A stretch of DNA of 64,000 nt, taken from contig NZ_SNVJ01000007.1 of assembly GCF_009829925.1 (NCBI RefSeq), positions 1 through 64,000 on the forward strand. Reading direction: 5' to 3'. The stretch is from Teichococcus coralli. Lineage in GTDB: Bacteria > Pseudomonadota > Alphaproteobacteria > Acetobacterales > Acetobacteraceae. The position numbers and the translations under genes were made by a program. Below, in pieces: positions 1-64,000 of the stretch. Position 1 is the stretch's first letter, and every line of letters starts with the position of its first letter. The notes under the pieces are model-generated. The model did not search any database, was not told the DNA's origin, and worked only from the letters and a program-made list of their open reading frames with translations.

Positions 1-97
1 CGAAAATCTGCAGCCCACCCAGCAGGCCGCCGAACGCAGGCGCAGGATGGCCGGAGGAATAGTCCGGGCTGGTCGTCTCGTGACAGGCGTTGCTCAT
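1..97 (-). CDS. Unidentified protein, N-terminal fragment cut by the window edge
   Basis: Only the first 32 codons are visible, beginning MSNACHETTSPDYSSG. The ATG (95-97) has a good purine-rich ribosome site (GAGGAAG) just upstream, and a sigma-type promoter lies further upstream at 139-165. The fragment is rich in Gly, Ser and Pro and ends in a GGLLGGLQ stretch. No family can be assigned. It diverges from the ECF sigma factor gene, which makes it a plausible target of that sigma factor; this is inference from the promoter and position. Confidence 0.6.
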   Translation of the reverse strand, partial: MSNACHETTSPDYSSGHPAPAFGGLLGGLQIF

Positions 98-138
98 TGT
101 GACGTTCTTCCTCTTTCTTCTCTCGCAGACCTTTCATG

Positions 139-165
139 ATACGAAGCGCCACGCGCGGCGGATCA
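139..165 (-). promoter_or_regulatory. Candidate ECF (RpoE/ChrR-type) promoter
   Basis: On the minus strand TGATCC (165-160) is followed after exactly 16 bases by CGTAT (143-139). This resembles the TGATCC-type -35 element recognised by the RpoE/ChrR group of ECF sigma factors. It points leftward at the truncated gene starting at 97, leaving an untranslated leader of roughly 35 bases with a ribosome site. The matching sigma/anti-sigma pair is encoded immediately to the right. Confidence 0.55.
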
Positions 166-257
166 TCCGATCACCGGCACGTTATGCAGGCAGTGCTCCT
201 GCTTCCGATTAACGTGTTTCTCCGCTCCTGCGCTGTGTTCCGCACGGCAGTCCGAGA

Positions 258-869
258 GTGCATTGGCCGCACATTATAAACGGAGCACCGTGGTTGCAGC
301 GCCATCGCCCTGCCAGCGCCTGCGGCGAGACAACGTTCTCGGGCCATATTGTCGCGGTGGCGCGGTCGCAGGATCACGGCGCCTTCGCTGCCCTGTTCGC
401 CCATTTCGCACCAAAGCTGAAGACATATTTCCGCAAATTTGGCATGGTTGATGGAGAGGCCGAGGAACTCGCGCAGGAGACGATGATTCTTGTTTGGCGC
501 AAGGCGCCGCTTTTCGATCCCGCGAGATCCATGGCCTCCACCTGGATCTATGCGATCGCGCGCAACCTGCGGATTGATGCCTTTCGCCGCAATGGCGCGC
601 ATGCCAACGAAGTCTCGGCCGCCGAGCCTTTTCAAACGCAGGACGATGCTCCGGACGCTGAAATGCAACTCACCACAGCCGCCCATCAGGCGCTTCTTCA
701 CAAGGCGATGCACCTTCTGCCGCAGGAGCAGGCACAGGTGCTCCAACTCTGCTACTTCTCCGACAGGAGCCATTCCGAGGTCGCGCGCGACCTCGGAATT
801 CCCCTCGGCACGGTGAAAGGACGCCTGCGGCTGGTGATGGCGCGCCTGCGCCGCGCACTTGAAGAATGA
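258..869 (+). CDS. ECF RNA polymerase sigma factor (RpoE/ECF11-like)
   Basis: Alternative sigma factor directing RNA polymerase to stress promoters. Region 2 spans about residues 43-110, with the AEELAQETMILVWRKA core-binding/-10 helix and the FDPARSMASTWIYAIARNLRID segment split over residues 85-107. Region 4 (about 145-200) ends in a helix-turn-helix around SHSEVARDLGIPLGTVKGRL. It overlaps the ChrR-type anti-sigma gene by four bases (ATGA), the usual arrangement for this group. The start is uncertain: GTG 258 gives 203 residues, but homology to the family begins near VARSQDHGAF, so a GTG at 357 (170 residues) is also possible. Neither has a clear Shine-Dalgarno sequence. Family assignment is firm; the inducing signal, singlet oxygen or peroxides in relatives, is inferred. 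Confidence 0.9.
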   Translation: MHWPHIINGAPWLQRHRPASACGETTFSGHIVAVARSQDHGAFAALFAHFAPKLKTYFRKFGMVDGEAEELAQETMILVWRKAPLFDPARSMASTWIYAIARNLRIDAFRRNGAHANEVSAAEPFQTQDDAPDAEMQLTTAAHQALLHKAMHLLPQEQAQVLQLCYFSDRSHSEVARDLGIPLGTVKGRLRLVMARLRRALEE

Positions 870-1558
870 AAGCCGTGAACGGGGCAGCGGACGGCACCAT
901 CCGTCATCATCCGAGCGAGGAGACGCTGGTCTCCTACGCCGTCGGCGGTCTCGGACCGGCCGCCGGCATCGCTGTCAAGGCGCATCTCCTGTATTGCAGG
1001 CATTGCCGCGCCACCACCGCGCTGGCCGTCGCCGCGGGCGGACTGCTGCTTCTGGACCTGCCGCCATCGCCACTCGCTCCCGGCGCGCTGCAGCAAACGC
1101 TTGATCGCCTCGGTGGCACCAAGGCGGCGCAAATGCGCGAAACACCCGCTCAGCCGGCGCGGCTCCGCCCGCCGGGAGCAGCCGCAGCGCTGTCCTGGCT
1201 TGGCCTGCCGGCGCCACGATTGCGGTGGGTGTCGCCAGGGGTGCGCGTGGCCGTGCTGTTGCGGGAATCCGGCGGAGCGCAGGGCGGCAAGGCACTGCTC
1301 CTGCTGCGGGTCCGGCCAGGTGTCGCGCTCCCCACCCATGGCCATGCCGGAACGGAACGCACCTGCGTGCTGGAGGGCGCCTTCGCGGACGAAGGCGGGC
1401 GCTACGGCATCGGGGATCTGGCGGAGGCGGAAGGCGGCTACAATCACCGGCCGGTCGCGGAAGGCCCGGCAGACTGCGTTTGCCTGATCGCAACAAGCGG
1501 GCGGACGCACTTCGCAGGCACGCTCGGCAAGCTGGTCGGCGCATGGCTGAAGATCTAG
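866..1558 (+). CDS. ChrR-type zinc anti-sigma factor with cupin domain
   Basis: Partner of the preceding sigma factor. The N-terminal zinc anti-sigma domain carries H15, H40, C44 and C47, with the spacing expected for the ChrR zinc site (H-x24-H-x3-C-x2-C). A hydrophobic linker follows (about 52-66). The C-terminal half (about 120-215) is a cupin with H158, H160, E164 and H194, corresponding to the second metal site of ChrR. The ATG overlaps the sigma stop as ATGA, so the pair is translationally coupled. In relatives the protein holds the sigma factor inactive until singlet oxygen or organic peroxides trigger release. At 230 residues it has the usual family length. Confidence 0.9.
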   Translation: MKAVNGAADGTIRHHPSEETLVSYAVGGLGPAAGIAVKAHLLYCRHCRATTALAVAAGGLLLLDLPPSPLAPGALQQTLDRLGGTKAAQMRETPAQPARLRPPGAAAALSWLGLPAPRLRWVSPGVRVAVLLRESGGAQGGKALLLLRVRPGVALPTHGHAGTERTCVLEGAFADEGGRYGIGDLAEAEGGYNHRPVAEGPADCVCLIATSGRTHFAGTLGKLVGAWLKI

Positions 1559-1729
1559 GGACGCCTTCGCCGGCGTCTCGCCACCGCCATGCGGCCGCGG
1601 CCCCAGGCACGCGCCGCCATCCCCCCGGACGATCGCGGACGGTTTCGCGGCGCTGCCGGATGGCCTGCCGATACCAGCACCCGGTCAGCCACGGCGGCGT
1701 TGCGGAAGCAGCGCCCCCCGGCCGTTTCG

Positions 1730-2800
1730 CTACCGCCGCCAGGCCACGGCGTCGCCGGCCCGCTCCGCGATGGCGTCCAGCACGGACCCATGATCCGGCG
1801 AGAGGGCGCAGACCGGATCCGTGCGGGCGGCGTCGCCCGTCAGCGCCAGGGCCTGGCAGCGACAGCCGCCCCAGTCGATCTCGCGCCGTTCGCAGCTTCG
1901 GCAGGGCTCGGGCATCCAGCCCGTTCCGCGGAAGCGGCTGAAGGCCGCCGAGCCGTACCAGATGTCGGCGAGGCCACGCTCGGTGACGCGCTCGAAGCGC
2001 ATTCCCGGAATGGTCTCGGCGGCATGGCAGGGCAGCACGGCGCCGCCGGGCGAGACGTTGAGGAAGCGCTGTCCCCATCCGCCCATGCAGGCCTTGGGCC
2101 GGCTGGCGTGGTAGTCGGGCGCCACGAAGTCGATCACCATGCGGCCTTCCAGCCGTTGCCGGGCTTCCGCGACGATGCGCCGAGACTCCTCGACCTGCGC
2201 GGGCTCCGGCATCAGCGCCGCGCGGTTGCGGAGCGCCCAGCCGTGATACTGCGCGTGTGCGATTTCCAGCCGCCCGGCGCCGAGTTGCTCGGCGAGGGCG
2301 ATCATCGCCGCCACCGCGTCCAGGTTGCCCCGGTGCAGCACGGCGTTGATGGTGAGCGCCAGCCCGGCCTCGCGCACCTGCTCGGCGAGGGCCAGCTTGC
2401 GCGCATGGGCACCCTGGAAATGCGCGATTCGGTCGGCGGCGCCCGCCTCGGCGTGCTGGATGCTGAGCTGGACGTGGTTCAGCCCGGCCGACGCCAAGCC
2501 ATTCAGCCGCGCGCGGTCGAGCAGCACGCCTGACGTGATCAGGTTGGTGTAAAGCCCCTCCTCCGCCGCGGTGGCGAGGATGTCCTCCAGGTCGCGCCGC
2601 GCGGCGGGCTCGCCGCCGGAGAGATGGAGTTGCAGCACGCCGAGCGCGGCCGCCTCGCGCATCACCCGCTGCCAGGTCGCGGTGTCCAGCTCGTCGCCGC
2701 GCTTCTCCAGCGCCAGGGGGTTGGAGCAGTAGGGGCAGCCGAGCGGGCAACGGTGCGTCAGCTCCGCCAGCAGGCCGAGCGGCGGCGGGATGGCGCTCAC
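1730..2800 (-). CDS. pqqE: PqqA peptide cyclase (radical SAM), PqqE
   Basis: Joins the Glu and Tyr side chains of PqqA, the first committed step of pyrroloquinoline quinone biosynthesis. The radical-SAM motif CPLGCPYC lies near residues 18-25 and is followed by SGGEP. The C-terminal SPASM region holds further cysteines for auxiliary Fe-S clusters ([16 protein letters not shown], then DPVC). The GTG at 2800 was chosen because it overlaps the pqqD stop (GTGA) and gives 356 residues, as expected. Longer starts only add low-complexity sequence. Last gene of the pqqABCDE operon. Confidence 0.97.
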
Positions 2801-3060
2801 AGCCGCACCAGCCCCTTGCGGTGCAGGTCCTCCAGCGCCTCGCGCACGTCGGCGGCGATTTCCGCGGGTGGTGCCTCGTATTCCCGCGCGAGGGCGGCGG
2901 CGATCCCGTCGATCGTGGTCCGGCCGTCCAGGCGGCTGAGGATGGCATGGGCGACCTCGTCCAGCACCACGACGCGCTCGGGCGCCAGCAGCACCCACTG
3001 GCCGCGCGCCGCGTCATGCCGCAGGCGGACCTGCGGCGCCAGGCTGGGCGCCGCGCTCAT
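2797..3060 (-). CDS. pqqD: PQQ biosynthesis peptide chaperone PqqD
   Basis: Small protein (87 residues) of the PqqD peptide-recognition (RRE) fold that binds PqqA and presents it to PqqE. The body [20 protein letters not shown] followed by [17 protein letters not shown] is typical of the family. The ATG at 3060 overlaps the pqqC stop as ATGA; upstream starts add unlikely sequence. PqqD is separate here, not fused to PqqC as in some methylotrophs. Confidence 0.96.
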
Positions 3061-3788
3061 GCCGGCCTGTAGCCGCCGGGCGGAATCAGGCCCGGCGCGA
3101 CATAGGCGTGGTGCAGCGCGTCGAGCTGCGCCCAGAGCACGTCGCATTTGAAGCGCAGCGCGTCGAGCACCTGTTCCTGCTGCTCCGGCGTGCGCGCCTC
3201 GCGCTTGACGTAGTCCAACGCGAAGTCGGAATCGCGCGGCGCCTGTTCGAGGCGGTGGCTGAAATACTCCAGCGTCCGCGGGCTGATGAAGTTGTAGTGC
3301 CGCAGCATGCCCTCGACGCGCTCGGAGATGATGTTCGGCGAGAACAGCTCGGTCAGCGAGGAGGCGACGGCCGGCAGCAGCGGCATGTCGCGAACGTAGC
3401 GCACATAGGCATCCACGGCGAAGCGCGTGGCGGGCAGGATGCCGCGCCCGGCCTCGACATCGGCGCGGTCGAGCCCGAGCCCGTCGGTCAGCGCCAGCCA
3501 GCGGGCGATGCCTCCGGTGCCGGGCTCCGTGCCGTCATGGTCCTCCAGGCGACGGCGCCACTCGCGGCGCAGCGCCGGGTCCTCGGCGCGCGAGAGGAAG
3601 GCGGCATCCTTCAGCGGAATGCGGCTCTGGTAATAGTAGCGGTTCAGCGCCCAGGCCCGCACCTGACCGCGGTCGAGCTTGCCGTCATGCAGCAGGCGGT
3701 GAAAGGGATGCAGGTTGTGGTAGCGCTCGGCGCCGATCCGGCGCAGCGCGGCTTCCAGTTCGTCGGGTGCAAGCAGGCGGCTCACCAT
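3057..3788 (-). CDS. pqqC: Pyrroloquinoline-quinone synthase PqqC
   Basis: Cofactor-less oxidase that catalyses the final ring closure and eight-electron oxidation to PQQ. The 243-residue all-helical protein shows family segments such as NLHPFHRLLHDGKL, WALNRYYYQSRIPLKDAAFL, EPGTGGI and EYFSHRLEQA. The start is ATG 3788 or GTG 3785; both overlap the end of pqqB and differ by one residue. Third gene of the operon. Confidence 0.97.
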   Translation of the reverse strand: MVSRLLAPDELEAALRRIGAERYHNLHPFHRLLHDGKLDRGQVRAWALNRYYYQSRIPLKDAAFLSRAEDPALRREWRRRLEDHDGTEPGTGGIARWLALTDGLGLDRADVEAGRGILPATRFAVDAYVRYVRDMPLLPAVASSLTELFSPNIISERVEGMLRHYNFISPRTLEYFSHRLEQAPRDSDFALDYVKREARTPEQQEQVLDALRFKCDVLWAQLDALHHAYVAPGLIPPGGYRPA

Positions 3789-4669
3789 GCCAGGTCCATG
3801 CCGTCCTCCGCCACTTCCCATCCGGCGGCCTCGGCGTGCTGCCGCGCCTCCGAGCCCTCCATCAGCAGAGGGTTGGTGTTGTTGATGTGCACGAGCACGC
3901 GGCGGCCCACGCCGAGCCAGGCCAGCGCCGCCAACGAGCCGTCGGTCCCGGAGAGCGGCTGGTGGCCCATGCGGCGGCCCGTCTTCTCGCCGACGCCGGC
4001 GGCGCTCAGCTCGTCATCGGTCCAGACCGTGCCGTCGAACAGCAGCAGCGCGGCGCCCTCGATCCGGCTGCGCAGCTCCGGCGTCACCTGGTGGCAGCCG
4101 GGGATGTAGTAGGCGCGCCGCCCCTCGGGGCTGGTGAACTCGACAGCCACCGTGTCCTCCGCCGCGCCGGCCTCGTGCTCCATGTAGAGCGGCGCCTTGC
4201 CGGGCACGGCGAAGAGGCGCAGCCGCAGGCCGGGCAACGCCCATTCCTTCTCCAGCGCCAGCGCCTCGCGCCGGACGATGTGGCGGTCCAGCGCGCCGAA
4301 GATGGCGTTGCGGTCGAGGAGATGCAGGATGCGCGGCGTGGCGCGCAGCGTGAAGGGCTGGCGCTCCCGCAGGGAAAGCAGCCCGGCCACATGATCCACC
4401 TCCCCGCTGGTCAGCAGCACCGCTGCGATCGGGCTGTCCCGCGGGCCATGGCGGGGGTGAAGCGCCGGGGTGGCGGCGACCTGCCGCAGGATGTCGGGCG
4501 AGGCATTCACCAGCAGCCAGCCGCCGCCCGCCATTTCCACGGCGAGGGAAGACTGGGTGCGGGGCCGAAGGCGCGGCTCACCTTCCCGGGCGAGGCGGCA
4601 GTGCAGGCAGGCGCAGTTCCATTGCGGGAAGCCCCCGCCCGCCGCCGATCCCAGGATGATGAACCGCAT
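3782..4669 (-). CDS. pqqB: PQQ biosynthesis protein PqqB
   Basis: Metallo-beta-lactamase-fold protein of 295 residues, implicated in hydroxylating the PqqA-derived intermediate. It begins MRFIILGSAAGGGFPQWNC, with the CACLHC cysteine pair just after, as in typical PqqB. The metal-site region is the degenerate TSGEVDHVAGLLSL. The end (WEVAEDGMDLAW) overlaps pqqC. Only 12 bases separate it from the pqqA stop, consistent with one transcript. Confidence 0.97.
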   Translation of the reverse strand: MRFIILGSAAGGGFPQWNCACLHCRLAREGEPRLRPRTQSSLAVEMAGGGWLLVNASPDILRQVAATPALHPRHGPRDSPIAAVLLTSGEVDHVAGLLSLRERQPFTLRATPRILHLLDRNAIFGALDRHIVRREALALEKEWALPGLRLRLFAVPGKAPLYMEHEAGAAEDTVAVEFTSPEGRRAYYIPGCHQVTPELRSRIEGAALLLFDGTVWTDDELSAAGVGEKTGRRMGHQPLSGTDGSLAALAWLGVGRRVLVHINNTNPLLMEGSEARQHAEAAGWEVAEDGMDLAW

Positions 4670-4681
4670 CCCCAGCCACGG

Positions 4682-4759
4682 TCACTCGGCGCTGGCGTAG
4701 GAGTTGATCTCCATGCCGGTGCAGATCTCGACCATGCGCGGCTTTTTCCAACACTTCAT
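4682..4759 (-). CDS. pqqA: PQQ precursor peptide PqqA
   Basis: A 25-residue peptide, MKCWKKPRMV then EICTGMEINSYASAE. E17 and Y21 form the conserved Glu-x3-Tyr pair that becomes PQQ. An excellent ribosome site (GGAGGTG) precedes the ATG, fitting the need for many substrate copies per enzyme. First gene of pqqABCDE. The 245-bp region upstream, to 5004, must hold the operon promoter, but no convincing -35/-10 pair was recognised there. Confidence 0.97.
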   Translation of the reverse strand: MKCWKKPRMVEICTGMEINSYASAE

Positions 4760-5004
4760 GCGGCACCTCCTGCGCTGCCTCGGATGCGGCCGGCCCGCCA
4801 AGCGGCTCCAGCCGTCGTGACAACGCCCGCCTGGCGAGCGCAGTTGCCGCATCGCCCCCGCATCACGGCGGGGTGACGCAGCGGGGAGCAGCCGGCTCCG
4901 CATCACCATGCCTCGCCTGAACGCGCGCGACCCTGTAGAGTGCCGCCGGGGCTGTCGCGCGGCAGGCGCGCCGCAGGCTTCCCCGGGCGGAGGGTCCGCG
5001 CGCG

Positions 5005-5700
5005 ATGCAGATAGCGGCACCCGGCCAGTTGCCGGCGGGACTCAGGATCTATGCGATCGGCGATGTGCACGGCTGCGCGGCCCGACTCGGGACCCTGCAC
5101 GCCGCCATCGCGGACGACTGGGCAAGCCGGCCGGCCACGCACTGCGTCTTGGTGCATCTCGGCGATTACGTGGACCGCGGCCCGGACAGCGCCGCCGTGC
5201 TGGAGCGGCTCTGCGGCCCCGGCCCGGTGCCCGGCGCCCAGGAGGTGGTTTTGCGCGGCAACCACGAGGCGATGATGCTGGACAGCCTCGCCGCCGGCGC
5301 CGGCACCGCGGCGGAGGACCTTTGGCTGTGGAACGGCGGCGACGCCACCCTGGCCAGCTACGGGGCGCGGGACGCGAGCTTCGCCCCGCCCGCCGCGCAC
5401 CGGGCGCTGCTGGAGCGCACCCTCTTCTCCTGGCAGGCGGGCAGCTACTTCTTCGTGCATGCGGGAATCGACCCGCGCCGCCCGCTGGAGAGCCAGCGCA
5501 GCCAGGACCTGCTCTGGATCCGCGAGCCCTTCCTCTCCTGGCCGCGCCCCCTGCCGATGATCGTGGTGCATGGCCACACCCCGAGCCGGGCGCCGGAACT
5601 GCGCGGCAACCGCATCGGCATCGACACCGGCGCGGTGGCCGGCGGGGCGCTCACCTGCCTGGTCCTGGAGGGGGAGCGGTTGCGCTTCCTGCACGCCTGA
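5005..5700 (+). CDS. Metallophosphoesterase, serine/threonine-phosphatase type
   Basis: Binuclear-metal phosphatase of 231 residues. All signature motifs are present in order: GDVHG (19-23), GDYVDRGPD (53-61), GNHE (about 88-91), a histidine in FFVHAGIDP and VVHGHTP. It resembles bacterial PrpA/PrpE-like or diadenosine tetraphosphatase-like enzymes. The substrate cannot be decided from sequence: phosphoprotein or nucleotide. It is followed after 62 bases by hldE and may share its transcript. Confidence 0.9.
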   Translation: MQIAAPGQLPAGLRIYAIGDVHGCAARLGTLHAAIADDWASRPATHCVLVHLGDYVDRGPDSAAVLERLCGPGPVPGAQEVVLRGNHEAMMLDSLAAGAGTAAEDLWLWNGGDATLASYGARDASFAPPAAHRALLERTLFSWQAGSYFFVHAGIDPRRPLESQRSQDLLWIREPFLSWPRPLPMIVVHGHTPSRAPELRGNRIGIDTGAVAGGALTCLVLEGERLRFLHA

Positions 5701-5762
5701 GTGACCGCGGGCAAGCGGCGCGCCTTGCGCGTCCAGGCAAGGCTGCGCTAGGCACCTTGCCG

Positions 5763-7322
5763 ATGCAAGGCCCCGTGCCCCCCTCGGCGGCTCCCGCCAG
5801 CCCCTCCGATGCCACGCCTGCCAACGGCCAGCCGGCCGGCGGGGCGACACCGCACGCCACCACGCCGGCGGCCATCAACCCCGACCTGATCGAGGGGGTC
5901 CGGCAACTCAAGCGCGGCACCGTGCTGGTGGTCGGCGACGCCATGCTCGACCGCTACGTCTATGGCCATGTCAGCCGCATCAGCCCGGAAGCGCCGGTGC
6001 CGGTTCTGGCGGTGGAGCGTGAACTGGCGATGCCGGGGGGCGCCGGCAACGTCGTGCGCAACCTGACGGCGCTGGGCACGGCGGTGGCTTTCCTCTCGGT
6101 CGTGGGGGACGACCAGGCCGGCAGCGACCTGACCGGGCTGATCGGCGGCCAGCCCGGCGTGGAGCCCTGGCTGCTGGTGCAGGGCGGCCGCGCCACCACC
6201 ACCAAGACCCGCTTCATCGCCAATGGCCAGCAGATGCTGCGGGCGGACCACGAGATCGTCCGCCCCATCCACCAGCGCCTGGCCGACCGGCTGGTGCGCA
6301 TCGCCACCGACACGGTGGCGGCGACCAGCGTCATGGTGCTGTCCGACTACCGCAAGGGCGTGCTGGCCGGCGACACGCCGGAGCGGCTGATCGCCGCCGC
6401 CAAGGCGGCCGGGCGCCGCGTGCTGGTGGACCCGAAGGGACGCGACTTCTCCCGCTATGCCGGCGCCGACGTCATCACGCCCAACCGCGCCGAGCTGGCG
6501 CTCGCCAGCGGCATGCCGGTGGAGACGGAGGCGGACGTCGTCGCCGCCGCCCGGGCCCTGCAGCGGCGGCACGGCTTCGGCGCCGTGCTGGTCACCCGCA
6601 GCGAGGACGGCATGACCCTCCTCGAAGGCGAGAACCTGCACCATTTCCCGGCCGAGGCGCCCGAGGTGCACGACGTTTCCGGCGCCGGGGACACGGTGGT
6701 GGCGGTGCTGGCCGCCGGCTATGCCGCCGGGCTGCCGCTGCCGCTCGCCGCGCGGCTCTCCAACATCGCCGCCGGCATCGTGGTGGGCAAGGTCGGCACC
6801 GCGGTCGCCCGCGAGGCGGACCTGCTGGAAGCCCTGACGCCGGAGCGCGGCGCCCTGCGCAAGGTGGTGCGCCGCGCCGCCGCGGCCGAGCAGGTGGAGC
6901 GCTGGCGCCAGCGCGGCTATCGCGTCGGCTTCACCAATGGCTGCTTCGACCTGCTGCACCCCGGCCACGTGCACCTGCTGGAGCAGGCGCGCTCCTGGTG
7001 CGACCGGCTGGTGGTGGGGGTGAACGCCGATTCCTCCGTGGCCCGGCTGAAGGGGCCGACGCGGCCGATCCAGCCCGAGGCGGCGCGCGCCGCCGTGCTG
7101 GCCTCCCTCGCCACCGTAGACCTCGTGACGATCTTCGAGGAGGACACGCCGGTCGAGCTGATCCGGCTGCTGCGCCCGGACGTGCTGGTGAAGGGCGCCG
7201 ACTACACGGTGGACCAGGTGGTGGGCGCCGACCTGCTGCAGGACTGGGGGGGCGTGGTGAAGCTCGCCGAGCTGCTGCCGGGCAACTCCACCACCGCCAC
7301 CGTGGCACGGCTGCGGGGCTGA
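5763..7322 (+). CDS. hldE: Bifunctional heptose-7-phosphate kinase / heptose-1-phosphate adenylyltransferase HldE
   Basis: Makes ADP-heptose for the lipopolysaccharide inner core. The first domain (about 45-360) is a PfkB/ribokinase-type sugar kinase with GGAGNVVRN and the catalytic DVSGAGDT motif. The second (about 385-519) is a cytidylyltransferase-like adenylyltransferase with TNGCFDLLHPGHVHLL. The full 519 residues match the fused HldE form. A low-complexity N-terminal extension of about 35 residues precedes the kinase. ATG 5763 is the best start; the frame is open far upstream but only as a shadow of the phosphatase gene. Confidence 0.96.
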   Translation: MQGPVPPSAAPASPSDATPANGQPAGGATPHATTPAAINPDLIEGVRQLKRGTVLVVGDAMLDRYVYGHVSRISPEAPVPVLAVERELAMPGGAGNVVRNLTALGTAVAFLSVVGDDQAGSDLTGLIGGQPGVEPWLLVQGGRATTTKTRFIANGQQMLRADHEIVRPIHQRLADRLVRIATDTVAATSVMVLSDYRKGVLAGDTPERLIAAAKAAGRRVLVDPKGRDFSRYAGADVITPNRAELALASGMPVETEADVVAAARALQRRHGFGAVLVTRSEDGMTLLEGENLHHFPAEAPEVHDVSGAGDTVVAVLAAGYAAGLPLPLAARLSNIAAGIVVGKVGTAVAREADLLEALTPERGALRKVVRRAAAAEQVERWRQRGYRVGFTNGCFDLLHPGHVHLLEQARSWCDRLVVGVNADSSVARLKGPTRPIQPEAARAAVLASLATVDLVTIFEEDTPVELIRLLRPDVLVKGADYTVDQVVGADLLQDWGGVVKLAELLPGNSTTATVARLRG

Positions 7323-7327
7323 GCCGG

Positions 7328-8644
7328 ATGATGCGCTGGGAGACGCTGTTCGAGACGCGGCGTTTCCTCGACGAGCGGCCGAAGCAGGCGCTCAACCGCA
7401 ACGCCTACCAGATCGACCAGGACCGCATCGTCTTCAGCCGCCCCTTCCGCCGGCTGCAGCAGAAGACGCAGGTGCATCCCCTGCCCTTCAACGCCCATAT
7501 CCGCAACCGGCTGCTGCACACGCTGGAGGTGGCCTCGGTCGGCCGCTCGCTGGGTTACAGCGTCGGCACGCTGCTGAAGGAGGAGCTGGACGCGGCCGGC
7601 CATACGCCGGACGACCTCGGCTACCTCGTGCAGGCGGTCTGCCTGGCGCATGACATCGGCAATCCGCCCTTCGGCCATGCCGGCGAGGAAGTGATCGCCA
7701 CCTTCATGGGGCACTGGCTGGACACCGTTGGCCAGGCCAGCGGGCTGGAGCTGGACGACGACCTCCGCCACTTCGACGGCAATGCCCAGGGCTTCCGCAT
7801 CCTGACCCGGGCGGACGGCTATCGCGAGCGGGGCGGCCTGAAGCTGACCTATGCCAGCCTCGGCGCCTTCGTGAAGTATCCCTGGGGTGGGGCCGACCCG
7901 CGCGCCGTCCGCGACGGGCGGCCGGGCGTCAAGTTCAACCACTTCGCCACCGAGGCAGCCGCCTTTGCCCAGGTGACGGCCGCCTGCGGCCTTGGGGGAG
8001 AGCATCCGCGCCACCCCGCCGTCTGGCTGATGGAGGCGGCGGACGACATCACCTACAGCCTGGCCGACCTGGAGGATGCGGTCGAGCTGGAGATGGTGCC
8101 CTACGCCACCTACGAGGCGCTGGTGGCGCCGCTGGCCGGCATCACCGCCGAGCGGCTGACGCGCGAGGACACCGAGGTGCAGAAGGTGGCGCTGCTGCGC
8201 TCCCGCGCCATCGGCCGGCTGATCGAAGGGGTCGCCAGGGCCTTCTGCGACCACCACGCGGCCATCATGGCCGGGCTGCTGCCGGCCGGTCAGTCGCTGA
8301 TCCGCCTGTGCGACCCCGAGTTGCGCGCCGCCTTCGCCGCCGTGCAGCGCAAGAACCACGACGCGCTCTATTTCCACAGCCGCAAGATCGAGTTCGAGAT
8401 CGGCGCGCGCGACGTGCTGGAAAAGACCCTCACGGTGTTCCTGGAGGCCTGCCTCGCCTATGCCCGCACCGGCGGCGCGGCCGGGGCGGAACTGCGGCCG
8501 CGCCAGGCGCTTTCGCTGATGCAGGACTACCACCCGAAACAGGGCTACTCTCCCAGCGAGACGATCCGCTGCGCGGTGGATTTCGTGGCCGGCATGACCG
8601 ACAACTACGCCGCCTACCTCGCCGCCCGCCTGCGCGGCCTTTAG
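7328..8644 (+). CDS. dgt: Deoxyguanosinetriphosphate triphosphohydrolase-like protein
   Basis: HD-domain enzyme of 438 residues that cleaves dNTPs to deoxynucleoside and triphosphate. The HD metal ligands are in RNRLLHTLEV (His), CLAHDIGNPPFGHAGE (His-Asp) and ADDITYSLADLED (Asp). The N-terminal SRPFRRLQQKTQVHPL is typical of the short bacterial dGTPase-like group. Two ATGs (7328 and 7331) stand together, five bases after hldE. Confidence 0.93.
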   Translation: MMRWETLFETRRFLDERPKQALNRNAYQIDQDRIVFSRPFRRLQQKTQVHPLPFNAHIRNRLLHTLEVASVGRSLGYSVGTLLKEELDAAGHTPDDLGYLVQAVCLAHDIGNPPFGHAGEEVIATFMGHWLDTVGQASGLELDDDLRHFDGNAQGFRILTRADGYRERGGLKLTYASLGAFVKYPWGGADPRAVRDGRPGVKFNHFATEAAAFAQVTAACGLGGEHPRHPAVWLMEAADDITYSLADLEDAVELEMVPYATYEALVAPLAGITAERLTREDTEVQKVALLRSRAIGRLIEGVARAFCDHHAAIMAGLLPAGQSLIRLCDPELRAAFAAVQRKNHDALYFHSRKIEFEIGARDVLEKTLTVFLEACLAYARTGGAAGAELRPRQALSLMQDYHPKQGYSPSETIRCAVDFVAGMTDNYAAYLAARLRGL

Positions 8645-8748
8645 CACCGGGCCGCATCCGGCCTTGCTTCTGCCGGGGTGACGCCGTCCACCCCGGCAGG
8701 GTTCCCCGATCGGCGCCTCCGGCCCGCGGCAGCCGGTTGCGCCTCCAC

Positions 8749-9096
8749 TCAGTTCGCGCTGCTTGGCCTTTGCTTCAGGCTGGGGTCGCCCGTCGGCGGC
8801 CGCACCTCGCGCAGGCCGAGGGTGGGCGCCTCGGTGGTGACGCCGGAAGGCGTGGCGGGCTGCCCGTCGGGAAGCGCCGGCTGGGTGGCGGCATTGCCCG
8901 CCGTTCCGGTGCGCGGCGCGGCCATGCGGCCGGCGTTGTTGGCGACCCCGCCTTGCGCCTCCGGCCCCTTCAGCGTTTCCCCATCGCTCAGGCCGGGTGT
9001 CGTGCCGAGCGGGTTCTGCGCCAGCGCGGCGGCGGCGCAGGCCAGGAAGGCGGCGGCGCTCAGGGGCAGCAGGCGGATGTTGGACTTGCGCTTCAT
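8749..9096 (-). CDS. Secreted low-complexity protein, short paralog of the neighbouring repeat protein
   Basis: 115 residues with a clear signal peptide (MKRKSNIRLLPLSAAAFLAC then AAAALA, cleavage before QNPLG). The mature part is rich in Gly, Pro, Thr and Ala and looks disordered. It is clearly related to the C-terminal domain of the upstream neighbour: both contain TLKGPEAQGG, a PRTGTAGN block, TTEAP-[ST]-LG, PPT-x-[DN]-PSL and a terminal RPSSA. Both genes share the same GGAGGAGAAAGCC-ATG start region, so they are a tandem duplication. Function unknown; an envelope or periplasmic location is inferred. Confidence 0.8.
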   Translation of the reverse strand: MKRKSNIRLLPLSAAAFLACAAAALAQNPLGTTPGLSDGETLKGPEAQGGVANNAGRMAAPRTGTAGNAATQPALPDGQPATPSGVTTEAPTLGLREVRPPTGDPSLKQRPSSAN

Positions 9097-9136
9097 GGCT
9101 TTCTCCTCCGGGCGCCTGCAGGCCGCGCGCTGTGGC

Positions 9137-10000
9137 TCAGCGGGCGCTGCTCGGGCGATCCTGCAGGCTGGGGTTGCTGGTCGGCGGCGTCACCTGCCGG
9201 GTGCCGAGCGAGGGCGCCTCGGTGGTGTTTCCCGTGGTTGAGCCCGGCGCGCCGGCGCCATGCCGCCCCTGGCCTTCCGGAACGCTGGCCCCGTTGCCCG
9301 CGGTGCCCGTGCGCGGGCCCGGAATGCGGCCGCTGTTGTTGCCGGTGCCGCCCTGCGCCTCCGGCCCCTTCAGCGTCGCGCCGCGATCGGTCACGCCCGG
9401 CTCCGTGCCCAGCGCGTTCTGCGCCAGCAGCAGGCGGCCGCTGTCGGAACGCTTGTCGGGGCGGGCGTCCGGCGTGGTGGGCACGGGCCGCGGCGGTTCC
9501 CCGGCCTTGCCGTCGGCGGCGCGGTCCATGGCGCGGCCGGCGGCGGTGCCGGGCGGGTTGGCGGCCGTTCCATCGGATTGGCTCGGATAGGCGCCCGAGG
9601 TGTTGGTTCCGGCGGCACGGTCCACCGCCCGGCTGCCGGCGGTGCCGGGCGGGTTGCGGCCGTCGTTGCCGGTCTTCGCCTCGTGGCCGGGATAGGCGCC
9701 GGAAACGTCGGTCCCGGCCGCCCGATCCACCGCCCGGCCCAGCGCCGTGCCCGGCGGGTTGGTGGTGGTGCCGTCGGCCTGGCTCGGATAGGCGCCGGAG
9801 ACGTTGGTGCCGGCGGCGCGGTCCAGTGCCCGGGTCGCCGAGTTGTTCTGCAACGACTGCTGGCTCTGCGAGCCCTCGTGCCGCGGCTGGGCCGCCGTCT
9901 GGGGCTGCGCCCGTGCGCTCGTGGCGATGGCGCCCGTGGTGCAGGCCAGGAGCCCGGCGGCCGCCAGCGGCAGGAGGCGAATGGTCGGGTGGCGGGACAT
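9137..10000 (-). CDS. Secreted repeat-containing low-complexity protein
   Basis: 287 residues. The signal peptide (1-31) ends in ATSARA before QPQT. Residues 57-160 hold three copies, plus a degenerate fourth, of a 32-35 residue repeat beginning R-A-[LVM]-DRAAGT-[ND]-x-SGAYP and ending NPPGTA. Repeat starts are at residues 57, 89, 124 and 156. The C-terminal 95 residues (from LLLAQNALGT) match the short downstream paralog over its whole mature length. The repeat region is thus inserted between signal peptide and shared C-terminal domain. No known family is recognised. ATG 10000 is preceded by GGAGGAG. Confidence 0.8.
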   Translation of the reverse strand: MSRHPTIRLLPLAAAGLLACTTGAIATSARAQPQTAAQPRHEGSQSQQSLQNNSATRALDRAAGTNVSGAYPSQADGTTTNPPGTALGRAVDRAAGTDVSGAYPGHEAKTGNDGRNPPGTAGSRAVDRAAGTNTSGAYPSQSDGTAANPPGTAAGRAMDRAADGKAGEPPRPVPTTPDARPDKRSDSGRLLLAQNALGTEPGVTDRGATLKGPEAQGGTGNNSGRIPGPRTGTAGNGASVPEGQGRHGAGAPGSTTGNTTEAPSLGTRQVTPPTSNPSLQDRPSSAR

Positions 10001-10228
10001 GGCTTTCTCCTCCGGATGCTCCAGCGCGCGCCGGGCGCGCCGCTTGCCGGAAGGAACCCCCTGGCCGCGCCGCGGTTGCGGCGCAGGAAAGCCCGCCGCG
10101 GAGCAGGAGCGCCGGATTTGCGTGGCCGGTCCGCCCCTTGCGCCTTTGACCGCGCGCCGCCTTTGCGGCACTGTCGCCCCTTCCGCCGAAGGCCGCGCGA
10201 AGGGCGCGGCCCGCGGACTCCACGGAGA

Positions 10229-11440
10229 ATGATCAGCGTGATCCCCGCCCTGATGCCGACCTACAACCGTGCCGACCTCGCTTTCGAGCGGGGCGAGGGC
10301 GCCTGGCTGTGGACGGTGGACGGACGACGATTCCTGGACTTCGGCAGCGGCATCGCCACCACCTCCATCGGCCACGCCCACCCGCATCTGGTGAAAACCA
10401 TCGCGGAGCAGGCGGCGAAGGTGATGCACACCTCCAACCTCTACCGCGTGCCGCAGGCCGAGCGCCTCGCCGCCCGGCTGGTGGAAAGCTCCTTCGCCGA
10501 CAGCGTCTTCTTCTGCAACTCGGGCGCCGAGGCGAACGAGGGCATGATGAAGGCCGTCCGCAAGTACCATGCCGAGAACGGCCACCCCGAGCGGTTCCGC
10601 TTCATCTGCTTCGAGGGCGCCTTCCACGGCCGCACCCTGGCCGCGCTGGCGGCCACCGGCAACGAGAAGTACCTCGCCGGCTTCGGCCCCGTGGTCGAGG
10701 GCTTCGACCACGTGCCCTTCGGCAACATGAACGCGGTGCGCGACGCCATCGGGCCCAACACCGCCGCCATCATGATCGAGCCGATCCAGGGCGAGGGCGG
10801 CGTGCGTCCGGCCGACCTGCGCTTCCTGAAGGAGCTGCGCGCCGTCTGCGACGAATACGGCCTGCTGCTGGCGCTCGACGAGGTGCAGACCGGCATGGGG
10901 CGCAGCGGCAAGCTCTGGGCGCACCAGTGGGCCGGCATCGAGCCGGACGTGATGTCCTCCGCCAAGGGCATCGGCGGCGGTTTCCCGCTCGGCGCCGTCC
11001 TTGCCAAGGAGAAGGTCGCGCAGTACCTGAAGCCGGGCACCCACGGCACCACCTATGGCGGCAACCCGCTGGCCTGCGCCGCCGGCAACGCCGTGCTGGA
11101 CGTGATCCTGGCCCCCGGCTTCCTGGAGCAGGTGGACCGCGTGGCGCGCCACCTCTGGAAGGGCATGCAGGACCTCGCCGCCCGCCACCCCACCGTGGCC
11201 AGCGGCGTGCGCGGCGCCGGGCTGCTGCTCGGCCTGCAGCTGACGCCCGAGGTCTCCAACGCCGAGATGCAGGCCGCCGCCGTGGAGGAAGGGCTGCTGA
11301 CCGTGGCCGCCGGGCAGAACGTGCTGCGCGTCGCGCCGCCGCTCATCATCACCGAGGCCGAGGCGGACGAGGCACTCGCCATGCTCGACCGCGCGGCGAC
11401 CCGCATGACCCCCGCAAAGGCGAAGGTGGCCGCGAAGTGA
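10229..11440 (+). CDS. argD: Acetylornithine aminotransferase
   Basis: Class-III PLP aminotransferase of 403 residues converting N-acetylglutamate semialdehyde to N-acetylornithine, and possibly acting in lysine synthesis. Landmarks are [52 protein letters not shown] and [14 protein letters not shown] with the PLP lysine. It overlaps argF by four bases (GTGA), confirming the arginine assignment. The ATG at 10229 follows an AGGAG-poor but purine-rich CGGAGA. A second in-frame start (GTG 10238) is possible. Confidence 0.96.
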
Positions 11441-12387
11441 GCGCAGCCCTCAAGACGGGCGGCGGAGCGGCCAACGCTCCCCGCCATTTCCTTGAACTGT
11501 CCGACTTCGACGCGCCGACCCTACGGCGGATGCTTGACCTCGCCGCCCAGTCCAAGGGCGGCAGGGTCGAGGGCCAGCCGCTGGCCGGCAAGTCGATCGC
11601 GCTGATCTTCGAGAAGCCCTCGACGCGCACCCGCGTCTCCTTCGAGGTCGGCATCCGCCAGCTCGGCGGCCATGCGGTGGTGCTCTCGGCCAAGGACATG
11701 CAGCTCGGCCGCGGCGAATCCCCGGCCGATACCGCCCGCGTGCTGTCGCGCTACGTGGACGCCGTCATGCTGCGCACCGACAGCGTCTCGAAGCTGCGCG
11801 AGCTGGCGCAATACGCGACGGTGCCGGTGATCAACGGCCTGACCGACGTCTCCCACCCCTGCCAGCTGATGGCCGACGTCCTCACCTTCGAGGAGCATCG
11901 CGGCCCGATCGCCGGCCGGGTCGTGGCCTGGACAGGCGACGGCAACAACGTGGCGCAGAGCTTCATCCAGGCGGCGGCGCGCTTCGGCTTCACGCTGCGC
12001 CTCGCCACCCCGCCGGAGCTGGCCCCGCCGGCCCAGCTGGTGGACTGGGCGCGGCGCGAGGGGGCGAAGATCGAGCTGACCTCCGACCCCGTGGCGGCGG
12101 TGAAGGATGCCGCCTGTGTCGTCACCGACACCTGGGTCAGCATGTCGGACGAGAAGGATGGCGGGCCGAGCGCCCGGCACAACCTGCTCGCCCCCTACCA
12201 GCTCAACGCGGCGTTGCTGAGGCACGCGGCGCCGGATGCGCTGGTGATGCACTGCCTGCCCGCGCATCGCGGCGAGGAAATCACCGAGGAGGTGATGGAA
12301 GGGCCGCAGAGCGTGATCTTCGACGAGGCCGAGAACCGCCTGCACGCCCAGAAGGGCGTGCTGCTCTGGGCGCTGTCCGGGCTCTGA
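11437..12387 (+). CDS. argF: Ornithine carbamoyltransferase
   Basis: Forms citrulline from ornithine and carbamoyl phosphate. The 316-residue protein has the carbamoyl-phosphate motif [12 protein letters not shown], the HPCQ signature ([10 protein letters not shown]) and the ornithine-binding [14 protein letters not shown]. The GTG start overlaps the argD stop. A strong terminator follows 25 bases after the stop, so argD-argF is a two-gene operon. Confidence 0.97.
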
Positions 12388-12411
12388 GCAGAGGCCGCGG
12401 CCGCGGGAACC

Positions 12412-12445
12412 AGGCCGGGGCCAGGTGCCCCGGCCTTCTTTTTTT
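12412..12445 (+). terminator. Rho-independent terminator of argD-argF
   Basis: A perfect 9-bp stem (AGGCCGGGG at 12412-12420, CCCCGGCCT at 12428-12436) with a 7-base loop is followed by a T-rich tract (TCTTTTTTT). Confidence 0.92.
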
Positions 12446-12538
12446 GGGTGGCGCCGAACATGTGCCCGATGCGCCGCTTTGCCAAACGCCGGATCCGCCC
12501 CACCTAATCTTGCGAGACGCAGGAGGCAGGCAGCCAGC

Positions 12539-13717
12539 ATGCAATGTGACGTCGCGATCGTGGGAGGCGGGCCGGCCGGCCTCGCCCTCGCCGCTTCCCT
12601 GTCCGGCACCGGCCTGAAGGTCGTGGTGGTGGAGCGCCAGCCGGAAGCCCTGCTGGCCGAGGCGCCCTTCGACGGGCGGGAGATCGCCCTCACCCATGCC
12701 TCGCAGGCCCTCCTGCGCGAGCTGGGCGCCTGGGAGCACCTGCCGCCCGAGAGCATCGCGCCCCTGCGCGAGGCCCGCGTGCTGAACGGCGGCTCCGCCT
12801 ATGCCCTGCGCTTCGACACGCGCGGCCGGCCCGAGGCGGAGCTGGGCCGGCTGGTCTCCAACCGGTGCATCCGCCGCGCGCTCTATCGCGTCGCCACCGC
12901 CTCCCCCGACGTCCGGCTGCTGGCCGGCACCGGCGTGGACGAGGCGCACACCGACGTGGACGGCGCCCGCCTGCGCCTGGCCAGTGGCGAGACGCTGGAA
13001 GCCAGGCTGCTGGTCGCCGCCGACAGTCGCTTCTCCGGCCTGCGCAAGGCGCTCGGCATCGGCGCCGAGGTCCGCGACTTCGGCAAGCGCATGATGGTCT
13101 GCCGCCTGCGCCATGCCGCCCCGCATCATGGCGTCGCCACCGAGTGGTTCGACTACGGCCAGACCATCGCCATGCTGCCGCTGAACGGCAACATGTCCTC
13201 CGCCGTCATCACCCTGGAGCCGGAGGCGATGGCGGCGCTGGAAGCCATGCCGGAGGCGGAGGTCGGGCCGGAGATCGCCCGCCGCTACCGCCAGCGGCTC
13301 GGCGCGATGGAGCTGGTGAGCACGCGGCACGTCTATCCGCTGGTTTCCGTCTATGCCGAGCGCTTCGCCACCACCCGCGCCGTGCTGCTGGGCGATGCGG
13401 CGGTGGGGATGCACCCGGTCACCGCGCATGGCTTCAACTTCGGGCTGCGCGGGCAGGCGGTGCTGGCACGCGAGATCCGCGCGGCCCTCGCGCGCGGGGC
13501 GGATTTCGCGGCGCCCGCCGTGCTCCGGCGCTACGCCCACGCCCACCGGCAGGCAACCCGCGCGCTCTACCTCGCCACCAACGCCACGGCGCTGATTTAT
13601 GCCGAGGCCACCTTGCCGGCGCGGGTGCTGCGCAACGTGGCGCTGCGGCTTGGCAATCATCTTCGCCCGGTGCAGCAGCGCATTGTCGGGCATCTCATGG
13701 AAACCCAGGGCGCCTGA
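12539..13717 (+). CDS. ubiM: FAD-dependent ubiquinone hydroxylase, UbiM type
   Basis: Flavin monooxygenase of 392 residues in the UbiH/Coq6 family. The FAD Rossmann motif VAIVGGGPAGLALAASL is at the N-terminus. The DG-type motif is AADSRFSGLRKALG, and the second FAD motif is AVLLGDAAVGMHPVTAHGFN. The wording ERQPEALLAEAPFDGREIAL and TEWFDYGQTIAMLPLNGN is characteristic of UbiM, which hydroxylates the ubiquinone ring in some proteobacteria in place of UbiF/Coq7. An AGGAGG ribosome site precedes the ATG. Family membership is firm; the exact ring position hydroxylated is inferred. Confidence 0.85.
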   Translation: MQCDVAIVGGGPAGLALAASLSGTGLKVVVVERQPEALLAEAPFDGREIALTHASQALLRELGAWEHLPPESIAPLREARVLNGGSAYALRFDTRGRPEAELGRLVSNRCIRRALYRVATASPDVRLLAGTGVDEAHTDVDGARLRLASGETLEARLLVAADSRFSGLRKALGIGAEVRDFGKRMMVCRLRHAAPHHGVATEWFDYGQTIAMLPLNGNMSSAVITLEPEAMAALEAMPEAEVGPEIARRYRQRLGAMELVSTRHVYPLVSVYAERFATTRAVLLGDAAVGMHPVTAHGFNFGLRGQAVLAREIRAALARGADFAAPAVLRRYAHAHRQATRALYLATNATALIYAEATLPARVLRNVALRLGNHLRPVQQRIVGHLMETQGA

Positions 13718-13718
13718 T

Positions 13719-13743
13719 CCGGGGGAGGCGCCGCCTCCCCCGG
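13719..13743. repeat. GC-rich hairpin directly after ubiM
   Basis: A near-perfect palindrome CCGGGGGAGGCG/CGCCTCCCCCGG begins one base after the ubiM stop and is followed by CCCC- and CCTCCCCC-rich sequence. It has the same design as the hairpins at 15983-16008 and 34348-34375 and the 43-bp array at 40498. There is no T-tract, so termination would not be the classical intrinsic type. Confidence 0.6.
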
Positions 13744-13881
13744 CCCCACCTCCCCCGGCCCCGCCGCCGGGGTAACAGCGTTACACCAGACCCCGCCATT
13801 ACCTGGGCACGGGGCTGCAACGGTCGCAGAGTGGGGTACGGCGCCCTATCTAGGCGTTTTGCAGCATTTCAGGCCTCGCGC

Positions 13882-14838
13882 GTGACCGATCCGACTGAAC
13901 CCTCCGCCACCCCCGACTTCCTCAACCACGACCGTCCGCCCGTGCCGCACCTGACCGTGCCGCGCGGCGTGCAGCCCTTCCACCTCGCCCGAAAGCCGGT
14001 GCGCGGGCGGCTGGTGCGCCTTGGCCCCCTGGCCGACGCGCTGCTGACCCGGCACGACAACCCGCCCGCCGTCACCGCCCTGCTCGGCCAGGCGCTCGCG
14101 CTGACCGCCGGGCTGGCCGCGGCGCTCAAGTTCCAGGGCAGCTTCAGCCTGCAGGCCAAGGGTGACGGCGCGGTGCCCATGCTGCTGGCCGACTGCACCG
14201 ATGCCGGCGGCCTGCGCGGCTACGCCCGTGCCGATGGCGACAAGCTGCCGGACGGAGAGAACCCCGACGCCAAGGCGCTGCTCGGCGGCGGCTATCTGGC
14301 CTTCACCTGCGACCAGGGGCCGGACATGGACCGCTACCAGGGCATCGTCGCCATCGAGGGCAGCACGCTGGCGGAGATGACGGGCCACTACTTCGCCACC
14401 TCCGAGCAGCTCGGCAGCCGCGTCTGGCTGGCCGCCGCCCGGACCCCCGCCGGCTGGCGCGCAACCGCCCTGATCCTGGAGCGCATCGCCGGCGAGGGCG
14501 GCATCGCCCCCGAGCTGGATGCCGCCGCGCAGGATGACGCCTGGGAAACCGCCCTCGCCCTCGCCACCACCGTGACCGAGGCGGAGCTGCTGGATGACGG
14601 CCTCTCGCCCGACCGGCTGCTCTACCGCCTGTTCCATGCCGAGGGCCTGGCGCTGGGCAAGCCGCGGCCGCTCTCCTACGGCTGCCGCTGCTCGCGCGCC
14701 AGGCTGGCCTCGGTGCTCTCCGGCTTCGGCACCGACGACCTCGACCACATGGCCGAGGACGGCACCATCACCATGACCTGCGAGTTCTGCAACGTGGCCT
14801 TCCACTTCGAGCGCGCCGAGGTGCAGGCGGCGGATTGA
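13882..14838 (+). CDS. hslO: Redox-regulated chaperone Hsp33
   Basis: Holdase activated by oxidative unfolding. The 318-residue protein has the HslO body (for example ALTAGLAAALKFQGSFSLQ and MTGHYFATSEQLGSRVWLA). The C-terminal zinc switch is YGCRCSRARL with MTCEFCNVAF, the Cys-x-Cys and Cys-x2-Cys pairs. A GTG at 13882 was chosen because homology begins soon after; no strong ribosome site is visible. The N-terminal extension of about 30 residues (TDPTEPSATPDFLNHDRPP) is common in alphaproteobacterial members. Confidence 0.94.
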   Translation: MTDPTEPSATPDFLNHDRPPVPHLTVPRGVQPFHLARKPVRGRLVRLGPLADALLTRHDNPPAVTALLGQALALTAGLAAALKFQGSFSLQAKGDGAVPMLLADCTDAGGLRGYARADGDKLPDGENPDAKALLGGGYLAFTCDQGPDMDRYQGIVAIEGSTLAEMTGHYFATSEQLGSRVWLAAARTPAGWRATALILERIAGEGGIAPELDAAAQDDAWETALALATTVTEAELLDDGLSPDRLLYRLFHAEGLALGKPRPLSYGCRCSRARLASVLSGFGTDDLDHMAEDGTITMTCEFCNVAFHFERAEVQAAD

Positions 14839-14868
14839 GCAGGTTCCGCCGAAGAGGGCTGGGCCAGT

Positions 14869-14935
14869 CTTTGTTTTGCGAGCATCTTCGTCCATCTGAC
14901 GGTTTCCAGTCCGATGGGACCGCTCGAACGGGAGA
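14869..14935. repeat. Intergenic palindromic element, partial copy
   Basis: The sequence TTTGTTTTGCGAGCATCTTC followed by a GTCCATC...GATGGGAC dyad shares its TTTGTTTTG-(n)-GAGCATCTTC core with the longer element at 55286-55375. It occupies the region just upstream of the lipoprotein gene at 14946, so it may carry or influence that promoter. Confidence 0.5.
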
Positions 14936-14945
14936 ACAGCGAGGA

Positions 14946-15578
14946 ATGATGCCGACCACGCGCCGCGGCGCGATCCTGCTGCTGCCGCTGCTGGCGGCGG
15001 CCTGCGCCGGCGGCGATGCCCAGCCGGCCCTGCGACCGCCGCCGGGCTACAGCCATCTCACGCCCTTGCGGCTGAACGTGCTGGACATCGAGGTGCTGGA
15101 GCCGCCGCAAGGCCCGGCCTTCCGGGTGGACCCGCCGGCCCCGCTTTCCCCCCTCACCCAGGCCATGCGCATGGGGCGCGAGCGGCTGGTGGCGGTCGGC
15201 ACCAGCGGCCATGGCCGCTTCCTGGTGGACGCGGCCAGCCTGACGCGCGAGGTGGCGCAGCCCGGCGGCATGTTCTCGCAGCGCACGGAGCGGCTGGCGG
15301 TCTATATCCGCGTGCGCGTGGAGATCCTGGGCAATGACGGGCGGCGCGTCGGCTTCTCCGAGGCCGAGGTGCGCCGCAACGCCACCGTGATCGACGAAGG
15401 AGTAGCCAGCCGGGCGCAGGCGGCGGACCAGATCGTGCGCCAGGCGATGGATGACCTGAACGTGGAGTTCGAGTTCCAGCTCCGCCGCAACCTGCGCGAC
15501 TGGATCATGTCCGGCCCGCCGACCGCCCCGCTGCCCGGCCCCGTGCAGCAGGAAAACCTGAGCCAGCCGGCGGGCTGA
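14946..15578 (+). CDS. Predicted lipoprotein, unknown function
   Basis: 210 residues. The N-terminus MMPTTRRGAILLLPLLAAAC is a lipoprotein signal with an LAAAC lipobox. The mature part begins AGGDAQPALRPPPGYSHL and has a predicted alpha/beta body with LNVLDIEVLEPP and a long amphipathic stretch around QAADQIVRQAMDDLNVEFEF. It looks like an envelope-anchored periplasmic protein; no family with known function is recognised. Two ATGs (14946 and 14949) follow a GAGGA site. Followed three bases later by a RidA-like gene, so probably co-transcribed. Confidence 0.8.
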   Translation: MMPTTRRGAILLLPLLAAACAGGDAQPALRPPPGYSHLTPLRLNVLDIEVLEPPQGPAFRVDPPAPLSPLTQAMRMGRERLVAVGTSGHGRFLVDAASLTREVAQPGGMFSQRTERLAVYIRVRVEILGNDGRRVGFSEAEVRRNATVIDEGVASRAQAADQIVRQAMDDLNVEFEFQLRRNLRDWIMSGPPTAPLPGPVQQENLSQPAG

Positions 15579-15581
15579 GCG

Positions 15582-15971
15582 ATGGCAAAGGTCACGCTCT
15601 CCAATCCTCCCGGCGTGCATTCGCCGGCGGCGCGCTACTCCCAGGCGGGACTGGTGGAAGGCGCCGGGCGCCGCCTCATCATCAGCGGCCAGATCGGCGT
15701 GCTGCCGGATGGCACGGTGCTGGAGGCGCCGGAGGAGCAGGCACGGCAGGCCCTGCGCAACCTCGTCGCCGTGTTGGCGGCGCACGGCATGCGCCCGGAA
15801 AACGTCGTGAAGGTGCTGGTGCTGTTGACCGACCGGGCCCTGCTGCCGGTCTGGCGTGCCGAGCGGGACGCCGTCTTCGGGGAGCACGCCCCCTGCAGCT
15901 CGCTGATGATCGTGGCTGGCCTGGCCGACCCCCGCTTCGTGCTGGAAGTCGAGGCCGAGGCGATCGCCTGA
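15582..15971 (+). CDS. RidA/YjgF/YER057c family protein
   Basis: 129-residue single-domain protein of the Rid superfamily, whose archetype hydrolyses reactive enamine/imine intermediates released by PLP enzymes. Family features are PGVHSPAARYSQAGLVEG, ISGQIGVLPDG, QARQALRNLVAVLAAHG and the C-terminal LEVEAEAIA. The subgroup and therefore catalytic activity are not certain. It starts three bases after the lipoprotein stop. Confidence 0.9.
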   Translation: MAKVTLSNPPGVHSPAARYSQAGLVEGAGRRLIISGQIGVLPDGTVLEAPEEQARQALRNLVAVLAAHGMRPENVVKVLVLLTDRALLPVWRAERDAVFGEHAPCSSLMIVAGLADPRFVLEVEAEAIA

Positions 15972-15982
15972 AGGCTGTGGAA

Positions 15983-16008
15983 CCGGGGGAGAATGCGTTC
16001 TCCCCCGG
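15983..16008. repeat. Hairpin element (CCGGGGGAGAA / TTCTCCCCCGG) after ridA
   Basis: A perfect 11-bp inverted repeat with a TGCG loop, 11 bases after the ridA stop, followed by pyrimidine-rich CTGCTCTTCTTTGCTTCTG. It lies between convergent ridA and folE and probably acts as a terminator. The same stem, with one mismatch, recurs at 34348-34375. Confidence 0.7.
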
Positions 16009-16145
16009 GTCTGCTCTTCTTTGCTTCTGCCATTCGGGGCAGGACCGACCGGAGGTGGCCGCGCCGGGGCTGGAGCGGCTCCAGGCGCGACCCAAGCCCG
16101 ACAAACCGAAGACGGGGGTCTGGGGAAGCCCTTCCCTCAGGCTTT

Positions 16146-16787
16146 TTACGCCTCAGGAACGGGCGTGCCGCTCCTGGTCACGGCGAGGAACTCCCGCCGC
16201 AGCCCGGAATCGGTGCGGAACTCGCCCAGCATCCGGCTGGTGATCATGCTGACGCCCGGCTGGTGCACCCCGCGGGTGGTCATGCACTGGTGGCTGGCCT
16301 CGACCACCACCGCCACGCCGCGCGGCTTCAGCACCTCGTCGATGCTGTTGGCGATCTGCGCCGTCAGCTTCTCCTGGATCTGCAGGCGGCGGGCATAGGC
16401 CTCGACCACCCGCGCCAGCTTGGAGATGCCCACCACCCGCCCGGCGGGCAGGTAGGCCACATGCGCCCGGCCGATGATGGGCACCATGTGGTGCTCGCAA
16501 TGGCTCTCCACGCGGATGTCGCGCAGCACCACCATCTCGTCGTAGCCCTCCGTCTCCTCGAAGGAGCGGGCGAGGATCTGGACGGGGTCCTCCCCGTAGC
16601 CGGAGAAGAACTCCTCATAGGCGCGGACGACGCGGGCGGGGGTGTCGAGCAGCCCCTCGCGCTGCGGGTCGTCCCCGGCCCAGAGCAGCAGGGTGCGGAC
16701 GGCGGCCTCGGCCTCGGCGCGGCTCGGACGGCCTTCGGAAAGGCCGGACTCGGCCAGCTTCCCGGCCGGGGGGGTGGTGACGTTCAC
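16146..16787 (-). CDS. folE: GTP cyclohydrolase I
   Basis: Converts GTP to dihydroneopterin triphosphate, the entry step of folate synthesis. The 213-residue protein contains the zinc and active-site segments [20 protein letters not shown] and [18 protein letters not shown]. It starts at GTG 16787 after a GGAAGG ribosome site. The second conserved Cys of the zinc site is in SHQCM. A monocistronic arrangement is likely. Confidence 0.97.
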
Positions 16788-16890
16788 TCTGGGCCTTCCG
16801 CTCCATGATCCGCGCGATGATGCGGCACCACTTGTGCCCGCGCGGGCAGCGTTGCAATGCCCGATTGCGCAGGGCTCGGGCGACCTCCGC

Positions 16891-17301
16891 TCAATGCACC
16901 ATGCCGGCCTGGTGCGGGCTGTCGAGGCTGAAGGCGGGGATGGCGACGTCGAAAGCCTCGCCGCTGTCGCGCTCGATCATGTGGTAGGTGCCGCACATGA
17001 AGCCGGACGGCGTCGAGAGCGGCGTGCCGGAGGTGTACTCGAAGCTCTCGCCCGCTTCCAGCACGGGCTGCTCGCCCACCACGCCAGGGCCATGCACCCG
17101 CTGCTCGCGGCCGAGGCCGTCGGTGATCTGCCAGCTCCGCTTCAGCAGTTGCACCGTGCGGCCGCCCAGGTTCTCGATGGTGACGCGGTAGGCCCAGACG
17201 AAGTGCGACTGCTCCGGCTGCGACTGGTCGGCCAGGAAGAAGGCGCGGACGGAGACGCGGATGTCGTGCGTCGTCGCCGTGAAGACAGGCGAATGGACCA
17301 T
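16891..17301 (-). CDS. apaG: ApaG domain protein
   Basis: 136-residue immunoglobulin-like ApaG domain. Conserved segments are [49 protein letters not shown] and MCGTYHM. In enterobacteria apaG is linked with ApaH and cobalt/magnesium phenotypes; the biochemical role remains unclear. The ATG at 17301 is preferred, although GTG 17310 overlaps the upstream stop (GTGA). It follows the LysE-family gene directly. Confidence 0.93.
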
Positions 17302-17306
17302 GGCGC

Positions 17307-17921
17307 TCACCCCGCGCGCCGCAGCGTGGCGGTGGCCAGCCCTGCGCCGATCAGCACGCCGCCGCCCAGCCGGTTCAGCGCCTGCCGCACCCCCGGCCGC
17401 CGCACCGTGCCGGAGAGCCGCCCGGCCGCCAGGGCGTAGAGCAGCGCGTTGAGCGCCGCCAGCGCGACGAAGCTCGCCACCAGGATGGCGGCCTGCGGCA
17501 GGAAAGGCCGGCCGGCGTCGAGGAACTGCGGCACGAAGGCAACGAAGAAGGCGATGGATTTCGGGTTCAGCGCGGTGACAAGGAAGGCCTGCCGCCATGC
17601 GTCGCGTGCCGCCAGCGGGGCGGCGGCCATGTCCCCCACCGGTGCCCGCCACAGCTTCAGGCCGAGATAGCAGAGATAGGCGGCGCCCAGCCATTTCAGG
17701 GTGGTGAACACCAAGGCCGAGGTGGCGAGCAGCGCGCCGAGGCCGGCCAGCGAAAGGCTCATCGCAACCAGGTCCCCGGCCGCGACGCCCGCCACCAGCG
17801 GCAGGGCTGCCCGTCGCCCACCGCCCAGCGACTGACCGATGACCAGCAGCACGGTCGGGCCTGGGATCATCAGCATGATCTGGGCGGCGGCAAGAAACGC
17901 GATCCAGGTTTCAACCGGCAT
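17307..17921 (-). CDS. LysE/RhtB family amino acid exporter
   Basis: 204-residue inner-membrane exporter with about six membrane helices. The N-terminus (AAAQIMLMIPGPTVLLVIGQ) carries the PGP signature of the family, and the middle has LVTALNPKSIAFFVAFVPQF. The ATG has an ideal GGAGG ribosome site. The substrate, perhaps homoserine, threonine or another amino acid, is not predictable. Co-transcribed with apaG and divergent from recX. Confidence 0.92.
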   Translation of the reverse strand: MPVETWIAFLAAAQIMLMIPGPTVLLVIGQSLGGGRRAALPLVAGVAAGDLVAMSLSLAGLGALLATSALVFTTLKWLGAAYLCYLGLKLWRAPVGDMAAAPLAARDAWRQAFLVTALNPKSIAFFVAFVPQFLDAGRPFLPQAAILVASFVALAALNALLYALAAGRLSGTVRRPGVRQALNRLGGGVLIGAGLATATLRRAG

Positions 17922-18023
17922 GGAGCCTCCACGGTGGGCAGGGGGCCACCTATTTTGCGCCGCCCGCCGGTCCGCGTCGAGGGTGGGATGGGCAGGTGGC
18001 GTACCGCATGGCACAATACGGGA

Positions 18024-18629
18024 ATGGAGCGAAAGCGGGAGGGTGCGCGGCCGGCCGCGGGCAAGGCGCCGGATGCGGCACGGCTGCACGAGGCCGCGCT
18101 GGCGCATCTGGCGCGCTTCGCCGCCACCGAGGCCGGCCTCCTGCGGGTGCTGCACCGCCGGATCGACCGCTGGGCGCGCCGTGCCGAGGCCGAGGGCCAG
18201 CCGACCGACGGCATCGCCTCCGCCATTATTGCCGCCCGTGCCGCGGCGGTCGAGGTGACGCAGCGCCTCGCCGCCACGGGCGCGGTGGATGACGCCGCCT
18301 TCGCCGCCTCCCGCGCCCGCCGGCTCAACCGCGCCGGGCGCTCCCAGCGGGCCATCGCCGCCCATCTGGCCGCCAAGGGAGTGGGCTCGGAAACCGCCGC
18401 CAACGTCCTGGAGGGGGAGGCGCCCGACGAGCTGGCCGCCGCGCTCGGCCATCTGCGCCGCCGCCGCGCCGGCCCCTTCGCGCCCGAGCAGCCGGTGGCG
18501 CCCGAGGCGCGGCTGAAGGCGCTGGCCGCGCTCGCCCGCGGCGGCTTCGCCCGCGACCTGGCGGAGCGCGCCCTCGACATGGAGCCCACCGAAGCGGAGG
18601 AGCGCCTGCTGGCGTCCCGCCGTGGCTGA
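18024..18629 (+). CDS. recX: Regulatory protein RecX
   Basis: 201-residue helical protein that binds RecA filaments and limits recombinase activity. Family segments are LLRVLHRRIDRWARR, AVDDAAFAASRARRLNRAGRS and IAAHLAAKGVGSETAANVLEG. ATG 18024 was chosen because upstream sequence in frame is part of the divergent promoter region. The end overlaps azlC by eight bases. RecX is recognised by architecture; recA is not in the window. Confidence 0.85.
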   Translation: MERKREGARPAAGKAPDAARLHEAALAHLARFAATEAGLLRVLHRRIDRWARRAEAEGQPTDGIASAIIAARAAAVEVTQRLAATGAVDDAAFAASRARRLNRAGRSQRAIAAHLAAKGVGSETAANVLEGEAPDELAAALGHLRRRRAGPFAPEQPVAPEARLKALAALARGGFARDLAERALDMEPTEAEERLLASRRG

Positions 18630-19380
18630 GGCATCGGGCGCGGAGACCAGGGGCGCGGAGACCAGGGGCGCGGAGACCAGGGGCGGCCCGGTCCGCTTCA
18701 CGCGTGACGGTGTCCGGCGCGGCGCCCGCCGCGCCGTGCCGCTGCTGCTCGGCCTGTTGCCGTTCGGGCTGGTGGTGGGCGTGGTCTCGATCGGCCACGG
18801 GCTTTCGCTTGTCGAGGCGCTGGGCATGTCGGCGCTGGTCTATGCCGGCTCCGCGCAGCTCCTGGCGCTGGAGCTCTGGTCCGATCCCGCGCCGATCCTC
18901 GCCGCCACCATGGCGGCGGCGGTGGTGAACATCCGCATGGCACCGATGGGCGCGGCGCTGGCACCCTGGCTGGACAGGCTCCGCGGCCTGCGGCTCTGGG
19001 GCACGCTGGCGACGCTGGTGGACCACTCCTTCGCCATGAGCATGGCCGAGATCCGCGCCGGCGGGCGCGATGCCGGCTTCCTGCTGGGCACCTCGCTGGT
19101 GCTCTATTTCGGCTGGATCGCCTCGGTGGCGGCGGGGCACCTGCTCGGCGGGGCGGTGCGGCTGCCGCCGGGACATCCGCTGTTCTTCGGCGGCATCGCC
19201 GCCTTCGCGGCGCTGCTGGTGCCGCTCTGGCGCGGGGCGCGGCAGGACCTGCTGGCCTGGGCGGCGGCGGCGGCGCTGGCGGTGGCGCTGCACCGGCTGG
19301 GCCTGCCGCTGCCGCTGCTTGGCGGCGCGCTGGCCGGCGCGGCGCTGGCGGCCTGGCAGGAAATCCGCGGCGCCCGATGA
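18622..19380 (+). CDS. azlC: AzlC family branched-chain amino acid exporter, large subunit
   Basis: 252-residue membrane protein. Family signatures are PLLLGLLPFGLVVGVVSIGHG, ALVYAGSAQLLALELWSDP and AAVVNIRMAPMGAALAPWL, with about seven predicted helices. With AzlD it forms an amino acid efflux pair. The GTG start overlaps recX (GTGGCTGA). The N-terminus carries a perfect triple repeat of GAETR, encoded by three tandem 15-base repeats, which is unusual for the family. Confidence 0.92.
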   Translation: MAEASGAETRGAETRGAETRGGPVRFTRDGVRRGARRAVPLLLGLLPFGLVVGVVSIGHGLSLVEALGMSALVYAGSAQLLALELWSDPAPILAATMAAAVVNIRMAPMGAALAPWLDRLRGLRLWGTLATLVDHSFAMSMAEIRAGGRDAGFLLGTSLVLYFGWIASVAAGHLLGGAVRLPPGHPLFFGGIAAFAALLVPLWRGARQDLLAWAAAAALAVALHRLGLPLPLLGGALAGAALAAWQEIRGAR

Positions 19381-19682
19381 GGACCGACGTGCTGCTGGCC
19401 ATTCTTGGGATGGCCGCCGTGACCTATCTGTGCCGCGCCGGCGGCTACGCCATCATGCGCGCGAAGCGCCCGCCGCCCTTCCTGGATGCCATGCTGCGCA
19501 ACCTGCCGGGCCCGATCTTCATGGCCTACCTGGCCCTCGCCCTGATGCGGAGCGGCCCCGCCGGCCTGATCGGCGCCGTTGTGGTGGTGCTGGTGCAGTG
19601 GCGCACCGGCCATCTCAGTGCCTCCATCCTGGCCGGCATCGGCGCGGTGTGGCTGGTGGACCTGCTTGCAAGCCCCCTCTGA
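19377..19682 (+). CDS. azlD: AzlD family branched-chain amino acid exporter, small subunit
   Basis: 101-residue membrane protein with about four helices. It overlaps azlC by ATGA. The segments VTYLCRAGGYAIMRAKRPPPF and FMAYLALALM match AzlD small subunits. It completes the two-component exporter. Confidence 0.92.
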   Translation: MRTDVLLAILGMAAVTYLCRAGGYAIMRAKRPPPFLDAMLRNLPGPIFMAYLALALMRSGPAGLIGAVVVVLVQWRTGHLSASILAGIGAVWLVDLLASPL

Positions 19683-19877
19683 TCGCGCTCAACCTTCAGC
19701 TTGCGCTGGACGATAACTTGAATGGATGAATTGCACGCAAGAATTGACAAGTAATAATACTCGCGCAGACGTGCCCTTTTTTTCGATGAAATCGCCTTTC
19801 ACTCACTCTCCATTTACGAAATTTTTGCGCGGAAATGGCCGGCCCGGCCAGACAAAGCTGCGCAAGGATGATTTCGG
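19683..19877. other. AT-rich gene-free leader of the GH26-like gene
   Basis: About 195 bases, clearly lower in GC than the surroundings, with a TTGACA at 19744-19749, TAATAATAC and two long T-runs. No well-spaced -35/-10 pair could be fixed. The stretch probably contains the promoter of the downstream glycosidase and may mark the edge of a transferred segment. Confidence 0.5.
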
Positions 19878-20987
19878 ATGGCTGAGGTGGGAGTGTATGT
19901 CGGCAACAACTGGAACGACCTGGAGCGCTTCGAGAACTGGCTAGGACGGCCCGCCGACAACGTGCACACCGTCATCGGCTATCAGAGCTGGAGTGACTTC
20001 CTCTATGGCGCGAGCTGGGGCTCCAGCAATGCCTGGAGCGACGGCCAGCACGATCTCGCCTGGTCGGTGCCGCTCATCGTCAAGGGCGCGACCCTCGCCG
20101 AAGCGGCCGCCGGCGCCTACAACGGCTATTACCGACAGGCGGCCGAGGCGATCGAGAGCAGCGGCCTGCCCGGCGAGCCCATCAACATCCGTCCTGGCTG
20201 GGAGTTCAACGGCGGCTGGTTCCCCTGGTCGGCCATCGGCCATCAGCAGGAGTATATCGGCGCCTTCCGGCAGTTCGTGGACACCTTCCGCAGCGTCTCC
20301 GACCGCTTTGTCTTCGAGTGGAACGTGAACGAGGCCTGGGCGGGCAGCATGGACCCGGCCAGCGCCTATCCCGGCGACAACTACGTCGATATCGTCGGCA
20401 TGGACGCCTACTGGAAGACCGAGTTCTTCGGCAATGATCCCTACCACGCCTGGGACCTGGTGCTGAACGAGCAGTATGGCCTGCAGTGGCACCTGAACTT
20501 CGCGGCCGCGCACAGCAAGCCCATGGCCTATTCGGAATGGGGCGTGATGACCGACAATGCGAAGCCTTATGTCGACGCCATGAAGTACTGGTTCGACACG
20601 CACAACGTCCTGTGGCAGTCGCGCTGGGATTCCGACGACAACTATTCCGGCCTCCTGTCCGACGGCACCGAGCCGCACACCGGGCAGGCCTATGTCGACG
20701 CCTTCCACAACCCGAACGTGCAGTGGAAGCTGGATGGGCTGGTCTATGTCGCCGGCTATCCGGACCTGCTGCAGTGGCTGGGCGCCGACGCATCCGCCGG
20801 GCTGGCGCATTTCTTCCACCATGGCGTGATGGAGGGGCGTGCCCCCGTCCATTTCGACGCGCTGAGCTACCTCGCGCGCTATCCCGACCTGTCCGCCTGG
20901 CTCGGAACGAATACCCACGCGGCGGCGCAGCACTTCATCGAGCATGGCTATGCCGAAGGCCGCTCGGACGGGGTGTTCTACGGGTAA
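19878..20987 (+). CDS. GH26-like glycoside hydrolase with C-terminal YPDL repeats
   Basis: 369 residues. The N-terminal ~285 residues resemble GH26 beta-mannanase-type hydrolases. RPGWEFNGGWFPW holds a likely acid/base Glu, FVFEWNVNEAW follows, and AYSEWGVMTD holds a likely nucleophile Glu. The C-terminal ~85 residues are two copies of a repeat seen in secreted surface proteins: YVAGYPDLLQWLGADASAG and YLARYPDLSAWLGTNTHAA, each followed by HFFHHGVMEGR or HFIEHGYAEGR. There is no N-terminal signal peptide, so export, if any, would use a non-Sec route; this is inference. The ribosome site AAGGATG lies eight bases before the ATG. Probably involved in mannan or exopolysaccharide turnover. Confidence 0.8.
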   Translation: MAEVGVYVGNNWNDLERFENWLGRPADNVHTVIGYQSWSDFLYGASWGSSNAWSDGQHDLAWSVPLIVKGATLAEAAAGAYNGYYRQAAEAIESSGLPGEPINIRPGWEFNGGWFPWSAIGHQQEYIGAFRQFVDTFRSVSDRFVFEWNVNEAWAGSMDPASAYPGDNYVDIVGMDAYWKTEFFGNDPYHAWDLVLNEQYGLQWHLNFAAAHSKPMAYSEWGVMTDNAKPYVDAMKYWFDTHNVLWQSRWDSDDNYSGLLSDGTEPHTGQAYVDAFHNPNVQWKLDGLVYVAGYPDLLQWLGADASAGLAHFFHHGVMEGRAPVHFDALSYLARYPDLSAWLGTNTHAAAQHFIEHGYAEGRSDGVFYG

Positions 20988-21005
20988 AGCAGGCCTGAGA
21001 CTGCC

Positions 21006-21449
21006 TCAGCCGCCGCCGAGCGCCTGGACCAGGCGCCCGGCGGGGGGCCAGAGGGCCACGAGATCGTCACGCCAGGCCCAGAGCGCCGCAAGCGCCCCGA
21101 CGACCACGAGCGCCGACACCACCCAGGCGGAAAGGACCGCCGCATAGGCCGGCGGCGGCGGCGGCGCGGGCGTTTCGGGCGGCGGCAATGCGGGCGGCGG
21201 CTCCGCCTCGGCCATGGGGGCGCCCAGCCGCGGCCGAACCCGCAGCGGCATGGGGCGGCGGGGCGGCGGCGCCTCCGCGGAGCGAACGGCAGGCAATGGC
21301 CGGGGCGCCGGCGCCGCGCCCGCCGGCACCGGCACCGGCACCGGCACCCAGGCCCGCCCGCAGCGCACGCAGCGCACCTCACGGCCGGGCGGAAGCATTT
21401 CCTCCCGCACCTCATAGGCGGCGGCGCAGCCCGGGCACTCGATGCGCAT
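21006..21449 (-). CDS. Zinc-ribbon (MJ0042-type) membrane protein
   Basis: 147 residues. An N-terminal zinc ribbon (CPGC at 5-8, CVRCG near 27-31) is typical of the MJ0042 family. A long Pro/Ala-rich linker with a VPVPVPV run follows, then one membrane helix (about 105-125). It lies next to ftsE but on the opposite strand, a common alphaproteobacterial arrangement. Function is unknown; perhaps a membrane-tethered regulator. Confidence 0.82.
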   Translation of the reverse strand: MRIECPGCAAAYEVREEMLPPGREVRCVRCGRAWVPVPVPVPAGAAPAPRPLPAVRSAEAPPPRRPMPLRVRPRLGAPMAEAEPPPALPPPETPAPPPPPAYAAVLSAWVVSALVVVGALAALWAWRDDLVALWPPAGRLVQALGGG

Positions 21450-21542
21450 TCTCCCGCTATGCCGGGGCGAGACCCGCGCCGCAAGCCTTCGTCACACCTC
21501 CCGGGTGGCGGCCAGGAGCAGGGCGTGGCATTTCCCTGCCGC

Positions 21543-22217
21543 ATGGTGCGCTTCTCAGCGGTCGGCCTGCGCTATCCCTCTCCCGACGGGGCAACAGGCC
21601 CCGAGGCCCTGGCCGACCTGACCTTCATGCTGCCCGAAGGCAGCTTCACCTGGCTGCTGGGCGCCTCGGGCGCCGGCAAGTCTTCGCTGCTGCGGCTGAT
21701 GCACCTCGCCCTGCTGCCCACGCGCGGCGAGCTGGAGGTGCTGGGCGAGCGCGTGCGCCGCGACCGCCGCGCCGCCTTGCCGGCGCTGCGGCGGCGCATC
21801 GGCGTGGTGTTCCAGGACTTCCGGCTGCTGCCCTACCTCTCCGCCTTCGACAACGTCGCGTTGCCGCTGCGGCTCTCCGGCCGCTCGGAGGCCAGCCTGC
21901 GGCCGGACGTGGCGGAAATGCTGCGCTGGGTCGGGCTGCAGGGAAGGGAACTCGCGCTGCCGCAGCAGCTTTCCGGCGGCGAGCAGCAGCGCATCGCCAT
22001 CGCCCGCGCGGTGGTGACCCGGCCCGCCCTGCTGGTGGCGGACGAGCCGACCGGCAACCTCGATTCGCACCAGGCGCGGCGGCTGCTGGCCCTGCTGACG
22101 CAGATGAACCGGCTCGGCACCACCGTGGTGGTGGCGACCCACAGCGAGGATCTCGTGGCCCAGTTCTCCGCCCCCGCCCTGGTGCTGGAGGAAGGCCGGG
22201 TGGTGCATCATGGCTGA
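21543..22217 (+). CDS. ftsE: Cell division ATP-binding protein FtsE
   Basis: 224-residue ABC ATPase. Walker A is GASGAGKSS, the Q-loop is VVFQDFRLLPYLSAFDNVALPL, the signature is LSGGEQQR and Walker B is ALLVADEPTGNLD, the last typical of FtsE. With FtsX it regulates periplasmic peptidoglycan hydrolases at the septum. ATG 21543 was chosen over a longer frame that lacks homology. It overlaps ftsX by eight bases. Confidence 0.95.
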   Translation: MVRFSAVGLRYPSPDGATGPEALADLTFMLPEGSFTWLLGASGAGKSSLLRLMHLALLPTRGELEVLGERVRRDRRAALPALRRRIGVVFQDFRLLPYLSAFDNVALPLRLSGRSEASLRPDVAEMLRWVGLQGRELALPQQLSGGEQQRIAIARAVVTRPALLVADEPTGNLDSHQARRLLALLTQMNRLGTTVVVATHSEDLVAQFSAPALVLEEGRVVHHG

Positions 22218-23073
22218 GCGCCGGACCCGCTACGCGCGCGACCCGCTCGGGCTGAAGCGCGCCCTTTCCGACCGCCTGCTGCCCGGGCTCGTGGCGGCGA
22301 TGGCGCTGCTCGCCGCCCTGGCGCTGGCCGGCACGCATGGCGCCGCTGCGCTGAAGGAGCGCTGGCAGCAGGGCGCCGCCGCCGCCGTCACCGTGCAGCT
22401 TCCCCCCGAGCAGTCCGGGCGCATGGACCGGGCACTGGCCCTGCTGCGCGACATGCCGGAGGTGGCCAGCGCCGAGCCGGTGAGCCCCGAGCGGATGCGC
22501 GAGTTGCTCCGTCCCTGGCTGGGCGAGGTGCCGGCCCTGCCGCTGCCCGCCGTGCTGGAGTTGCGGCTGGTGAACCCCAACATCGACCCCGCGCCGCTCG
22601 CCCGGCAGCTTGCCGAGGCCGTGCCGGGCGCCGAGGTCGAGTCTCACGGCCTCTGGGTGGCGCGGCTGGCGGCGCTGGCGCGCAGCGTTCAGGCCATGGC
22701 CCTGGTGGTGCTGCTGCTGGTGGCGGGCGTGGCGGTCGCGGTGGTGGCGGTGGCGACGCGCGCCGGCCTCGCTTCCCGCCGCCAGGCCATCGAGATCCTG
22801 CACGACCTCGGCGCTACCCAGGACTACATCGCCGGCCGCTTCGCCCGGCGCATCGGCCTGCTGGCGGCCAGCGGCGCCTTGGCCGGCGCGGCGCTGGCGG
22901 TGCCGACGCTGGCGGCGCTCGCGGGGGTCGCGGCGCCGCTGGCGGGCGGCATGGTGCAGCCCTGGTCCTCCCTTCCCTGGCTGGACCTGGTTCTGCTGCC
23001 GCCCGTCGCCGGCGGCATCGGCTGGGCCACCGCGCAGGTCAGCGTCCGCCGCTGGTTGCGCCGCCTGCCATGA
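22210..23073 (+). CDS. ftsX: Cell division protein FtsX
   Basis: 287-residue membrane subunit paired with FtsE. One N-terminal helix (about 22-42) is followed by a periplasmic domain (about 45-150) and three C-terminal helices. The segment RRQAIEILHDLGATQDYIAGRF between helices is the typical cytoplasmic coupling loop. The start overlaps ftsE and the end overlaps the next gene (ATGA). Confidence 0.94.
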   Translation: MAERRTRYARDPLGLKRALSDRLLPGLVAAMALLAALALAGTHGAAALKERWQQGAAAAVTVQLPPEQSGRMDRALALLRDMPEVASAEPVSPERMRELLRPWLGEVPALPLPAVLELRLVNPNIDPAPLARQLAEAVPGAEVESHGLWVARLAALARSVQAMALVVLLLVAGVAVAVVAVATRAGLASRRQAIEILHDLGATQDYIAGRFARRIGLLAASGALAGAALAVPTLAALAGVAAPLAGGMVQPWSSLPWLDLVLLPPVAGGIGWATAQVSVRRWLRRLP

Positions 23074-23663
23074 GCCTGCCCGATGGCAGCCGCCGCGGCC
23101 GGGCGAGCCGGCTGTGGCTGGTCCCGGCCGTTCTGGCGCTGCTGCTGCTGGGCGGCTTTGCCTTCTTCACCGGCCAGAGCCGCGGCCGCCCCGACCTCCC
23201 CCCGCTGCCGACCGATGGCGTTGCCGTGCTGACCGGCGGGCCGCAGCGCGTCGAGACCGGCATGCGGCTGCTGGCGGAGGGAAAGGCGCGCTGGCTGATC
23301 ATCTCCGGCGTTTCGCCCGTGGCGGACCTGGAGGACCTGGCGCGCACCGCCGGCCTGCCGCCCGAGGCACTGGCGTCGCGCACCACCCTGGGCCACGCCG
23401 CCACCAGCACACGCGGCAACGGAAAGGAGATTGCGCATTGGGCGCAGTCGCGGCAGATCAGGTCCCTGCGCGTCGTGACGGCCGCCTTCCACATGCCTCG
23501 TGCCCTGCTGGAGCTTCGCCGTACCCTGCCGGGGGTGCTGCTGATCCCGCATCCCGTGCAGACCGAAGGGCCGCGCCTCGCGCTGCTGGCTCGTGAGTAC
23601 CTGAAGCTGATCGGCGCGATGTTCGGCCTTTCGGCGCTAAGTCCGGAGAAACCGCCCTCGTGA
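23070..23663 (+). CDS. YdcF family (DUF218) protein
   Basis: 197 residues: an N-terminal membrane helix (about 15-33) and a DUF218 domain with VAVLTGGPQRVETGMRLLAEG, LIISGVSP and VVTAAFHMPRALLELRR. The family includes ElyC/SanA envelope proteins; some members bind S-adenosylmethionine. It is part of the ftsEX-plsC operon, overlapping both neighbours, so an envelope role is likely. Confidence 0.88.
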   Translation: MSLPDGSRRGRASRLWLVPAVLALLLLGGFAFFTGQSRGRPDLPPLPTDGVAVLTGGPQRVETGMRLLAEGKARWLIISGVSPVADLEDLARTAGLPPEALASRTTLGHAATSTRGNGKEIAHWAQSRQIRSLRVVTAAFHMPRALLELRRTLPGVLLIPHPVQTEGPRLALLAREYLKLIGAMFGLSALSPEKPPS

Positions 23664-24463
23664 ACCCCTCGGGCCTGACCCTGCTGCGCTCGGCGCTGTT
23701 CAACCTGCTGTTCTTCGGGCTGACCGGCCTCGGCTGCCTGGCGGGCCTGCTGCTGCTGCCATTCCCCCGCCGCGCCCTGCGCCGCTACGTGCGGGGCTGG
23801 GCGCATCTGATGCTGTGGCTGCTGCGGGTGGTCTGCGGCATCGGCCTGCGGGTGACGGGGCGGGAGCACCTGCCGGCCGGGCCGGCGGTGATCGCCGCCA
23901 AGCACCAGTCGGCCTATGACACCATCGTCTGGCTGGCCCTGCTGCCGGAGCCGGTCTATGTGCTCAAGCGCGAGTTGCTGCGCATTCCCGCCTGGGGCTG
24001 GCTGGCCCGGCATTACGGCGCCGTGGCGGTGGACCGCCGCGGCGGCGCGGCGGCGCTGAAGGCGATGGTGCGGCAGGCCGGCGAGGCGCTGGCCGTGGGC
24101 GACCAGATCGTTATTTTTCCCGAAGGCACCCGTACGGCGCCGGGGGTTCGCGTGCCTTACCAGCCCGGCGTGGTGGCGCTGGCGGCGGCCAGCGGCGCGC
24201 CGGTCATCCCTGTCGCCACCGACAGCGGCCTGCGCTGGGGTCGCCGCGCCTTCGCCAAGCAGCCGGGCTTCATCACCGTGGCCATCCTGCCGCCTCTGCC
24301 TCCCGGCCTTCCGCGCGCGCAACTCCTGCGGCAACTGGAAGCCGCGATTGAAGGCGAAACGGACCGCCTCGTCGTGGCGGCGGGCGGACCTCCCGCGGTG
24401 CTGGCCCCTGTGGATAATTCTGTGGGACAAGTTGCGCGCCGTTCTTCAGAACGCGTCCAGTAG
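23660..24463 (+). CDS. plsC: 1-acyl-sn-glycerol-3-phosphate acyltransferase
   Basis: 267-residue membrane-bound acyltransferase that makes phosphatidic acid. An N-terminal helix is followed by the catalytic motif KHQSAYD (H-x4-D), then VDRRGG and the substrate motif FPEGTRTAPG. The GTG start overlaps the YdcF stop (GTGA). A perfect DnaA-box sequence lies inside the last codons at 24409-24417. Last gene of the ftsE operon. Confidence 0.93.
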   Translation: MNPSGLTLLRSALFNLLFFGLTGLGCLAGLLLLPFPRRALRRYVRGWAHLMLWLLRVVCGIGLRVTGREHLPAGPAVIAAKHQSAYDTIVWLALLPEPVYVLKRELLRIPAWGWLARHYGAVAVDRRGGAAALKAMVRQAGEALAVGDQIVIFPEGTRTAPGVRVPYQPGVVALAAASGAPVIPVATDSGLRWGRRAFAKQPGFITVAILPPLPPGLPRAQLLRQLEAAIEGETDRLVVAAGGPPAVLAPVDNSVGQVARRSSERVQ

Positions 24464-24708
24464 CGCCGCGCAAGCCTCTGGCAAAACAGGATTTCATCCT
24501 CGAGCGCCCGCCGCCCGCTCCGTTGCCAAGCCGGCCCGTTCCAACTAATTGATTGAAATAAATAGATTTCTTGGAAGGCTCGGTGAGCGTGTGCAGCCTT
24601 ACTGCCACAATCCCCTGGCCTGTGCCGGCGCGGCCACAGCAAGCCCTGTGGATAAATCTGCGGAAAAGCCGTGCCGGGCCTTGCGGCGGCGGCTGCGAAT
24701 CGGCGCCT
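24464..24708. other. Gene-free region with DnaA-box-like sites and an AT island
   Basis: No gene is seen in these 245 bases. TGTGGATAA, the reverse complement of the consensus DnaA box TTATCCACA, occurs at 24647-24655. A second copy lies just outside at 24409-24417. Between them is an AT-rich island (24541-24573, TAATTGATTGAAATAAATAG core) that stands out in this GC-rich DNA. A replication-related or DnaA-regulatory role is possible but unproven. The region also lies downstream of both plsC and the convergent ChaC-like gene, so it is not an obvious promoter region. Confidence 0.5.
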
Positions 24709-25278
24709 TCAATCGGTGGGGCCGGCCGGCAGCAGGGCGGCGATGCGGTTCAGCGCGGCGTCGTGCACTCCCAGCCTTCGCAGGTGCGTCACGGTGTTGA
24801 GCAGATACTCGCGGTTCGGACCCATCCTCCCACGGCCCAGCGCGATGGCGGCCGCCGCCTGCTCAGGCGTCATCTCGCGGCAATAGGCCTGCCCCTGACG
24901 GTTGGCCACGAAGGTCACGGCCTGCCGCACGACGCCCTGGTCCAGCAGGCGGACCGGCAGGCGGCGACGCTGGTAGTGGTCGCTGATCATTTCGCGCGCA
25001 TCAAGGTAGGCCAGCACCTCCGGCGCCGCAGAGGCGGGCACGCGGAAGGCCACGCCCCGGCAGGCGCCGCCCCGGTCCAGCCCCAGCACCAGCCCCGGAC
25101 AGTCCGGCGTGCCGCGATACTCGCGGGACCACAGGCAGAAGCGCCGATGGAAGCCGCGCAGCAGGGCCGGATGCCGGGCCGCATAGGCGAAGCCGGGCTT
25201 CCAAATCAGGGAGCCATAGCCGAAGACATAAAGGTCGCCATCAGGGTCGAGCAGGCCGGCGGGCAGGGGCTGGGTCAT
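24709..25278 (-). CDS. ChaC-like gamma-glutamylcyclotransferase
   Basis: 189 residues. The opening YVFGYGSLIWKPGF is the glycine-rich signature of the ChaC/GGCT fold. The segments LLRGFHRRFCLWSREYRGTPDCPGL and GVAFRVPAS also match. The proposed catalytic Glu is probably in LDAREM. The family degrades glutathione to 5-oxoproline and Cys-Gly. The ATG at 25278 gives the usual length; the longer open frame upstream is not homologous. Confidence 0.92.
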   Translation of the reverse strand: MTQPLPAGLLDPDGDLYVFGYGSLIWKPGFAYAARHPALLRGFHRRFCLWSREYRGTPDCPGLVLGLDRGGACRGVAFRVPASAAPEVLAYLDAREMISDHYQRRRLPVRLLDQGVVRQAVTFVANRQGQAYCREMTPEQAAAAIALGRGRMGPNREYLLNTVTHLRRLGVHDAALNRIAALLPAGPTD

Positions 25279-25420
25279 CAGGGCGGCTGGGGACGCACCG
25301 CTTCGCCGCCTGCGGCAGGCGGACAGCGCGGCCGGTCCGGGGAGGAGGAACCAGAAATGGCCACGAGGCGAAGGCGTGACGTTTCCGCCCGCGGCCAGCC
25401 ACCCTATATCGCGAAGTGCA

Positions 25421-26479
25421 ATGACCCGAAAGCCACAAGCCCCGCGCCGCCGCGGGTTTCGCCCCGGCAGGCTCCTGCTGGGGTTGGCCTTGCTGCTGGC
25501 CCTGCTGGGGGCCGGCCATGCCGTGTTGTGGCGCCTGGTGGCGGACCGGCTGGAGCAGGGTTTCCAGCGCTGGGCCACGCTGCGCCGCGCGCAGGGATGG
25601 CAGGTCGCCCATGCGCCGCCGCAACGTGGCGGGTGGCCGCTCTCCGCCAGCCTGACCCTGCCCGATCTGCGGCTCGCCGCGCCGCCGGATGGCCCGTTCG
25701 GCAGGCTGGCCTGGCAGGCCACGGGGGTGCGGCTGCGCCTGCTGCCCTCGGACCTGCGGACGCTGCTCGTCGATGCGCGCGGGCCGCAACGGCTGATCGC
25801 CGACTCGCGGGAGCTTCCCTTTGTCGCCGACCGCCTCACCGCCACCCTGCCGCTCGCCGACGACGTCCCCCCCGATACCGTCAGGATCATGGCCCACCAG
25901 CTCCGCCTGGGGCCTGCCGCCGGCGCGGTCACCGTCGCCGAACTCGCGGCCGAGCTGAGGGGCGCCGGCAACCCGGCGGATGATGCCGCCCTCACCCTTG
26001 CGCTGACCCTGGGCGGCATCACCCTGCCCTGGGCCCTGCCGCTTGGCCGGCAGGTGGAAGCAGCCTCGATGGAAGCTGCGCTGGCCGGCCCGCTGCCCGG
26101 CGGGCGGGCGCCCGCACGGCGCGCCACGACCTGGCGGGATGCGGGCGGCACGCTGGAACTGCGCGCGCTGACGCTGCGCTGGGGAGACGTGGCCGCCAGC
26201 GCCGCCGCCACCCTGGCGCTCGATGCCGGGCTGCAGCCGACCGGCGCCGGCACATTGCGGGTGGCCGGCGCGGCGCAGGGGCTGGACGCCCTTGCGGAAG
26301 CGGGGCTGCTCCCGGCCCGCACGGCGAACCTGGCCCGCAGCCTGGTGCCCCTCATGGCGCGGCCCGATCCGGCCGGCGGGCCGCCACAGATCGAGGTGCC
26401 CCTGACCCTGGAGGACCGCACCCTGGCGGCGGCGCGCATCCCGGTGCTCCGGCTGCCGGCGATCGACTGGGGGCGCTGA
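25421..26479 (+). CDS. DUF2125 domain protein, membrane-anchored
   Basis: 352 residues. One N-terminal membrane helix (about 17-36) is followed by a periplasmic beta-rich domain of the alphaproteobacterial DUF2125 type: VLWRLVADRLEQGFQRWATL, then GWQVAHAPPQRGGWPL. The remainder has many beta-strand-like L-x-L-x-D segments. Function unknown. It diverges from the ChaC-like gene, with a short shared promoter region. Confidence 0.82.
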   Translation: MTRKPQAPRRRGFRPGRLLLGLALLLALLGAGHAVLWRLVADRLEQGFQRWATLRRAQGWQVAHAPPQRGGWPLSASLTLPDLRLAAPPDGPFGRLAWQATGVRLRLLPSDLRTLLVDARGPQRLIADSRELPFVADRLTATLPLADDVPPDTVRIMAHQLRLGPAAGAVTVAELAAELRGAGNPADDAALTLALTLGGITLPWALPLGRQVEAASMEAALAGPLPGGRAPARRATTWRDAGGTLELRALTLRWGDVAASAAATLALDAGLQPTGAGTLRVAGAAQGLDALAEAGLLPARTANLARSLVPLMARPDPAGGPPQIEVPLTLEDRTLAAARIPVLRLPAIDWGR

Positions 26480-26547
26480 GCGGGAAGAAAGAAGCAGGCC
26501 GGGAGAAAGAACACCCCCGGCCTCCGGCTTCGTCCCTTCCGCGCGCG

Positions 26548-29121
26548 TCAATACGCCTTCAGAAGGCGGTCGATGTAGTCCAGCTCGCTCGGCGGGCGTT
26601 CCCGCTCGGCGCCGCGGCGGCGCAGCTCCTCCTGGATGCGGCGGCTGCGCAGCATCTCCGCCTCCTCGGGCACCTGCGTGTCGCTGCCCTGGTCGCTGGC
26701 GCCGGGCGCGTCGCGGGTCGGGCGGCCGAGCGGATCGCGGCCCTGCCCCTGGCCCGCCATGCGGTCCTGCCCCTGCGCGCCCACGGCGGCGCCGGGGCTG
26801 TTCTGCCCATCTCCCTGCCCCTCGCCCTGGCCTTGGCCGAACTGCTGTCGCATGGACTGCGCCATCTGGCGGCCGCCCTCCTGCAACTCGCGGATCGCCT
26901 CCTGCTGGTGGCCGCTGGCGTCCCGGCCCTGGCCGAGCGCCTCCTGCGCCTGCCGCATGGCTTGGTCGGCACGGCCGAGCGCCTCCGGAATTTCGCCGGT
27001 CAGGTCGCCGAACTGCTGCATCAGCTCACCAAGGGCGCGGCGCAGGGCGCGCTGGGCGCGGGCATCGCGCTGCGCCTCCTCGCCGCCGGCCTGGTTCCCC
27101 GCCGGCGGCTGCCGGGAGGGCTGCTGTCCCGGCTGCGGCCGCCCGGACGGCATGCCCGGCCGCCGCTCGGATGGCTGCTCCCTGGCTCCCTCCCGCTGCT
27201 GGCCACGGTCAAGCAGCTGGCCCTGCCGCTGCACCATGTCCTGCACGGCACCCATCTGCTGCTCGCCGCGCTGCTGCTGTTGCTGGCGCTGGCTGCTGTT
27301 GCGGCCGCCTTCCGGACGGGCGGCGAGGCGGCCCTGCTGCAGCGCCTCCAGCATCTGCTCAAGCTGCGCCAGCTCCTGCTGCAACTGCTCGGTGCGGCCT
27401 TCCCGCGCCGCCTCCTGCATCTCCTGCATGCGGCGCTCCAGCTCCTGCTGGTTCATCGCCTGCTGCCCGGGATCGGGCGGCACCGGCTCCATGCCCTGTT
27501 GGCGCATGCGCTCCAGCAGCGCCTCCAGGTGGCGCTGCACCGCCTCGCGCAGTTCCTGCACACGGCGCTCCAGCTCCGCGCGCTTCGCGGCATCCTGCGG
27601 CGTGCGCTCGGCCTCGGCCAGCGCCTCGCGCAACGCCTCGCGCGCCTCCGCCAGGGCGCGGGCGGTGCGTTCGGCCAGGCCTTCCTCCAGCGCCACGGCG
27701 GTGTCCCACATCAGCTTCTGCACCTCGCCCACGGCCTCCGGGCGGCGGTCGCGCATCAGCTGGAAGCGGGCGACGCGCAGGGCCAGGAAAGTGGTGACGT
27801 CATGCTCGAAGGCCTCCGGCTTGACGGCGAGGTCGTCGAGGCCGCGCCGCACGCCTTCCCGCCCCAGCGGGTCGAGCGAGAGCGCTTTGCGCAGCTCCAC
27901 CAGCGTGCGCGCCACCGGATGGGTGAACTGGCGCTCGGGCAGGACGAGCTCCTGCACCTCCGAGGCGCCCTGCTGCCCGGCGCCGTCGCGCGCCAGGATC
28001 CGCACCTGTACCGGCAGCCCGGCCCAGGGATGCGCCGAGAGGTCGGGCTGCGCCACGCCCTTGCGGGCGCGCGGCTCGCCGCCGGAAAGCGGCAGGTCCA
28101 GCAGCAGCGCCTCGGCATGCGGGCGGGCGGCGAGGCGGATCTCGGCCTGGGCGGCGGTCACGCCCCAGTCGTCGTCGGCACGCCACGGCAGCCGCACCGC
28201 GAGGCTGCGCTGCGAGGGGCCGGGCGGCTCGGTGAAGGCGGCGGTCGGCGGGGTGTCGGCCTGCACGCTGAAGCTCCAGGCGGCGAGGTCCCGGGCGTCG
28301 CGGCGCAGCGCGATCCGGGCGCCGCGCGTCAGCGGGGCCTCGATGGCGAAGGAGCCGGCGTCCAGCGTGCGGAGCGGGGTGCCGTGGTCGTCCACCCGCA
28401 GCTCGGGCACCCCGCCGCTGCCGCCGGAAAGGGCGACCTGCAGGGTGCTGCCCTGCGGCACGGTCAGCGCGCCGCCGGCACGGTCGAGGAAAACGGGCGC
28501 CGCCCCGGTATAGGCGGGCGGCGTCACCCAGGCCTCCAGCTTCAGCGCGGCGCCGGCCGGGGCGGCGTGCAGGCTGGGCCACAGGGCCCGGCGCAGCCGC
28601 TCGCCGGCCTCGCCGCCGGCGAAGGCCAGCGCGGCGCAGAGCGCGACCAGCAGGCCGCTGCGCATGGCGCGGGGATCGCGCGCCGCGAGGTTGGGACGCG
28701 GCGCGCCGATGCGCAGCCGGTGCAGCCCGGCCAGCGCCCGTGCCTGGTGCGTCCGCCAGAGCGCAAGCGTGGCCGGATCCTCGCTGAGCGCCTGGTCGCG
28801 CAGGGTGGACAACGGGCGGTGGCGCAGGCCGGAAGCGGCCTCAAGCCGCCGCTCCGCCGCCGCCACTCCGGGCCAGGCGAAGCCGCGGAAGCCCCGCCAA
28901 AGGGCGGCGCCCAGCGCCAGGGCGAAGCCCGCCAGCAAGGCGAGGTGAAGCCAGGGCGGCAGGTGGAGGAACAGGCCGGTCCAGGCGGCCAGCAGGAACA
29001 GGCCGATGACGCCGAGCGCCGGCCAGAGCCGGGGCCAGAGCGCCTCCCAGCCGAGCGCGAGGCGCGCGAGCCGCAGCCCCCGCGCCAGGCGCCGGGCCAG
29101 CGGAGCGCGCCCCTCCGTCAT
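26548..29121 (-). CDS. TIGR02302/DUF4175 family large membrane protein
   Basis: 857 residues. Two or three N-terminal membrane helices (about 30-80) and one near 165-185 precede an extended periplasmic-type beta region. A long charged helical region (about 480-620) has repeated E-L-x-x-R-x-x-E heptads. The C-terminal third is Gln-, Gly- and Arg-rich (QRQQQQQRGEQQ, GQGQGEGQGDGQ) and ends ELDYIDRLLKAY. The family occurs in alphaproteobacteria next to lysA; its function is unknown. The ATG overlaps the lysA stop (ATGA). Confidence 0.88.
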   Translation of the reverse strand: MTEGRAPLARRLARGLRLARLALGWEALWPRLWPALGVIGLFLLAAWTGLFLHLPPWLHLALLAGFALALGAALWRGFRGFAWPGVAAAERRLEAASGLRHRPLSTLRDQALSEDPATLALWRTHQARALAGLHRLRIGAPRPNLAARDPRAMRSGLLVALCAALAFAGGEAGERLRRALWPSLHAAPAGAALKLEAWVTPPAYTGAAPVFLDRAGGALTVPQGSTLQVALSGGSGGVPELRVDDHGTPLRTLDAGSFAIEAPLTRGARIALRRDARDLAAWSFSVQADTPPTAAFTEPPGPSQRSLAVRLPWRADDDWGVTAAQAEIRLAARPHAEALLLDLPLSGGEPRARKGVAQPDLSAHPWAGLPVQVRILARDGAGQQGASEVQELVLPERQFTHPVARTLVELRKALSLDPLGREGVRRGLDDLAVKPEAFEHDVTTFLALRVARFQLMRDRRPEAVGEVQKLMWDTAVALEEGLAERTARALAEAREALREALAEAERTPQDAAKRAELERRVQELREAVQRHLEALLERMRQQGMEPVPPDPGQQAMNQQELERRMQEMQEAAREGRTEQLQQELAQLEQMLEALQQGRLAARPEGGRNSSQRQQQQQRGEQQMGAVQDMVQRQGQLLDRGQQREGAREQPSERRPGMPSGRPQPGQQPSRQPPAGNQAGGEEAQRDARAQRALRRALGELMQQFGDLTGEIPEALGRADQAMRQAQEALGQGRDASGHQQEAIRELQEGGRQMAQSMRQQFGQGQGEGQGDGQNSPGAAVGAQGQDRMAGQGQGRDPLGRPTRDAPGASDQGSDTQVPEEAEMLRSRRIQEELRRRGAERERPPSELDYIDRLLKAY

Positions 29122-30497
29122 GCCGGTGGAGCCGCCCCAGGGAAGGTCCCGGCGGCGGGGGTGAGCCATTCCGGCAGGCGCTGGTGCGCCAGCAGGTCCT
29201 CGGGCGTCTGTCGGGGACGGACGACGGCGAAGCGTGCGCCATCCACCAGCACTTCGGCCGCCAGCGGGCGGGCGTTGTAGGTGCTGCTCATGACCGCACC
29301 ATACGCGCCCGCATCCAGGAATGCGATCAAATCCCCCGGGGGCAGCGCGGGCAGCGCGCGGCCGCGCGCGAAGGTGTCACCGGTCTCGCAGACCGGGCCG
29401 ACCACGTCGGCCGGCGAACAGGGCGCGGCGAGCGCGCTGGGGGAGACCGGCAGGATGCCGTGCCAGGCCTCGTACATGGCGGGGCGGACGAGGTCGTTCA
29501 TGGCGGCGTCGGCCACCACGAAGCGGCGGGCATGGCCCTGCTTCTGCAGCACCACCGAAGCCAGCAGCACGCCGGCCGGGCCGGCGATCCAGCGGCCCGG
29601 CTCAAGCATCACCGGCAGGCCCAGCTCGCCCAGGGTCGCCTTGATGGCGCCGGCCAGCGCCTCGGGCGGCGGCGGCGCCTCGTCGCGATAGGGGATGCCG
29701 AGGCCGCCGCCGCAATCCACCCGCTCCACCGGCAGGCCGGCGCCGCGCAGCCCGCGCACCATCTCCGCCAGCCGGGCGTAGGCGGCGCGGTAGGCGGCGA
29801 CACCCTCGGTGATCTGGCTGCCGATATGCGTGGCAATGCCGATCGGCCGGATGCCGGGCAGCGCGGCCATCTGGGCGTAGAGGGCGTGGGCGTCCCCGAA
29901 GGCGATGCCGAACTTGTTCTCCGCCTTGCCGGTGGTGATCTTGGCGTGGGTCCTGGCGTCCACGTCCGGGTTCACGCGCAGCGCCACCGGCGCGCGGAGC
30001 CCCATCCCCGCCGCGATGGCCGAGAGCATCTCGATCTCCTCCGCGCTCTCGGCGTTGATCTGAAAAATGCCCTCGCGCAGGGCGAGCCGGATTTCGTCCG
30101 GCTGCTTGCCGACACCCGAGAAGACCGTGGCCCCGGCCGGGATGCCGGCGGCCAGGGTGGCGCGCAGCTCGCCGGCGCTGACGATGTCGGCCCCCGCCCC
30201 CTCGGCCGCCAGCACGCGCAGCACGGCCTGGTTGTCGTTGGCCTTGGCGGCGTAGTGGATGCTGGCCCGCAGCCCGGCGCCGTCGAGCGCCGCGCGCAAC
30301 GCGCGGAAGCGGCGGCGCAGCGTGCCGGCGGAATAGACCCAGGTGGGCGTGCCGACCTCGCGCGCGATGCGAGCGAGCGGCACCTCCTCCATCAGCAGCC
30401 CGTCCAGGGCGTGCGCGGAGAGCGCCGGGCGGGCGGCGATGAGGTCGGCGAAGGTGGGGTCGGCGCCTTCAAGGGCGACGGGGAGCGGAGCGGCCAT
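29118..30497 (-). CDS. lysA: Diaminopimelate decarboxylase
   Basis: PLP enzyme (459 residues) converting meso-diaminopimelate to lysine. Fold-type III features are SIHYAAKANDNQAVLRVLA (PLP lysine), VDCGGGLGIPY, LEPGRWIAGPAGVLL and VCETGDTFARGR with YNARPL near the C-terminus. It is slightly longer than usual because of about 40 N-terminal residues. It is co-transcribed with the TIGR02302 gene. Confidence 0.96.
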   Translation of the reverse strand: MAAPLPVALEGADPTFADLIAARPALSAHALDGLLMEEVPLARIAREVGTPTWVYSAGTLRRRFRALRAALDGAGLRASIHYAAKANDNQAVLRVLAAEGAGADIVSAGELRATLAAGIPAGATVFSGVGKQPDEIRLALREGIFQINAESAEEIEMLSAIAAGMGLRAPVALRVNPDVDARTHAKITTGKAENKFGIAFGDAHALYAQMAALPGIRPIGIATHIGSQITEGVAAYRAAYARLAEMVRGLRGAGLPVERVDCGGGLGIPYRDEAPPPPEALAGAIKATLGELGLPVMLEPGRWIAGPAGVLLASVVLQKQGHARRFVVADAAMNDLVRPAMYEAWHGILPVSPSALAAPCSPADVVGPVCETGDTFARGRALPALPPGDLIAFLDAGAYGAVMSSTYNARPLAAEVLVDGARFAVVRPRQTPEDLLAHQRLPEWLTPAAGTFPGAAPPA

Positions 30498-30636
30498 GGC
30501 AGTATTGTGATGCGCCGGAGGGCCGGAGAAAAGCGGCGCCGGTGTAAAGCCTGCCCCTCACGTGAAGCCTGCCCTTCAGGAGGTGCGGCGCGAGGGGGGG
30601 GGCGCGGAAGTGATCAGGGCCCCCATCTGGTCCCGC

Positions 30637-31149
30637 ATGACCGAGCCTGCCCCGCTGATCCTGACCCTGGGCCTCGACACGGCCAGCTTCGCCTGCCTCG
30701 ACGCGTTGCGGCGGGCGCATTTCCCCACTGAACGCAACCACCTTCCCGCACACCTGACCCTGTTCCACGCCCTTCCGGGCGGGCAGCTGGCGGCCATCGC
30801 CGACCGGCTCGCCGCGCTGGCCGCCGGCACGCCGCCGCCGCCGTTGCGCTTCGACGCGCTGCGCAGCCTCGGGCGCGGGGTCGCCTTCGGCGTGGAAAGC
30901 CCGGCCCTGGCCGCGCTGCGGAGCAAGCTCGCGGCCGACTGGCAGGCGGTGCTGACGCCGCAGGACCAACGGCCCTTCCGCCCCCATGTCACGGTGCAGA
31001 ACAAGGTGGCTCCCGACGCGGCGCGGACGCTGCTGGCGACGCTGCAGCAGCGCTTCGCGCCCTGGACCGGGCACGGCACGGCCATGCTGCTCTGGCACTA
31101 CCGCGGCGGCCCCTGGGAGGCGGCGGCGCAATTCCCCTTCAGCGGCTGA
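30637..31149 (+). CDS. 2H phosphoesterase (2'-5' RNA ligase family)
   Basis: 170 residues with the two H-x-[TS] motifs of the 2H superfamily: HLTLF (about 37-41) and HVTVQ (about 110-114). It resembles LigT/CthP-like cyclic phosphodiesterases; the physiological substrate is unknown. ATG 30637 was chosen because homology starts at LILTLGLD. The gene is on the plus strand, within what is usually an uninterrupted argH-lysA segment. Confidence 0.86.
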   Translation: MTEPAPLILTLGLDTASFACLDALRRAHFPTERNHLPAHLTLFHALPGGQLAAIADRLAALAAGTPPPPLRFDALRSLGRGVAFGVESPALAALRSKLAADWQAVLTPQDQRPFRPHVTVQNKVAPDAARTLLATLQQRFAPWTGHGTAMLLWHYRGGPWEAAAQFPFSG

Positions 31150-31182
31150 AACCGCGGCCGAGGCGTGGCGCTTTCAGCAGCC

Positions 31183-32082
31183 ATGCAGCCCCCCCACCCC
31201 CAATCCGAGCGCGAGCGCGAATTCACCGAGGCCGGCCGAACAGAGGCCGAAATCGACGCCGGCGGCGGCCCGATCAGCGCCGAGGAAGAGGAGGAGATCG
31301 AGGACTATCAGAAGCTCCGCCCGATCGCGATCTACGAGGTGGTGCGGCGCGAGGGGGTGGAGGAGCTGGGCCGCCCCTGGCGCAGCCTCTGGTGGTCCGG
31401 GCTGGCGGCGGGGCTCTCCATCGGCCTTTCACTCACCGCGCAGGGCACGCTGCACGCCCTGCTGCCCGACGCTCCCTGGCGGCCGCTGGTGGCGAGCCTC
31501 GGCTATACCGTGGGCTTCCTGGTCGTCATCATGGCCCGGCAGCAGCTCTTCACCGAGGTGACCCTGACCGCCGTGCTGCCGGTGCTCGCCGAGCCAGGAC
31601 GCCGGGTGCTGGGCGCCCTGACGCGCAACTGGGCGGTGGTGTTCCTGGCCAACATGGCCGGCACGCTGGTCTTCGCGGCCATGCTGTCGCTGGAAGGGGT
31701 TCTGCCGCCCTTCGTGCGCGAGGGAGCGCTTGCCGTCTCCGCCCATGTTGTGGAACGCGAGCCGCTGCCCGGCTTCCTGCGCGCCATCTTCGCCGGCTGG
31801 ATGATGGCCCTGCTGGTCTGGCTGCTGCCCTTGGCGGAGACTGCACGGTTCTGGGTGATCGCGCTGGTCACCTACCTGATCGCGCTCTTCGAGCTGTCAC
31901 ACGTCATCGCCGGCTCGGTGGAGCTGTTCCTGCTCATGTTCACCGGGCGGCTTGGCGTGCTGGAGGGGCTGGGCGAGCACCTGCTGCCCTGGCTGGTGGG
32001 CAACGTGCTGGGCGGCGCGGCCCTGTTCTCGCTGCTCGCCTATGGGCAGGTGCGGGACGAAATGGCGGAAGGCGGCGGGTAG
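31183..32082 (+). CDS. Formate/nitrite transporter family protein (YfdC-like)
   Basis: 299 residues. A charged N-terminal tail (EEEEEIEDYQKLRPIAIYEVV) precedes about six membrane helices of the formate/nitrite (FNT) fold. The segments SIGLSLTAQGTLHALL, GYTVGFLVVIMARQQLFTEVTLTAVLPVL and the HVIAGSVE loop closely follow YfdC. YfdC-type members are distinct from FocA; the substrate is unknown. The start is either ATG 31183 or GTG 31165; neither has a convincing ribosome site. Confidence 0.88.
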   Translation: MQPPHPQSEREREFTEAGRTEAEIDAGGGPISAEEEEEIEDYQKLRPIAIYEVVRREGVEELGRPWRSLWWSGLAAGLSIGLSLTAQGTLHALLPDAPWRPLVASLGYTVGFLVVIMARQQLFTEVTLTAVLPVLAEPGRRVLGALTRNWAVVFLANMAGTLVFAAMLSLEGVLPPFVREGALAVSAHVVEREPLPGFLRAIFAGWMMALLVWLLPLAETARFWVIALVTYLIALFELSHVIAGSVELFLLMFTGRLGVLEGLGEHLLPWLVGNVLGGAALFSLLAYGQVRDEMAEGGG

Positions 32083-32117
32083 CGCGGGGGGCTCAGGCCG
32101 ACGCCCCCCGGTCCACT

Positions 32118-32246
32118 TCAGCGGCTCGGATAGGTGCGGGGATAGGTGACCTGCTCCGGCGGGCCGGGCGGGCGCACCGGTCCCATCCGCCCGCAGGCGG
32201 CGAGTGCCAGGGTCAGCGCCAGCAGCACCGCGAGGCCGCGGGTCAC
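32118..32246 (-). CDS. lptM: Small LptM-like lipoprotein
   Basis: A 42-residue lipoprotein too short for most gene callers. The signal [18 protein letters not shown] ends in a LAAC lipobox. The mature tail is [18 protein letters not shown] then RTYPSR, the G-x-x-GP-x-x-PP pattern of LptM/YifL, which assists maturation of the LptD translocon. The GTG start overlaps the argH stop (GTGA). Its place directly after argH is the conserved location in proteobacteria. Confidence 0.85.
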
Positions 32247-33643
32247 GCCAGCCGCTCCCGCCACTCGGCGGCCATGCGGCGGACGTTCACCGGCGCCGTG
32301 CCGCCATAGGAGGTGCGCGAGGCCACCGAGGCCTCGACGCTCAGCACCTGGAACACGCCGGAATGGATGCGCGGCTCCTCGGCCTGCATGTCCTCCAGCG
32401 TGAGGCCGGCGAGATCGACACCCTTGGCCTCGGCCTTGGCCACCAGCCGGCCGGTGACGTGGTGGGCGTCGCGGAAGGGCAGGCGCAGCTCGCGCACCAG
32501 CCAGTCCGCGAGGTCGGTGGCGGTGGAGAAGCCGGCGCCGGCGGCCTCGCGCAGGCGGGTGACGTCGGGCTTCATGTCGCGCACCATGCCGGCGGTGGCG
32601 GCCAGCGCCAGGGCCAGCGTCTCGGCGGCGTCGAAGAGGCCTTCCTTGTCCTCCTGCATGTCCTTGCCATAGGTCAGCGGCAGGCCCTTCATCACCGTCA
32701 GCAGGCCGACCAGCGCGCCGGAGATGCGGCCGACCTTGGCGCGCACCAGCTCGGCGGCGTCCGGGTTGCGCTTCTGCGGCATGATCGAGGAGCCGGTGGT
32801 GTAGGCGTCGGACAGCGCGACAAAGCCGAAATAGGGGTTTGTCCAGATCACCATCTCCTCGGCGAAGCGGGAGAGGTGGGTGGCGCAGATCGCCGCCGCC
32901 GACAGGAATTCCAGCGCGAAGTCCCGGCTGGCCACGGCGTCGAGGCTGTTGCGCATCGGCCCGTCGAAGCCGAGCGCGGCGGCGGTCATGTGGCGGTCGA
33001 TGCTGAAGCCGGTGCCGCAGAGCGCGGCGGAGCCCAGCGGGCTCTCGTTCATCCGCGCGCGGCAGTCGCCGAGGCGGGAACGGTCGCGCCCGAGCATTTC
33101 CACATAGGCCAGCAGGTGGTGGCCGAGGGTGGTCGGCTGCGCGGGCTGCAGGTGGGTGAAGCCGGGCATCACCGTGGCCGCGTGCTCGTCGGCGCGGTCG
33201 GTCAGGGCGCGCATCAGGTCGGCGAGCTGGCCGTCCAGCCCGTCGATGGCGTCGCGCACCCAGAGGCGGACATCGAGCGCCACCTGGTCGTTGCGGCTGC
33301 GCCCGGTGTGCAGGCGCTTGCCGGCCTCGCCGATGCGCTCGGTCAGCCGTGCCTCGATGTTCATGTGGATGTCCTCCAGCGCCTCGCTGAAGGGGAAGCG
33401 GCCCTCCTCGATCTCCTCGCCGATGGCGGCCAGGCCTTCCTTGATGGCGGCCTCGTCATCGGCCGAGATGATCCCCACATGGCGCAGCATGGCGGCGTGG
33501 GCGAGGCTTCCGCGGATGTCCTGCCGCCACATCTTGCGGTCGAAACCGATGGAGGCGTTGATGGCCTCCATGATGGCCGAGGGTCCGGCGCTGTAGCGCC
33601 CTCCCCACTGCTGGTTGCCCTGGCTTCGCTGCTGACTGGACAA
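32243..33643 (-). CDS. argH: Argininosuccinate lyase
   Basis: Final step of arginine synthesis, releasing fumarate. The 466-residue protein has the fumarase-superfamily signature [15 protein letters not shown], the HTGRSRNDQ active-site segment and [16 protein letters not shown]. The start must lie upstream of the conserved QQWGGRYS; the only candidate is a TTG at 33643, with no clear ribosome site. The gene diverges from tlpA with just 15 bases between start codons. Confidence 0.95.
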
Positions 33644-33658
33644 GGAAGGATCTGCCTC

Positions 33659-34243
33659 GTGTTGCTCGGACGCCGCTTCCTGCTTTCGCTCTCCGCGACG
33701 GGGGCGACCCTAACCACGCTGCTTCCGGCACGGCAAGGGATTGCAACGGGGTCGCAGGCCATCCCGGCGGCGGAAGGGCTCGGCAAGCTGTCCCGCTCCA
33801 GCCCGAAGCCGTTGCCGGACTTCGGCTTCACCGACGCCGAGGGCCAGGAGAAGACGGTGGCCGACTTCGCCGGGCACCCGCTGCTGATCAATCTCTGGGC
33901 CACCTGGTGCCCGCCCTGCGTGGCCGAGATGCCCTCGCTGGACCGCGCCCAGGCGGATCTGGCCGGAGCGGGCTGGAAGGTGCTGCCGCTCTCCTCCGAC
34001 CGCGCGGGCAAGCCCCAGGTGGAGGCCTTCTTCGCCCGCACCCAGGTGAAGAACCTGGGCGTCTGGCTCGACCCGCGCGGCGCGGCGGCACGGGCGCTCG
34101 GCGCGCGAGGCCTGCCGACCACCGTGGTCGTGAATCCCGCCGGGCAGGAAGTGGCGCGGCTGGAAGGCGCCGCCGAATGGGACGACGCGGCCATGCTGGC
34201 GGCGCTGCGCGGCCTCATCGGGCCGGAGACCAGCGCGACCTGA
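33659..34243 (+). CDS. TlpA-type thioredoxin-like thiol-disulfide protein
   Basis: 194 residues. The N-terminus [20 protein letters not shown] is a signal or membrane anchor with a Tat-like RR pair. The thioredoxin domain has the active site [15 protein letters not shown] and the cis-Pro segment [10 protein letters not shown]. It probably reduces disulfides in the periplasm, for example for cytochrome c maturation. GTG 33659 follows GGAAGGA by eight bases, which decides the start. The ribosome site abuts the argH start codon. Confidence 0.9.
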
Positions 34244-34650
34244 GAGTGAGCCGGAAGCTCCGCGGCGCCCAAGCCCCTCCATGAGACCGGCAGAAGGCAA
34301 AAGCGGGGTAGAACCGGGATCTGTCCGAAAATCCGCCCCAGGACAGGTCCGGGGGAAAATGGATTCTCCCCCGGAACCCCCGCTTCCTGCTTTTTTTATC
34401 GGTTTGTTGTGCTGGCCGCATGCGCTCAAGCCGGGGCTGAAACAGCGCCCGCGACGGCCGCCCCAGGGGCATGCAGGAACGCCCCTCCCCGCGGGCGCCG
34501 CCGAAAAACTGACAGAAGAAAGGGGGGGATCTGAGGGAGTTCGCTCCCCAAGCCTTCTTCGGCCGGACGTCCCTCTCCGGCGGACGGGTTGCCCTCCGCC
34601 GCCGGACGGCGCGACACTCCACCCTCCACGGGAGAGCGGAGAACGAGGGC
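34244..34650. other. 407-bp gene-free region between tlpA and the amidase gene
   Basis: No gene was recognised. It contains the hairpin at 34348-34375, a T-tract following it (34390-34397), and a small GGGAG-TTCG-CTCCC hairpin at 34535-34548. The amidase promoter should lie near its right end but no clear elements were identified. Confidence 0.5.
34348..34397 (+). terminator. Hairpin element followed by a T-tract, after tlpA
   Basis: The stem TCCGGGGGAAAA / TTCTCCCCCGGA (34348-34375, one A-C mismatch, TGGA loop) is followed by CCCCCGCTTCCTGC and a run of seven T. It is the same stem as at 15983-16008 and the plus-strand orientation of the T-tract suits termination of tlpA. Confidence 0.6.
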
Positions 34651-36045
34651 ATGACCGAGCTTTGGCGCCTGCAGGCCAGCGAGATCGCGGCGCGGGTCGC
34701 GACACGGGAGGTTTCCGCGCGGGAGGTGACGCAGGCGGCGCTGGACCGGCTGGCCGCCGTGAATCCCGCGATCAACGCCGTGGTGCAGGAGATGCCGGAG
34801 CAGGCCCTCGCCGCCGCCGACGCGGTGGATGCCGCCCTCGCTCGCGGCGAGGCCGTCGGGCCGCTGGCCGGCGTTCCCGTGACCATCAAGGTCAACGCCG
34901 ACCAGAAGGGCTTCGCCACCACCAACGGGCTGCGCATCCAGCAGGAGCTGATCGCCGCCGAGGACAACCCGGTGGTCAGCAACCTCCAGCGCGCCGGGGC
35001 GGTGGTGATCGGGCGCACCAACACGCCGGCCTTCTCGCTGCGCTGGTTCACCCGCAACTCCCTGCACGGCCACACCAAGAACCCGCGCAACCCGGCGCTC
35101 ACCCCGGGCGGCTCCTCCGGCGGCGCGGCGGCGGCGGTGGCGGCGGGCATCGGCGCCATCGCGCACGGCACCGACATCGGCGGCTCGATCCGCTACCCCG
35201 CCTATGCCTGCGGCGTGCACGGGCTGCGGCCGACGCTCGGGCGCGTCGCCGCCTTCAACCGCTCCGGTCCCGAGCGGGCGGTCGGGGCGCAGCTGATGGC
35301 TGTCTCCGGCCCGCTGGCGCGCTCCATCGCCGATCTGCGGCTCGCCTTGCAGGCGATGGCGGCCGAGGACCAGCGCGACCCGTGGTGGACGCCTGCGCCG
35401 CTGGAAGGCCCGCCGGCGCCGAAACGGGCCGCGCTCTGCATCCGTCCGGAAGGGATGAATACCGGTCCCGAGGTGGAGAAGGCGCTGCGCGACGCGGCGC
35501 TGCGGCTGCAGGAGAAGGGGTGGAGCATCGTCGAAACCGCTTGCCCGCCGCTGCGCGAGCCGGCGCGGCTGCAGGCGCTGCTCTGGCTGGGCGAGTCCCG
35601 CCGCGGGTTGAACGCCGCCTTCGCCCGCGAGAACGACCCCGACGCCAATTTCGTGCTGGCGCAGATGGAGCGGCTGGCCCCCTCCCCCGACCTGAACGCC
35701 TTCCAGGACGCGCTGCAGGCCCGTGCCGGCTTCATCCGGCAATGGCAGATCTTCCTCAGGGACTACCCGGTGCTGCTGCTGCCGGTCTCGGCCGAGCTGC
35801 CCTTCCCCGACCAGCTCGACGTCGAGTCGCCTGCCGCCTTCGAGCGCGTGATCGAGGCGCAGCTCGTCCAGGTCGGGCTGCCGCTGATGGGACTGCCGGG
35901 CCTGACCGTCACCACGGGGCAGGCCGGCGACGCGCCGGTGGGCGTGCAGCTGATCGCCGGGCGCTACCGGGAGGACCTGCTGCTGGAAGCGGGCGCCGCC
36001 ATCGAGGCCGCGGGGCCGGCCATCGAGGCCTGCGACCCGGCATGA
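34651..36045 (+). CDS. Amidase signature family protein
   Basis: 464-residue amidase with the Ser-cisSer-Lys triad: the Lys in VPVTIKVNADQKG, the linker TPGGSSGGAAAAVAAG and the nucleophile Ser region GTDIGGSIRYPAYACG. The C-terminus LPGLTVTTGQAGDAPVGVQL is typical. Family members hydrolyse varied amides; the substrate is unknown. GatA is unlikely because gatB and gatC are absent nearby. Confidence 0.92.
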   Translation: MTELWRLQASEIAARVATREVSAREVTQAALDRLAAVNPAINAVVQEMPEQALAAADAVDAALARGEAVGPLAGVPVTIKVNADQKGFATTNGLRIQQELIAAEDNPVVSNLQRAGAVVIGRTNTPAFSLRWFTRNSLHGHTKNPRNPALTPGGSSGGAAAAVAAGIGAIAHGTDIGGSIRYPAYACGVHGLRPTLGRVAAFNRSGPERAVGAQLMAVSGPLARSIADLRLALQAMAAEDQRDPWWTPAPLEGPPAPKRAALCIRPEGMNTGPEVEKALRDAALRLQEKGWSIVETACPPLREPARLQALLWLGESRRGLNAAFARENDPDANFVLAQMERLAPSPDLNAFQDALQARAGFIRQWQIFLRDYPVLLLPVSAELPFPDQLDVESPAAFERVIEAQLVQVGLPLMGLPGLTVTTGQAGDAPVGVQLIAGRYREDLLLEAGAAIEAAGPAIEACDPA

Positions 36046-36051
36046 ACAAGA

Positions 36052-36075
36052 GGCCGAGGGAAGGAATCCTCGGCC
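36052..36075. terminator. Hairpin after the amidase gene
   Basis: An 8-bp stem GGCCGAGG / CCTCGGCC with an 8-base loop, just after the amidase stop. No T-tract follows, so its role as a terminator is tentative. The rest of 36076-36344 shows nothing further of note. Confidence 0.45.
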
Positions 36076-36344
36076 CCGTTACCTTGGCAGAGATTCCGGG
36101 AGAATGGCCGCTTCGGCGCGCCGGGAGTTCCTGGCGCGTGAGATCCGCAAGCAACGGGCGCCCTTTCTGGCGCACGCCACTTCCGAGTCGATGAGCCGGC
36201 ATTGAAGGCCGGCGAGATGCCCGTCCGTGAACGGCTTGGGCAGTAACTATCCTTCGACGCCGGCGGATGCCGGCCCGAGGCAAAAAGGACGGGCAGGGCT
36301 GTCGTTGGGGCTGGGTTACCCGATCCCCGCGGCAGCCATCCCTC

Positions 36345-36779
36345 CTATTCGATCGTGCGGCCTTGCGACTGGGCCGCCAGCGCCCGTGCCATCTGGCTCA
36401 GCGCCTCCTGGTGCTTCTCGTTGTTGATCAGGGAGAAGTTGCGCGCCAGCTCCAGGCACATGCGCTGCCGCACGCCCAGAGGCTGGGTTGCCCCGCTCTC
36501 CTGCAGTCCCTCGAAGAACCAGGAAACCGGCACCCCAAGCACGAGTGCGATCTCGAACAGGCGCCCGGCGGAGATCCGGTTCAGCCCCCGTTCATACTTA
36601 TGCGCCTGCTGATAGGTCACGCCGATCATGCTGGCGAGTTGCTGTTGCGAAAGGCCGAGCATCAGCCGGCGCTCGCGGATGCGAGCGCCGACATGGCGGT
36701 CGGCCAGTCTGGCACGTTGGGTAGTGGCTTCCTCCGGCTCTTCGCCGCGAGGCATGCCGCCCATGTCGGTATCGGCCAT
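36345..36779 (-). CDS. XRE-family transcriptional regulator
   Basis: 144 residues. A Cro/C1-type helix-turn-helix (about 31-88) reads VGARIRERRLMLGLSQQQLA then SMIGVTYQQAHKYERGLNRI. A C-terminal helical region follows. This class is very common in alphaproteobacteria; some act in phase-dependent or stress regulation. It lies just downstream of phaR on the same strand, with 136 bases between, so a link with PHA control is possible but unproven. Confidence 0.9.
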   Translation of the reverse strand: MADTDMGGMPRGEEPEEATTQRARLADRHVGARIRERRLMLGLSQQQLASMIGVTYQQAHKYERGLNRISAGRLFEIALVLGVPVSWFFEGLQESGATQPLGVRQRMCLELARNFSLINNEKHQEALSQMARALAAQSQGRTIE

Positions 36780-36915
36780 TCTCTACCTGTCAGGATGAAA
36801 AATTGCACGAACCCCAAAATACGAGCCCGCGCCCTGCTGTTTATCGCATTTCATTTCCAAATTCTTAAAAACTGTGTGAGGGGCCTCAACTGCGGTAGTC
36901 CTCACGAAAGAAATA

Positions 36916-37521
36916 TCACCTATTTGGTTCTGAACGCTGTTCTGCCATCTGTTCGCGCAGGAGGCGAATTTCTGCTTTAAGCGCCGCAATCTCCTCGGCT
37001 TCGGCCGATTGCGGGGTTCCGGCGCCGCCTTCATCCCGCCGCGGAAACGGACTGAACAGCGACATGGCGCGTTCCATCATCGCCATGTTCTGCTTACTCA
37101 TCTCCTCCAGCCTGACCAGAGGATTGAAGTTCCCCATGGTTTGCTCGACCGAAACGCGCATTTGCTCCTGCTGGCGGGCGAAGCTGCCCATCGCGAACTC
37201 CAGATAGCGCGGCACCAGGGACTGCAGGCTGTCGCCATAGAAGCCGATCAACTGCCGCAGGAACGGAATGGGAAGCAGGTTCCGCCCCTTGGCCTCCTCC
37301 TCGACGATGATCTGCGTCAGCACGCTGCGCGTGATGTCATCACCCGACTTGGCGTCATAGACCACGAAGTTGCGGCCCTCGCGCACCATCCCGGCGAGAT
37401 CCTCGAGCGTCACATAGGATGAGGCTTCCGTGTTGTAGAGGCGCCGATTGGCATATTTTTTGATGACGACTGTGGGCTTCGGCTGTTCGTCCGTCTTTTT
37501 CTGTGCTGCCTGTTCGGTCAT
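36916..37521 (-). CDS. phaR: Polyhydroxyalkanoate synthesis regulator PhaR
   Basis: 201 residues. The N-terminal PHB/PHA accumulation regulator DNA-binding domain begins VVIKKYANRRLYNTEASSYV, followed by TLEDLAGMVREGRNFVVYDA. The middle PHB_acc region includes LPIPFLRQLIGFYGDSLQSLVPRYLE split over residues 82-107. The C-terminus is a short coiled coil (AEEIAALKAEIRLLREQMAE). PhaR senses polymer and represses phasin and PHA genes in relatives. It diverges from the PHA synthase-like genes. Confidence 0.95.
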   Translation of the reverse strand: MTEQAAQKKTDEQPKPTVVIKKYANRRLYNTEASSYVTLEDLAGMVREGRNFVVYDAKSGDDITRSVLTQIIVEEEAKGRNLLPIPFLRQLIGFYGDSLQSLVPRYLEFAMGSFARQQEQMRVSVEQTMGNFNPLVRLEEMSKQNMAMMERAMSLFSPFPRRDEGGAGTPQSAEAEEIAALKAEIRLLREQMAEQRSEPNR

Positions 37522-37679
37522 TGCGCCCTCCCGTCCCGCTTCGTGAGGAGGCGAGGCTAGCATGGCCTCACGGGCGGGAATATGCCGATGGCACCGCTGC
37601 CCTTTCCCTGCGCGGCGGCGGCGTTATGTTCCGCGCGGGCCGGCGACCTGGCCGTTGCGCGCGCATCACAGGGGATGGC

Positions 37680-38189
37680 ATGGCAGGGCCCGAGCAACCT
37701 TCCGCGACCGGTGCCGGCGACCCGCCCGGCGGATCCGAGGCACTGGAGCGGCTGGCGGAGGACTGGATCACACTGTGGCAGAGCGAGATCGCGGCGCTGG
37801 CGACGGACCGCGAGGTGGCCGAGGGCTGGTCCGCCTGGACGGCGCTGACAGCCGCATGGATGCGTGCCGCGGCCGCATCGCACCCGTTCCGCCCCGGCGG
37901 CTCCTGGGGAAGTTCCGCAGGCGCCGCGGCGGAGCCCCCGCGTGAGCCTCCCGCCTCGCCGCGGGCCACGCCCGCTGTTCCTGCACCTGGGCCTGGCCAT
38001 GGCGCGCGGCCTGGGGGCGGGCCTGACCCTGCCGCCGGATCACCCTCCCGGGAGCGACGGAGCGAAGACGCCGGCGCCCTGCTCGGCCGCATCGCCGAAC
38101 TGGAGCGCCGCCTGGCCGATCTCGAAGGCCGGGCGGCAGGAGCTGCAGCGGATCAACGGCGCCCTCGCCGCCGGCGGCCACCGGCCTGA
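37680..38189 (+). CDS. Small protein preceding the PhaC-like gene, possible synthase partner
   Basis: 169 residues. The N-terminal part (LERLAEDWITLWQSEIAALA) is helical and a Pro/Ala/Gly-rich linker follows. The C-terminus is a short coiled coil, LLGRIAELERRLADLEGRAA, and a basic tail. It lies between phaR and the PhaC-like gene. Its frame overlaps or abuts the synthase start, suggesting coupled expression. The layout recalls PhaE or phasin-like partners, but there is no clear homology; partner function is inference. Confidence 0.65.
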   Translation: MAGPEQPSATGAGDPPGGSEALERLAEDWITLWQSEIAALATDREVAEGWSAWTALTAAWMRAAAASHPFRPGGSWGSSAGAAAEPPREPPASPRATPAVPAPGPGHGARPGGGPDPAAGSPSRERRSEDAGALLGRIAELERRLADLEGRAAGAAADQRRPRRRRPPA

Positions 38190-38205
38190 GCAGTTCCGCG
38201 CCGCC

Positions 38206-39213
38206 GTGCTGCGCCGCCTGGCGCGGCAGGACCGGGCGCTGGTCGCCGGCATCGCCGCCTACCGCCGCCACCCCTGGCGGCGTCAGGAGCCCGACCTGCC
38301 GGTGCTCTGGCGCGAGGGCGGTTCCCGGCTGCTGGACTATGGCGGCGCCGGCCCGCCTTTGCTGGTGGTGCCCTCCCTGGTCAACCGCGCCTATGTGCTC
38401 GACCTGCTGCCGGAGCATTCCATGCTGCGCTGGTTCGCGGCGCAGGGCCACCGCGTGCTGCTGCTCGACTGGGGCTGGCCGGAGGAGGCGGAACGGGCCT
38501 TCACCCTCACCGACTACATCGCCGGGCGGCTGGAACGGGCGCTCGCCGCGCCTTCCCTCGCGCCGCTCGGGCCGGTGGCGCTGATGGGGTACTGCATGGG
38601 GGGACTGCTCGCCCTTGGCGCCGCGCTGCGCCGGCCGGAGCGGCTGCGGGGCCTGGCGCTGCTCGCCACGCCCTGGGACTTCCACGCCGGCGAGGCCGCG
38701 CCGGCCCGGGCGCTGGCCGCCCTGCTGCCCGGGCTGGAGCCGCTGATGCAAGCCGGCGATGTCCTGCCGGTGGACGTCATCCAGGCGCTCTTCGCCGCGC
38801 GCGATCCCTGGGGCATCGCCGCCAAGTTCCGCGCCTTCGCCGCCATGGAGGCCGACAGCCCCCGCGCCCGCCACTTCGTCGCGCTGGAGGACTGGCTGAA
38901 CGACGGCATCCCGCTCGCCGCCCCGGTGGCGCGGGAGGCGCTGGGCGGCTGGTATGGACGCAATGATCCGGGTCAGGGACGCTGGCGCGTCGCCGGGGCC
39001 GTCGTGGAGCCGGCCGCGCTCGCGGTTCCCGCCTTCGCCGCGGTGCCGCGGGCCGACCGCATCGTGCCGCCGGCCTCCGCCCTGGCCCTGGCAGAGCGTC
39101 TGCCCGGCGGCCATATCGAGATGGTTTCGGCCGGGCATATCGGCATGGCCGCGGGCAGCCGCGCGGAGGCGGCGCTGTGGCAGCCGCTCCGCCGCTGGCT
39201 GGCGGGCTTGTAG
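38206..39213 (+). CDS. PhaC-like polyhydroxyalkanoate synthase / alpha-beta hydrolase
   Basis: Alpha/beta-hydrolase with a PHA-synthase-like lipase box, GYCMGG, in which Cys (codon 38593) replaces Ser. The triad continues with Asp in VPRADRIVPP and His in VSAGHIGMA. Polymerises hydroxyacyl-CoA in PhaC relatives. Homology begins around QFRAAVLRRLARQDRALVAG, but no ATG precedes it closely. GTG 38206 (335 residues) is the conservative start. ATG 37999 would give 404 residues but overlap the previous gene by 190 bases in another frame. Its context between phaR and phaA supports the role; it is shorter than class I synthases. Confidence 0.75.
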   Translation: MLRRLARQDRALVAGIAAYRRHPWRRQEPDLPVLWREGGSRLLDYGGAGPPLLVVPSLVNRAYVLDLLPEHSMLRWFAAQGHRVLLLDWGWPEEAERAFTLTDYIAGRLERALAAPSLAPLGPVALMGYCMGGLLALGAALRRPERLRGLALLATPWDFHAGEAAPARALAALLPGLEPLMQAGDVLPVDVIQALFAARDPWGIAAKFRAFAAMEADSPRARHFVALEDWLNDGIPLAAPVAREALGGWYGRNDPGQGRWRVAGAVVEPAALAVPAFAAVPRADRIVPPASALALAERLPGGHIEMVSAGHIGMAAGSRAEAALWQPLRRWLAGL

Positions 39214-39306
39214 GGCAAGCACCCTACGGCGCAGAGTTAGGTTCGAGCACAAGCCGGTGCCCGGCCGCAGGCCGGCAGCGGAAACATCGGGGGAGTACCC
39301 AGCCTC

Positions 39307-40482
39307 ATGACCGACATCGTCATCGCATCGGCCGCGCGCACGCCCGTGGGCGCCTTCAACGGCGCCTTCGCCAGCCTGTCGGCCCACGCCCTGGGCGAGG
39401 CCGCCATCAAGGCCGCCCTCGCCCGCGCCGGCATCGAGGCCACCGAGGTGGACGAGGTGATCCTCGGCCAGATCCTCACCGCCGGCGCCGGGCAGAACCC
39501 GGCCCGCCAGGCCTCGGTGAACGCCGGCATCCCGGTCGAGCGCACCGCCTTCGGCATCAACCAGCTCTGCGGCTCCGGCCTGCGCGCCGTGGCGCTGGCG
39601 GCGCAGCAGATCGCGACCGGGGATGCCTCGATCGTCGTCGCCGGCGGGCAGGAGAGTATGACCCAGGCGCCGCACTGCGCCCAGCTCCGCGCGGGCGTGA
39701 AGATGGGCGACTTCCAGATGGTCGACACCATGATCCGCGACGGGCTGTGGGATGCCTTCAACGGCTACCACATGGGCAACACCGCCGAGAACGTGGCCGA
39801 GAAGTACCAGATCAGCCGCGACGAGCAGGACGAGTTCGCCTTCAACTCGCAGCACAAGGCCGGCGAGGCGATGCGCCAGGGCCGCTTCAAGGACGAGATC
39901 GCGCCCGTCACCGTGAAGGGCCGCAAGGGCGACGTGGTGGTGGAGAACGACGAGTATCCGAAGCCGGACACGACGCGCGAGATCCTGGCCAAGCTGCGCC
40001 CGGCCTTTTCCAAGACGGGCAGCGTCACCGCCGGCAATGCCAGCGGCATCAACGACGGCGCCGCCGCGCTGGTGGTGATGTCGGCGGCCGAGGCCTCGAA
40101 GCGCGGCCTGACGCCGCTGGCGCGCATCGCCTCCTGGGCCACCGCGGGCGTGGACCCCTCGATCATGGGCACCGGCCCGATCCCGTCCAGCCGCAAGGCG
40201 CTGCAGAAGGCCGGCTGGAACATCCAGGACCTCGACCTGATCGAGGCCAACGAGGCTTTCGCCGCCCAGGCCTGCGCGGTGAACAAGGACCTGGGCTGGG
40301 ACACCTCCAAGGTGAACGTCAATGGCGGCGCCATCGCCCTCGGCCACCCGATCGGCGCCTCCGGCGCCCGCGTGCTGACCACCCTGCTCTACGGCATGAA
40401 GGCGCGCGGCGCGAAGAAGGGCCTCGCCACGCTGTGCATCGGCGGCGGCATGGGCGTCGCCATGTGCGTCGAGGCGGCCTGA
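39307..40482 (+). CDS. phaA: Acetyl-CoA C-acetyltransferase (beta-ketothiolase)
   Basis: Condenses two acetyl-CoA to acetoacetyl-CoA, the first step of PHB synthesis. The 391-residue thiolase has the acylated Cys in [19 protein letters not shown], the C-terminal [19 protein letters not shown] (His) and the second Cys in [12 protein letters not shown]. It sits downstream of the PhaC-like gene, with a 93-base gap, and is followed by the tandem repeat array. Confidence 0.96.
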
Positions 40483-40497
40483 ACGCAGCGCTTTTCT

Positions 40498-41170
40498 GGG
40501 GAGGGCTCCGCCCTCCCCGAACCCCGGCCCGCCTCCTCTCAGGGATGGCTCCGCCCTCCCCGAACCCCGGCCTGCCTCCTCTCAGGGAGGGCTCCGCCCT
40601 CCCCGAACCCCGGCCTGCCTCCTCTCAGGGAGGGCTCCGCCCTCCCCGAACCCCGGCCTGCCTCCTCTCAGGGAGGGCTCCGCCCTCCCCGAACCCCGGC
40701 CTGCCTCCTCTCAGGGAGGGCTCCGCCCTCCCCGAACCCCGGCCTGCCTCCTCTCAGGGAGGGCTCCGCCCTCCCCGAACCCCGGCCTGCCTCCTCTCAG
40801 GGAGGGCTCCGCCCTCCCCGAACCCCGGCCTGCCTCCTCTCAGGGAGGGCTCCGCCCTCCCCGAACCCCGGCCTGCCTCCTCTCAGGGAGGGCTCCGCCC
40901 TCCCCGAACCCCGGCCTGCCTCCTCTCAGGGAGGGCTCCGCCCTCCCCGAACCCCGGCCTGCCTCCTCTCAGGGAGGGCTCCGCCCTCCCCGAACCCCGG
41001 CCTGCCTCCTCTCAGGGAGGGCTCCGCCCTCCCCGAACCCCGGCCTGCCTCCTCTCAGGGAGGGCTCCGCCCTCCCCGAACCCCGGCCTGCCTCCTCTCA
41101 GGGAGGGCTCCGCCCTCCCCGAACCCCGGCCTGCCTCCTCTCAGGGAGGGCTCCGCCCTCCCCGAACCCC
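40498..41170. repeat. Tandem array of sixteen 43-bp hairpin repeats
   Basis: The CGAACCCC landmark recurs exactly every 43 bases from 40518 to 41163, giving 16 occurrences and 15 full periods. Each unit holds a 7-9 bp stem, GGGAGGGC-TCC-GCCCTCCC, then CGAACCCCGGCC and a pyrimidine-rich TGCCTCCTCTCA. The first two units carry single differences (GGCCCGCC; GGGATGGCT); the following units look identical. The period is not a multiple of three, so coding selection cannot explain it. It lies between convergent phaA and the SMP-30 gene and could act as a strong two-way transcription barrier; that is inference. Confidence 0.95.
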
Positions 41171-41205
41171 TCCGGCCGGAGTGGTTGAACCAACCCGGCC
41201 GCCGC

Positions 41206-42285
41206 TCAGCAGAAATGCGCCCCGCGGGCCTCTACCGGCACCACATAGAGCGACTGGCTGGCGGTCATGAACAACAGGTTCCGCCGCGTGCCGCCGAAGC
41301 AGACATTGCTGCAGATCTCGGGCAGGCGGATCTGCCCGATGCGCGCGCCGTCGGGGGCGAAGACGTGGACGCCGTCATACCCCTCCCCCACCCATCCGGC
41401 CGAGGACCAGACATTGCCCTCGGTGTCGCAGCGGATGCCGTCCGCCAGGCCCGACTTCCCGTCCAGCGTCATGTCGGCGAAGCTGCGCGGGTTGCGCAGG
41501 GCGCCGCCCTCGACGTCATAGGCCCAGATGATGTTGCGGGCCTCCGGATAGTGGCTGCTGCCGGTGTCCGCCACATAGAGCATCCGGTAGTCCGGGCTGA
41601 AGCAGAGGCCGTTCGGCTTGAAGGGCTGGTCCGCCACCTTGGTGACCTCGCCCGACTGGCCGTCGATGCGGTAGACCGCCTCCTTGATGAAGGGGCGCGG
41701 GCTGCCGGTGTCGTAGCGGTGCCCTTCATACTCCACCAGGGCGCCGTAGCCGGGGTCGGTGAACCAGATGCTGCCGTCCTCCGGGTGGACCACCACGTCG
41801 TTGGGCGCGTTGAACTCGCCGTCCGGCCCTTTCGCCGCCAGCACCGTCACGCGGCCATCCGGCTCGTGGCGCGCCACGTCCCGCTGCAGGTGGCGGCAGG
41901 AGACCTGCCGCCCCTCGCGGTCGAAGGTGTTGCCGTTGGTGAAGCCGGAGGGGCTGCGGAAGCGGGGGGAGACGTGCTCGTCCTCCGCCGTCATGCGCAG
42001 GCAGACGTTGTTCGGGATGTCGGACCACACCAGGAAGCGCCCGTTGGCATGCCAGGCCGGCCCCTCGGCCCAGCCCATGCCGGTGTGCAGCCGGCGGATC
42101 GCGGCGTTGCCGAGCTTGGCCCTGAAGCGCTTCGGATCGTGCACGAGGACGTCGGGGTCCGGGTAGCGCGCCGGCGGGGCGCCCGGGCCGTAGTCGCGCT
42201 GCGCCAGGACGGGCAAGGCCACCAGGGTGCTGAGCGCGCCACCGATGAGGGCGCGCCGGGGCGGCATGACATGATGCAGGTCCAT
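41206..42285 (-). CDS. SMP-30/gluconolactonase family protein, exported
   Basis: 359 residues. The N-terminus MPPRRALIGGALSTLVALPV, seven residues into the ORF, ends in LAQ and looks like a Sec or Tat signal. The beta-propeller body has MGWAEGPAW (metal Glu), GFTNGNTFDREG, GEFNAPNDVVVHPEDGSIWF and KPNGLCFSPDYRMLYVADTG. The family includes lactonases that open gluconolactone and related sugar lactones. A periplasmic sugar-lactone role would suit a PQQ-using organism, but the substrate is unproven. ATG 42285 follows GGAGGAACG. Confidence 0.9.
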   Translation of the reverse strand: MDLHHVMPPRRALIGGALSTLVALPVLAQRDYGPGAPPARYPDPDVLVHDPKRFRAKLGNAAIRRLHTGMGWAEGPAWHANGRFLVWSDIPNNVCLRMTAEDEHVSPRFRSPSGFTNGNTFDREGRQVSCRHLQRDVARHEPDGRVTVLAAKGPDGEFNAPNDVVVHPEDGSIWFTDPGYGALVEYEGHRYDTGSPRPFIKEAVYRIDGQSGEVTKVADQPFKPNGLCFSPDYRMLYVADTGSSHYPEARNIIWAYDVEGGALRNPRSFADMTLDGKSGLADGIRCDTEGNVWSSAGWVGEGYDGVHVFAPDGARIGQIRLPEICSNVCFGGTRRNLLFMTASQSLYVVPVEARGAHFC

Positions 42286-42443
42286 TTTCGTTCCTCCCTG
42301 TCCCGTCTTGGGCGGGACCGGGCGGAACCATGCCGCCGGCGGCGGGAGGAAGGCCAATCATCGGCGCGTGTGGCACCGGTTACGCATGGCCGGCGCGCCT
42401 GCGCCACCCCGGCGCGAGGGGGGAGGCAGGCGCCGCCGGATGC

Positions 42444-43826
42444 TCAGGCGGCGGGACTGATGTTCTGGTTCACGCGGAAGAAGTTCCCGGGATCGTAGGC
42501 GCGCTTCACCGCCGCCAGGCGGGCATAGTTGTCGCCATAGGCGGCCTGGATCCTGCCCGCCGCCTCGTCGCTGTCCATGAAGTTGACGTAGCCGCCGCCG
42601 GGATTGTGCGGATGGACCGCCTGCCAGTAGCTCCGGCCCCAGGACTTCAGGGCCGTGGCCTTCGCGGGATCGGGATCGATGCCGGCGATCACCATGGACC
42701 AGGTGGCGTCCCGCGCGCCCCAGGGCGTTGCGCCCCTGTCCACCTGCCGGGCCGCCCTGTCGATCGGGTAGAGGTGCATGAGGGACAGCTCGCTCGGCGT
42801 CTCCGCGGCGTGGCGCAGGTGCTCCTCGATCGCGGCGTCGCTGAGGTCGCGGACGAAATCGCCCTTCCAGTACCATTGCAGGCCGCTCGGCAGCAGCGGG
42901 TCGAACAGGCTCTGCAGCGCCGGGAAGGGCATTTCGCCCAGATGCTCGAAGATGGGCCTCGGAAGCTCGGTGCGGACCGGGCGCAGCGCCCGCTCGGCCT
43001 CTTCAGCCGGGCCGACATAGCAGCAGATCAGGGCGCAGATGCGCCGCCCCCAGAGCTCCTCCGGGAAGGGCGGCGTGGAGGGAACGGTCTTGAGGCCCAG
43101 CACGGCGCAGAGCTCGGCCGGCGCCCCCGGCAGGAAATCGCGGTACCACCGCATGATCTCGCGCGCCTGCGCCTGGTCCCAGAAGATCGGCCCGGCATAG
43201 ACGGTGCTGACGGGATGGGCGCGGAACAGGAAGCTGGTGACCACGCCGAAATTGCCGCCACCGCCGCGCAGCGCCCAGTAGAGATCCTGGTTCTGCGCCT
43301 CGCTGGCGGTGACGAAGCGGCCATCGGCCAGCACCACGTCGGCTTCCAGCAGGTTGTCGATGGTCAGGCCGAACTTCCGCGTCAGGTAGCCGGTGCCGCC
43401 GCCCAGCGCCAGGCCGGCGATGCCGGTGGTCGAGACGATGCCGGCGGGCACCGCCAGGCCGAAGGCATGGGTGGCATGGTCCATGTCGCCCTGGGTGCAG
43501 CCCGGCCCGACGCGCACGCTGCGCGCCGCCGGATCCACCCGCACCCCCTTCATCAGCGACAGGTCGATCACCAGGCCGTCGTCGCAGCTGCCGAGGCCCG
43601 GGCCGTTATGGCCGCCGCCACGGATGGCCACGAGCATCTCGTTCTCGCGGGCGAAGCGCACCGCCGCCATCACGTCCGCCACGTCGAGGCAGCGGGCGAC
43701 CAGCAACGGGCGCCGGTGAATCATGGCGTTGTAGAGCTTGCAGGCCTCGGCGTAGCCGGGGTCCTCCCGGCCGATCAGCGGACCCCGGAGCGTCTGCCGG
43801 AATGCCGCCAAAGCTTCGGTGCGCAT
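42444..43826 (-). CDS. FAD-linked oxidoreductase, berberine-bridge-enzyme type
   Basis: 460 residues. The PCMH-type FAD domain has AIRGGGHNGPGLGSCDDGLV, with the His that is covalently flavinylated in this family, and GGGTGYLTRKFGLTIDNLL. The C-terminal BBE motif is YDPGNFFRVNQNI. Members oxidise sugars, alcohols or alkaloids; the substrate is unknown. There is no signal peptide. The ATG has a GGGGAGG ribosome site, and the gene diverges from the VOC protein across a 178-base promoter region. Confidence 0.92.
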   Translation of the reverse strand: MRTEALAAFRQTLRGPLIGREDPGYAEACKLYNAMIHRRPLLVARCLDVADVMAAVRFARENEMLVAIRGGGHNGPGLGSCDDGLVIDLSLMKGVRVDPAARSVRVGPGCTQGDMDHATHAFGLAVPAGIVSTTGIAGLALGGGTGYLTRKFGLTIDNLLEADVVLADGRFVTASEAQNQDLYWALRGGGGNFGVVTSFLFRAHPVSTVYAGPIFWDQAQAREIMRWYRDFLPGAPAELCAVLGLKTVPSTPPFPEELWGRRICALICCYVGPAEEAERALRPVRTELPRPIFEHLGEMPFPALQSLFDPLLPSGLQWYWKGDFVRDLSDAAIEEHLRHAAETPSELSLMHLYPIDRAARQVDRGATPWGARDATWSMVIAGIDPDPAKATALKSWGRSYWQAVHPHNPGGGYVNFMDSDEAAGRIQAAYGDNYARLAAVKRAYDPGNFFRVNQNISPAA

Positions 43827-44004
43827 GACCGCCTCCCCTTTTCCCCCTGGTGAAGGACGGCCACAGGCTAGGCCGGGGGGCGGAGGGCCTTCCATGCCGG
43901 GGCGTCGCGCATTCTTGCCTGAGCGTCCTAAACTGGCAGCCAGGGCGGGCCCGCCCGGCGCCACCGCCGCCGGCCCGCCCCCCACCACAGGCAGGAGGCT
44001 CGCC

Positions 44005-44382
44005 ATGATCCACCACGTCTCGCTTGGCACCAGCGACGTCGGGCGCGCCCGCGCCTTCTACGATCCGGTTCTGGCCGTGGTCGGCTTCCGCCTCATCCGG
44101 CAGGATGGCGAAGCCGTGCACTACGGCACCGGGGAGATCCTGTTCAGCCTTGTCGTTCCGGTGGACGGGCGCCCGGCCTCGCCGGGGAACGGCGTCCATG
44201 TGGCCTTCGCGGCGCAGGACAAGGCCATGGTGCAGGCGTTCCACCGCGCCGCTCTCGCGCATGGCGGCAGCGAGGACGGCGCGCCCGGCCTTCGCCCCGA
44301 ATACAACGCCAACTACTATGCCGCCTTTGTCCGCGACCCGGACGGCAACAAGCTTGAGGCCGTCACCCATTCCTCTCGCTGA
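44005..44382 (+). CDS. VOC family (glyoxalase-like) protein
   Basis: 125-residue vicinal-oxygen-chelate protein beginning MIHHVSLGTSDVGRARAFYD. Metal-binding positions appear as H in IHHVSLG, E in the TGEIL region and E in DPDGNKLEAV. Members include lactoylglutathione lyases and dioxygenases; the exact activity is unknown. An AGGAGG ribosome site lies six bases before the ATG. Followed by a cupin gene after 14 bases. Confidence 0.9.
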   Translation: MIHHVSLGTSDVGRARAFYDPVLAVVGFRLIRQDGEAVHYGTGEILFSLVVPVDGRPASPGNGVHVAFAAQDKAMVQAFHRAALAHGGSEDGAPGLRPEYNANYYAAFVRDPDGNKLEAVTHSSR

Positions 44383-44396
44383 ACGGGAGCCTGCGC

Positions 44397-44765
44397 ATGG
44401 CCTTTTCCGTGTCCGCTTCCTTTGGCCGCCTTGCCGAGGGCGGCCCCCGCCCCGGCCCCGGCGAGGAATGCTTTCTAGACCTGCTGGCGGCGCCGGGTGG
44501 CGCCCGGGTCGAGCGGATCCTCTCGCGCGGCGCCGCCAGTCCGCCAGGCTTCTGGTACGAGCAGGAGGGGGACGAGTTCGTGCTGCTGCTGTCGGGCGCC
44601 GCCGTGCTGGCCTTCCCGGATGGCACGGAACGGCGCCTGCGGGCCGGGGACCACGCCATCCTGCCCGCCTTCTGCCGCCACCGTGTCGCCTGGACGGACC
44701 CGGCCGGGGAAACGCTCTGGCTGGCCGTCCACATGCCGCCGCGACGGCAGGAGGCGCCGGTCTGA
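44397..44765 (+). CDS. Cupin domain protein
   Basis: 122 residues with one double-stranded beta-helix. Likely metal-ligand region: FWYEQEGDEFVLLLSGAAVL, then LRAGDHAILPAFCRHRVAW. It is closest in pattern to small phosphomannose-isomerase-like cupins. No specific function. Probably co-transcribed with the VOC gene. Confidence 0.85.
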   Translation: MAFSVSASFGRLAEGGPRPGPGEECFLDLLAAPGGARVERILSRGAASPPGFWYEQEGDEFVLLLSGAAVLAFPDGTERRLRAGDHAILPAFCRHRVAWTDPAGETLWLAVHMPPRRQEAPV

Positions 44766-44824
44766 AAGGGGGCTTGCCGCGCCGGGCGGCGGAGGGGGCG
44801 CGGCCTCGTGCCGGGCGCGCGGGA

Positions 44825-45637
44825 TCAGCCGCCTCGCCTCCGCGGGACAGGCGGCCGCCCCGGCCCGTGTTCCCCGTGCCGCTCGGCCTCGGCCCAGGCG
44901 GGTTCGTCCCGGCAGGCGGCCCAGGCCCCCTCGATCACCCGCACGCGCCGCCCCGGCACCCGCGCCGCCGCCTTGGGCATGAGGCCGTAGAGCTCCTTGT
45001 GCGCTTCCACCATCACCACGCCGGCGAAGCGCGGCGCCAGCACGCGGCCGGCGGCCTCCCAGATGCCGGCGCCGCGCAGCATCAGCCGCGACTGGAAGGG
45101 GGGCATGAACAGCGCCTTGTCCCGCCGCGACACGCTGAACAGGTTGCGCTCCAGCAGCCTGCCGAGCTGGCCAGGGGAATAGGGCCGCCCCTGGCCGAAG
45201 GGGGTGCTTTCCAGGTGCGCCCACATGCCGCGCCGGTTCGGCGCCACCACCAGCAGGCGGCCATCGTCCTTCAGCACGCGCCAGACCTCGCGCAGCATGC
45301 GCCGGGCGTTCTCGGTGTGCTCCAGCCCGTGCACCAGCAGGACGTTGTCGAAGCTGAGGTCCGGAAAGGGCAGCGCCTCGTCCTCCACGCGCACGCAGAG
45401 GCCGGGGCCGCCCGGAGGCCAGGGCACCGCGTCGGCCTCCGGCAGCGCGGCGGAAAGGATGCGCGCCGCGCCGTCCCGCCAGAGCCGCAGGTAGGGCGCG
45501 GCATGCCCGAGGCCGAGGATCTCGCGTCCCGTCAGGTCCGGCCACAGCTTCAGCAGCCGCTCGCGCAGCAGCCTCGCCGCCACCAGCCCGCTGGGGGAGG
45601 CGTAGAAATCCCGGTGCCCGTGGACCTCTGGGTTCAT
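44825..45637 (-). CDS. Class I SAM-dependent methyltransferase
   Basis: 270 residues. The Rossmann-type core is shortened: GREILGLGHAAPYLRLW stands for motif I, and LPFPDLSFDNVLLVHGLEH then LREVWRVLKDDGRLLVVAPN for motifs II-III. A Pro/Arg-rich tail ends the protein. Divergent from gloB, a common alphaproteobacterial pairing. The substrate is unknown. Confidence 0.87.
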   Translation of the reverse strand: MNPEVHGHRDFYASPSGLVAARLLRERLLKLWPDLTGREILGLGHAAPYLRLWRDGAARILSAALPEADAVPWPPGGPGLCVRVEDEALPFPDLSFDNVLLVHGLEHTENARRMLREVWRVLKDDGRLLVVAPNRRGMWAHLESTPFGQGRPYSPGQLGRLLERNLFSVSRRDKALFMPPFQSRLMLRGAGIWEAAGRVLAPRFAGVVMVEAHKELYGLMPKAAARVPGRRVRVIEGAWAACRDEPAWAEAERHGEHGPGRPPVPRRRGG

Positions 45638-45706
45638 AAGCTCGATATAGGTCCCTGTTCGAAGCCTGACACGCCCTTGCCTGGGTCCGCGAGAAGGAGA
45701 ACCGCC

Positions 45707-46435
45707 ATGGCCGTCACCGTCCAGGCCGTGCCCTGCCTGTCCGACAACTATGCCTGGCTGCTGCGCGACACTGCGAGCGGAACCGTGGCGCTCTGCGACC
45801 CCGGCGAGGCGAAGCCGGCGATCGAGGCGATCGAGGCCGGTGGCGGGCGCTGCGACATTATCCTGCTGACCCACCACCACGCCGATCATATCGACGGCGT
45901 GGAGGAGATCCGTGCCCGCTATGGCGCGAAGGTGATCGGCGCGGACGCCGACGCGCACCGGCTGCCGAAGCTGGATATGGCGGTTTCGCCGGGCGACATG
46001 GTGCGGGTGGGCGAATCGAATGGGCGGGTGATCGACAGCCCCGGCCACACCATTGGCCACGTCGCCTACCACTTCCCCGAGGGCCATGTGCTGCTCTGCG
46101 GCGACACGCTGTTCTCGCTCGGCTGCGGGCGGCTGCTGGAGGGCACGGCGGAGGACATGTTCCGCGCGCTTTCCCTGCTGAAGGCGCTGCCTCCGGAAAC
46201 GCTGGTCTGCTGCGGCCATGAATACACCGCCAGCAACGCGCGCTTCGCCCTCACGGTGGAGCCGGGCAATGCCGCGCTGAAGGCGCGTGCCCGCGAGGTC
46301 GAGGCGGCCCGCGCCGCAGGCCAGCCCACCCTGCCCGTGACGCTGGGGCAGGAGCTGGAAACCAACCCGTTCCTCCGCGCGGAGTCCGCCGGGGAACTGG
46401 GGCGGATCCGCACCGCCAAGGACAATTTCCGCTGA
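45707..46435 (+). CDS. gloB: Hydroxyacylglutathione hydrolase (glyoxalase II)
   Basis: Hydrolyses S-lactoylglutathione in methylglyoxal detoxification. The metallo-beta-lactamase motif THHHADH is at residues 55-61. Further ligands are in DSPGHTIGHVAYH, LLCGDTLFSLGCGRLLEG and CCGHEYTASNARFA. The C-terminal ETNPFLRAES is typical of glyoxalase II. 242 residues; a good GAAGGAGA ribosome site. Confidence 0.95.
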   Translation: MAVTVQAVPCLSDNYAWLLRDTASGTVALCDPGEAKPAIEAIEAGGGRCDIILLTHHHADHIDGVEEIRARYGAKVIGADADAHRLPKLDMAVSPGDMVRVGESNGRVIDSPGHTIGHVAYHFPEGHVLLCGDTLFSLGCGRLLEGTAEDMFRALSLLKALPPETLVCCGHEYTASNARFALTVEPGNAALKARAREVEAARAAGQPTLPVTLGQELETNPFLRAESAGELGRIRTAKDNFR

Positions 46436-46457
46436 ACCTCAGCCAGGGAAACGCACC

Positions 46458-47054
46458 ATGAAGCTGTTCCACTCGCCTTCCAGCCCCTTTGTCCGCAAGG
46501 TCATGGCCTGCGCGCTGCTGCGCGGCCTCGCCAGCCGGATCGAGCTGGTCCCGACCAACCCGCACACCAGCCCCGAAGGGCTGCTGGCGATGAACCCGCT
46601 TTCCAAGGTGCCCTGCCTGGCCACCGACGAGGGCCAGGCCATCTACGACAGCCCGGTGATCTGCGAGTACCTCGACGGGCTGGGCGATGCCGCCTCGCTC
46701 TACCCCGCCGGCCCGGCGCGGATCGCGGCGAAGACCATGGAGGCCCTGGCCGACGGCATCATGGATGCCGCCGTCGCCCGCCGCATGAGCATGGGGCTGG
46801 CGCAGGACGAGGGGCGCACCGCCTTCCAGTCCCGCCAGCAGGCCGCCGTGGCGCGGGCGCTCGACGTGCTGGAGGCGGCGCCGCCACAGGGCCTGGCCGA
46901 TATCGGCGCCGTCGCCGTGGCCTGCGCGCTGGGCTACCTGGACTTCCGCTTCGGCCACGAGCCCTGGCGCGAGGCGCATCCGAAGCTGGCGGCGTGGTAT
47001 TCGGACGTCTCCGCCCATCCGGCGCTGAGCCGCACCGCGCCGCCGCCGGCATGA
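46458..47054 (+). CDS. Glutathione S-transferase family protein
   Basis: 198 residues. The thioredoxin-like N-terminal domain has MKLFHSPSSPFVRKVMACAL (Ser/Cys region), NPLSKVPCLATDEG with cis-Pro, and DSPVICEYLDG for glutathione binding. The C-terminal helical domain follows from about residue 85. It sits just after gloB and probably belongs to the same electrophile-detoxification transcript. Overlaps the next gene by four bases. Confidence 0.92.
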   Translation: MKLFHSPSSPFVRKVMACALLRGLASRIELVPTNPHTSPEGLLAMNPLSKVPCLATDEGQAIYDSPVICEYLDGLGDAASLYPAGPARIAAKTMEALADGIMDAAVARRMSMGLAQDEGRTAFQSRQQAAVARALDVLEAAPPQGLADIGAVAVACALGYLDFRFGHEPWREAHPKLAAWYSDVSAHPALSRTAPPPA

Positions 47055-47524
47055 TCCGCGCCGCCATGCCTGACCTGCGCGATCCCGCCCTTCCTGTCGC
47101 CGAAGTCATCGCGGCGCTTCGCCTCGCCCCCCATCCGGAGGGCGGGCATTACCGCGAGATCTGGCGCGACAGGCCGGCGGCAGGCGGGCGCGGGGCAGGC
47201 ACGGCGATCTACTTCCTGCTCGCCGCCGGCGAGCGCAGCCACTGGCACCGGGTGGACGCCGCCGAGGCCTGGCACTGGTATGCCGGCGCCCCGCTGCGGC
47301 TCTCCATCGCCAGCGAGGCAGGGGCCCGGACCGAGCACCGGCTCGGCCCCGACCTCGGCGGCGGCGAGGCACCCTTCGCCGTGGTTCCGCCGGGCGAATG
47401 GCAGGCGGCGGAAAGCCTGGGCACCTGGACGCTGGCGGGATGCACCGTCAGCCCCGCCTTCGACTTCGCCGGCTTCACCCTGGCGCCGCCGGGCTGGGAA
47501 CCGGCAGGGAAGGCCGGCCGTTGA
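47051..47524 (+). CDS. Cupin protein of the DUF985 family
   Basis: 157 residues. The family opening is VIAALRLAPHPEGGHYREIW, with TAIYFLLAAGERSHWHRVDA and EAWHWYAGAPL later. DUF985 proteins are single cupins of unclear function, and plant or fungal relatives are little studied. ATG 47051 overlaps the GST stop (ATGA). The end overlaps the next methyltransferase (TTGA). Confidence 0.88.
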   Translation: MIRAAMPDLRDPALPVAEVIAALRLAPHPEGGHYREIWRDRPAAGGRGAGTAIYFLLAAGERSHWHRVDAAEAWHWYAGAPLRLSIASEAGARTEHRLGPDLGGGEAPFAVVPPGEWQAAESLGTWTLAGCTVSPAFDFAGFTLAPPGWEPAGKAGR

Positions 47525-48129
47525 GCGAGGCGGCCGCCTGGGACGCGCGCTACGCGGCCGGCACCTGGCTCTTCGGCCAGGCGCCCAACCGCTATCTCCA
47601 CAGTCTCGCTCCCTGGCTGCGGCCTGGAATGCGCGCCCTGGCGCTGGGCGACGGCGAGGGCCGCAACGGCGTCTGGCTCGCCGGGCAGGGGCTGGACGCG
47701 ACCGCGGTGGACTGGTCGGCCACCGGCATGGCCCGCGCCGCCGGCTTCGCCGCCGCGCGCGGCGTGCCGCTGGCAACGGTGGTGGCCGACCTCACCCGCT
47801 GGGACTGGCCGGAAGCCGGTTTCGACCTGATCGCCTGGGTCTTCGTGCACATGCCGCCGGCCGACCGCGCCCTGGTGGCCGCGGCGGCGCAGCGGGCGCT
47901 GGCGCCGGGCGGGCTGTTGCTGCTGGAAGGCTTCACCCTCGCCCAGGGCGGCCGCCGCAGCGGCGGGCCGAAGGACCCGGACCTGCTCTGGACCCGGGAA
48001 GCGGCGGAAGCGGCCTTCCCGGGGCTGACGCTGCTCGAGTGCCTGGAAGGCACCGTGCGGCTCGATGAGGGCCCGCGTCATCAGGGCCCCGCCGAAGTGG
48101 TGCGGGGGCTCTGGCGGAAGCCGGGCTGA
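47521..48129 (+). CDS. SAM-dependent methyltransferase
   Basis: 202 residues beginning with TTG, which overlaps the cupin stop. The segments WDARYAAGTWLFGQAPNRYL, ALALGDGEGRNGVWLAGQGLD (motif I) and WVFVHMPPADRA followed by LAPGGLLLLEGF resemble TehB/UbiE-like small-molecule methyltransferases. Last gene of the gloB-GST-cupin run. Confidence 0.88.
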   Translation: MSEAAAWDARYAAGTWLFGQAPNRYLHSLAPWLRPGMRALALGDGEGRNGVWLAGQGLDATAVDWSATGMARAAGFAAARGVPLATVVADLTRWDWPEAGFDLIAWVFVHMPPADRALVAAAAQRALAPGGLLLLEGFTLAQGGRRSGGPKDPDLLWTREAAEAAFPGLTLLECLEGTVRLDEGPRHQGPAEVVRGLWRKPG

Positions 48130-48148
48130 GGAAACCCGGGCAGGAGGT

Positions 48149-48182
48149 CCCTGAACCCCTTCATCCTTCCCGCAGTTCAGGG
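48149..48182. terminator. Possible terminator between convergent genes
   Basis: CCCTGAAC (48149-48156) pairs with GTTCAGGG (48175-48182) around an 18-base loop. It lies between the methyltransferase and the convergent EamA transporter. No T-tract follows on either strand. Confidence 0.4.
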
Positions 48183-48204
48183 CCGCGCCCGCCGGGCGCC
48201 TCCA

Positions 48205-49062
48205 CTAGGCCGGCAGCCGGCGTGGCCGCTGCCATGAGGCGAGGATTCCGCCCCCCGCCACCAGCAGGGCGGCAATCAGGACGCGCTCATCCGCCCGCCC
48301 TTCCCCGGCCGCCACCAGCAGCAGGGTGGACAGCACGGGAATCGAGTAGGCCAGGGTGCCGAGCAGGCGCGGATCGCCGCGCTTCATGCCGAGATCCCAG
48401 AGGAAAAAGGCGGAGCCGACCGGCCCCAGGCCCAGCAGCAGGATAGCCAGCGCCTGCCGGGCATCCGGCCAGACCGTCACCTCGAAGGCCAAGTGCAGCG
48501 CCCCGGCCAGAAGGGCGCTGACCAGGCAGAAGCCCGCCACCGCCTCGGTGGGCACGCGGGCCAGGCGGCGGGCGGTGACGGAATAGGTCGCCCAGACCAC
48601 CGCCCCGGCCACCGCGCAGAGGAAGCCCGGCAGCGCACCGGCGGGAAAGCGGGCGCCGCCGCCGACCAGCAGGGCACAGCCCGCGAAGCCCAGCGCCACC
48701 CCCAGCAGGCGGCGGCCGCCGAGCGGCATGCCGAGCAGCAGGCCGGAGAGCAGCACGATCAGCAGCGGCCAGAGATAGTTCAGCAGGTTGGCCTCAACCG
48801 CGGGCGCCAGGGCGAGCGCCGCGAAATACAGCGCGTGGTAGCCGAACAAGCCGCCGACGCCATGCGCCCAGGCCCGCTTCTCCTGCCGCAGCAGGCCGAG
48901 CGAACCGCGCGCGGCAACCACGCCCAGCCCGAGCAGGCCACCCACCGCCATGCTCAGCGCGGTGAGCTGCAGCGGCGGCACCCCCGCCGCCAGGCGGGCC
49001 AGCACGCCGAGGAAGGCCCAGAGCAGGATGGCGCCGCAGCCGACCAGCGTGGCCCGGTTCAT
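48205..49062 (-). CDS. EamA/DMT family transporter
   Basis: 285-residue membrane protein with ten predicted helices in two EamA repeats (GAILLWAFLGVLARLAAGVP and AVAGAVVWATYSVTARRLAR). Related aromatic amino acid or metabolite exporters include YddG/YedA-like proteins. FFLWDLGMKRGDP resembles the YddG signature. Substrate unknown. Confidence 0.9.
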   Translation of the reverse strand: MNRATLVGCGAILLWAFLGVLARLAAGVPPLQLTALSMAVGGLLGLGVVAARGSLGLLRQEKRAWAHGVGGLFGYHALYFAALALAPAVEANLLNYLWPLLIVLLSGLLLGMPLGGRRLLGVALGFAGCALLVGGGARFPAGALPGFLCAVAGAVVWATYSVTARRLARVPTEAVAGFCLVSALLAGALHLAFEVTVWPDARQALAILLLGLGPVGSAFFLWDLGMKRGDPRLLGTLAYSIPVLSTLLLVAAGEGRADERVLIAALLVAGGGILASWQRPRRLPA

Positions 49063-49128
49063 GTCGGGCGCCCTGCAACCGGAGCATGACCCTGGCGTTG
49101 CGCCGGCGAGTCATCAAGGAGTTGTGTC

Positions 49129-49488
49129 ATGGGGTTCCTGGCCCGCACCGTCATCACGGCCTTCGCCTTCTGGTGCGCGGACATGCTGATCGACGGGATC
49201 GCCTTCGCCGGGCCGTTCACGCTGTTCATCGCCGCCATCATCTTCGGCATCGTCAACGCCCTGATCCGGCCGGTGCTGATGCTGCTCTCGCTGCCGCTCA
49301 ACATCATCACTCTGGGCCTGTTCACCCTGGTGGTGAACGCGGCCATGTTGGGACTGACGGCGCTGGTCATGCCGGGAATGCAGGTCTCCGGCTTCTGGGC
49401 CGCGTTCTTCGGGGCGATCATCGTCGCCCTGGTGTCCTGGCTCGTCAACCGGGCCATCGGCGACCGCGAGGCGACGGCGGCACGCTGA
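49129..49488 (+). CDS. Phage-holin-superfamily-IV-like membrane protein
   Basis: 119 residues with four membrane helices. Segments FTLFIAAIIFGIVNALIRPV and LSLPLNIITLGLFTLVVNAA are the hallmark of the chromosomal family named after mycobacterial four-helix holins. There is no phage context here; the family is widespread in bacteria and of unknown function. An AAGGAG ribosome site precedes the ATG. Confidence 0.9.
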   Translation: MGFLARTVITAFAFWCADMLIDGIAFAGPFTLFIAAIIFGIVNALIRPVLMLLSLPLNIITLGLFTLVVNAAMLGLTALVMPGMQVSGFWAAFFGAIIVALVSWLVNRAIGDREATAAR

Positions 49489-49530
49489 AGCGGCTGGCCG
49501 GGGAGCCGCACGCCCCGGCCAGCCCGCGCC

Positions 49531-50253
49531 TCAGTACATGTGCTGACCGCCGTTGATGGAGAGGGTGGAGCCGGTGATGAAGTCGGCGTCGTCGGCGGTG
49601 AGGAAGCAGACGCCGCGGGCGATGTCGTCGGCCGTGCCGAGCCGGCCGCGCGGGATGCGCGCGATGATCTTCTGCAGCACGTCCTCCGGCACGGCGCGCA
49701 CCATCTCGGTGTCCACATAGCCCGGGGCAATGGCGTTGACGGTGATCCCGACCCGGGCACCCTCCTGCGCCAGCGCCTTGGTGAAGCCGTGGATGCCCGA
49801 CTTGGCGGCGGCGTAGTTCACCTGCCCGTACTGGCCGGCCTGGCCGTTGATCGAGCCGATGTTGACGATGCGGCCGAACTTGCGGCTGTTCATCCCGTCC
49901 CAGACCAGCTTGCACAGGTTGAAGCAGGAGCCGAGATTGGTGTCGATCACCGCGTCCCACATCTCGCGGTCCATCTTCTTCATGGTGCCGTCCCGCGTGA
50001 TGCCCGCGTTGTTCACCAGGATCTCGATGGCGCCGTGCTCGGCCTCGATCCTGGCCACCGCTTCCTGGCAGGCGGCGAAGCTCGAGACGTCGAACTTGAT
50101 GGTTGGAATGCCGGTGCGCTCGGTGAAGGCCTGGGCAGCGGCGTCGTTGCCCGCGTAGGAGGCGACCACCTTGCGGCCCATCTTGTGCAGGTGCTCGCTG
50201 ATGGCGGCGCCAATGCCGCGCTGCCCGCCAGTGACGAGTGCCACTCGTGCCAT
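49531..50253 (-). CDS. phaB: Acetoacetyl-CoA reductase
   Basis: NADPH-dependent short-chain dehydrogenase, 240 residues, making (R)-3-hydroxybutyryl-CoA for PHB. Motifs: VTGGQRGIGAAIS (cofactor), NNAGITRDGTMKKM, and the active site GSINGQAGQYGQVNYAAAKS with Ser, Tyr and Lys. The wording TRDGTMKKMDREMWDAVIDTN matches PhaB more than FabG. It lies about 9 kb from phaA, not in the same operon. The TAGGAGAAG ribosome site precedes ATG 50253. Confidence 0.92.
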   Translation of the reverse strand: MARVALVTGGQRGIGAAISEHLHKMGRKVVASYAGNDAAAQAFTERTGIPTIKFDVSSFAACQEAVARIEAEHGAIEILVNNAGITRDGTMKKMDREMWDAVIDTNLGSCFNLCKLVWDGMNSRKFGRIVNIGSINGQAGQYGQVNYAAAKSGIHGFTKALAQEGARVGITVNAIAPGYVDTEMVRAVPEDVLQKIIARIPRGRLGTADDIARGVCFLTADDADFITGSTLSINGGQHMY

Positions 50254-50393
50254 AGGAGAAGCCTCCCTTCCCAAAAAGAATTTGGCGGCACCGCGACGGC
50301 GCCGCCCGCCTATGGCATCACAGCGCCAGCCGAGATGCCACGCCCCTGTGCTGAATCAAGTTCTTGTGGTTGCGGTTTCCGGGCGGAGCCGGC

Positions 50394-51413
50394 TCAACGC
50401 AACGGCAGCGCGTACATCAAGCCGCCGCGTTTCCACAGGTCGTTGAGGCCGCGCTCAAGGCCGATCGGCGAATCCTTTCCAAGCGTGCGCTCGAACACCT
50501 CGCCGTAGTTGCCGACCTGGCGGACCACCTGAAAGGCCCAGTCCTCCGGCAGACCGAGCGCCTTGCCGAAGCCGGGCGCCACGCCAAGCATGCGCTGCAG
50601 GTTGGGGTCGGGGCTGGCGCGCATCGCCTCGACATTCTCGCGGGTGAGGCCGAGCTCCTCCGCCTCGATCATCGCCATCAGCGTCCAGGCGACAATGTCG
50701 CGCCACTCCTCGTCGCCATGGCGAACCATCGGGCCGAGCGGCTCCTTGCTGATGCGCTCGGCGAAGATCACATGCGCCGCCGGGTCGCGCAGGGCGGAGA
50801 CGCGCAACGCCGCGAGCTGGGAGGCGTCGGTGGTCATGGCGTCGCAACGGCCGGACTGGTAGGCGGCCGTCATCTCATCCATCGAGGAGAGCACGACGGG
50901 CTGGATGGCGATCTTCTCGCGCCGGGCGAAGTCGCCGAGGTTCAGCTCGCTGGTCGAGCCGGGCAGCACGCAGACCGTGGCGCCGTCGAGTTGCCTGGCC
51001 GCGGTGAGGCCGGCGGACTTGTGCACCATGAAGCTCTGGCCGTCATAGAAGTTCACGCCGGCCATGTTGAAGCCCAGCGCGGTGTCGCGCGTCAGCGTCT
51101 GGGTGACGTTGCGTGCCAGGAGGTCGATCTCGCCGCCCTGCAGCGCCACGAAGCGGGTCTGGTAGGTGGTGGGAACGAAGCGGACCCTGGCGGCGTCGCC
51201 CAGCGTCGCGGCGGCCACGGCGCGGCAGAACTCGGCGTCCAGCCCTTGGTAGTTGCCCCGGCTGTCGGGGGCGGAGAAACCGGCCACGCCGGTGTTGACC
51301 CCGCACACGACCTGCCCGCGGGAGCGAACGCCCTCCAGGGTCGGGCCAGCGTTGGCCGGCAGCGCGGCCAGGAGGGTGGGCAAGAGGGCCAGCAGGCCCA
51401 GAGCATGGCGCAT
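50394..51413 (-). CDS. Amino acid ABC transporter substrate-binding protein (AapJ/BztA-like)
   Basis: 339 residues with a signal peptide ending ALPANA. The binding-protein body has VVCGVNTGVAGFSAPDSRGN then YQGLDAEFCRAVAAATLGD, NVTQTLTRDT and GNYGEVFERTLG. This pattern matches the general L-amino acid binding proteins. The matching permease and ATPase genes are not adjacent, so this is an orphan copy here. Confidence 0.92.
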   Translation of the reverse strand: MRHALGLLALLPTLLAALPANAGPTLEGVRSRGQVVCGVNTGVAGFSAPDSRGNYQGLDAEFCRAVAAATLGDAARVRFVPTTYQTRFVALQGGEIDLLARNVTQTLTRDTALGFNMAGVNFYDGQSFMVHKSAGLTAARQLDGATVCVLPGSTSELNLGDFARREKIAIQPVVLSSMDEMTAAYQSGRCDAMTTDASQLAALRVSALRDPAAHVIFAERISKEPLGPMVRHGDEEWRDIVAWTLMAMIEAEELGLTRENVEAMRASPDPNLQRMLGVAPGFGKALGLPEDWAFQVVRQVGNYGEVFERTLGKDSPIGLERGLNDLWKRGGLMYALPLR

Positions 51414-51584
51414 GATCGGGTCACTTCACAAATCGATGGCGCGAGCCTATGGGCATAAATGCAACACCGCCAAGCCCGATCGTTGCGGCATGCATTTCAC
51501 TGTTGCCGCTGGAGCCAAAAAACCATAGTCACAGCAATGTGATACGATGCACCCCCGCGCGTATCGTCATTCGGGCCGGACACG

Positions 51585-51794
51585 ATGACCGCCTCTGCGA
51601 CTTCTGCGTGCCTCTCCTCGGCAAGCCTTGAGAAGCAAGTGGACCAGGAAGCGCTGCTGCTGATGCTGTCCTACATCGAGGCGGAATGCCGCCGGCTGGG
51701 TGTGCCGGAGGCGGCCCGGCACGCGGCGCTGGCGGCGGCGGCGCTGTCGGACTCCCCGTCGCAGGTCCTCGCCGCCACCATCACCCTTCAGTAA
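51585..51794 (+). CDS. Small helical protein, related to the next small gene
   Basis: 69 residues from ATG 51585, or 51 residues from GTG 51639, which has a better GAGAAG ribosome site. The body LLLMLSYIEAECRRLGVPEA then ARHAALAAAALS forms two predicted helices. The arrangement of L-x(n)-E-x-C-x3-G-x2-EAA and an Ala-rich second helix is shared with the protein encoded at 51875-52063, so the two look like a diverged tandem pair. Function unknown. Confidence 0.6.
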   Translation: MTASATSACLSSASLEKQVDQEALLLMLSYIEAECRRLGVPEAARHAALAAAALSDSPSQVLAATITLQ

Positions 51795-51874
51795 TGCCCG
51801 GCACGTCCTGGCCCCGTCAGGGCAGCGGGCCTCAGCGCCGCCACGCGCAACAACCTTGAGCCGAGCCGATTCCC

Positions 51875-52063
51875 ATGGATACCCCGATCGCCGCCGTTCT
51901 CTGGACCAACCAGGCGCAACGTGACGTGCAGGCCGTGCTGCGCCTGATGACCCATGTCGAGCGCTGCTGCCTTGACGCGGGCTCGGAGGAGGCCGCGAGC
52001 CTGGTGGCGGCCGCCATGTCGGCGCTGCTGCGCGACTGCGCCGCCCGCAAGCGGGCGGCCTGA
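51875..52063 (+). CDS. Small helical protein, related to the previous small gene
   Basis: 62 residues, MDTPIAAVLWTNQAQRDVQA then VLRLMTHVERCCLDAGSEEA and ASLVAAAMSALLRDC. Two predicted helices joined by a G-x-EEAA turn mirror its neighbour 80 bases upstream. Two adjacent cysteines (CC) occur where the neighbour has one. No family is recognised; a weak ribosome site leaves expression to be confirmed. Confidence 0.55.
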   Translation: MDTPIAAVLWTNQAQRDVQAVLRLMTHVERCCLDAGSEEAASLVAAAMSALLRDCAARKRAA

Positions 52064-52067
52064 AGCC

Positions 52068-53378
52068 TCAGGGCGCCGGCAGCGCGGCGGGCCGGGGTCC
52101 GCCCGCCATCCAGTCCAGCAGTTCCACGGTGTGGACGGCCGGCATCGTTCCGTCGCCGAGCTGGGTCAGGCAGCCGATATTGCCGCTGGCGATCACCGTG
52201 GCGCCGGTGCGCGCCAGGTTGTGCTGCTTGCGCGCCTTGAGCTGCGCCGCGATCTCCGGCTGCAGCAGATTGTAGGTGCCCGCCGAGCCGCAGCAGAGAT
52301 GCGGCTCGGCCGGCTCCTTCACCGTGAAGCCGGCTCTGGACAGCAACTGCTTCGGTGCGGCGGTGATCTTCTGGCCGTGCTGCAGGCTGCAGGCGGCGTG
52401 ATAGGCGACGGTCAGCCCCGGCACCTCGCGTGATGGCGCGTAGCCGAAGCGCAGCAGCACCTCGGAAATATCCTTGGCGCGCTCCGCCACCGCCGCGGCG
52501 CGCGCCGGCCAGGCGCCGGCCTCGGCGCGGAACATGAAGCCGTAGTCCTTGACCGTGGTGCCGCAGCCCGAGGCGTTCACCACCACGGCGTCCAGCCCCT
52601 CGCCGTCGATCTCGCGCGTCCAGGCCTCGATGTTGGCGCGGGCCAGCGCCATCGCGGCGTCGTGCTGGCCCATGTGGTGGTTCAGCGCGCCGCAGCAGCC
52701 CTGCCCGGCGGTGACCACCACCTCCACCCCCATGCGCGTCAGCAAACGGATGGTGGCCTCGTTGATCGAGGGGGCCAGCACGGTCTGCGCGCAGCCGGTC
52801 AGCAGCGCCACACGCCCGCGGCGCGGACCCTGGGCGGGATGAACCTGGGGGCGCGCGGTGTCGCCGCCGGCGGGCAGCTGTCGCGGCGCCAGGTCCAGCA
52901 TGGCGCGCAGGCGCCGGGCGGTGGTGCCGCGCGCCGGCAGCATGCCGCGCAGGGGTCGGGCGAGGCGCGCCGCCGCCAGCGCCAGGCGGAACCGGCGCGG
53001 ATAGGGCAGCATGGTGCCGAGGAGGTGGCGCAGCGCACGCTCCGGCCAGGGGCGTGTGTAGGTTTCCTCGATGTAGCGGCGGGCATGGTCCACCAGGTGC
53101 ATGTAGTGCACGCCCGAGGGGCAGGTGGTCATGCAGGAAAGGCAGGAGAGGCAGCGGTCCACGTGCCGCACCTCGGCCTCGCCAGCCGGCCGGCCGCTCT
53201 CCAGCATGTCCTTGATGAGGTAGATGCGCCCACGCGGCGAATCCAGCTCGTCGCCGAGCAGCACGAAGGTCGGGCAGGTGGCGGTGCAGAAGCCGCAATG
53301 CACGCAGGTCCGCAGGATGGTGTTGGATTCCCGCGTGTCGGGATCGGCAAGCTGGTTGGGGGTGAAGTTGGTCTGCAT
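52068..53378 (-). CDS. glcF: Glycolate oxidase iron-sulfur subunit GlcF
   Basis: 436 residues. Two 4Fe-4S motifs are present: CVHCGFCTATCP (about 25-36) and CLSCLSCMTTCP (about 76-87). Two CCG-type cysteine domains follow (GCCGALNHHMG and CCGSAGTYNLL), as in the heterodisulfide-reductase-like GlcF. It accepts electrons from GlcD and passes them toward quinone. It is separated from glcD-glcE by an opposite-strand gene and must have its own promoter at 53379-53552. Confidence 0.95.
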   Translation of the reverse strand: MQTNFTPNQLADPDTRESNTILRTCVHCGFCTATCPTFVLLGDELDSPRGRIYLIKDMLESGRPAGEAEVRHVDRCLSCLSCMTTCPSGVHYMHLVDHARRYIEETYTRPWPERALRHLLGTMLPYPRRFRLALAAARLARPLRGMLPARGTTARRLRAMLDLAPRQLPAGGDTARPQVHPAQGPRRGRVALLTGCAQTVLAPSINEATIRLLTRMGVEVVVTAGQGCCGALNHHMGQHDAAMALARANIEAWTREIDGEGLDAVVVNASGCGTTVKDYGFMFRAEAGAWPARAAAVAERAKDISEVLLRFGYAPSREVPGLTVAYHAACSLQHGQKITAAPKQLLSRAGFTVKEPAEPHLCCGSAGTYNLLQPEIAAQLKARKQHNLARTGATVIASGNIGCLTQLGDGTMPAVHTVELLDWMAGGPRPAALPAP

Positions 53379-53817
53379 CGCCTGGCTTGTTCCTCCCCGG
53401 CAGGGTGGAAGGGAAGTTGCGCCGGCGCAAGTCGCTGGTGCCATGAGGGCCGGCGGGGCTGCGGCACCGACGGTCACAGCCGTCTCGAAAATGGTGGATT
53501 CCCCGCAAACCTGTGTGATAAAGCAAGAAACAGTTCAAGTTTGAGACATTCGATGGCCCAGACCTCGCTCCCTGCTCATTTTCCGGAAGGCTCCTCCTCC
53601 ACGGAGCGGCTGGCTGCTGTGCATGGCGGCCCGCAGGAAGCGGCGCGCCGCGCGGCGCTGCTGCGGGTCGGCCACGCCGCGCCTTCACAGCTTGTCGAGC
53701 CGGCACAGCTTGTCGAGCCGGCGCCGCGCCCGGCGAAGGCTGAGGGCCAGAGCTGACCCTTGCCCGGTAGCGGAGACGGTGAAAGGCTGAGGCCTCCCCC
53801 GCAGGGAGCATCAACCC
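53379..53817. other. Region between glcF and the CoA-transferase gene, with a doubtful short ORF
   Basis: These 439 bases should hold the leftward glcF promoter. A 67-codon frame at 53553-53756 starts with ATG but has a weak ribosome site and a composition-driven tail, including a near-perfect CAGCTTGTCGAGCCGGC direct repeat (QLVEPAQLVEP). It is not called as a gene. Confidence 0.4.
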
Positions 53818-55257
53818 TTGGCCCACCCTGCCAAAGACGCCCTCCACGACCTGCTCACGGCCGCATCCCTGCCGCTGCCATGGGCACAGGCTGTGGCTTT
53901 TCCGGGCGCCGGGCCCGGCCTGCCGAGTTCCTTCCACCTGGGCGCCGCCGCCCAGGCCAGCATCGCGGCAGCGGCGGTGGCAGCCGCCGGGATCCACCTC
54001 CGGCGAGGCGGCCCCGCGCAGCACGTGACCGTGCCGCTGCGCCATGCCCTCGCCGAGTTCCGCAGCGAGCGTCACCTCCGGCTGGACGGCGCTCCGCCAC
54101 CTGACCCTTGGGATGCGCTGGCGGGCCTGTATCGCTGCGGAGATGGCGGCGCAGTGCGGCTGCACACCAACTTCCTCCACCATCGCGACGGCATCCTGCA
54201 GCTTCTGGGCGGCCTGCCGCCGGAGCGCGCGGCCGTCGCCGCCGCGCTGCAGGAATGGTCCGCCACCCGCTTCGAGGCGGCTGCCGCCGGGGCCGGGCTC
54301 TGCGTCGCCATGCTGCGGGATTTCGGAAGCTGGGACGCCCATCCGCAGGGCCGCGCCCTCGCCGCCCAGCCGCCGCTGCTGATCGAGCGGATCGGCGATG
54401 CGCCGCCCACTCCCCTGCCCCCGCTCGGAGCCCGGCCGCTCGCCGGACTGCGGGTGCTTGAGATGACGCGCATCATCGCCGGGCCGGTGGGCGGGCGCTG
54501 TCTCGCCGTGCATGGCGCGGAGGTGCTGCATCTCAGCGCCGCCCATCTGCCCTCCATCCCGGTGCTCAACATGGACACCGGGCGCGGCAAGCGCACCGCC
54601 CGGCTGGACCTGCGGCAGCCAGCGGGAGCCGAACGCCTGCGCGGCTTGCTGCGCGGCGCCGACATTCTCCTGCAGTCCTACCGGCCTGGCGCGCTGGCAA
54701 GGCTCGGCTTTGGACCCGAGGCGGCCGCGGCGCTGCGGCCGGGGCTGGTTTACGCCTCCCTCTCCGCCTATGGGGAACAAGGCCCCTGGGGCGGACGGCG
54801 CGGCTTCGACTCGCTGGTCCAGACGGCCACCGGCTTCAACCAGGCGGAAGCCGAGGCGGCCGGCACGCCGGACCAGCCGCGTCCGCTGCCCTGCCAGGCG
54901 CTGGACCACGCGTCAGGCTATCTGCTCGCCCTTGGCGCCATGGCGGCACTGCTGCGGCGCGCCGAGGAAGGCGGCTCCTGGCATGTGCGCGTCTCGCTTG
55001 CCGCGACCGGGCAGTGGCTGCGCGGCCTGGGACGGCTGGCGGATGGCTTCGCTGCGCCCGATCCGGGGCAGGAGGACATCGCCGACCTGCTGGAGGACAG
55101 CGAAAGCGGGTTCGGGCGGCTCAGCGCCATCCGTCACGCCGCACAGATGAGCGCGACGCCGGCGCGGTGGGCGGTGCCCCCCATGCCTCTTGGCAGCCAT
55201 GAGCCTGTCTGGTCCGGCGGAGGCGCCGCCTTTCCCGCTCCCCCTTCGTCGGGGTGA
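53818..55257 (+). CDS. CaiB/BaiF family (family III) CoA-transferase
   Basis: 479 residues. The family III features are in the C-terminal half: LRVLEMTRIIAGPVGGRCLA, TARLDLRQPAGAERLRGLL, LLQSYRPGALARLGFGPEA then GLVYASLSAYGEQGPWGGRR and GFDSLVQTATGFN, whose Asp is the likely acylated residue. The N-terminal ~200 residues form an extra degenerate domain. It starts with TTG after GCAGGGAG. The substrate is unknown. Its position splits glcDE from glcF on the opposite strand. Confidence 0.88.
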   Translation: MAHPAKDALHDLLTAASLPLPWAQAVAFPGAGPGLPSSFHLGAAAQASIAAAAVAAAGIHLRRGGPAQHVTVPLRHALAEFRSERHLRLDGAPPPDPWDALAGLYRCGDGGAVRLHTNFLHHRDGILQLLGGLPPERAAVAAALQEWSATRFEAAAAGAGLCVAMLRDFGSWDAHPQGRALAAQPPLLIERIGDAPPTPLPPLGARPLAGLRVLEMTRIIAGPVGGRCLAVHGAEVLHLSAAHLPSIPVLNMDTGRGKRTARLDLRQPAGAERLRGLLRGADILLQSYRPGALARLGFGPEAAAALRPGLVYASLSAYGEQGPWGGRRGFDSLVQTATGFNQAEAEAAGTPDQPRPLPCQALDHASGYLLALGAMAALLRRAEEGGSWHVRVSLAATGQWLRGLGRLADGFAAPDPGQEDIADLLEDSESGFGRLSAIRHAAQMSATPARWAVPPMPLGSHEPVWSGGGAAFPAPPSSG

Positions 55258-55285
55258 GCGGGCCACTGCGCCCCCCCCCTTTTTC

Positions 55286-55375
55286 CTAGAGCGGTTTCCG
55301 TTCGCTTTGGCTCACTTCGAGCGCTCCAGCCATTTGTTTTGAAGAGCATCTTCACCCGATCGGGATCGACTCTAG
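55286..55375. repeat. MITE-like palindromic intergenic element
   Basis: About 90 bases bounded by CTAGAG (55286-55291) and CTCTAG (55370-55375). The inner flanks are partly complementary. The interior carries TTTGTTTTG-AA-GAGCATCTTC, shared with the element at 14869-14935. It lies between convergent ends of the CoA-transferase and glcE genes. Its right end supplies the TAG stop of glcE. Elements of this design are recurrent in alphaproteobacterial intergenic DNA; transposition here is inferred. Confidence 0.65.
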
Positions 55376-56574
55376 CCGCGCATCCGCCCGGGGTTGAGGA
55401 TGCCTTCGGGGTCCATCGCCGCCTTCACGCGGGCGGCGATGCCGGCCAGTGCCGGCGGCTCCTCCGGCAGCACGGGCACGGCGCTGCGCAGCGAATCCGG
55501 GGCCCGGAACAGGGTGAAGGTGCCGCCCGCCGCCCGCGCGGCCGCCATCACCGCCGCATGGGCGGTGTCGGAGGCGGGGCCGGCAACCCAGAGCAGCCCC
55601 CCGCCCCAGTCCAGCAGCAGGCGGGCGCCGAAAGCCTTGTTCAGCCGCCAGGCCAGGTTCGGGCCGGCACCAGGGCGCACCGAAAGCCGCCAGACCGCCT
55701 GTTCCGGCGCCGCCTCCAGCAGGCGGACATCCCGCACCGCGCGCCAGAGCCCCCGGGAAGCCTCACCCTCCGCCAGCGTGACGGTTCCAAAGCCCGCCAG
55801 ATCCTGCTGCAAGCGGCCGGCCCGGTGCGGCAGGAACTGCGCCATGTCCTCCAGCCGCAGCAGGGCGGTGGGGCCCTCCAGGCCGAACTCCGCCGCGCCC
55901 TCCGGCAACAGCGCCGCGCCGGTGACGCCGAAGGGGCTGCCAAGCCCGGCGGAAAGCGCCGCCACCCCGGCCGCGAGGTCCGCCACCCCCACCGCGAGGG
56001 TAAGGCTTGCCTCAGGGCGCGGCGCCAGCTTCAGGGTGATCTCCGTCAGGATGCCCAGCGTGCCGTGGCTGCCGGCCAGCAGCTTGCAGAGGTCCAGCCC
56101 GGTGACGTTCTTGTGGACGCGACCGCCCGAGCGGACCACCTCCGCATGGCCGGTCACCGCCCGCACCCCAAGCACCTGGTCGCGCAGCGCTCCGCTGGCG
56201 GCGATGCGGCGCGGGCCGGACAGGTTGGCGGCCACCATGCCGCCCAGCGTCGAGGGGCGCTCGTGGCCGAACAACCCGGAAAAATCCGGCAGCTCGGCGG
56301 CCAGCATCTGGTTGTGCCGCGCCAGCTCCGCCTCGATCTCCGCCAGCGGCGTGCCGGCGCGGGCGGAAAGCACCAGCTCTGCGGGCTTGTGGAGGGTGAT
56401 GCCGGTCAGCCCGGCCGTGGAGAGGGTGCGCGCGGCCTGCACCGGGCGCAGCATGGCTCGCTTGCTGCCATGGCCCTCGACCGCCAGCGGCATGCGGCGC
56501 GCCGCCGCCTCCCGCACCGCCTGGACGACGCCGGCCTCGTCCACCGGCGCCAGTGCCTCGGTCGCGACGCTCAT
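55372..56574 (-). CDS. glcE: Glycolate oxidase FAD-binding subunit GlcE
   Basis: 400 residues. The FAD-binding PCMH domain is recognised from PLAVEGHGSKRA, ARAGTPLAEIEAELARHNQ and VHKNVTGLDLCKLLAGSHGT. The C-terminal FNPGRMRG-type ending appears as PEGILNPGRMRG. ATG 56574 overlaps the glcD stop (ATGA). The stop codon lies inside the palindromic element at 55286-55375. Confidence 0.95.
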   Translation of the reverse strand: MSVATEALAPVDEAGVVQAVREAAARRMPLAVEGHGSKRAMLRPVQAARTLSTAGLTGITLHKPAELVLSARAGTPLAEIEAELARHNQMLAAELPDFSGLFGHERPSTLGGMVAANLSGPRRIAASGALRDQVLGVRAVTGHAEVVRSGGRVHKNVTGLDLCKLLAGSHGTLGILTEITLKLAPRPEASLTLAVGVADLAAGVAALSAGLGSPFGVTGAALLPEGAAEFGLEGPTALLRLEDMAQFLPHRAGRLQQDLAGFGTVTLAEGEASRGLWRAVRDVRLLEAAPEQAVWRLSVRPGAGPNLAWRLNKAFGARLLLDWGGGLLWVAGPASDTAHAAVMAAARAAGGTFTLFRAPDSLRSAVPVLPEEPPALAGIAARVKAAMDPEGILNPGRMRG

Positions 56575-58028
56575 GCGGCAGGCGCCAGGGCCGGGTTGCC
56601 TTCCAGCGGGAAGACCTTGGCCGGGTTCAGCAGCCATTGCGGGTCGAAGGCCGACTTGATGCGGCGCTGCTGCGCCAGCTCGGCGGGGTTGAACTGCACG
56701 GTCATCAGGTCGCGCTTCTCGACGCCCACGCCGTGCTCGCCGGTCAGGCAGCCACCGACCTCCACGCAAAGCTTCAGGATGTCGGCGCCGAAGGCCTCGG
56801 CCTTGCGGAAGCTCTCCGGGTCGTTGGCGTCGAACATGATCAGCGGGTGCAGGTTGCCGTCCCCGGCATGGAAGATGTTGGCCACCAGCAGGCCGTAGCT
56901 GTCGCTCATCTCGCCGATGCGGCGCAGCACGTACGGCAGCTCGCCGGTCGGGATGGTGCCGTCCATGCAGAGATAGTCGGGCGAGATGCGGCCCACCGCG
57001 CCGAAGGCCCCCTTGCGGCCCTTCCAGATCGCCGCGCTCTCCTCCGGCGTCTCGGCGACGCGCAGCGAGATCGGGTCGAAGCGGGCGCAGATCTCCTTGA
57101 GCCGGGCGAGCAGGACGTCCTGCTCCTCGCTGCTGCCTTCCACCTCGATGATCAGCATGGCCTCGGCGTCCAGCGGGTAGCCCGCCTGGGCGAAGGCCTC
57201 GCAGGCATGGATGGCCGGGCGGTCCATGAACTCCAGCGCCACGGGGATGATGCCGCTGCCGATGATGGCGTCCACCACCTGCCCCGCCACCTCGTTGGCG
57301 CGGAAGGCGGCCAGCATGGCGCGCGCCCCCTCGGCGGCGCGGAGGATGCGCACCGTGACCTCGGTGACCATGCCGAGCTGGCCCTCGCTGCCGGTGATCA
57401 GGCCGAGCCAGTCATAGCCCGCCGCGTCCAGGTGCTGGCCGCCGATCCCGACCACCTCGCCCTCGACCGTGACGAAGGTCACGCCAAGCAGGTTGCCGGC
57501 CGTGACGCCGTACTTCAGGCAATGCGCACCGCCCGAGTTCATCATGACGTTGCCGCCGATCATGCAGGCGAGCTGGCTGGAGGGATCGGGCGCGTAGAAG
57601 AAGCCCTCGGCGCTGACCGCCTGGGTGATGCCGATGTTGGTGACGCCCGCCTCCACCACCGCATAGCGGTCGGCGTAGTTGACCTCCAGGATGCGGTTCA
57701 TCCGCATCAGCCCGACCACCACGGCGTCGGCCAGCGGCAGGGCGCCGCCGGAGAGGCTGGTGCCGGCCCCGCGCGGGATCACGCGGATGCCGTTCTGGTG
57801 GCAGTAGCGCAGCACGGCGGCCACTTCCCCGGTGGTGGCGGGCAGCACCACGGCAAGCGGCGGCTGGCGATAGGCGGAGAGCCCGTCCGTCTCATAGGCG
57901 CGCAGGCGGTGGGGGTCGCCGATCACGCCCTGGCCGAAGGGGCCGTCCGGCACCAAGCTGTGCAGCGCGGCCAGGATCTCGTCGCGGCGGGCGAGCACGG
58001 CCGGATTGGGCTCTGGCAGGTCGATCAT
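56571..58028 (-). CDS. glcD: Glycolate oxidase catalytic subunit GlcD
   Basis: 485-residue FAD oxidoreductase that oxidises glycolate to glyoxylate. Motifs: VIPRGAGTSLSGGALPLAD in the FAD domain, PDPSSQLACMIGGNVMMNSG, and the C-terminal HAGDGNLHPLI and GGCLTGEHGVGVEKR. Followed directly by glcE. A strong hairpin from the rpmJ side insulates its promoter region. Confidence 0.96.
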   Translation of the reverse strand: MIDLPEPNPAVLARRDEILAALHSLVPDGPFGQGVIGDPHRLRAYETDGLSAYRQPPLAVVLPATTGEVAAVLRYCHQNGIRVIPRGAGTSLSGGALPLADAVVVGLMRMNRILEVNYADRYAVVEAGVTNIGITQAVSAEGFFYAPDPSSQLACMIGGNVMMNSGGAHCLKYGVTAGNLLGVTFVTVEGEVVGIGGQHLDAAGYDWLGLITGSEGQLGMVTEVTVRILRAAEGARAMLAAFRANEVAGQVVDAIIGSGIIPVALEFMDRPAIHACEAFAQAGYPLDAEAMLIIEVEGSSEEQDVLLARLKEICARFDPISLRVAETPEESAAIWKGRKGAFGAVGRISPDYLCMDGTIPTGELPYVLRRIGEMSDSYGLLVANIFHAGDGNLHPLIMFDANDPESFRKAEAFGADILKLCVEVGGCLTGEHGVGVEKRDLMTVQFNPAELAQQRRIKSAFDPQWLLNPAKVFPLEGNPALAPAA

Positions 58029-58116
58029 GGTCCGCTTTCCTCACGCCGGTTCTTGTGGCGGAGGATGGGGCGACGGCCGGGCGGCGGCAAGCCGGCAGAA
58101 GAGGCGCGGCGCACAT

Positions 58117-58154
58117 GAAAACGGCGCCGCGGGAAGGCCCGCGGCGCCGTTTTC
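58117..58154. terminator. Strong 17-bp hairpin terminator downstream of rpmJ
   Basis: GAAAACGGCGCCGCGGG (58117-58133) pairs perfectly with its complement (58138-58154) around an AAGG loop. On the minus strand, where rpmJ is transcribed, the stem ends in a TTTTC tract. It separates rpmJ from glcD. Confidence 0.88.
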
Positions 58155-58202
58155 AGTTGAACGACCCAGGCATGGCCACCACCAGCGGGGCGGCCATTCC
58201 CG

Positions 58203-58328
58203 TCAGCCCTGGCGGGCCTTCAGGCGGGGGTTCTTCTTGTTCAGGACGTACATGCGGCCGCGGCGACGGACCAGCACGCAGTTCTTGTCGCGCATCTTGG
58301 CGCTCTTCAGGCTGTTGCGGATCTTCAT
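58203..58328 (-). CDS. rpmJ: 50S ribosomal protein L36 (bL36)
   Basis: 41 residues, [20 protein letters not shown] then [20 protein letters not shown] and G. Basic, with the single-Cys pattern of the C-minus form: only C17 is left of the zinc ribbon. ATG 58328 follows GAGGGTGCCCC. Monocistronic, with a clear terminator. The segment 58329-58657 upstream holds its promoter and no other supported gene. Confidence 0.96.
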
Positions 58329-58657
58329 GGGGCACCCTCTTCGAGCGCCCGCGTTTAGGGGCCGGGGATCGGGCTGTCAACCATTCCGTGCCGGCGGCGA
58401 ACCCCAGCGCCGGCCCAGCCGCATGCGCCTGCGCCGCTGCGGCCTGCAATGCGCGGAACAGATCCATGCGCCATCCGTAAGGCGCCCCTATTCCGCCGCG
58501 CCGCTGCCCGCGCCGGCGCAGGGCGCCGCGCAGCAGGGCGCGCACCAGCCGCTCGCTCTCCCTCGCACCGGACATGGCTTTCCGCTCTTTCCAGCCGTGT
58601 TGAGGACAGAAAAGCATGAATTCGAGGCCGTCGTTTCTTTTTTGCGCCTGAAGCCCA

Positions 58658-59608
58658 TCAATTTGTCTCCAGCGCGCAGGCACGCGCGAGACTTGCCTCC
58701 GCCTCCGCCCCGGCGGGGCTGATCGCCTGCGCGATGGTGGGCGCCATGTTGCGGAACTCCTCCGCGCGCGGCGACCGGGCACGCCAGGCCAGGCCCAGTT
58801 CCCGGCCCTGCGGGGTGCCGAGAGGCTTCAGGACCACCGAGGCGCCCGCCAGCACGCCGCCTTCGATGGCAAGCTGCGGCAGCAGCGTCACGCCCAGTCC
58901 GCCGGCCACCATCTGCACCAGCGTGTGCAGGCTGGTGGCCGCGAACGCATCGCCGGCGCCGGGCATGCCGCAGGCGCTCAGCGCCTGGTCCCGCAGGCAG
59001 TGTCCATCCTCCAGCAGGAGCATCCGCTCGCTTCCCAGGGCGGAAAGCGGCAGGCTTGCTTCCCCGGCGAGGCGATGTCCCTCGGGCAGGGCGGCCATGA
59101 AGGGGTCGTGCGCCACGCGAAGTGTTTCCGCCTCTGGCAGGGCGGCCGGGAGGGCGAGCAGCAGCAGGTCGAGCCGGCCCGCGGAAAGCTCCTCGGCGAG
59201 GCGGTCGGTCAGGTCCTCCCGCAGCCAGAGCTGCAGCCGCGGGAAAGCACGCCGCAGCGCCGGCATCAGCCGCGGCAACAGGAAGGGGCCGATGGTCGGG
59301 ATGACGCCGAGGCGCAGCGGGCCGGAAAGCGGGTCCCGCGCCGCCGCCGCGGTTTCCGAGACGGCCGCCAGCGCCGCCAGGGCGCGGCGGGCACGGCCGA
59401 CCAGCTCCAGCCCCAGTGGGGTGAAGACCGGCCGCTTGCCAGGCCCGCGCTCCAGGATGGCGCTGTCGAGCTGCCGCTCCAGGGCGATGATCCCGGCCGA
59501 AAGGGTGGATTGCGTCACCGCGCAGGCGGCGGCGGCACGGCCGAAATGACCGAGATCGGCCAGGGCGACGAGATATCGGAGCTGTTGGGGGCTGGGGAGC
59601 GGGGTCAT
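58658..59608 (-). CDS. oxyR: Hydrogen peroxide-sensing regulator OxyR
   Basis: 316-residue LysR-family activator. The N-terminal helix-turn-helix covers AAAACAVTQSTLSAGIIALE. The redox pair C204 and C213 sits in LLLEDGHCLRDQALSACG, matching E. coli Cys199/Cys208 in both context and nine-residue spacing. It diverges from ahpC-ahpD, its expected targets. The longer than usual N-terminal FGRAA and family spacing leave no doubt of OxyR type. Confidence 0.95.
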   Translation of the reverse strand: MTPLPSPQQLRYLVALADLGHFGRAAAACAVTQSTLSAGIIALERQLDSAILERGPGKRPVFTPLGLELVGRARRALAALAAVSETAAAARDPLSGPLRLGVIPTIGPFLLPRLMPALRRAFPRLQLWLREDLTDRLAEELSAGRLDLLLLALPAALPEAETLRVAHDPFMAALPEGHRLAGEASLPLSALGSERMLLLEDGHCLRDQALSACGMPGAGDAFAATSLHTLVQMVAGGLGVTLLPQLAIEGGVLAGASVVLKPLGTPQGRELGLAWRARSPRAEEFRNMAPTIAQAISPAGAEAEASLARACALETN

Positions 59609-59622
59609 CGATTCCGCCGATC

Positions 59623-59636
59623 GTTTTATCGAAAAC
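59623..59636. promoter_or_regulatory. Candidate OxyR operator between oxyR and ahpC
   Basis: The dyad GTTTT-ATCG-AAAAC, followed by CTATT, is the most AT-rich stretch of the 131-base intergenic region. Its setting between divergent oxyR and ahpC suits OxyR binding. Match to the full ATAG-N7-CTAT pattern is incomplete. Confidence 0.45.
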
Positions 59637-59739
59637 TATTCATTGGCATGTGTGCGCTGCAACATCCATAAGCTGGGGCATCGCCGGGCCAGGGAATTCC
59701 GGCCCGGCTGGAAGAGCACGCAGAAAGGGCTGAACTGAC

Positions 59740-60312
59740 ATGCTGACTGTTGGCGACAAGTTCCCGGCGTTCAACCTGGCCGCCGTGAAGGGCGGCGCGG
59801 AGGGCCTGGAGGGCCCCGGCAAGTCCTTCATCCAGATCACCAACGAGTCCGACGCCGGCAAGTGGAAGGTCGTGTTCTTCTGGCCGAAGGACTTCACCTT
59901 CATCTGCCCGACCGAGATCGCCGCCTTCGGCAAGCTGAACACCGAGTTCGCCGACCGTGACGCGGTGCTCTATGGCGCCTCGACGGACAGCGAGTTCGTG
60001 CACCTGAACTGGCGCGTGCACAACAAGGACATCAACGACCTGCCGATCCCGATGCTCGCGGACACCAAGCGCGAGCTGTCCACCGCGCTCGGCATCCTCG
60101 ACAAGAACGAGGGCGTCGCGCTGCGCGCCACCTTCATCGTGGACCCCGAGGGCACCATCCAGTGGGCCTCGGTGAACGGGCTGAACGTCGGCCGCAACCC
60201 GCAGGAGGTGCTGCGCGTGCTGGACGCGCTGCAGACCGACGAGCTGTGCCCCTGCAACTGGAACAAGGGCACCGACACCCTGAACCCGGACGCGCTGTTC
60301 CAGGCCGCCTGA
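59740..60312 (+). CDS. ahpC: Alkyl hydroperoxide reductase / peroxiredoxin AhpC
   Basis: 190-residue typical 2-Cys peroxiredoxin. The peroxidatic Cys is C56 in FTFICPTE, and the resolving Cys is at 170 or 172 in DELCPCNW. The family segments VFFWPKDFTF and STDSEFVHLNWR are present. With AhpD as reductant it removes organic peroxides. It is the first gene of an OxyR-controlled pair. Confidence 0.95.
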   Translation: MLTVGDKFPAFNLAAVKGGAEGLEGPGKSFIQITNESDAGKWKVVFFWPKDFTFICPTEIAAFGKLNTEFADRDAVLYGASTDSEFVHLNWRVHNKDINDLPIPMLADTKRELSTALGILDKNEGVALRATFIVDPEGTIQWASVNGLNVGRNPQEVLRVLDALQTDELCPCNWNKGTDTLNPDALFQAA

Positions 60313-60456
60313 AGCCCGGCTGGCCGGCGGGGTTCGCTCCGCCGGCGGTTTCCCTGGCGACGCTGCGCCGAGCCGGCCCTCCGTGAACAGGTCCGCCTCC
60401 GCCCATCGCCCCCCCGAATCCGCATCACCCCAGAGAAGACCGGAGGATCCCTTCGC

Positions 60457-60987
60457 ATGTCGCTTGAAGCCCTGCGCGCCCGCCTGCCCGACTATGCCCG
60501 CGACCTGAAGCTGAACCTTGGCAGCCTGGCGACCGAGCCGGTGCTGAGCCAGCAGCAGCTCGCCGGCACCTTCGTGGCAAGCGCGATCGCCAGCCGCAAT
60601 GCCGAGGTCACCAAGGCGCTGGTGGCCGAGTTCGGCCCGAAGCTCTCCCCGGAGGCGCTGACGGCCGCCAAGGCCGCCGCGGCCATCATGGGGATGAACA
60701 ACGTCTACTACCGCTTCACCCACCTGGTGGGTGGCGACTACGGCAACATGCCGGCCAAGCTGCGCATGAACGTCATGGCCAGGCCGGGTGTCGAGAAGGT
60801 GGACTTTGAGCTGTGGTCCCTCGCCATTTCCGCCATCAACGGCTGCGGCATGTGCATGGAAAGCCACGAGAAGGTCGTGAAGCATGGCGGCCTGACCAGC
60901 GAGCAGGTGCAGGCGGCGGTGCGAATCGCCTCCGTCGTCCATGCCGTGGCCGGCGTGCTGGAGGCTGAGGACGCCCTCGCGGCCTGA
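60457..60987 (+). CDS. ahpD: Alkyl hydroperoxide reductase AhpD
   Basis: 176-residue AhpD/CMD-fold protein. The redox motif C130-G-M-C133, with E118 and H137 nearby, is in [17 protein letters not shown]. It recycles AhpC using lipoylated proteins in known systems, replacing AhpF. It follows ahpC by 144 bases; a perfect terminator follows after about 50 bases. Confidence 0.95.
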
Positions 60988-61039
60988 CCCGCCGGGCGGC
61001 GCCAGGCGCCGCCCTGTTCGCCTGCCCGGACTTCAAGCG

Positions 61040-61064
61040 GAAACCCCACCTTGCGTGGGGTTTC
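61040..61064. terminator. Terminator after ahpD
   Basis: A perfect 10-bp stem GAAACCCCAC / GTGGGGTTTC with a CTTGC loop. The TTTC at the 3' side gives only a short U-tract. Confidence 0.75.
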
Positions 61065-61161
61065 ATCATCGCCGGAAGGCCGCGCCTGTTTGTCATGCGT
61101 TCCGCGCATACGGACATGCTTCAGCTGCGGGCAGAATTCGTGTTGCACCGCGAAAAACCGC

Positions 61162-61188
61162 TTGCGTACGAACGACCACCCGCATATC
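61162..61188 (+). promoter_or_regulatory. Possible promoter of the small RNA
   Basis: TTGCGT (61162-61167) and CATATC (61183-61188) lie 15 bases apart. They loosely fit a housekeeping -35/-10 pair and would place the start near 61195-61200. Confidence 0.4.
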
Positions 61189-61196
61189 TTTCACCT

Positions 61197-61282
61197 CGCA
61201 GCCACGCAGTACGCTGCGTGACTGTCTTTCTTGGACGTTTCCTCCCTAAACTCGGCGGTGCTTCTGGCACCGCCTTTTTTTT
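61197..61282 (+). ncRNA. Candidate small regulatory RNA with exposed anti-Shine-Dalgarno motif
   Basis: About 85 bases in three parts. First is a 7-bp hairpin, CACGCAG-TACG-CTGCGTG (61203-61220). Next is an unpaired stretch, CTTTCTTGGACGTTTCCTCCCT (shown in two parts: CTTTCTTGGACG and TTTCCTCCCT), whose CCTCCC can pair with ribosome sites. Last is a perfect terminator, GGCGGTGC-TTCTG-GCACCGCC (61254-61274) with eight T. No open frame of note is present. The design resembles alphaproteobacterial CUCC-motif sRNAs; the family was not identified. The 5' end is approximate. Confidence 0.7.
61254..61282 (+). terminator. Rho-independent terminator of the candidate sRNA
   Basis: An 8-bp perfect stem with a 5-base loop, followed by TTTTTTTT on the plus strand. 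On the minus strand no T-tract follows, so it does not serve the converging amidohydrolase gene. Confidence 0.9.
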
Positions 61283-61315
61283 GCCCGCGGCCCGGCCTCG
61301 GCCGTTTTCCGGCGT

Positions 61316-62194
61316 TCAGCCGCGCAGGAAATCCCAATCCATCTCCATCAGCGCGGCGACCAGCGTGGCGAAATCGTGCTGCAGCTTGGCCATCCCGGGG
61401 AGCGGCTCGATCCGCGCCTCGTCCATGTAGAGCGCCCGGGCGGTTTCGATCTGCAGCACATGCACCGTTTCGCGCGGGCGGCCGTAATGGCGGGTCACGT
61501 AGCCGCCGGCGTAGGGGTCGTTGCGGCGAACCCGGTAGCCCATGGCCCAGAGCTGCTCCTCCACCCGCCGCACCGCCCGCGGGGCGCAGGCGGTGCCATG
61601 CGCGTCCCCCAGCACCATGTCGGGCGCGTTCTGCGCCTGCGTGGGGTGGGCGGGCATGGAGTGGCAGTCCAGCAGCAGGCAGCAGCCGAAGCGCTGCCTG
61701 GTTTCCGCGATCAGCTCGGCCAGGGCGGCATGGTAGGGCTGCCAGCAGCACCGCACCCGCTCCTCCGCCTCGCGGAAGGAGAGGCGGCGACGATAGATCG
61801 GCTCGCCGCTGGCCACCACGCGCGCGATGGTGCCGAGGCCGGCCCCCACCCGGGGGCTGGCGCTGTTCACCCAGGCCGGCAGCGGCTCGTCGAACATGGC
61901 CGGGTCCAGCTCCCAGGGCTCCCGGTTGGCGTCGCAGAAGGCGCGGGGGAAGTTGGCGGCCAGCAGCGGCGCGCCGAGCGCCGGCGCGGCGGCGAACAGC
62001 TCGTCCACGAAGCAATCCTCGGAGCGGCGCACCGCATGCGCGTCCAGGCGCGATTCCGCCAGGAAGGGCTCTGGGTAGTGCCGGCCGGAATGGGGCGAGG
62101 CGAAGACCAGCGGCGCGCGCTGCACGGCGGGGCGCGTCAACTGATACGGGCCGGGCGCGTCATGCCCGGCAAGGCGCGGCATCGGGAGATCCAT
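61316..62194 (-). CDS. N-formylglutamate amidohydrolase family protein
   Basis: 292 residues. The family opening FASPHSGRHYPEPFL and the metal-site segments RSEDCFVDELF, FPRAFCDANREPWELDP, LLLDCHSMPA and GYVTRHYGRP are clear. Members cleave N-formylglutamate from histidine breakdown, or related amides. No hut genes are adjacent. The start is ATG 62194 or GTG 62215; neither has a strong ribosome site. Confidence 0.92.
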   Translation of the reverse strand: MDLPMPRLAGHDAPGPYQLTRPAVQRAPLVFASPHSGRHYPEPFLAESRLDAHAVRRSEDCFVDELFAAAPALGAPLLAANFPRAFCDANREPWELDPAMFDEPLPAWVNSASPRVGAGLGTIARVVASGEPIYRRRLSFREAEERVRCCWQPYHAALAELIAETRQRFGCCLLLDCHSMPAHPTQAQNAPDMVLGDAHGTACAPRAVRRVEEQLWAMGYRVRRNDPYAGGYVTRHYGRPRETVHVLQIETARALYMDEARIEPLPGMAKLQHDFATLVAALMEMDWDFLRG

Positions 62195-62325
62195 GATTTG
62201 GAGAGATGAAGCCACAGTGTCTTTCTGATGTCACGACTCGGGCGGTGACAAAGCTTTTTCGTCCAGCCGCCGATCTGCTCTTGCCCTTGCCCGGAAGGCA
62301 CGATAGAGAGCCCGCCCGACCGGAT

Positions 62326-62400
62326 GGGCGCGTAGCTCAGCGGGAGAGCGTCCCCCTGACACGGGGAAGGTCACAGGTTCAATCCCTGTCGCGCCCACCA
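62326..62400 (+). tRNA. tRNA-Val (GAC)
   Basis: A 75-base cloverleaf. Acceptor GGGCGCG/CGCGCCC; D-stem GCTC/GAGC; anticodon stem TCCCC/GGGGA with loop CTGACAC, anticodon GAC at 62358-62360; T-stem ACAGG/CCTGT with TTCAATC. The CCA end is encoded (62398-62400). It reads the GUC and GUU valine codons. Confidence 0.97.
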
Positions 62401-62434
62401 TTCGGATCCACCCGCTCGCCGCTTGCCGATGCCC

Positions 62435-62454
62435 TGCCCCGTGCGGGGCTTCTT
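62435..62454 (+). terminator. Possible terminator after tRNA-Val
   Basis: GCCCC-GTGC-GGGGC followed by TTCTTG, about 35 bases after the tRNA. The stem is short (5 bp) but GC-rich. Confidence 0.5.
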
Positions 62455-62630
62455 GCGTTGTGCCGGCCTGTTCCCGAGGCGCTTCGGGGCGGCGGACAAG
62501 TTGCGCGGGCGCCGAGAGATTTGGAATAAACATATCCGCAACCCGCAAAGGGCTTGCCGGAAAGGTTGACCGCCCCTTCCCGCCGCTGCAAGGACAGCGG
62601 CGACAAGAGCATTCGGGGAAGTCGCCCATC

Positions 62631-63644
62631 ATGCATCGCCGCCGCCTGCTGCTGGCCTCCGCCGCCGGCCTCGCCGCTCCCGCCCTGCCGCGACTGGCGC
62701 GCGCCCAGGGCGCCTCCAGCCCGGCCGTGACCATGCGGCTCTCGCACCAGTTCCCGCCCAGCCACCAGCACGCCGTCATCCTCCAGGCCTTCGCGGAGAA
62801 GGTGAAGGCGGACAGCAAGGGCGAGATCGAGGTGCAGGTCTTCCCGGCCGAGCAGCTCGCCCGCGCCGGCGAGAACTTCCCGGCCGTGGCGCGCGGCGCC
62901 TTCGAGGCGGCGGCGGCGGTGAACTTCCAGTGGGGCAACACCCTGCCGGAAATGAACGTGCTCACCATCCCCTACCTGTTCTCCGACCTCGAGCGGATCA
63001 AGAAGTTCCCGGGCTCCGAGGCGGCGGCCTACCTGGAGGGGCTGCTGCAGAAGCGCGCGGTGAGGAACCTGGCCTGGCTCTACACCACGCGGAAGGCGAT
63101 CTTCACCAGCAACGCGAAGCCGATCATCAAGACCGACGACTTCAAGGGCCTGAAGATCCGCGGGCTCAACGCGCTGACCGACCATGCGCTGACGGCGGTG
63201 GGCGCCGCCCCTTCTTCCATGCCCGGCCCCGAGGTGCCGCAGGCGCTGCAGTCCGGCGTGCTGGATGCCGGCCTGACCGACGTCTCGGCCGCCGTCTCCC
63301 GCCGCTTCTACGAGTTCCAGAAGTTCGGCACCGTGGCGCCCTGGTTCTGCGTCTTCACGCATGTCTACGTGAACCCGCGCTGGTGGGCGGGGCTGAAGCC
63401 GGAGCAGCAGGCCATCATCACCAAGGCGGCGCAGCAGGCGGAGCAGGACCAGATCCCGCTCACCGAGAAGATTGCCGCCGACGCGCAGACGGAACTGCAG
63501 GCCAAGGGCATGACGGTGCACGACCAGACGGCCGAGGAAAGCGCCGCCTGGAGCGCCGCCATGCAGAAGCCCGTGGTGGACGCCTTCCTGCGCCTCGCCC
63601 CGGAGGGCGGCCCGCGCGCGCTTGAGCTGATTCGCAAGCTGTGA
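62631..63644 (+). CDS. TRAP transporter substrate-binding protein, DctP type
   Basis: 337 residues with a signal peptide (MHRRRLLLASAAGLAAPALP, cleavage after ARA). The DctP body has FAEKVKADSKGEIEVQVFPA, RGAFEAAAAV and LKIRGLNALTDHALTAVGAA. The Arg in KIRGLN is expected to bind a carboxylate ligand. It overlaps the next gene (GTGA), the small membrane subunit. An upstream 230-base region after the tRNA holds the promoter. Confidence 0.94.
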   Translation: MHRRRLLLASAAGLAAPALPRLARAQGASSPAVTMRLSHQFPPSHQHAVILQAFAEKVKADSKGEIEVQVFPAEQLARAGENFPAVARGAFEAAAAVNFQWGNTLPEMNVLTIPYLFSDLERIKKFPGSEAAAYLEGLLQKRAVRNLAWLYTTRKAIFTSNAKPIIKTDDFKGLKIRGLNALTDHALTAVGAAPSSMPGPEVPQALQSGVLDAGLTDVSAAVSRRFYEFQKFGTVAPWFCVFTHVYVNPRWWAGLKPEQQAIITKAAQQAEQDQIPLTEKIAADAQTELQAKGMTVHDQTAEESAAWSAAMQKPVVDAFLRLAPEGGPRALELIRKL

Positions 63645-64000
63645 GGGCGGCGGCGCGCCTGCTCTCCGGCCTGGCGCGGGCGGTCGCCGGGCTCGCGGCC
63701 GCCTTCGGCGCCCTGGCCACGGTGATGTGCCTGGTGCTGGTGGCGATCTCGGTGGGGGCGCGCTACCTGGCCGGCCTGCCGCAGCCCTGGATCGACAAGA
63801 CCGCCGGATGGCTGGTCGTCGCCCTGGTGCTGCTGGCGGCCCCCGAGGCGCAGCGGCGCTTCGAGCATATCGGCGTGGACGTGCTGACCGGCCGGCTGCG
63901 CGGCCGCGCCTCGCGCGGGGCGCGGCTGCTCGGCACGCTCTCCGTCGCGCTGGTGGCCGGCATCCTGCTGCGCTCCGGGCTGGAGACGGTGGAATTCAGC
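63641..64000 (+). CDS. TRAP transporter small permease, DctQ type (cut by window end)
   Basis: The first 120 codons, from a GTG overlapping the dctP-like stop. Hydrophobic helices occur at about 12-37, 53-75 (TAGWLVVALVLLAAPEAQRR follows WIDK) and 95-115. The pattern RRFEHIGVDVL is typical of DctQ subunits. The large permease DctM should follow beyond the window. Confidence 0.93.
   Translation, partial: MRAAARLLSGLARAVAGLAAAFGALATVMCLVLVAISVGARYLAGLPQPWIDKTAGWLVVALVLLAAPEAQRRFEHIGVDVLTGRLRGRASRGARLLGTLSVALVAGILLRSGLETVEFS

Follow-up and report, generated by a model that had tools for sequence, protein, structure and literature searches.

Alpha-r8 small RNAs share a defining 10-mer and are usually encoded beside a gene for N-formylglutamate amidohydrolase (FGase); the accessible portion of PMC12559287 gives SisA of Caulobacter as an example and describes it as repressing its targets via the same core. 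MmgR of S. meliloti reduces PhaP1 and PhaP2 with their mRNAs unchanged, according to the available part of PMC8401924. PhaR (AniA) represses mmgR, whose promoter it binds by EMSA, and YGCRNYGCR is reported as the core of the PhaR motif of this species (available part of PMC12542648). Control of mmgR by AniA and NtrC is further stated to depend on a conserved dyad in the -35/-10 spacer (PMC8401924, as far as its accessible text goes), so the conservation of a PhaR-type site is at least partly known already.

We analyzed a window of 64,000 nucleotides, the stretch of Teichococcus coralli DNA presented above, by scanning it in full against Rfam. Two matches exceeded their gathering scores: one tRNA and RF00519 (suhB/MmgR, 'Makes More Granules Regulator'). 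The latter matches positions 61217-61289 with 58.9 bits against a gathering score of 41 and covers the full model (1-77). The predicted transcript occupies 61197..61282 on the plus strand, with a putative 5' end. A preliminary description had seen here an alphaproteobacterial small RNA of the CUCC type with its own terminator and had proposed a covariance search as a check; that search makes the RNA a clear member of RF00519/alpha-r8. Since the 10-mer, the terminator and the FGase neighbor are all present, the RNA is, judging from its sequence, the FGase-linked alpha-r8 of this Acetobacteraceae genome, a newly placed member of the known MmgR/alpha-r8 family and not a new RNA class. Other Rfam small RNAs were rejected: in a loose-threshold scan of 600 bases, SorX, SorY and ncS025 (CUCC-type or similar) stayed below their gathering scores, with 21.7 of 46.6, 17.8 of 111 and 30.2 of 46 bits, respectively, and overlapped this RNA weakly at the terminator and the CCUCCC part.

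The RNA is composed of a 5' stem-loop, an exposed segment and an intrinsic terminator. The stem-loop (61198..61225, plus strand) has 11 pairs and one mismatch, joining 61198-61201 with 61222-61225 and 61203-61209 with 61214-61220. The RF00519 model has a weak hairpin upstream of the 10-mer (GCCCUUCUUGGGC), to which GUCUUUCUUGGAC aligns here, but this hairpin does not form in the minimum free energy (MFE) fold, where part of it goes into the longer 5' stem. Between the stem-loop and the terminator lies the exposed segment CUUGGACG-UUUCCUCCCU. It contains CTTGGACG, read from the sequence at 61230-61237 (plus strand), followed at 61238..61247 (plus strand) by UUUCCUCCCU (listed also as TTTCCTCCCT), the anti-Shine-Dalgarno core, which matches the stretch that defines alpha-r8 in the accessible part of PMC12559287. 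In the MFE fold, the first 5' bases of this 10-mer, UCC, are weakly paired with GGA and the remainder is free. The terminator (61254..61282, plus strand) consists of a stem of nine pairs at 61254-61274 and a T8 run at 61275-61282, transcribed as U8. The hairpin, exposed segment and perfect terminator with eight T described previously are thus all present, in a unit that we count as 86 bases and not 85.

The 86-base RNA folds at -35.3 kcal/mol, against -20.3 (sd 2.9) in dinucleotide shuffles (z -5.2; none of 200 shuffles as good). The terminator alone reaches z -5.9 in the shuffle test, and the 18-base 5' hairpin alone z -2.9, with 1 of 200 shuffles as good. A terminator scan of 60000-62500 found two terminator-like sites where 1.2 were expected from shuffles, so the count by itself says little and it is conservation that makes the case. 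A coding reading of the unit was rejected: several open reading frames overlap it, yet the genus alignment has 5-base indels in the 5' part, so no conserved frame is kept there.

Conservation across Acetobacteraceae, also proposed as a check in the preliminary description, proved extensive. RF00519 matches were found in 322 of 397 genomes of the family, 315 of them over the cut-off, including all 17 genomes of this genus. Class-wide, at least 214 of 385 genomes had a match and at least 164 were over the cut-off, in a search whose filters lose weak matches. Other Acetobacteraceae genomes carry up to nine RF00519 matches each, and one genome has a tandem pair of alpha-r8 copies about 270 bases apart (L016, G099:C4).

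The 27-base stretch CUUUCUUGGACGUUUCCUCCCUAAACU (61226..61252, plus strand) is identical in 41 of the 43 FGase-type (type-A) copies, counted on all 43; L015 and L029 differ. For covariation, we used alignment A1, which holds 39 of the 43 type-A copies (L015, L021, L038 and L050 were left out). Because loci were oriented by the exact 10-mer, its invariance in A1 partly reflects how the loci were selected. Compensatory changes occurred in 10 of 20 consensus pairs, in 52 cells against 14.2 in shuffles, and 95.8% of cells were paired; the consensus structure for this count was drawn from A1 itself, which biases the count towards it. Both-side changes affected five of nine consensus pairs in helix 1, the 5' stem (91.7% of cells paired), and covariation affected five of eight in the terminator. 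Varying but compensated arms around a fixed pairing core read as the evolution of a working RNA.

We then considered the DNA between ahpD and the RNA, part of which is conserved in the genus as TGCASCGCGAAA, CTTGCR, a TATCTT- or TAAGTT-like box and CTCGCAGC. In this genome, the promoter-like block spans 61161..61190 on the plus strand, with CTTGCG at 61161-61166 and CATATC/TATCTT at 61183-61190, and is conserved in the 16-copy genus alignment. A sigma-70 consensus scan found no promoter upstream of the RNA, and we therefore infer the promoter status of this block. The first part of the conserved stretch, TGCASCGCGAAA, is YGCRNYGCR, the core of the S. meliloti PhaR motif; here the palindrome is TGCACCGCG at 61144..61152 (plus strand), just upstream of the -35-like box.

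Palindromes of the form YGCRNYGCR were counted in the 100 bases upstream of RNA copies, and kinship among genomes inflates all these counts, as it does those of synteny. In the genus, the palindrome was present in 15 of 15 scored copies (shuffles: mean 2.4, maximum 6; control stretches, 9/30), and in 16 of 16 overall because the dropped copy L050 also carries it. In Acetobacteraceae outside the genus, it was found in all 26 scored copies, 20 of which have two or more (shuffles: mean 5.2, maximum 12; controls, 19/52); L021, a dropped copy, does not have it, which gives 26 of 27 overall. Class-wide, 65 of 85 scored copies (90 fetched) carried it, spread over 42 of 51 families (shuffles: mean 9.1, maximum 16; controls, 16/170), and 20 of the 85 did not. 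GC-rich DNA often yields the palindrome, as the 9/30 and 19/52 control stretches show.

Within Acetobacteraceae, palindromes cluster at two positions some 48 bases from each other. At the start site, the stricter B. diazoefficiens consensus TGCRNYGCASMA is matched in many relatives, for example by TGCATCGCAGCA; the site at 61144-61152 is not among the 31 sites of the window that match this consensus with up to one mismatch. The promoter of this RNA retains only the upstream palindrome; in the genus, the start-site copy that many relatives show has been half lost. As the remaining palindrome precedes the -35-like box, a simple block is a less obvious mode of repression.

The same genome carries a second alpha-r8 copy at C45:110612-110688, between a DUF1467 gene and proS, which scores 49.4 bits and is over the cut-off. 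This copy resembles the FGase-linked one in its core, UUUCCUCCCUAAACUC, and differs from it in its 5' hairpin (AGGAAGAG..CUCUUCCU), in its neighbors and in its upstream DNA, where only 8 of 15 scored genus copies have the palindrome. That a paralog with the same core so often goes without argues that the palindrome is not a by-product of composition. In the genus (L002:1487-1577; L053-L064), the perfect 5' hairpin of the second copy, AGGAAGAGA..TCTCTTCCT, hardly varies. Its AGGAA strand could also pair with UUCCU of the core, which makes a self-masking switch conceivable.

A candidate regulator of the RNA is encoded in the same window. The phaR (aniA) gene, at 36916..37563 on the minus strand, matches PF07879 with 106.9 bits and PF05233 with 62.9 bits, and is the sole PF07879 match in the genome. 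Beside it lie a thiolase gene and a gene for a weakly PhaC-like hydrolase (37864-39213), which has a weak PhaC_N match (23.2 bits; cut-off, 23.7) together with Abhydrolase_1 and would be related to PHB synthase, either as a divergent form or as a non-synthase protein. Palindromes also precede phasin genes: two or more are found in the 260 bases before the start at 18 of 18 main phasin loci of the genus, and one or more at 4 of 10 more distant phasin-like loci. In the 397 Acetobacteraceae genomes, alpha-r8 and PhaR occur together in 308 and are both missing from 73, with the RNA alone in 14 and PhaR alone in 2. This co-occurrence is suggestive only, because losses are shared by descent. The listed members of the 73 are mostly small genomes and may be acetic acid bacteria.

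It is unlikely, in our judgment, that the palindrome of alpha-r8 is bound by another regulator, such as the nitrogen regulator NtrC, with PHB uninvolved here. NtrC is reported as an activator of mmgR in S. meliloti (accessible parts of PMC7143759 and PMC8401924), and the palindrome is kept at the best copy in 12 of the 14 genomes that have alpha-r8 and no PhaR match, for which assembly gaps or another regulator may account. Several of these 14 are fragmented or incomplete assemblies, so they do not form a clean test of operator loss. The palindrome nevertheless matches the published PhaR core as well as the paired phasin-gene sites of the same genomes, and the distribution of the RNA across the family largely follows that of PhaR, both of which speak against another regulator. 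Two genomes with no PhaR match, those of L232 (G009) and L021 (G190), lack the palindrome in their alpha-r8 promoters, as would follow from decay of the site once PhaR is lost.

We turn to the genes around the RNA. Downstream, as stated in the preliminary description, a gene converges on it: FGase, the usual alpha-r8 neighbor, at 61316..62215 on the minus strand (PF05013, 266.1 bits). Upstream on the plus strand are ahpC (59740..60312, PF00578) and ahpD (60457..60987, PF02627), the latter adjoining the RNA only in this genus in the family comparison. FGase and AhpD are both near the RNA in 16 of 17 genus genomes; in the seventeenth, a likely copy of the RNA is cut by a contig end (L073). In five genus loci (L040, L044-L046 and L049), FGase and the RNA are separated by an insertion and lie about 600-700 bases farther apart. 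Among 28 named records (Roseomonas, Pseudoroseomonas, Falsiroseomonas and others) chosen by an exact 39-base core, FGase is near the RNA in 26 and AhpD in 12, and the best FGase identity is that of Roseomonas sp. E05, at 92% (L096). Outside the genus, FGase was found at 21 of 27 Acetobacteraceae loci and at 66 of 90 class-wide loci, and AhpC or AhpD at 0 of 27 and 0 of 90. These zeros indicate that the position of the RNA after ahpCD is a local accident of this genus, as far as the compared loci tell.

The preliminary description had suggested an oxidative-stress link from the position after ahpCD, and we rejected this link on synteny. A small RNA controlled by OxyR, responding to peroxide and functionally part of ahpCD, would agree with the adjacency of ahpD in the genus and in the 12 named records; we nonetheless rate it as very improbable, because that adjacency vanishes in the family and the class and because ahpCD is flanked, on the side away from the RNA, by a regulator gene of its own. 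With a crude search for OxyR boxes, neither the RNA promoter nor the ahpC promoter yielded a site, so this search gives no evidence either way. A tie to carbon storage is likelier for the RNA than one to oxidative stress, since its promoter sites resemble those of the PHB regulator.

The chance is similarly slight that the RNA lacks a promoter of its own and is a 3' fragment of the ahpCD transcript or a secondary terminator, the latter being the case that the preliminary description had named as its refutation: the hairpin after ahpD (61040-61064; perfect, 10 bp), there called the ahpD terminator, has no long T-run and was not listed by the terminator scan, so that read-through is possible, and the sigma-70 scan was likewise negative, but the RNA is present without ahpCD upstream at all 27 Acetobacteraceae loci from outside the genus, and the DNA between ahpD and the RNA holds a promoter-like block conserved in 16 genus copies.

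Family membership, synteny, covariation, conserved palindromes and the presence of phaR, phasin and hfq genes are observed. With good confidence, we propose that the locus encodes an FGase-linked alpha-r8 RNA with its own promoter and terminator, whose core would block ribosome sites and whose transcription is most likely controlled by PhaR; from the observed features we infer the transcription start, the binding of PhaR and Hfq, the targets and the direction of effect. Transcription of the RNA would start at a promoter of its own, in the interval between ahpD and FGase, and end at its own terminator. PhaR, as a PHB-sensing repressor, would repress both the RNA and the phasin genes, and PHB granules would titrate PhaR, so that phasin mRNA and the RNA would rise together. 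Probably working with Hfq, the RNA is predicted to pair through its exposed UUUCCUCCCU with ribosome-binding sites and to lower translation, trimming that of phasin and perhaps of uptake proteins.

Candidate targets were sought as GGGAGGRAA followed by a start codon, a pattern that occurs at 21 places in the genome; the backward pattern occurs at 4. Thirteen open frames of 80 amino acids or more were scanned and 8 shorter ones dropped, and for a control pattern with 25 places, 16 were scanned and 9 dropped. Solute-binding proteins made up 5 of the 13 candidate targets and 3 of the 16 controls (p 0.41), which is no enrichment of a target class, and several of the 13 candidate starts seem to lie inside genes, to judge from partial profile matches (L255 and L265 are examples). 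The core can pair, at -20.0 kcal/mol, with the phasin start site GGGAGGGAAUUUGCGAUG (L271); this ranks among the weaker of the 21 sites, and the complementarity recurs only in the closest relative.

On balance, we lean towards PhaR control of alpha-r8 being an ancient, class-wide circuit, in which one repressor, titrated by PHB, governs the phasin genes together with the small RNA trimming them. It would extend over Acetobacteraceae, rhizobia and most of the alphaproteobacterial families sampled, with an operator of shifting position: in the -35/-10 spacer, at the start site or, for the RNA described here, farther upstream than the -35 box. In a literature search that was incomplete for the likeliest sources, we came across no description of alpha-r8 from Roseomonas-type bacteria and none of class-wide PhaR sites, and the class-wide extension of PhaR-mmgR control appears to be only partly anticipated. 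An unannotated RNA is now in a named family, and a tempting oxidative-stress story gives way to a testable one, in which a storage-polymer sensor would control a general RNA against ribosome sites. Should PhaR sites prove ancestral to the promoters of alpha-r8, the S. meliloti results could carry over to most Alphaproteobacteria, and the proposed circuit bears on a long-standing question, the role of MmgR-type RNAs outside rhizobia and Caulobacter.

Compared with the described systems, this RNA shares with MmgR of S. meliloti the Rfam family, the 10-mer core, the terminator and a PhaR-type promoter palindrome (accessible parts of PMC12542648 and PMC7143759). It differs in its longer, stable 5' stem-loop and in the place of the palindrome, which lies upstream of the -35-like box here and 13 bases from the start in S. 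meliloti mmgR. This genome also has a second paralog, whereas MmgR is described as the sole copy in S. meliloti in the available part of PMC12559287. For sisA-D of C. crescentus, the same portion of that source reports no shared upstream motif, in contrast to the palindromes found here. With SisA-D, the RNA has in common the UUUCCUCCCU core, the FGase neighbor of SisA and the occurrence of several paralogs per genome. SisA-D act against ribosome sites, according to the same accessible text, and the same action is predicted for the RNA described here.
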